This document shows positions 1 to 12,761 of a stretch of 12,761 nt of DNA, piece after piece (position 1 is the first letter of the stretch; each line of letters starts with the position of its first letter). The stretch comes from Candidatus Zhuqueibacterota bacterium (GTDB lineage Bacteria; BS750m-G25): NCBI GenBank assembly GCA_016783505.1, contig JADHWK010000065.1, forward strand, positions 1 to 12,761. The letters are read 5' to 3'. Under the pieces are notes generated by a model. The model was given only the letters and a program-made list of their open reading frames with translations, searched no databases and was not told the DNA's origin. The position numbers were made by a program, and so were the translations under genes.

Positions 1-1
1 G

Positions 2-367
2 TTGCAGCGGGATCATGCCCTGATCATAGAACTGCTTTCCAATGAGATCCGTTCCGGCTCCAGTGATTCCTCCTTTATCTATGAGGACTCTTCCAGGGTA
101 GCCACCGGCCCGACTGTCCAGAGCGGGAGCTGCCTAAAAATGGGCTATCCTTCAGGGGAGGATCAGGTGTTCTATCAGGGCGGGGAGGACTTTGTGCTCA
201 TCACCCCCAGTGGGACCAAGATTCGATTGGTTACCGGGATAGTGGATAGTCTAAGGTTTTACTATGACAATGTTTCTGATTCAACCAGATACATTAATTT
301 TAATTTATTTGTGAATAATGGTAATCTGAATCTTTCAAGTAAAAACACGGTCTTTTTCCGTAATTAG
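2..367 (+). CDS. C-terminal part of a minor prepilin-like protein (5' truncated)
   Basis: The reading frame is open from the window edge to a TAG at 365-367, so the N-terminal part, where a prepilin signal would be, is missing; the TTG at position 2 is not taken as the true start. The visible 121 residues begin with a helix-like stretch (ALIIELLSNEIRSG), go on to a beta-rich segment and end in FFRN. This is the layout of the C-terminal half of PilW/GspJ-type minor pilins: tail of the long helix, then a globular domain. The context supports it, since a prepilin peptidase gene starts 10 nt downstream and a PilX-like protein follows. Codon use is visibly richer in A+T than pilM, as often seen for pilins. 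The family call is inferred from layout and neighbours, not from a diagnostic motif. Confidence 0.55.
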   Translation: MQRDHALIIELLSNEIRSGSSDSSFIYEDSSRVATGPTVQSGSCLKMGYPSGEDQVFYQGGEDFVLITPSGTKIRLVTGIVDSLRFYYDNVSDSTRYINFNLFVNNGNLNLSSKNTVFFRN

Positions 368-377
368 GTGAGTTAAA

Positions 378-1145
378 ATGATTATTCCATCCATTGCTTT
401 TTTCTGTTTCGGTAGCATTGTTGGGAGCTTTCTCAATACCGTTATATATCGGGTTCCCCGTCATGAGTCTTTATTATTTTCCTTTTCATACTGTCCTCAG
501 TGCGGTGAAAAAATACACTTCTGGGATAACATTCCCATCATAAGCTTTTTGATTCTTGGAGGGAGATGCCGCTATTGTAAGAAACCCATCCCACTCAGGT
601 ATTTTTTAGTAGAACTGGTGACCGCCTTTTTATTTATGATCTCCTATTTTAAATATGGACTGAGCTATGAACTTATCTTCTTTGCATTCCTGGCTTTCAT
701 ATTGGTTATCTTAACTTTTACTGACCTGGAAAAAAGAAGAATCCCTAATTCAGTAGTCATTGCAGGAATTTTTTTTGGTCTTTACATGTCCTTGATCTTC
801 TGGCCGCTGGCCTTTATTGATTCCTTGCTTGGCTTTTTAGTTGGGTGCGTTATGCTTCTGTTTTGGGCTGTTATGGGAAAGCTGATTTTTGGGAAGGAAA
901 GTTTAGGATGTGGGGACATAAAACTTGCGGCTATGATCGGGATTTTTCTGGGGGCGCGGGACATCCTGTTGGCCCTGTTCTTGGGCTTTCTGTTGGCGAC
1001 GGTGGGGGGGGTCCTTTTGATTTTAATGCGAAGGTTGCGATGGGACAGCCGGATGCCGTTTGCCCCCTTTTTGGCGGCTGGTTCTCTGGGAACATTATTT
1101 TTGGGTAACTCCATTTTTGCATGGTATGGAAAGTTACTGGGATAA
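378..1145 (+). CDS. pilD: Prepilin leader peptidase / N-methyltransferase (PilD/GspO family)
   Basis: This inner-membrane aspartic protease cleaves prepilin leader peptides on the cytoplasmic side and, in the classical bifunctional form, N-methylates the new first residue. The 255 residues match the family length and begin FGSIVGSFLNTVIYRVP. The zinc-binding cysteine pairs are C39/C42 (CPQC) and C64/C67 (CRYC), which are usual for bifunctional members. The two catalytic aspartates are D116, in TDLEKRRIPN, and D180, in GCGDIK. Several hydrophobic segments alternate with short polar loops, as expected for about eight membrane helices. An AGGTGAG ribosome-binding site lies 5 nt before the ATG at 378. 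The gene is only 10 nt after the minor-pilin gene, so both are probably co-transcribed. Oddity: a run of eight G at 1004-1011 sits inside the coding region. Confidence 0.93.
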   Translation: MIIPSIAFFCFGSIVGSFLNTVIYRVPRHESLLFSFSYCPQCGEKIHFWDNIPIISFLILGGRCRYCKKPIPLRYFLVELVTAFLFMISYFKYGLSYELIFFAFLAFILVILTFTDLEKRRIPNSVVIAGIFFGLYMSLIFWPLAFIDSLLGFLVGCVMLLFWAVMGKLIFGKESLGCGDIKLAAMIGIFLGARDILLALFLGFLLATVGGVLLILMRRLRWDSRMPFAPFLAAGSLGTLFLGNSIFAWYGKLLG

Positions 1146-1223
1146 AAACTTTCAGAAAAAGAATAATGCAAAATTCAAAATTATTAAAAAGGGTCACTCC
1201 AAAAGAGTTCACAATTTACGTAT

Positions 1224-1380
1224 CTGTTTAGCTAAGTGTAATCTTGTCATTGCGATCCCGAAGTTTCGGGAGAAGCAATCTGTATCATTATAAATAAAAA
1301 GATTGCTTCGTCATCCCGAATACTCGGGATTCCTCGCAATGACAGTAAAAATTTTATTTTTTCTTCAAACGGCTAAACAG
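1224..1380. repeat. Composite nested inverted repeat in the pilD / pilX-like gap
   Basis: The outer arms CTGTTTAGC (1224-1232) and GCTAAACAG (1372-1380) match perfectly. Inside them lie a left arm at 1246-1281 (GTCATTGCGATCCCGAAG...) and a right arm at 1300-1343 whose reverse complement begins GTCATTGCGAGGAATCCCGA; both end towards the centre in AGCAATCT when read inward. Each arm also holds its own hairpin of the form TCCCGA-N4-TCGGGA (1256-1271 and 1314-1329). The structure looks like a dispersed intergenic repeat (REP- or MITE-like) rather than a simple terminator. It takes up about half of the 318-nt gap at 1146-1463, in which I see no gene. Confidence 0.75.
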
Positions 1381-1422
1381 TTACCAATTTACAGTGACAT
1401 TTTTGGTCAATCATTTTGCAAT

Positions 1423-1455
1423 TTGCCTGCCTATGGGTCGCACGCAGACAGGCAA
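1423..1455. repeat. Inverted repeat just upstream of the pilX-like gene
   Basis: TTGCCTG (1423-1429) pairs with CAGGCAA (1449-1455) across a 19-nt loop. The flanks are A+T rich, and the TTG used as the start of the next gene lies 9 nt beyond the right arm, so the repeat directly abuts the coding region. It may be a further dispersed element; no T-run follows it, so I do not call it a terminator. Confidence 0.5.
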
Positions 1456-1463
1456 TTTAAATT

Positions 1464-2441
1464 TTGAAATTTGAATTTCCTGGTGTATTCGTGGCTTCAT
1501 GGCTAAGCAGCTACAAATCTGAAGAAGGTAGTATCCTGGGGATGGTCTTGATTTTCTTCGTGATCCTGACCATTGTCGGTACTGCATTTCTTAGCATGGC
1601 TTCCCAGGAAGTGATGCTCAGCAGACGCTGGGTGCTGCGGGTGCAGGCGATGGGCTTGGCTGAGGGTGGAATAAATATTGGTTTATGGCGAATAAATCAT
1701 GGGCCAGATTTATGTGGTACATTTTCTAATAGTTTTATGTCGGTTACTTATGATTCTTTATCCATGACCTTAACCTCCAATGGTACATCTGGAAATGTAT
1801 CAAAAACGGTATCTGTGGAATTGTATAAAGATCATCCGTTTAACCATGTTGTCGCTTACAATACTCTATTGGACACCAGTAATTATCATATAAATTATCT
1901 GAAAGGGCACGGCATTAAGTATTTCAATCCGTTACCTCAAGTTAGTATGGATTACTACGATACTTCAGGTGTTGGTAATTATCACCATGCTGGGGACACC
2001 ACCTTTAGCGCTACGCTTGATAGTGGGATTCACTACATAGTTGGCGATGTGTGGATGAGGAGCGGAAGTAGTCTAAATGGTACAATAGTCGTTATGGGTG
2101 GTATAAAATTTACTGGAAGTGTAACTATACAGGCACAACAGATGCCTGACAGCTCTCTCTATTATCCTGCCATAATAGTTAGGGATACGGCGGAGACAGA
2201 TATTTCCGGTACTCCTCTGCTGACTATAAAAGGAGCGGTATTTTCAACGGGGTACGTGAATTTCAAAGGGGATACCCTTACGGGACCCATTGTGGCGGAC
2301 AGGGTAGAACTTAAAAGCAATGTAGTAATTACTGATTATGGCAGTGATACCTATTACCAATATCCCCCGGGCTTTGTGGGGCCGGATAATTACGATTGGG
2401 ATAAATTTATTAAAAAGGGGAGCTGGCAGAGCTTCGATTGA
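1464..2441 (+). CDS. PilX-like minor pilin / pilus assembly protein
   Basis: This is a 325-residue protein with one N-terminal hydrophobic helix (about residues 24-46) in the context EEGSILGMVLIFFVILTIVG, followed by an amphipathic stretch ending LAEGGINIGLW. That pattern is typical of the PilX N-terminal domain of type IV pilus minor pilins, where E/R-G-S/A precedes the helix. The C-terminal half has repeated short beta-strand units rich in G, V and T (for example GDVWMRSGSSLNGTIVV and later GPIVADRVELKSNVVI), suggesting a beta-solenoid, as in PilX-like proteins with adhesin-type tails. The start is uncertain: TTG 1464 and GTG 1491 are both possible and neither has a good ribosome-binding site. 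The upstream repeat runs almost up to the start. The gene is A+T rich compared with pilM. It is separated by repeats from both neighbours. Confidence 0.65.
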   Translation: MKFEFPGVFVASWLSSYKSEEGSILGMVLIFFVILTIVGTAFLSMASQEVMLSRRWVLRVQAMGLAEGGINIGLWRINHGPDLCGTFSNSFMSVTYDSLSMTLTSNGTSGNVSKTVSVELYKDHPFNHVVAYNTLLDTSNYHINYLKGHGIKYFNPLPQVSMDYYDTSGVGNYHHAGDTTFSATLDSGIHYIVGDVWMRSGSSLNGTIVVMGGIKFTGSVTIQAQQMPDSSLYYPAIIVRDTAETDISGTPLLTIKGAVFSTGYVNFKGDTLTGPIVADRVELKSNVVITDYGSDTYYQYPPGFVGPDNYDWDKFIKKGSWQSFD

Positions 2442-2636
2442 ATGTAACAGTTCACCACGGAATCTCATCAGTCGGGCGCCTGACTGACGGAACTACACAG
2501 AAGTGTTCCGCTATCAGCAATCAGTCATCAGATATCAGCAATAAGTAATCAACAACAGCCATCTTTGTTCCCGAACCATCGGGAACTTGTCCCGACACCT
2601 CGGGATTAGTGGCTTAACTGTTACGATTGAATAAAC
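2442..2636. repeat. Repeat-rich spacer before pilM
   Basis: No gene is visible. Contents in order: a 20-nt hairpin TCAGTCGGGCGCCTGACTGA (2468-2487), which has a relative with three mismatches on the opposite strand at 10920-10939; short direct repeats of ATCAGCAAT / ATCAGATATCAG type (about 2513-2545); and two adjacent hairpins of the window-wide family TCCCGA-N4-TCGGGA at 2569-2584 (extended to GTTCCCGA...TCGGGAAC, 2567-2586) and 2590-2605. The motif GGCTTAACTGTTAC (about 2612-2625) resembles the outer arm of the repeat upstream of the pilX-like gene. No clear promoter or ribosome-binding site for pilM can be seen in this stretch. Confidence 0.7.
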
Positions 2637-3707
2637 ATGCTGTTCAAGGAGAAAAGAACTGTCGGGCTGGACATCGGGAGCAACGCCATAAAGGCGGTCG
2701 GCTTGAGGAAGGGGAAGAAAATTCAGGTGGATTTTCTGAAAGCAATTGATCTATATCAAAGCCGAAAGGTAAGCCGACCCGGGGACTTAAGCGATACTTT
2801 ATTAGTGCAGGTGGTTCGGGAATTATTAGGGGGAATAAAAGGGGGATTAAAAAAAGTGAAGACTTCCGTTTCAAGCACCACCGCTTTAACCCGGATGATG
2901 GAATTGCCCCTCCTGCCTGACGATGAACTAAAGGCCGCCATCCGGTGGGACGTGGCCCACATCATTCCCTTCGATATGGAAGGGGTTGAGTTTGACTACC
3001 ACGTTTTAGATGTAGATAAGAACCGAAACCGGCAGATGGTGATCGTTGGTCTGGTGGCCGGGGAGGAGATGAACAGACATCTGGACATCCTCTCCCGGAC
3101 GAATCTGGAGCCCGAGATCGTGGACATTGATACCCTGTCCGTGTATAACTGTTTTGTGGCCCTGCATGACCTCCAAGAAGGGGAAACGGAGGCCGTCCTG
3201 GATATAGGATCGGAGCGGACAAACCTAATCATGCTTAATCCCCCCCATAACCCCTTCTTCAAGGTCATTACCCTTGGGGGTAACACCCTCACCCGGGCCA
3301 TTGAGAAACATTTTCATACCCCCTTTATCAATGCGGAAAAGCGGAAGCTTTTGGTGGACTGCCAACGGGTCAACGATGCCTGGCTTATGGAGCAGAGTCA
3401 GGACTTTCAGTGGGTGAAATCCCTGCTGGGGATGGTGGCAGGGCTCGCCGAGGGGGTAAAAAGGGCGGATATTTACTACCAGATTATGCAGGGGGTGGGG
3501 GGGATAAAAAGGGTATTCCTAACCGGGGGGGGATCGAAGCTGAAAAACCTTGATGTCCTGCTGGCCAACGACCTTCAGATCCCCGTCATCCACTGGAACC
3601 CCCTTAAGGAGGAAAAACTGGGGATTAACGATCAGCAAGATGAGGTTGAGGAGTGGGGACCCCATTTCGCCGTTGCTTTAGGGCTGGCCCTGCGGGAGGA
3701 GGTATGA
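2637..3707 (+). CDS. pilM: Type IV pilus assembly protein PilM, actin-like ATPase
   Basis: PilM is a cytoplasmic, actin-fold, ATP-binding protein that recruits PilN by binding its short N-terminal tail and so anchors the PilNOP subcomplex. The 356 residues match the family length. The first phosphate loop is VGLDIGSNAIKAV (D12), the second is VLDIGSERTNL (near residue 190), and the adenosine motif is FLTGGGSKL (near residue 298). The segment MMELPLLPDDELKAAIRWDV is very typical of PilM. The ATG at 2637 gives the usual N-terminus but has no visible Shine-Dalgarno sequence, because a repeat-rich spacer lies directly upstream. The end overlaps pilN by ATGA. Two G runs lie late in the gene: seven G at 3497-3503 and eight at 3525-3532, the latter encoding the Gly-rich adenosine motif. 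Confidence 0.93.
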   Translation: MLFKEKRTVGLDIGSNAIKAVGLRKGKKIQVDFLKAIDLYQSRKVSRPGDLSDTLLVQVVRELLGGIKGGLKKVKTSVSSTTALTRMMELPLLPDDELKAAIRWDVAHIIPFDMEGVEFDYHVLDVDKNRNRQMVIVGLVAGEEMNRHLDILSRTNLEPEIVDIDTLSVYNCFVALHDLQEGETEAVLDIGSERTNLIMLNPPHNPFFKVITLGGNTLTRAIEKHFHTPFINAEKRKLLVDCQRVNDAWLMEQSQDFQWVKSLLGMVAGLAEGVKRADIYYQIMQGVGGIKRVFLTGGGSKLKNLDVLLANDLQIPVIHWNPLKEEKLGINDQQDEVEEWGPHFAVALGLALREEV

Positions 3708-4300
3708 GATTGATCCAGTTGAATCTTTTGGGAACCACCGCCATCAGGAAGAAACGGAAAAAGATCAGGTTTTATATCACATTTGCCTACATCTGTGTCT
3801 GGCTGTTTTCCATCTACACCCTTTTTTATATCTATAAGACCAATCTCTTTATTTCGACGGTCTATCAAAAGGAGATTCAAAAAATCCATACTGACATCGC
3901 TTCGTTGAGGCCTAAGTTTGCCAACATTGATAAATTATATCAGGAGAAGAAGACCATTGAAGCTAAAAAGAGCCTCTATCGGCAGGATTTTTATCGGCCG
4001 GGCAGTTGGTTGGATAAGATGATGGCCCTCTCAAGGAAAATTCCCGAAAATATCAGGCTGGAGGAACTATCAGTGAACACTAAACCCGATAAAGGTAAAG
4101 GAAAGGAGAAAATCAAACTCGTAGGATATACCCTTATTGACCGGGAGCAACAGGACGTGACCCAGCTCAATGTCTTTAAACGATTTCTTGAGGATGATGG
4201 GCGATTTATGGAGGGTCTGGAGAAAATCGAGGTGCTTCAGGGTCGGATCGGAAAGAAAGGAAAGGACCCGGTGATGACGTTTGTCCTCGGGGTCTATTAG
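3704..4300 (+). CDS. pilN: Type IV pilus inner-membrane protein PilN
   Basis: PilN is a bitopic inner-membrane protein that joins cytoplasmic PilM to periplasmic PilO. The 198-residue product starts MRLIQLNLLG, matching the conserved short cytoplasmic tail (I-N-L-L type) that docks into PilM. A basic stretch (RKKRKK) is followed by one membrane helix at about residues 24-44, then a periplasmic coiled-coil-like segment and an alpha/beta domain. The chosen ATG at 3704 overlaps the pilM stop and has GGAGG (3697-3701) as ribosome-binding site. An in-frame start 17 codons upstream would lie inside pilM and lacks this signal. The operon is tight: 14 nt separate it from pilO. Assignment rests on tail motif, topology and gene order. 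Confidence 0.88.
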   Translation: MRLIQLNLLGTTAIRKKRKKIRFYITFAYICVWLFSIYTLFYIYKTNLFISTVYQKEIQKIHTDIASLRPKFANIDKLYQEKKTIEAKKSLYRQDFYRPGSWLDKMMALSRKIPENIRLEELSVNTKPDKGKGKEKIKLVGYTLIDREQQDVTQLNVFKRFLEDDGRFMEGLEKIEVLQGRIGKKGKDPVMTFVLGVY

Positions 4301-4314
4301 ATTCAGGAGGAACC

Positions 4315-4881
4315 TTGAAGAAGAGAACATCGGTTTTAAAAAATATCTTTAAACTTCACTGGATGTTGATGGCTATTTTCGTGTATTCCGGTGCCTTAGC
4401 CTTCGGGAATTTTGTGATTATCAAACCGCAAATACGGAAATACGAAACCCTGAAAAAGCAGCGAGAGTCCCTGGATGATATCTACCTCAGGGTTCGATCC
4501 ATTGATGTGGAACAGGTCCTGAAGTACCTCCAGGCCGAACTGGAAGAATCCCAGAAGCTTAAAACCGCTTTTGAATCCCGTACGATAAGGAAAGAGGATT
4601 TTTCGACGGTTCTGGGTGAGCTGAACCGAATCGTGCAAAAAACCGGGGTTAAGCTCCAGTCTATTGATCCCTCAAATGAGTCGGATGGGATTCTCGGTAG
4701 CTTTCAAAAAAAGCCAGTACGGATCAGCTTTCAGGGTTCTTATCCCCAGTTCTTGACTTTTCTGGGGGAGCTGGAGCAGTCCCGATTTTGGCTGTTGATT
4801 GACTCTTACAGCGTTATGGACGATCCCAAAGATCGGAAGAATCATATCTTCAAAATCGTCGTTTATTCTATTGTATCTTAA
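4315..4881 (+). CDS. pilO: Type IV pilus inner-membrane protein PilO
   Basis: PilO is the partner of PilN in the periplasmic alignment complex. The 188 residues show a basic N-terminus, one membrane helix (about residues 16-36), a coiled-coil region (residues 38-80, rich in K, E, L, Q) and a C-terminal ferredoxin-like domain including FQGSYPQFLTFLGELEQSRFW. That last segment is the recognisable PilO stretch (G-x-Y-x-x-hydrophobic... F-L-x-x-L-E). The start is TTG at 4315, preceded by AGGAGG at 4305-4310; no ATG in frame sits nearer. It lies 14 nt after pilN, and the next gene starts 4 nt after its stop, so translational coupling is likely. Confidence 0.88.
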   Translation: MKKRTSVLKNIFKLHWMLMAIFVYSGALAFGNFVIIKPQIRKYETLKKQRESLDDIYLRVRSIDVEQVLKYLQAELEESQKLKTAFESRTIRKEDFSTVLGELNRIVQKTGVKLQSIDPSNESDGILGSFQKKPVRISFQGSYPQFLTFLGELEQSRFWLLIDSYSVMDDPKDRKNHIFKIVVYSIVS

Positions 4882-4885
4882 ATAT

Positions 4886-5401
4886 ATGGAAGGGAAGAAA
4901 AAAATTATCATTCTGATGGCCCTGGTTTTCTTTTTGGCCCTTGCCTGGTTTCTGGTTTTGAGAAATCCGGGGCAGGGGGCCACCGTTCAGACTTGGGTCA
5001 GCGACGACGACCAGAGGATCGAAGTGGCCCTAATTGACAATATTATCCAGGAAATCCAGGACCTGAAGGGACCGGTGGAGGGCGATTTGGGGTCTGAGCT
5101 CACTACCTTGGCTACCCTGGATTTGGGACGGGTGCGGGATCCCTTTACCTTCGTCGAACAAAAGAAATCCATCGGTAGGAAGAAACCACCCGGGGGTAAA
5201 AAAAGGAATATGCGAATCCCCCGGCTTGACCTCACCGGCATAATTTTTGACCGGGAGAAACCGGCGGCCATCATCAACGGTGAGGTGTATATCGAAGGGA
5301 ACATCGTTAAAGGGTTTCGAGTGGTGCGAATATCCAAAAGTGGGGTTAAACTGGTCTCCAAGGAGATCCAGATTTACTTAAAAGCCCCCGAATTTGATTG
5401 A
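4886..5401 (+). CDS. pilP: Type IV pilus protein PilP-like, membrane-anchored
   Basis: PilP bridges the PilNO complex to the N-terminal domains of the secretin PilQ in the periplasm. The 171 residues begin with a short basic tail and one hydrophobic helix (residues 7-25). The family motif RDPF is at residues 84-87, after a low-complexity linker. The C-terminal beta domain (LTGIIFDREKPAAIINGE and on) matches the PilP/GspC homology-region layout. Classical PilP is a lipoprotein; here no lipobox cysteine is seen, so it looks anchored by a membrane helix like GspC. The ATG at 4886 lies 4 nt after the pilO stop. A longer frame from 4799 would overlap pilO heavily and is not preferred. The ribosome-binding site is weak. 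A shortened relative follows directly downstream. Confidence 0.8.
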   Translation: MEGKKKIIILMALVFFLALAWFLVLRNPGQGATVQTWVSDDDQRIEVALIDNIIQEIQDLKGPVEGDLGSELTTLATLDLGRVRDPFTFVEQKKSIGRKKPPGGKKRNMRIPRLDLTGIIFDREKPAAIINGEVYIEGNIVKGFRVVRISKSGVKLVSKEIQIYLKAPEFD

Positions 5402-5410
5402 GGAGTGGAA

Positions 5411-5791
5411 GTGATAACAAAGAAACAGCGGTTGATCAAACTGGCACTTATTTACCTCATATTGTGTATAATTCCTCTCTTTATTTTTCAGTTTGGTTCT
5501 CATTCAAAAAGTCAAAAGAAACTCATTGACGTTGGGAAAATCAGAGAATCTTTTGTTCAAAAAGTTTAAGAAACGATTAAAGAGAAAGGATTGGAGCAGT
5601 CTATTTCCAAACTGGTTTTTGATAAAAAGTCTTTCGGTTTGACCACGGGTGATAGGGATTGTCTAAAAGTTGGTGATGTTGTGATGGGTTATAAGATAGT
5701 GAAAATTGATTCAAATAAAGTCACTTTGGTAAATGGCGAGCAGAAAATTGAACTATCTGTAAATGATTTGTTTGTAAGATCATTTGAATAG
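5411..5791 (+). pseudogene. pilP-like paralogue interrupted by one in-frame TAA
   Basis: A GTG at 5411, with AGGAG 5 nt upstream, opens a frame with a basic tail and one membrane helix (LIKLALIYLILCIIPLFIF). The frame stops at TAA 5567-5569 after 52 residues, yet continues open in exactly the same frame to TAG 5789-5791. The downstream part contains LKVGDVVMGYKIVKIDSNKV, which lines up with the C-terminal part of the PilP protein next to it (YIEGNIVKGFRVVRISKSGV). Read through, it would be a 126-codon product: membrane anchor, short linker, PilP/GspC-like beta domain. It appears to be a shortened duplicate of pilP lacking the RDPF region. A CAA-to-TAA change would explain the break. It could be a recent pseudogene, a sequencing error, or a true two-part gene. 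It is more A+T rich than pilP. Confidence 0.65.
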
Positions 5792-5801
5792 GGGGGGAGA
5801 T

Positions 5802-6461
5802 ATGAAAAAATCAATAATATTTTTTATCCTACTTCTAATACCAGTGTTGCTCACCTGCGATAAAGACATCTTAGACCCGAAGAGTATATCTCTGGCGACC
5901 TTGAAAGGAAGTGTGGTGGAATCGGTGCTTCAAAATCCATTATCTGGGGTTACGGTGGGGGTTTCCAACCATACCGAGTCTGTACAGACCGATTCGATGG
6001 GACAGTATGCCTTAGAAGTGGAGTTGGAAACCTCCATCTCTTCTGAGGTAGTGACGCTAACCGCCCAGAAAGCGGGTTACGACCCCTTTGAACTTAAAGA
6101 TGTGACTGTCGAAGCTAATAAAACGGTAGAGATCCCTAAAATTTCACTGGATCCAGAGACATATATTGCCCAAATGACCGGTTCGGTGGTGGACACGGGG
6201 GGAATTGCTCTGGAGGGGGTCTTGATTACGGTTTTCAACCATGCGGAGACCAGCCTTACCGATAGTTCCGGGGTGTTCAGTTTTATTGTGGTGATTGATG
6301 ATCCAGTTGAAGATGTATTTGTAGGGGCCACTAAGGCGGGTTACGGGTATGCGGATCCTAATATTGATCCTGAGAAGGGGATTATGGTTACCCTAGAGTC
6401 CGAAGAGACTACTGTAGTTCCTACTGTTGTTTTAAAACCCACATCGTGGGGAAAACAATAA
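5802..6461 (+). CDS. Lipoprotein with two carboxypeptidase-regulatory-like repeats
   Basis: The 219-residue product starts with a lipoprotein-type signal, MKKSIIFFILLLIPVLLTC, with C19 as the likely lipidated residue (Thr before Cys is less usual) and Asp at +2. Two tandem beta-sandwich repeats follow, about residues 34-117 and 125-213. Both share G-S-V-V, L-x-G-V, N-H-x-E, T-D-S-x-G-x-(Y/F) and K-A-G-Y, the pattern of CarboxypepD_reg / PEGA-like domains. These fold as Ig-like sandwiches and often occur in surface proteins. The start at 5802 follows a seven-G run and GGGGAGA, acting as ribosome-binding site. It lies between the pilP genes and pilQ, the position where a secretin partner or pilotin may be encoded. 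A role in placing or stabilising the secretin is inference only. Confidence 0.7.
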   Translation: MKKSIIFFILLLIPVLLTCDKDILDPKSISLATLKGSVVESVLQNPLSGVTVGVSNHTESVQTDSMGQYALEVELETSISSEVVTLTAQKAGYDPFELKDVTVEANKTVEIPKISLDPETYIAQMTGSVVDTGGIALEGVLITVFNHAETSLTDSSGVFSFIVVIDDPVEDVFVGATKAGYGYADPNIDPEKGIMVTLESEETTVVPTVVLKPTSWGKQ

Positions 6462-6473
6462 GGATTGGATAAG

Positions 6474-7886
6474 ATGATAAAACCTTCCAGAAGAAAACAA
6501 TTTCTGCTTATTCCCTTCTGTCTTGGTATTAGCTTTTTGATTTCCACCGGGGGGGGATATCCCCCTAACCCCTTGTGGGCGCAGGAGGGTGTTAAAACCC
6601 AGGAAACGACTTTAATATCCATAAACCTGAAAAGGGTTTCCATCAATAATGTGCTGAAGGTGCTGGGTGAAAAAACAGGCCTTAAGTTTGTCGCCGACCC
6701 CGCCATTCAGGACCGAAGGATTACCGTGAATTTAAATAGGGTCCTTCCCGACGAAGCAATTTCCGTCATCATGGAATCTAACGGTCTTGGCTATCGTAGG
6801 ATCGAAGGGGTGGACGTTTACATGGTAAGCGATTTAAGCAAGATCATGGCCCATACGATCCTCACAAGCGTTCCCTGTCAATTTGCCGACGCTGTGAAAC
6901 TGCAGCAGATACTTAACCAGATCGTTACCAAGGGTGTTGGTGTAGTATTGGCTGACGAGCGTACCAACACCATCATTATTAAAGAGAGCCCCGGGGTTAT
7001 TGCTTATCTGGAAAAGTTAATCCAGGAGTTGGATCAGCCAACGCCCCAGGTATACATTCAGGCGGCGATCGCTGAGATATCACTGACCAAAGGAAAAGAG
7101 ACAGGGGTGGAATGGCTGTGGAAGGACCCTCGATTATTGAGTCCATCAGACAAGGTGGGGACCCGGTTTGATCTGAGATCGCCCGCCCTCGAAGATGAGA
7201 TAAAATACTTTGACAACGAAGGCAATCCCCTCGGGAGGGGCCTGCCCATTGGCCAGGGGCTGGGGATTGGTGTCATAAACCTCCATATTGATGCCGTCCT
7301 TTACTTCCTGCAGACGGATTATGAATTGAATCTCCTCTCCCGTCCCTATTTAGTAACACTAGACAACCAGGTAGCAACTATTGAGGTCGGTGACCAAATT
7401 CCCTATAAGGTTTTAAGCCAGTATGGGATAACCTCATATGAATTTAAGGCGGCCACCATTAAACTTCTGGTGAGACCACATATCAACAATGACTCGACGA
7501 TTACCATAGAGCTGGAGCCCAGCGCGGATTTTCAAAGCGGTATGACACCTGATGGGGTGCCCATAATCGCCACCCGAAGGGCCAAAACCCGGATTACGGT
7601 GGACAATGGGAATACCATTGTCATCGGGGGACTCATGCGGGAGTCGGAGACCAAGACGGTAAGCAAGGTGCCTTTGTTGGGTTCCATACCTTTATTAGGG
7701 ATCCCCTTTAGAAGCCGGGTCTATAAAAAGGAGAAAACCGAATTGGTGATTCTTATTACCCCAATGATAGTTACCAAAGAAGTGGTTGAGAAGGTCCTTC
7801 AACCCGAGGGGGAACTGTCGAAGAAAGTTTACCAAAAAACAAAGAAAACTGACATTAATAAAGATACCCTAAAAGTACCCCAATAA
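6474..7886 (+). CDS. pilQ: Type IV pilus secretin PilQ
   Basis: PilQ forms the outer-membrane multimeric channel through which the pilus leaves the cell. The 470 residues include a signal peptide, probably cut after LWA at residue 36. The N0/STN domain is at about 47-120 (INLKRVSINNVLKVLGEKTG). The N1 secretin_N domain is at about 125-190 (VLADERTNTIIIKESP). The conserved secretin barrel spans about 190-440, including NTIVIGGLMRES and the signature VPLLGSIPLLGIPFR near residues 399-413. It is short for PilQ: the AMIN domains found in Pseudomonas-type PilQ are absent. ATG 6474, with AAGGA 9 nt before it, is preferred to TTG 6465, which sits directly on that ribosome-binding site. An eight-G run (6549-6556) and the palindrome GGGGGATATCCCCC (6552-6565) lie within the signal-peptide codons. 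Confidence 0.92.
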   Translation: MIKPSRRKQFLLIPFCLGISFLISTGGGYPPNPLWAQEGVKTQETTLISINLKRVSINNVLKVLGEKTGLKFVADPAIQDRRITVNLNRVLPDEAISVIMESNGLGYRRIEGVDVYMVSDLSKIMAHTILTSVPCQFADAVKLQQILNQIVTKGVGVVLADERTNTIIIKESPGVIAYLEKLIQELDQPTPQVYIQAAIAEISLTKGKETGVEWLWKDPRLLSPSDKVGTRFDLRSPALEDEIKYFDNEGNPLGRGLPIGQGLGIGVINLHIDAVLYFLQTDYELNLLSRPYLVTLDNQVATIEVGDQIPYKVLSQYGITSYEFKAATIKLLVRPHINNDSTITIELEPSADFQSGMTPDGVPIIATRRAKTRITVDNGNTIVIGGLMRESETKTVSKVPLLGSIPLLGIPFRSRVYKKEKTELVILITPMIVTKEVVEKVLQPEGELSKKVYQKTKKTDINKDTLKVPQ

Positions 7887-7919
7887 TGAATCATCAGGTT
7901 ATTTCAAAGGGGGTTTATT

Positions 7920-8336
7920 ATGAGGGAAAGCCAAACCATTCGGGTCATGGTTATTGACGATGAAAAGGCGACCCGGGATGTATTTGAGGAGATCTTTGAA
8001 GGGGAGAACTTTTCTGTCTTTCCAGCGGAGGACGGACTTAAGGCCATCGCTGAGATGAAAAAAAGACAGTACGACTTGGCGTTTATAGATATTCGCATGC
8101 CCCAGATAGATGGTCTGGAAACGCTGAGGAGGCTCAAGAAAATCCACCCCGATCTAATGGCAGTTATGATATCCGGATTTCGGGATGAGGATATCATAGA
8201 AAAGGCCCTGAAGATTGGGGCGGTGGGTTATCTATATAAGCCCCTCGATATTCAGGACATTCTGGGGGTGGCGCTTAAATGTTCCCATCAGTTGGGGGTA
8301 CCTAATCAGGTAGAAATAGTGGAAACTAATTCTTAG
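7920..8336 (+). CDS. Single-domain (CheY-like) response regulator
   Basis: The product is a 138-residue receiver domain without an output domain. The acidic pocket is D13/D14, the phospho-acceptor is D57 (AFIDIRMPQIDG), the switch Ser is S85 (VMISGF) and the conserved Lys is K107 (YKPLD). It starts at ATG 7920 after AAAGGGGGT, 33 nt after pilQ, so it probably belongs to the pilus transcript. No histidine kinase is in the window. By analogy with PilG/PilH- or FrzZ-like regulators it may adjust pilus assembly or polarity, but that role is inferred from position only. AGGAGG directly overlaps its TAG stop, as if another gene once followed. Confidence 0.88.
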   Translation: MRESQTIRVMVIDDEKATRDVFEEIFEGENFSVFPAEDGLKAIAEMKKRQYDLAFIDIRMPQIDGLETLRRLKKIHPDLMAVMISGFRDEDIIEKALKIGAVGYLYKPLDIQDILGVALKCSHQLGVPNQVEIVETNS

Positions 8337-8371
8337 GAGGAATTATCCCCTGATAATCGCCGTTGAAAAAA

Positions 8372-8426
8372 CGATGTTCTTTCCATCGGAAACCCGAGCC
8401 TTGATCGGTCCTGGTTTTTTTTTTTT
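8372..8426 (+). terminator. Possible terminator after the pilus operon
   Basis: Two small hairpins, CGATG-N7-CATCG (8372-8388) and CCGA-N7-TCGG (8394-8408), precede a 12-T run (8415-8426). Stems are short, but the long T-run and its place 36 nt after the last gene of the + operon fit a rho-independent terminator. The intron-like sequence begins 2 nt after the T-run. Confidence 0.4.
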
Positions 8427-8428
8427 AT

Positions 8429-8490
8429 GTGTGCCCGGCATGACACGACCACTTGGGGGTAAGAGTCCTCTACTGGCCCGGCAGGGGGAA
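8429..8490 (+). mobile_element. Candidate 5' remnant of a group II intron
   Basis: The segment begins GTGTGCCCGGCATGACAC, matching the GTGYG start of group II introns and the CCGGCATG shape often seen at the 5' end of bacterial group II introns. It continues with GGGGGTAAGAGTCCTCTACT and GGCCCGGCAGGGGGAA, which resembles the start of domain I from my recollection of such introns. No reverse-transcriptase frame or domain V follows; the sequence passes into dispersed repeats after about 60 nt, so at best this is a truncated relic. Its position right behind a T-run is where group IIC introns prefer to insert (downstream of rho-independent terminators). Assignment is from motif memory and is moderate. 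Confidence 0.45.
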
Positions 8491-8660
8491 TCCGCCGCAG
8501 GCGGATGAAGAATCTCGTTCTTTATTGAGCCCCTCTTCCAAATGAGATTCTTCATTCCACTACGCTTCATTCAGAATGACAAAAACGCAGGTTGTCATCC
8601 TGACCCGAATCCCTGACCCTGAACGAAATGAAGGGAAAGGAGCAATGAAGAATCTGAGAA
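8491..8660. repeat. Inverted pair of dispersed 'ATGAAGAATCT' repeats
   Basis: After the perfect hairpin TCCGCC-GCA-GGCGGA (8491-8505), ATGAAGAATCTC (8505-8516) pairs exactly with GAGATTCTTCAT (8544-8555). One copy on the minus strand reads GTCATTCTGAATGAAG and then ATGAAGAATCTC (8580 back to 8544). A second copy on the plus strand reads GTCATCCTGA...GAACGAAATGAAG...ATGAAGAATCTGAG (about 8596-8658). Such GTCATTCTGA...GAAGAATCT units are common as intergenic dispersed repeats in many environmental bacterial genomes. No gene is supported here. Confidence 0.65.
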
Positions 8661-8676
8661 GCCTTCCCCCGACCCG

Positions 8677-8692
8677 TCCCGATAATTCGGGA
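8677..8692. repeat. TCCCGA-N4-TCGGGA hairpin, copy 5
   Basis: A perfect six-base-pair stem with a TAAT loop. It is one of six exact copies in the window, all intergenic (1256, 1314, 2569, 2590, 8677 and 9001). Confidence 0.75.
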
Positions 8693-8779
8693 TAAATAGG
8701 GATCAGACCCGCCCTGAGTTCATTACCCAAAACTAAGGCCATTGGTGAATATTATCATCCACCGGATTTAAGGGGACAT

Positions 8780-8803
8780 AAAAAACCCCGATTTCAATCG
8801 GGG
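8780..8803 (-). terminator. Rho-independent terminator of the minus-strand redox operon
   Basis: On the minus strand the sequence reads CCCCGATT-GA-AATCGGGG followed at once by six T. This is a perfect eight-pair G+C-rich stem with a T-run. It lies about 300 nt beyond the stop of the flavoprotein gene, in the right orientation to end that operon. The A-run on the plus-strand 5' side could let it act in both directions, but the T-run after the stem exists only on the minus strand. Confidence 0.7.
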
Positions 8804-9109
8804 TAACTAGACGTCTCGGAAATTCTAAAAACTTATTGAAAACATTAGAGTTATTCAAGCATTTCTGGAAGGACATCAGAATATCAGTGAATTAGTAGGA
8901 AGGTTACCAGGATATCAGAATACCAGATCGTTTTCTCGGGGCTATGTTTATCCCATTTACTTGTCCGTCTGGTTTTCTGGCTTTTCTGATACTCTTCCCA
9001 TCCCGAACCTTCGGGACTGATAAACTGATATACTTATTCCCACCGTCCCATTGTTCCAGTTGGGGCGTAGCCCCTAAGTTCATGAATCAAAGATGTTTTG
9101 GGTCATGGG
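8804..9109. other. Non-coding 3' region of the redox operon with short repeats
   Basis: No gene is seen. The stretch holds ATCAG-type repeats (ATCAGAATATCAG at 8875-8887, GATATCAGAATACCAG at 8911-8926) with an imperfect inverted relative further on (CTGGTTTTCTGG...TCTGATACT, about 8971-8993). It also holds the hairpin TCCCGA-ACCT-TCGGGA (9001-9016) and the hairpin GGGGC-GTA-GCCCC (9062-9074), 36 nt past the flavoprotein stop. The last one lacks a T-run and is at most an RNA 3'-end stabiliser. Confidence 0.6.
9001..9016. repeat. TCCCGA-N4-TCGGGA hairpin, copy 6
   Basis: A perfect stem, extended to seven pairs (TCCCGAA-CC-TTCGGGA). It is the same family as the copies upstream of the pilX-like gene and of pilM. 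Confidence 0.75.
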
Positions 9110-10786
9110 TTATCTGATAGTACCCTGGTAGATGGTGGTGAGCTGTTTTTCCCTGACTAAGGGGTTGCTGTAGTCCGGCAGGATCATGGGGGCGATCCTA
9201 TCGGTTATAATGCCCGCTTCCTCCATCTCCTTATGATATCGTCTCACATGATCCAGGGTTAGTTCTCCGTCTTCTGGGGTTTCTTTTGCATAGATGGCCG
9301 CATTCTTGCCGGCAATCTGACCGAAGACGGTGACACCGAGCAGGGAGTTGCCCATCAGTCTGTTTTCACCGTGAACCCCGCCGGAGACCTCGCCCGCCAC
9401 AAACAAGCCGGGTATGGTTGTCTCGCATTTAGGATTGATCTCCAGACCACCATTCTGGTAATGAAGGGTGGGATAGATCAACATGGGCGCTTTGGAGATA
9501 TCAATTTCATATCTTTTGAAGAGGATAAATTTGCCCGGAAAATCTTTTTTCACTGTCCCTTCACCGTGCAACAAATCTATCATCGGCGAATCCAGCCAGA
9601 CCCCAACCTTGCCGGTGGGGGTGGGGACCCCCTTCTCCACATCAGGGAGGCACTCCCGAATTATGCTGGCTGCTTCCACATCCCGGGGCTCCCTTTCGTA
9701 GACGAACTGTTCCCCATCTATGTTCACCAGGTTGGCTCCGGCACCCCTGAATTTTTCCGTGATCAGGAGTCCCTCTGCCTGTTCGGGGAATACCGCTCCG
9801 GTGGGATGGTACTGAACCGTATGCAGAAAGCACAGTTTCACCCCGGCTCGATAGCCTATAACAACCCCATCCCCGGTGGCTCCATAATGATTGGTGGTCA
9901 TATAATTTTGTATGTGCAGCCTGCCGGAACCCCCGGTGGCAAAGATGACCGCTCTCGCCTTAATTACCAGGTATTCTTCTGTTTCCAGGTTATAAGCAAC
10001 GACGCCGGCGCAGTGGCCCTTTTCATTCAGAACCAACTCTATCACGGGGCAGAATTCCAACACCTTGATGTCCTCGGCTCGATTTCTGGCTTCGTCCCGA
10101 AGAGTGCGCATAATCTCCGCACCGGTAATGTCGGCCGCGTAGTGCATTCGCTTTCGGCTGGTTCCCCCCCCATGCAAGGCCTTTAATCTTCCATCAGTGA
10201 ACTTGGTGAACATGCATCCCAGGCTCTCCAGCCAGGCAATCGTCCTGGGGGCCTCGGTTACCAGGGTGTAGACCAACTCCGGGTCGTTGACGAAATGACC
10301 ACCTCCCATTATATCTAAATAATGGTAATAGGGAGAATCCTTTTCCTGCTTGATGGCCGCCTGAATGCCCCCTTCGGCCATCATCGTATTGGCATCACCA
10401 TGCCTGAGCTTGGTAACGATCATTACCTTGGCCCCCTGTTCCTGGGCCCGAAGGGCAGCGGCTGTCCCCGCCCCTCCCCCCCCAACGATCAAAATATCGG
10501 TCTGGTAGGTCACTTCGGAGAGATCCAGTTTGTCCGGGTCAACCCGACTCTTGGCTTCCAGCAGGTCAACGAACTCGTTACTTATGGCATAACCCTTGTT
10601 AGGACCTACCCTGATCTCCCTTCGATTTCCCTTGATAAAATCCGGATGGTGCTTTTTCAATATTTTTTCCCTTTCGGCGAGGGGGAGGGCGGGAAATTCT
10701 TCCCCCCTTTTCTTCCTTTCCAGCCGGGCCGGTCTTGTCTTTTCAACCTTCTTGATCAGTTCTTTTAAATCCGGCGTATAAGGCAT
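9110..10786 (-). CDS. Fumarate reductase / succinate dehydrogenase-type flavoprotein subunit
   Basis: This is the FAD-containing catalytic subunit of a fumarate reductase or related enzyme. Of 558 residues, the first ~95 are a charged extension not found in short family members; then come the Rossmann motif ILIVGGGGAGTAAALRA (G102-G107) and the flavin loop NTMMAEGG. Active-site elements are HTVQYHPTG (H327), EREPRDVEAAS (R368), YPTLHYQNGG (H442) and GEVSGGVHGENRLMGNSLL (R476). These match the four catalytic positions of FrdA/SdhA. Asn133 stands where covalent-FAD enzymes have His, so FAD is probably non-covalent. The ATG at 10786 is preceded by AGGAGG six nt upstream; a longer frame to 10822 lacks this. 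The C-terminal domain is short. L-aspartate oxidase is an alternative, but the Fe-S partners argue for a multi-subunit reductase. Confidence 0.85.
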   Translation of the reverse strand: MPYTPDLKELIKKVEKTRPARLERKKRGEEFPALPLAEREKILKKHHPDFIKGNRREIRVGPNKGYAISNEFVDLLEAKSRVDPDKLDLSEVTYQTDILIVGGGGAGTAAALRAQEQGAKVMIVTKLRHGDANTMMAEGGIQAAIKQEKDSPYYHYLDIMGGGHFVNDPELVYTLVTEAPRTIAWLESLGCMFTKFTDGRLKALHGGGTSRKRMHYAADITGAEIMRTLRDEARNRAEDIKVLEFCPVIELVLNEKGHCAGVVAYNLETEEYLVIKARAVIFATGGSGRLHIQNYMTTNHYGATGDGVVIGYRAGVKLCFLHTVQYHPTGAVFPEQAEGLLITEKFRGAGANLVNIDGEQFVYEREPRDVEAASIIRECLPDVEKGVPTPTGKVGVWLDSPMIDLLHGEGTVKKDFPGKFILFKRYEIDISKAPMLIYPTLHYQNGGLEINPKCETTIPGLFVAGEVSGGVHGENRLMGNSLLGVTVFGQIAGKNAAIYAKETPEDGELTLDHVRRYHKEMEEAGIITDRIAPMILPDYSNPLVREKQLTTIYQGTIR

Positions 10787-10919
10787 GGTAATCCTCCTGT
10801 CTCTTTCTACGTAATAGTCCACTACAGAATATCACGGAACTGAATAAGCAATCAGCAATCAGCTTTTGGTGTTCAACCCTTATTCAAGTTTCTTATATAT
10901 CTTTGTGTCTTGGTGTCTT

Positions 10920-10939
10920 TCAGTCAAATGCCCGACTGA
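10920..10939 (-). repeat. 20-nt hairpin between the Fe-S and flavoprotein genes
   Basis: On the minus strand it reads TCAGTCGGGCATTTGACTGA, with six-pair arms TCAGTC/GACTGA. It differs at three loop positions from the hairpin at 2468-2487. It lies in the 172-nt spacer (10787-10958) that separates the flavoprotein gene from the rest of its operon. That spacer also holds AATCAGCAATCAGC (about 10849-10862). Confidence 0.65.
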
Positions 10940-10958
10940 AGTGCCAGAACTGTCTCCT

Positions 10959-11738
10959 TTACAAATACTGGGTATTTTGCGGGGTCCAGAACTCATCGGC
11001 GCCCTCCGGTTCTGTTTCCCTCTCAACATATAATTTCTTCAGTTCGTCAGTGTCGGATTCCATCAGCTTTTTCAACCCCCCTTTGTATTTCCCCCCATCG
11101 AGGACGGAAACCATCTGGGCCAGATGCTCGGCTCTGGGGGCAAGGTATTTGGCGTAGAGTCTTCGGCATAGGATGGCTACATTAAACTGCACCTCCTCAG
11201 CCGGACATCGAGAGGCACAGAGGCCGCACATCACACAGTCAAAGGAGAGCTCCGCCACCCGCTCGACATTCCCCCGGATGGCCTGGGACATGTATTCCAT
11301 AACCTCAATGTCCATCGGGCATGACCGGGTGCAGGTATTGCAGCCTACACATTTGAATACCTCCGGATACAACTGGGCAATAGTGGACCCAGTGGGTTGA
11401 AGCTCGTCTATGTTGTAAATGGTTTTGTTGGCCGGGAAAAAGGGGATCTGGGTCAGGTACATGTTCGGTTTGACCACCGTCTGACAGGCCAGGCCCACCT
11501 CAATTCGGTAGGTGTCCGGCATCCGATATACGGTGCCGCAGGCCCCACAGATTCCTCCCCGGCATCCGCAGCCCCGAATGAGCTGGTAACCCGCATACTC
11601 CATGGCTTTCTGGATGGTTAAGGTATCGGGGACCTCATATCTTTTCCCCATAATAAAGACGGGGATCAAGCTTTCCCCCGCCGGGGCTTGGGCTTCTCCG
11701 CCCGCTTTCATTTTTTCTTGTGCTTCCCTATAGGCCAT
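10959..11738 (-). CDS. Ferredoxin-type Fe-S subunit (2Fe-2S plus two 4Fe-4S), TfrB N-half/FrdB-like
   Basis: This electron-transfer subunit belongs with the flavoprotein downstream. Its 259 residues carry a plant-type 2Fe-2S domain with GCGCRGGICGAC (C57, C59, C64, C67) and C85. Two full four-cysteine motifs follow: CVGCNTCTRSCP (130-141) and CVMCGLCASRCP (168-179). Classical FrdB/SdhB carries a 3Fe-4S cluster at the third site; two intact 4Fe-4S motifs are instead like HdrC and the methanogen thiol:fumarate reductase subunit TfrB. TfrB however has HdrB-like CCG domains after this region (about 490 residues in total), and these are missing here. The last ~70 residues are a charged tail of no known motif. 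ATG 11738 has GAGGAGGT as ribosome-binding site, placed inside the end of the MvhD-like gene, 4 nt upstream, so the two are coupled. Confidence 0.87.
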   Translation of the reverse strand: MAYREAQEKMKAGGEAQAPAGESLIPVFIMGKRYEVPDTLTIQKAMEYAGYQLIRGCGCRGGICGACGTVYRMPDTYRIEVGLACQTVVKPNMYLTQIPFFPANKTIYNIDELQPTGSTIAQLYPEVFKCVGCNTCTRSCPMDIEVMEYMSQAIRGNVERVAELSFDCVMCGLCASRCPAEEVQFNVAILCRRLYAKYLAPRAEHLAQMVSVLDGGKYKGGLKKLMESDTDELKKLYVERETEPEGADEFWTPQNTQYL

Positions 11739-11742
11739 TTTG

Positions 11743-12180
11743 TTACCTCCTCTCCTCAGTCCTCAGTTTTAGGGGGCCCAAGGATCTTATCTGTTCGGTA
11801 AATTCATTCATTACTTCCACAAATTTATTCCCCTCTGCGGCTGAGATCCATTCCAACCGAAGTCTCCCCTTTTCCAACCCAAACTGGATTAATAATTTCT
11901 CAAGCAGGGTCATTCTCCGTAGAGTCTTGTAATTTCCCTCTTGATAATGGCAATCTCCGGGGTGACAACCGCCGACAAGGACCCCGTCTGCCCCCTGCTC
12001 AAACGCCCACAGGATGTGTTGTGGGTCAAGCCGACTGGAACACATGAGGCGGATGTTTACCCCGTTGGGGGCATATTGCATTCGGGAAGTTCCCGCCAGA
12101 TCGGCTCCGGCATAAGTACACCATTTGCACAGAAAACAGATAATCTTCGGCTCAAATCCGTTGCTATCGGTATTAGGCAT
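11743..12180 (-). CDS. MvhD/FlpD-type electron-transfer subunit (hydrogenase delta family)
   Basis: This 145-residue protein carries the full signature of the MvhD/FlpD family (PF02662): FLCKWCTYAGADLAG (C18, C21), LMCSSRLDP (C47), GADGVLVGGCHPGDCHYQEGN (C72, C77; motif cut to its core) and RLEWISAAEG. In methanogens MvhD carries a 2Fe-2S cluster and passes electrons from a hydrogenase or formate dehydrogenase to HdrA. Here it is first in an operon with a TfrB/FrdB-like and an FrdA-like protein, with no hydrogenase or HdrA in the window. ATG 12180 is chosen because GGGAG lies upstream; an in-frame ATG ten codons earlier (12210) lacks a ribosome-binding site. The gap to the next gene is 4 nt. 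Identity is firm; its electron partner is unknown. Confidence 0.88.
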   Translation of the reverse strand: MPNTDSNGFEPKIICFLCKWCTYAGADLAGTSRMQYAPNGVNIRLMCSSRLDPQHILWAFEQGADGVLVGGCHPGDCHYQEGNYKTLRRMTLLEKLLIQFGLEKGRLRLEWISAAEGNKFVEVMNEFTEQIRSLGPLKLRTEERR

Positions 12181-12240
12181 TTTTTGCTTTCTCCCTAACG
12201 AAAGTTTCATTTAGCGTTTGATCCCATAACATTTTTTGAT

Positions 12241-12269
12241 AAGTTAATCAAAATAAAATAAAAAGTCAA
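12241..12269 (-). promoter_or_regulatory. Weak sigma-70-type promoter candidate for the redox operon
   Basis: On the minus strand TTGACT (12269-12264) is followed after 17 nt by TAACTT (12246-12241), matching the -35 well but the -10 poorly. The start of transcription would be about 55 nt before the ATG at 12180. An imperfect palindrome TTGAT-N6-ATCAA (12236-12251) overlaps the -10 and could bind a regulator. Confidence 0.3.
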
Positions 12270-12290
12270 GCCTTTTTACTCAGCATCGTA

Positions 12291-12385
12291 GATCGAAAAT
12301 GTCCCGTCCCGAGACCACGGAATCGGAACTTTCCGACTTCCCTTTCAATGATCGAAAGTCCCAAGGGATCGGGACATTTCGGACC
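12291..12385. repeat. Hairpin cluster between the divergent transcription units
   Basis: The outer arms CGAAAATGTCCCG (12294-12306) and CGGGACATTTCG (12370-12381) pair apart from one bulged A. Inside are TCGGAA-CT-TTCCGA (12323-12336) and TCCC-AA-GGGA (within 12359-12368). GATCGAAA occurs twice. The GGGAC/CGGGA motifs resemble those of the other intergenic hairpins, so this is probably a dispersed element. It lies outside the transcript predicted for either neighbour, which argues against a riboswitch. Confidence 0.55.
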
Positions 12386-12468
12386 TAAAAAAATCATATG
12401 AATCTCCATCAGTAATAGCATATCACAATGTGGAAAAAATTGAAAAGAATTTTTTGAACTATCCCATA

Positions 12469-12485
12469 TGTTGAAATTTACAACA
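12469..12485. promoter_or_regulatory. Candidate upstream activator site for the sigma-54 promoter
   Basis: TGTTGAAATTTACAACA is an inverted repeat matching at seven of eight pairs. It is centred about 96 bp before the -24 element, the usual distance for an NtrC-family activator site. Only one such site is seen, so the call is tentative. Confidence 0.35.
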
Positions 12486-12572
12486 GATGGACATAAGGAC
12501 AAAAACTTTAAAAGAGAATAAAAACAGGTTTAAGTATTTGTTATTGGGAGGCTTAAAGTATCTATCAGTTTA

Positions 12573-12588
12573 TGGCACATAAATTGCA
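12573..12588 (+). promoter_or_regulatory. Sigma-54 (RpoN) -24/-12 promoter
   Basis: TGGCACATAAATTGCA matches the consensus TGGCAC-N5-TTGCA at every conserved base, with GG and GC ten bases apart as required. It lies about 73 nt upstream of the ATG at 12661 on the same strand. Transcription should begin near 12600 and would need an AAA+ activator. Confidence 0.85.
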
Positions 12589-12607
12589 ATATGGTATAAC
12601 GTAATTA

Positions 12608-12627
12608 ACCCCGCTCACGACCGGGGT
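12608..12627 (+). other. 5'-leader hairpin after the sigma-54 promoter
   Basis: ACCCCG (12608-12613) pairs perfectly with CGGGGT (12622-12627) across an 8-nt loop. It sits at the expected 5' end of the sigma-54 transcript. No T-run follows directly, though a six-T stretch lies at 12639-12644, so it is more likely an mRNA-stabilising leader structure than an attenuator. Confidence 0.45.
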
Positions 12628-12660
12628 ATCCTGCCATATTTTTTATGAAAGGAGGTAATG

Positions 12661-12761
12661 ATGCAGTGTCCATTTTTAGAAGAGGTTTTGGTAAGATATT
12701 GTGAAGCTTATCCAGTGAAGAAGATGATTCCTTCGAGTAGCTCAGATAAGCTCAGTTTATG
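12661..12761 (+). CDS. Start of a small Cys-containing protein under sigma-54 control (3' truncated)
   Basis: The frame starts MQCPFLEEVLVRYCEAYPVK and is open to the window end (33 residues). AAAGGAGGT at 12648-12656 is a near-perfect ribosome-binding site; ATG 12661 is preferred to the adjacent in-frame ATG 12658, which is too close to it. The early C-P-F-L-E-E-V...Y-C spacing (Cys at 3 and 14) resembles the N-terminus of small Cys-rich proteins I recall at the head of sigma-54-controlled operons in deltaproteobacteria and relatives, but I cannot name a family or function. Only the first third or less of the gene may be present. Confidence 0.65.
   Translation, partial: MQCPFLEEVLVRYCEAYPVKKMIPSSSSDKLSL

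Follow-up and report, generated by a model that had tools for sequence, protein, structure and literature searches.

We have identified a three-gene operon in a Candidatus Zhuqueibacterota genome that encodes an MvhD-type adaptor, an iron-sulfur subunit (FES) and a FrdA/TfrA-like flavoprotein (FRD). We propose, with a probability of roughly 0.62, that this triplet is the catalytic arm of a fumarate reductase that is soluble, located in the cytoplasm and driven via an HdrABC-type bifurcating core. The enzyme probably couples fumarate reduction to the making of reduced ferredoxin, because many unrelated anaerobes have its genes next to those of HdrABC and MvhD, frequently together with genes for hydrogenase or NADH oxidation. 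Overall it most likely turns fumarate into succinate, as the genome has a quinone-linked SdhCDAB for the opposite reaction; the confurcating direction is less probable. The chances seem evenly balanced that FES-FRD represents the core of a distinct and widespread fumarate reductase class, a plug-in arm on varied cytoplasmic donors (H2 through Mvh-Hdr, NADH through Flx-Hdr, or FrhB-like proteins) or on a membrane ferredoxin with a heptaheme cytochrome c, in which the Hdr versions would bifurcate directly to ferredoxin.

Results

The window analyzed is an entire contig of 12.8 kb from a genome that is 60% complete, so that farther neighbors of the triplet are out of sight. The stand-alone genes lie on the minus strand in the order mvhD (11743..12180, with an alternative ATG possible at 12210), FES (10959..11738) and FRD (9110..10786), and Pfam matches agree with this order as given in the preliminary description. 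Reading of open reading frames found neither a same-strand gene nor hdrA in the 550 bases 5' of mvhD (12211..12761, minus strand), which run to the contig end. FRD is followed by a terminator-like hairpin (8785..8804, minus strand; ACCCCGATTGAAATCGGGGT and a T-rich tail), identified as a consensus match. Given the gene-free upstream region and this hairpin, the operon comprises just the MvhD, FES and FRD genes. No gene for a cytochrome b or other membrane anchor adjoins it in the whole window, as had been noted from the sequence at the outset. A canonical SdhCDAB with anchors is encoded separately, on contig C50. HdrA, HdrB and HdrC are likewise encoded elsewhere in the genome, on contigs C1 and C61. 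The HdrA-MvhD fusion of C1 matches the HdrAs of the closest operons at 44-47% over its length, and the N-terminal HdrA piece of C61 matches them at 51-58% over about 260 aa.

In known complexes, MvhD acts as a [2Fe-2S] adaptor docked on HdrA. The MvhD of the window matches the Pfam FlpD/MvhD family with an E-value of 2.1e-52 (176.8 bits against a cut-off of 22.3). It falls in a clade composed exclusively of MvhDs from HdrA-MvhD-FES-FRD loci (support 0.865), and shares up to 74% identity with MvhDs of FRD operons, against 52% with the MvhD of contig C1. MvhD distances correlate moderately with those of FES and FRD (Spearman 0.58 and 0.53), which is not strong evidence of association since shared ancestry alone yields such a correlation.

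FES (259 aa) matches Pfam Fer2 plus a 4Fe-4S dicluster domain and carries one 2Fe-2S motif (C-x4-C-x2-C-x17-C) and two 4Fe-4S motifs (CxxCxxCxxxCP). The motifs had been described as intact, and all 12 ligand cysteines indeed proved invariant across 28 relatives. Both cubane motifs keep four cysteines (CxxCxxCxxxC) in 28/28 relatives, and the 3Fe-4S ligand pattern of quinone-linked SQR/QFR (classes A-D) was found in neither FES nor these relatives. Against the TfrB profile, FES aligns only with positions 19-169 of 488, the N-terminal third; the C-terminal half of FES is HdrC-like, and it contains no CCG motif and hence none of the C-terminal HdrB-like CCG domains of TfrB. The CCG part of TfrB had been called missing, which holds for FES itself. 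However, that half is split off rather than lost, because a separate hdrB is common in relatives' loci and lies directly 5' of FES in several; two CCG motifs are kept in most of the HdrB-type proteins scanned. Apparent fusions of FES with MvhD or HdrB in long open reading frames of three loci (L172, L190 and L194) were rejected, as the additional residues have no match among the seeds and resemble out-of-frame upstream extension.

FRD matches Pfam FAD_binding_2 (2.7e-76), with no match to Succ_DH_flav_C. The residues aligned with the dicarboxylate site of E. coli FrdA (H327, E344, R347, R368, H442 and R476, numbered on the 558-aa form) are invariant in the 28 relatives, as is an asparagine (N133) at the covalent-FAD histidine position. 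FAD_binding_2 together with these residues places FRD in the FrdA/SdhA/NadB superfamily, and it bears a conserved N-terminal extension of ~92 aa. The TfrA model NF004900 is the best of all its NCBIfam matches and is also matched by 28/28 relatives, but the score of 351 bits lies below the cut-off of 718; FRD falls far under the curated cut-offs of all SdhA, FrdA, TfrA and NadB families. The listed GTG start at 10822 is unlikely, because relatives begin at MPYT and the ATG at 10786 is preceded, at a distance of 6 nt, by AGGAGG. The predicted structure of FRD (mean pLDDT 76) matches the E. coli FrdA fold (E 4.8e-30), and that of FES (mean pLDDT 82) matches HdrC chains with weak TM-scores. Model quality is moderate and TM-scores against the PDB are low to moderate, so the two models serve as support only.

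The FES-FRD pair was present in 33 of 386 sampled bacterial genomes (about 8%), giving 34 loci, of which the 27 with at least 2.5 kb upstream were used for neighbor counts. The triplet is therefore not peculiar to this genome: mvhD occurs in 18/27 loci and hdrA, absent in cis from the window, lies within about 10 kb in 21/27. Genes for C4/TCA enzymes were found in 11/27 loci and mvhAG hydrogenase genes in 11/34. Comparison of the 34 loci with the SdhC/D of this genome, a search of limited sensitivity, detected no sdhC/sdhD-like neighbor. The recurrent neighbors (mvhAG, Flx-like NADH modules, fumarase, malic enzyme, SucCD and KorABC) suggest that the substrate is fumarate/succinate.

In a layout comparison of 80 named loci, with neighbor identities checked by profiles, Syntrophaceae and other Deltaproteobacteria showed HdrA-HdrC-HdrB-HdrA-MvhD-FrhB-like-FES-FRD(-SucCD), Clostridium algoriphilum HdrB-HdrC-HdrA-MvhD-Fer4-AsrA-like-AsrB-like-FES-FRD-Mae-FumAB, and a Zixibacteria MAG HdrC-HdrB-HdrA-MvhD-FES-FRD-MvhG-MvhA. 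In a minority of relatives, Hdr and MvhD are replaced by a ferredoxin bearing a transmembrane helix at its C-terminus and a 7-heme cytochrome c, and Dehalococcoidia and Dethiobacter-type loci have no Hdr nearby; both arrangements suggest that FES-FRD can use donors other than Hdr. Two earlier proposals are thus supported in part. The tie to an HdrA/hydrogenase-type module is borne out in relatives, where hdrA, hdrBC and mvhD usually share the operon, but not in cis here. Electron supply from a source other than quinol agrees with the lack of sdhC/sdhD-like neighbors in the surveyed loci, but less readily with the membrane- and multiheme-linked minority.

Discussion

Gene content and conservation suggest the following mechanism. 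MvhD would dock on HdrA and carry electrons between a donor and the HdrA flavin, the donor in some relatives presumably being H2 via MvhAG or NADH via Flx-like subunits. The flavin would split each electron pair, with one electron reducing ferredoxin while its partner travels via HdrC/HdrB-type clusters to FES, FRD and fumarate (+33 mV). Since operon and contig are devoid of hdr genes, we assume that the HdrA(BC) partner is supplied in trans from the C1 or C61 clusters, and we infer the Hdr link in this genome from relatives; with the genome 60% complete, the true partner may lie in its unsequenced part.

The same complex might run in reverse, as a confurcating succinate dehydrogenase in which reduced ferredoxin, rather than a membrane potential, drives electrons from succinate to H2 or NAD+. 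Such complexes are reversible in principle, SucCD occurs in the Syntrophaceae operons, and loci beside Kor, SucCD and FumAB could serve a cycle in either direction, oxidative or reductive. We nevertheless consider this unlikely, though the strongest of the alternatives, as the quinone-linked SdhCDAB of this genome can oxidise succinate, and Pseudoclostridium thermosuccinogenes is a succinate producer whose operon has been assigned to fumarate reduction (PMC7282089).

Somewhat less probable is that the operon is decoupled from Hdr in this organism. A soluble carrier such as ferredoxin would then feed FES directly, and MvhD would be either vestigial or a general adaptor. This would account for the lack of an hdr gene in cis, unlike in the closest relatives, and has precedent in the Hdr-less loci described above. 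Yet MvhD is intact, stands first in the operon and retains its FRD-operon ancestry, and HdrA, HdrB and HdrC genes are present elsewhere in the genome.

A split thiol:fumarate reductase is more doubtful still. HdrB-type CCG clusters would here oxidise a dithiol (DsrC-like or a small thiol) and feed FES-FRD, with no direct transfer from HdrA within one complex. FES is the counterpart of the N-terminal part of TfrB, hdrB directly precedes FES in several loci, most of the scanned HdrB-type proteins retain two CCG motifs, and TfrA is the best curated match of FRD, albeit below cut-off. However, to our knowledge CoM and CoB are not expected in bacteria of these groups, and the MvhD, hydrogenase or NADH modules of many operons make thiols unnecessary. 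That FRD acts on another 2-enoate, or in an aspartate oxidase-like reaction, is improbable: its scores far below the curated cut-offs would allow it, but the aligned dicarboxylate-site residues are all invariant and fumarase, malic enzyme, SucCD and KorABC recur as neighbors.

Fumarate respiration is usually taught as quinone- and membrane-dependent. If the enzyme is indeed soluble and bifurcating, anaerobes could turn the large H2/NADH-to-fumarate drop into reduced ferredoxin, which would benefit both energy conservation by Rnf/Ech and the KOR step of a reductive TCA cycle. Such an enzyme would also account for MAG frdAB genes that lack an anchor partner and currently pass for incomplete fumarate reductases or 'thiol:fumarate reductase' in annotations. 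With the pair in about 8% of sampled genomes and a complete operon in at least one named strain (Clostridium algoriphilum DSM 16153), the idea can be tested directly; the literature searched yielded no biochemical tests of such an Hdr-linked fumarate reductase.

The system had been put forward as a little-described variant, and little-described it is, but it is not categorically new: the Flx-Hdr version has been proposed (PMC7282089), and related clusters have been noted in tubeworm symbionts and Cloacimonadota (PMC6315080, PMC8542988). A Flx-Hdr-linked fumarate reductase was suggested for P. thermosuccinogenes in a 2019 preprint by Koendjbiharie and van Kranenburg (cited in PMC7282089); there, a fumarate reductase of two genes lies next to fumarate hydratase and a Flx-Hdr complex of seven genes. 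Transcripts of this 'succinate operon' (Flx-Hdr, fumarate reductase, fumarase) rise jointly (PMC7282089). Its gene order is that of clostridial FES-FRD loci (e.g. L115), whereas the window operon has neither Flx nor hdr genes in cis and several of its nearest relatives carry a NiFe hydrogenase instead of Flx. In tubeworm symbionts and Thioflavicoccus, tfrAB occurs with flxABCD-hdrABC and korABCD, and the complex proposed there would feed electrons to fumarate reductase and KOR (PMC6315080, PMC11636981); this system, Flx-linked and named thiol:fumarate reductase, resembles three of our loci (L098, L100 and L116) in layout. Ca. Celaenobacter (Cloacimonadota) has a TFR/OGOR/Mvh/Hdr cluster in which fumarate reductase, KOR, fumarase, SucCD, Mvh hydrogenase and Hdr genes, described as functionally linked, are grouped as in hydrogenase-linked FES-FRD loci, although there Mvh-Hdr is described as acting on heterodisulfide (PMC8542988).

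MetFV-HdrABC-MvhD of Moorella and MvhADG-HdrABC of methanogens combine an HdrA core, MvhD and a catalytic arm for a high-potential acceptor, as proposed here, but their arms are a methylene-THF reductase or a heterodisulfide-acting HdrB rather than a FrdA-type enzyme (PMC5861303). Methanogen TfrAB is soluble and, like FES-FRD, pairs a FrdA-like subunit with a 2Fe-2S/HdrC-like one, whereas the CCG half of TfrB is absent from FES and FRD carries an N-terminal extension.

Results

The operon lies on the minus strand of the window in the order mvhD (11743-12180; FlpD/MvhD profile match, 2.1e-52), FES (10959-11738; an iron-sulfur subunit with Fer2 and 4Fe-4S dicluster domains by profile) and FRD (9110-10786; an FrdA-like flavoprotein, FAD_binding_2 profile match, 2.7e-76), followed by a terminator-like hairpin (8804-8785, minus strand). 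There is no minus-strand gene between mvhD and the upstream end of this 12.8-kb contig, which the window spans entirely. The operon therefore opens with mvhD and has no hdr gene in cis; the genome assembly is 2.5 Mb and 60% complete. On the opposite strand, the operon is adjoined by a putative type IV pilus or type II secretion cluster (378-8336, plus), in which a prepilin peptidase, PilM/PilN/PilO-like proteins, a secretin and a response regulator were named by sequence appearance. At ~12661-12761 (plus) lies the start of a divergent gene, cut at the contig end, that has a good ribosome-binding site (MMQCPFLEEVLVRYCEAYPVKKMIPS...).

Across 28 relatives, the FES ligand cysteines are invariant (12/12), and the motifs consist of a C-x4-C-x2-C-x17-C 2Fe-2S motif and two full, four-cysteine CxxCxxCxxxC motifs. 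The operon is real and conserved, and the preliminary description had it right in outline. Because both cubane motifs carry four cysteines, FES lacks the 3Fe-4S pattern found in quinone-linked enzymes. In FRD, residues aligned to the dicarboxylate site of E. coli FrdA are all kept (H327, E344, R347, R368, H442 and R476), and their E. coli counterparts are catalytic. An invariant asparagine occupies the place of the covalent-FAD histidine, ~92 family-conserved residues precede the FAD domain, and a profile search gave no Succ_DH_flav_C match in FRD. The predicted structure of FRD resembles E. coli FrdA (E 4.8e-30); among the structures matched by the FES model, at low TM-scores, are HdrC chains from Mvh-Hdr and similar complexes.

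Elsewhere in the genome, contig C50 encodes a canonical SdhC-SdhD-SdhA-SdhB (3680-7449 of locus L136) together with a fumarase subunit; given this anchored enzyme, the anchor-less one of the window is a second, separate enzyme. Contig C1 carries HdrC, HdrB, a long HdrA and MvhD as well as two fusions, one HdrBC-like and one HdrA-MvhD, with malic enzymes and Kor genes alongside. On contig C61, HdrC and HdrB are accompanied by the N-terminal piece of an HdrA, by NuoE/NuoF-type genes, by a 2Fe-2S HdrA and by an MvhD truncated at the contig end; a sulfhydrogenase-like NiFe hydrogenase is found on C27, and fumarase with a malate dehydrogenase-like gene on C85. The HdrAs of C1 and C61 are both candidate partners for the window MvhD. 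Both HdrA genes of the C1 locus L005 (10303-12840 and 14576-17638, minus) are interrupted by one in-frame TGA each, at a conserved position that the two share (DCSI-TGA-ILGPKM). Contig C37 carries a tRNA-Sec above the Rfam cut-off; these HdrAs are probably selenocysteine proteins, liable to splitting by a standard gene caller.

Scanning 84,980 species genomes yielded at least 529 FES relatives, of which 80 were retained as loci. FES adjoins FRD in nearly all of these, and four settings were told apart with neighbours identified by profiles. Setting I (Syntrophaceae and other Deltaproteobacteria) reads HdrA-HdrC-HdrB-HdrA(long)-MvhD-FrhB-like-FES-FRD, often followed by SucC-SucD. Setting II (Clostridia and some Deltaproteobacteria) reads HdrB-HdrC-HdrA-MvhD-Fer4-AsrA-like-AsrB-like-FES-FRD, its AsrA/AsrB/Fer4/MvhD set resembling Flx in composition; at some loci, FRD is followed either by malic enzyme plus fumarase or by SucCD plus KorABC. 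Setting III, with which the window operon belongs, is that of KSB1, Zixibacteria, Aminicenantes, Edwardsbacteria, candidate division B38 and further groups: MvhD, FES and FRD stand with HdrC-HdrB-HdrA, and MvhG-MvhA NiFe hydrogenase, Kor, SucCD or FumAB genes are frequent additions. Setting IV (Dethiobacter-type, Dehalococcoidia) has FES-FRD without Hdr, accompanied by fumarase and malic enzyme. In Dehalococcoidia, at L085, L108 and further loci, fumA and fumB flank four genes on the same strand: FES, FRD, one for a ferredoxin and one for a ~390-aa protein resembling acyl-CoA dehydrogenase.

In a less biased survey covering 386 genomes from across the domain, the FES-FRD pair was present in 33. 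Neighbours were counted by tblastn over 34 loci, among them the window and two already in the set described above: hdrA occurred near 22, mvhD near 20, hdrB and hdrC near 19 each, and mvhAG near 11. The arrangement is not unique to one genome, and Hdr and, less often, hydrogenase genes do occur nearby. Where at least 2.5 kb of upstream sequence was available (n = 27), hdrA was found at 21 loci, mvhD at 18 and C4/TCA genes at 11. Chance proximity is unlikely, since this genome has four FlpD matches in 2.5 Mb. Neither sdhC nor sdhD was detected (0/34; 0/27 with upstream sequence) with this genome's own SdhC/D as sole queries, a test that a divergent anchor might escape because SdhC is poorly conserved.

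The preliminary description had named a conserved membrane link beside the enzyme as evidence against a soluble reductase. Such a link occurs in a minority of loci, with another electron source, and is absent from the MvhD-bearing group. At L040, L067, L069, L072 and L177, a dicluster ferredoxin that carries one transmembrane helix at its C terminus precedes FES. Ahead of it, L067, L069, L072 and L177 encode a 7-heme cytochrome c (7 CXXCH) with one transmembrane segment, and L040 has a multi-CXXCH ORF at the corresponding position; L180 has the transmembrane-helix ferredoxin only. MvhD is absent from all six loci. The ferredoxin/cytochrome c loci appear to encode a membrane-linked version of the reductase, served by a different electron source.

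The window MvhD falls in a clade (support 0.865) with those of L170, L043, L070, L057, L046 and L168, all of them HdrA-MvhD-FES-FRD loci. It shares up to 74% identity with clade members versus 52% with the MvhD on contig C1, and therefore most likely descended from an Hdr-FRD operon. At L039 (Gemmatimonadota bin29), an FRD-operon MvhD near 6747 has an in-frame TGA at the position of a cysteine in the window MvhD (GG-TGA-HPGDC), which is probably selenocysteine.

Discussion

The operon anatomy and the gene contexts of its relatives are consistent with a cytoplasmic, Hdr-type bifurcating complex, and we infer electron flow in the fumarate-reducing direction. With a probability of roughly 0.6, the window enzyme would run through such a core in that direction. 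Electron pairs would enter via MvhD, supplied in the relatives by hydrogenase or NADH modules, and the HdrA flavin would split each pair, passing one electron to ferredoxin and the second through HdrC/HdrB-type clusters to FES, FRD and fumarate. Where KorABC adjoins, reduced ferredoxin could drive 2-oxoglutarate synthesis. The potentials of H2 and NADH are -414 and -320 mV, respectively. With fumarate/succinate at +33 mV (E0'; reviewed in PMC5861303), the downhill branch would easily cover the cost of ferredoxin reduction. The HdrB proteins of FES-FRD operons mostly retain both CCG motifs, and so may also have a disulfide role.

In the open-access literature searched, we found no account of how broad this family is, of a hydrogenase-linked MvhD-FES-FRD layout shared between phyla, of the membrane variant with heptaheme cytochrome c or of a trans-Hdr triplet as in the window. 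The concept itself is already known as a proposal: the "succinate operon" of Pseudoclostridium thermosuccinogenes (PMC7282089), the tubeworm-symbiont tfrAB genes discussed together with flxABCD-hdrABC and korABCD (PMC6315080, PMC11636981), and TFR, OGOR, Mvh and Hdr together in one cluster in Cloacimonadota (PMC8542988). The window system is a variant of a kind so far known as a proposal.
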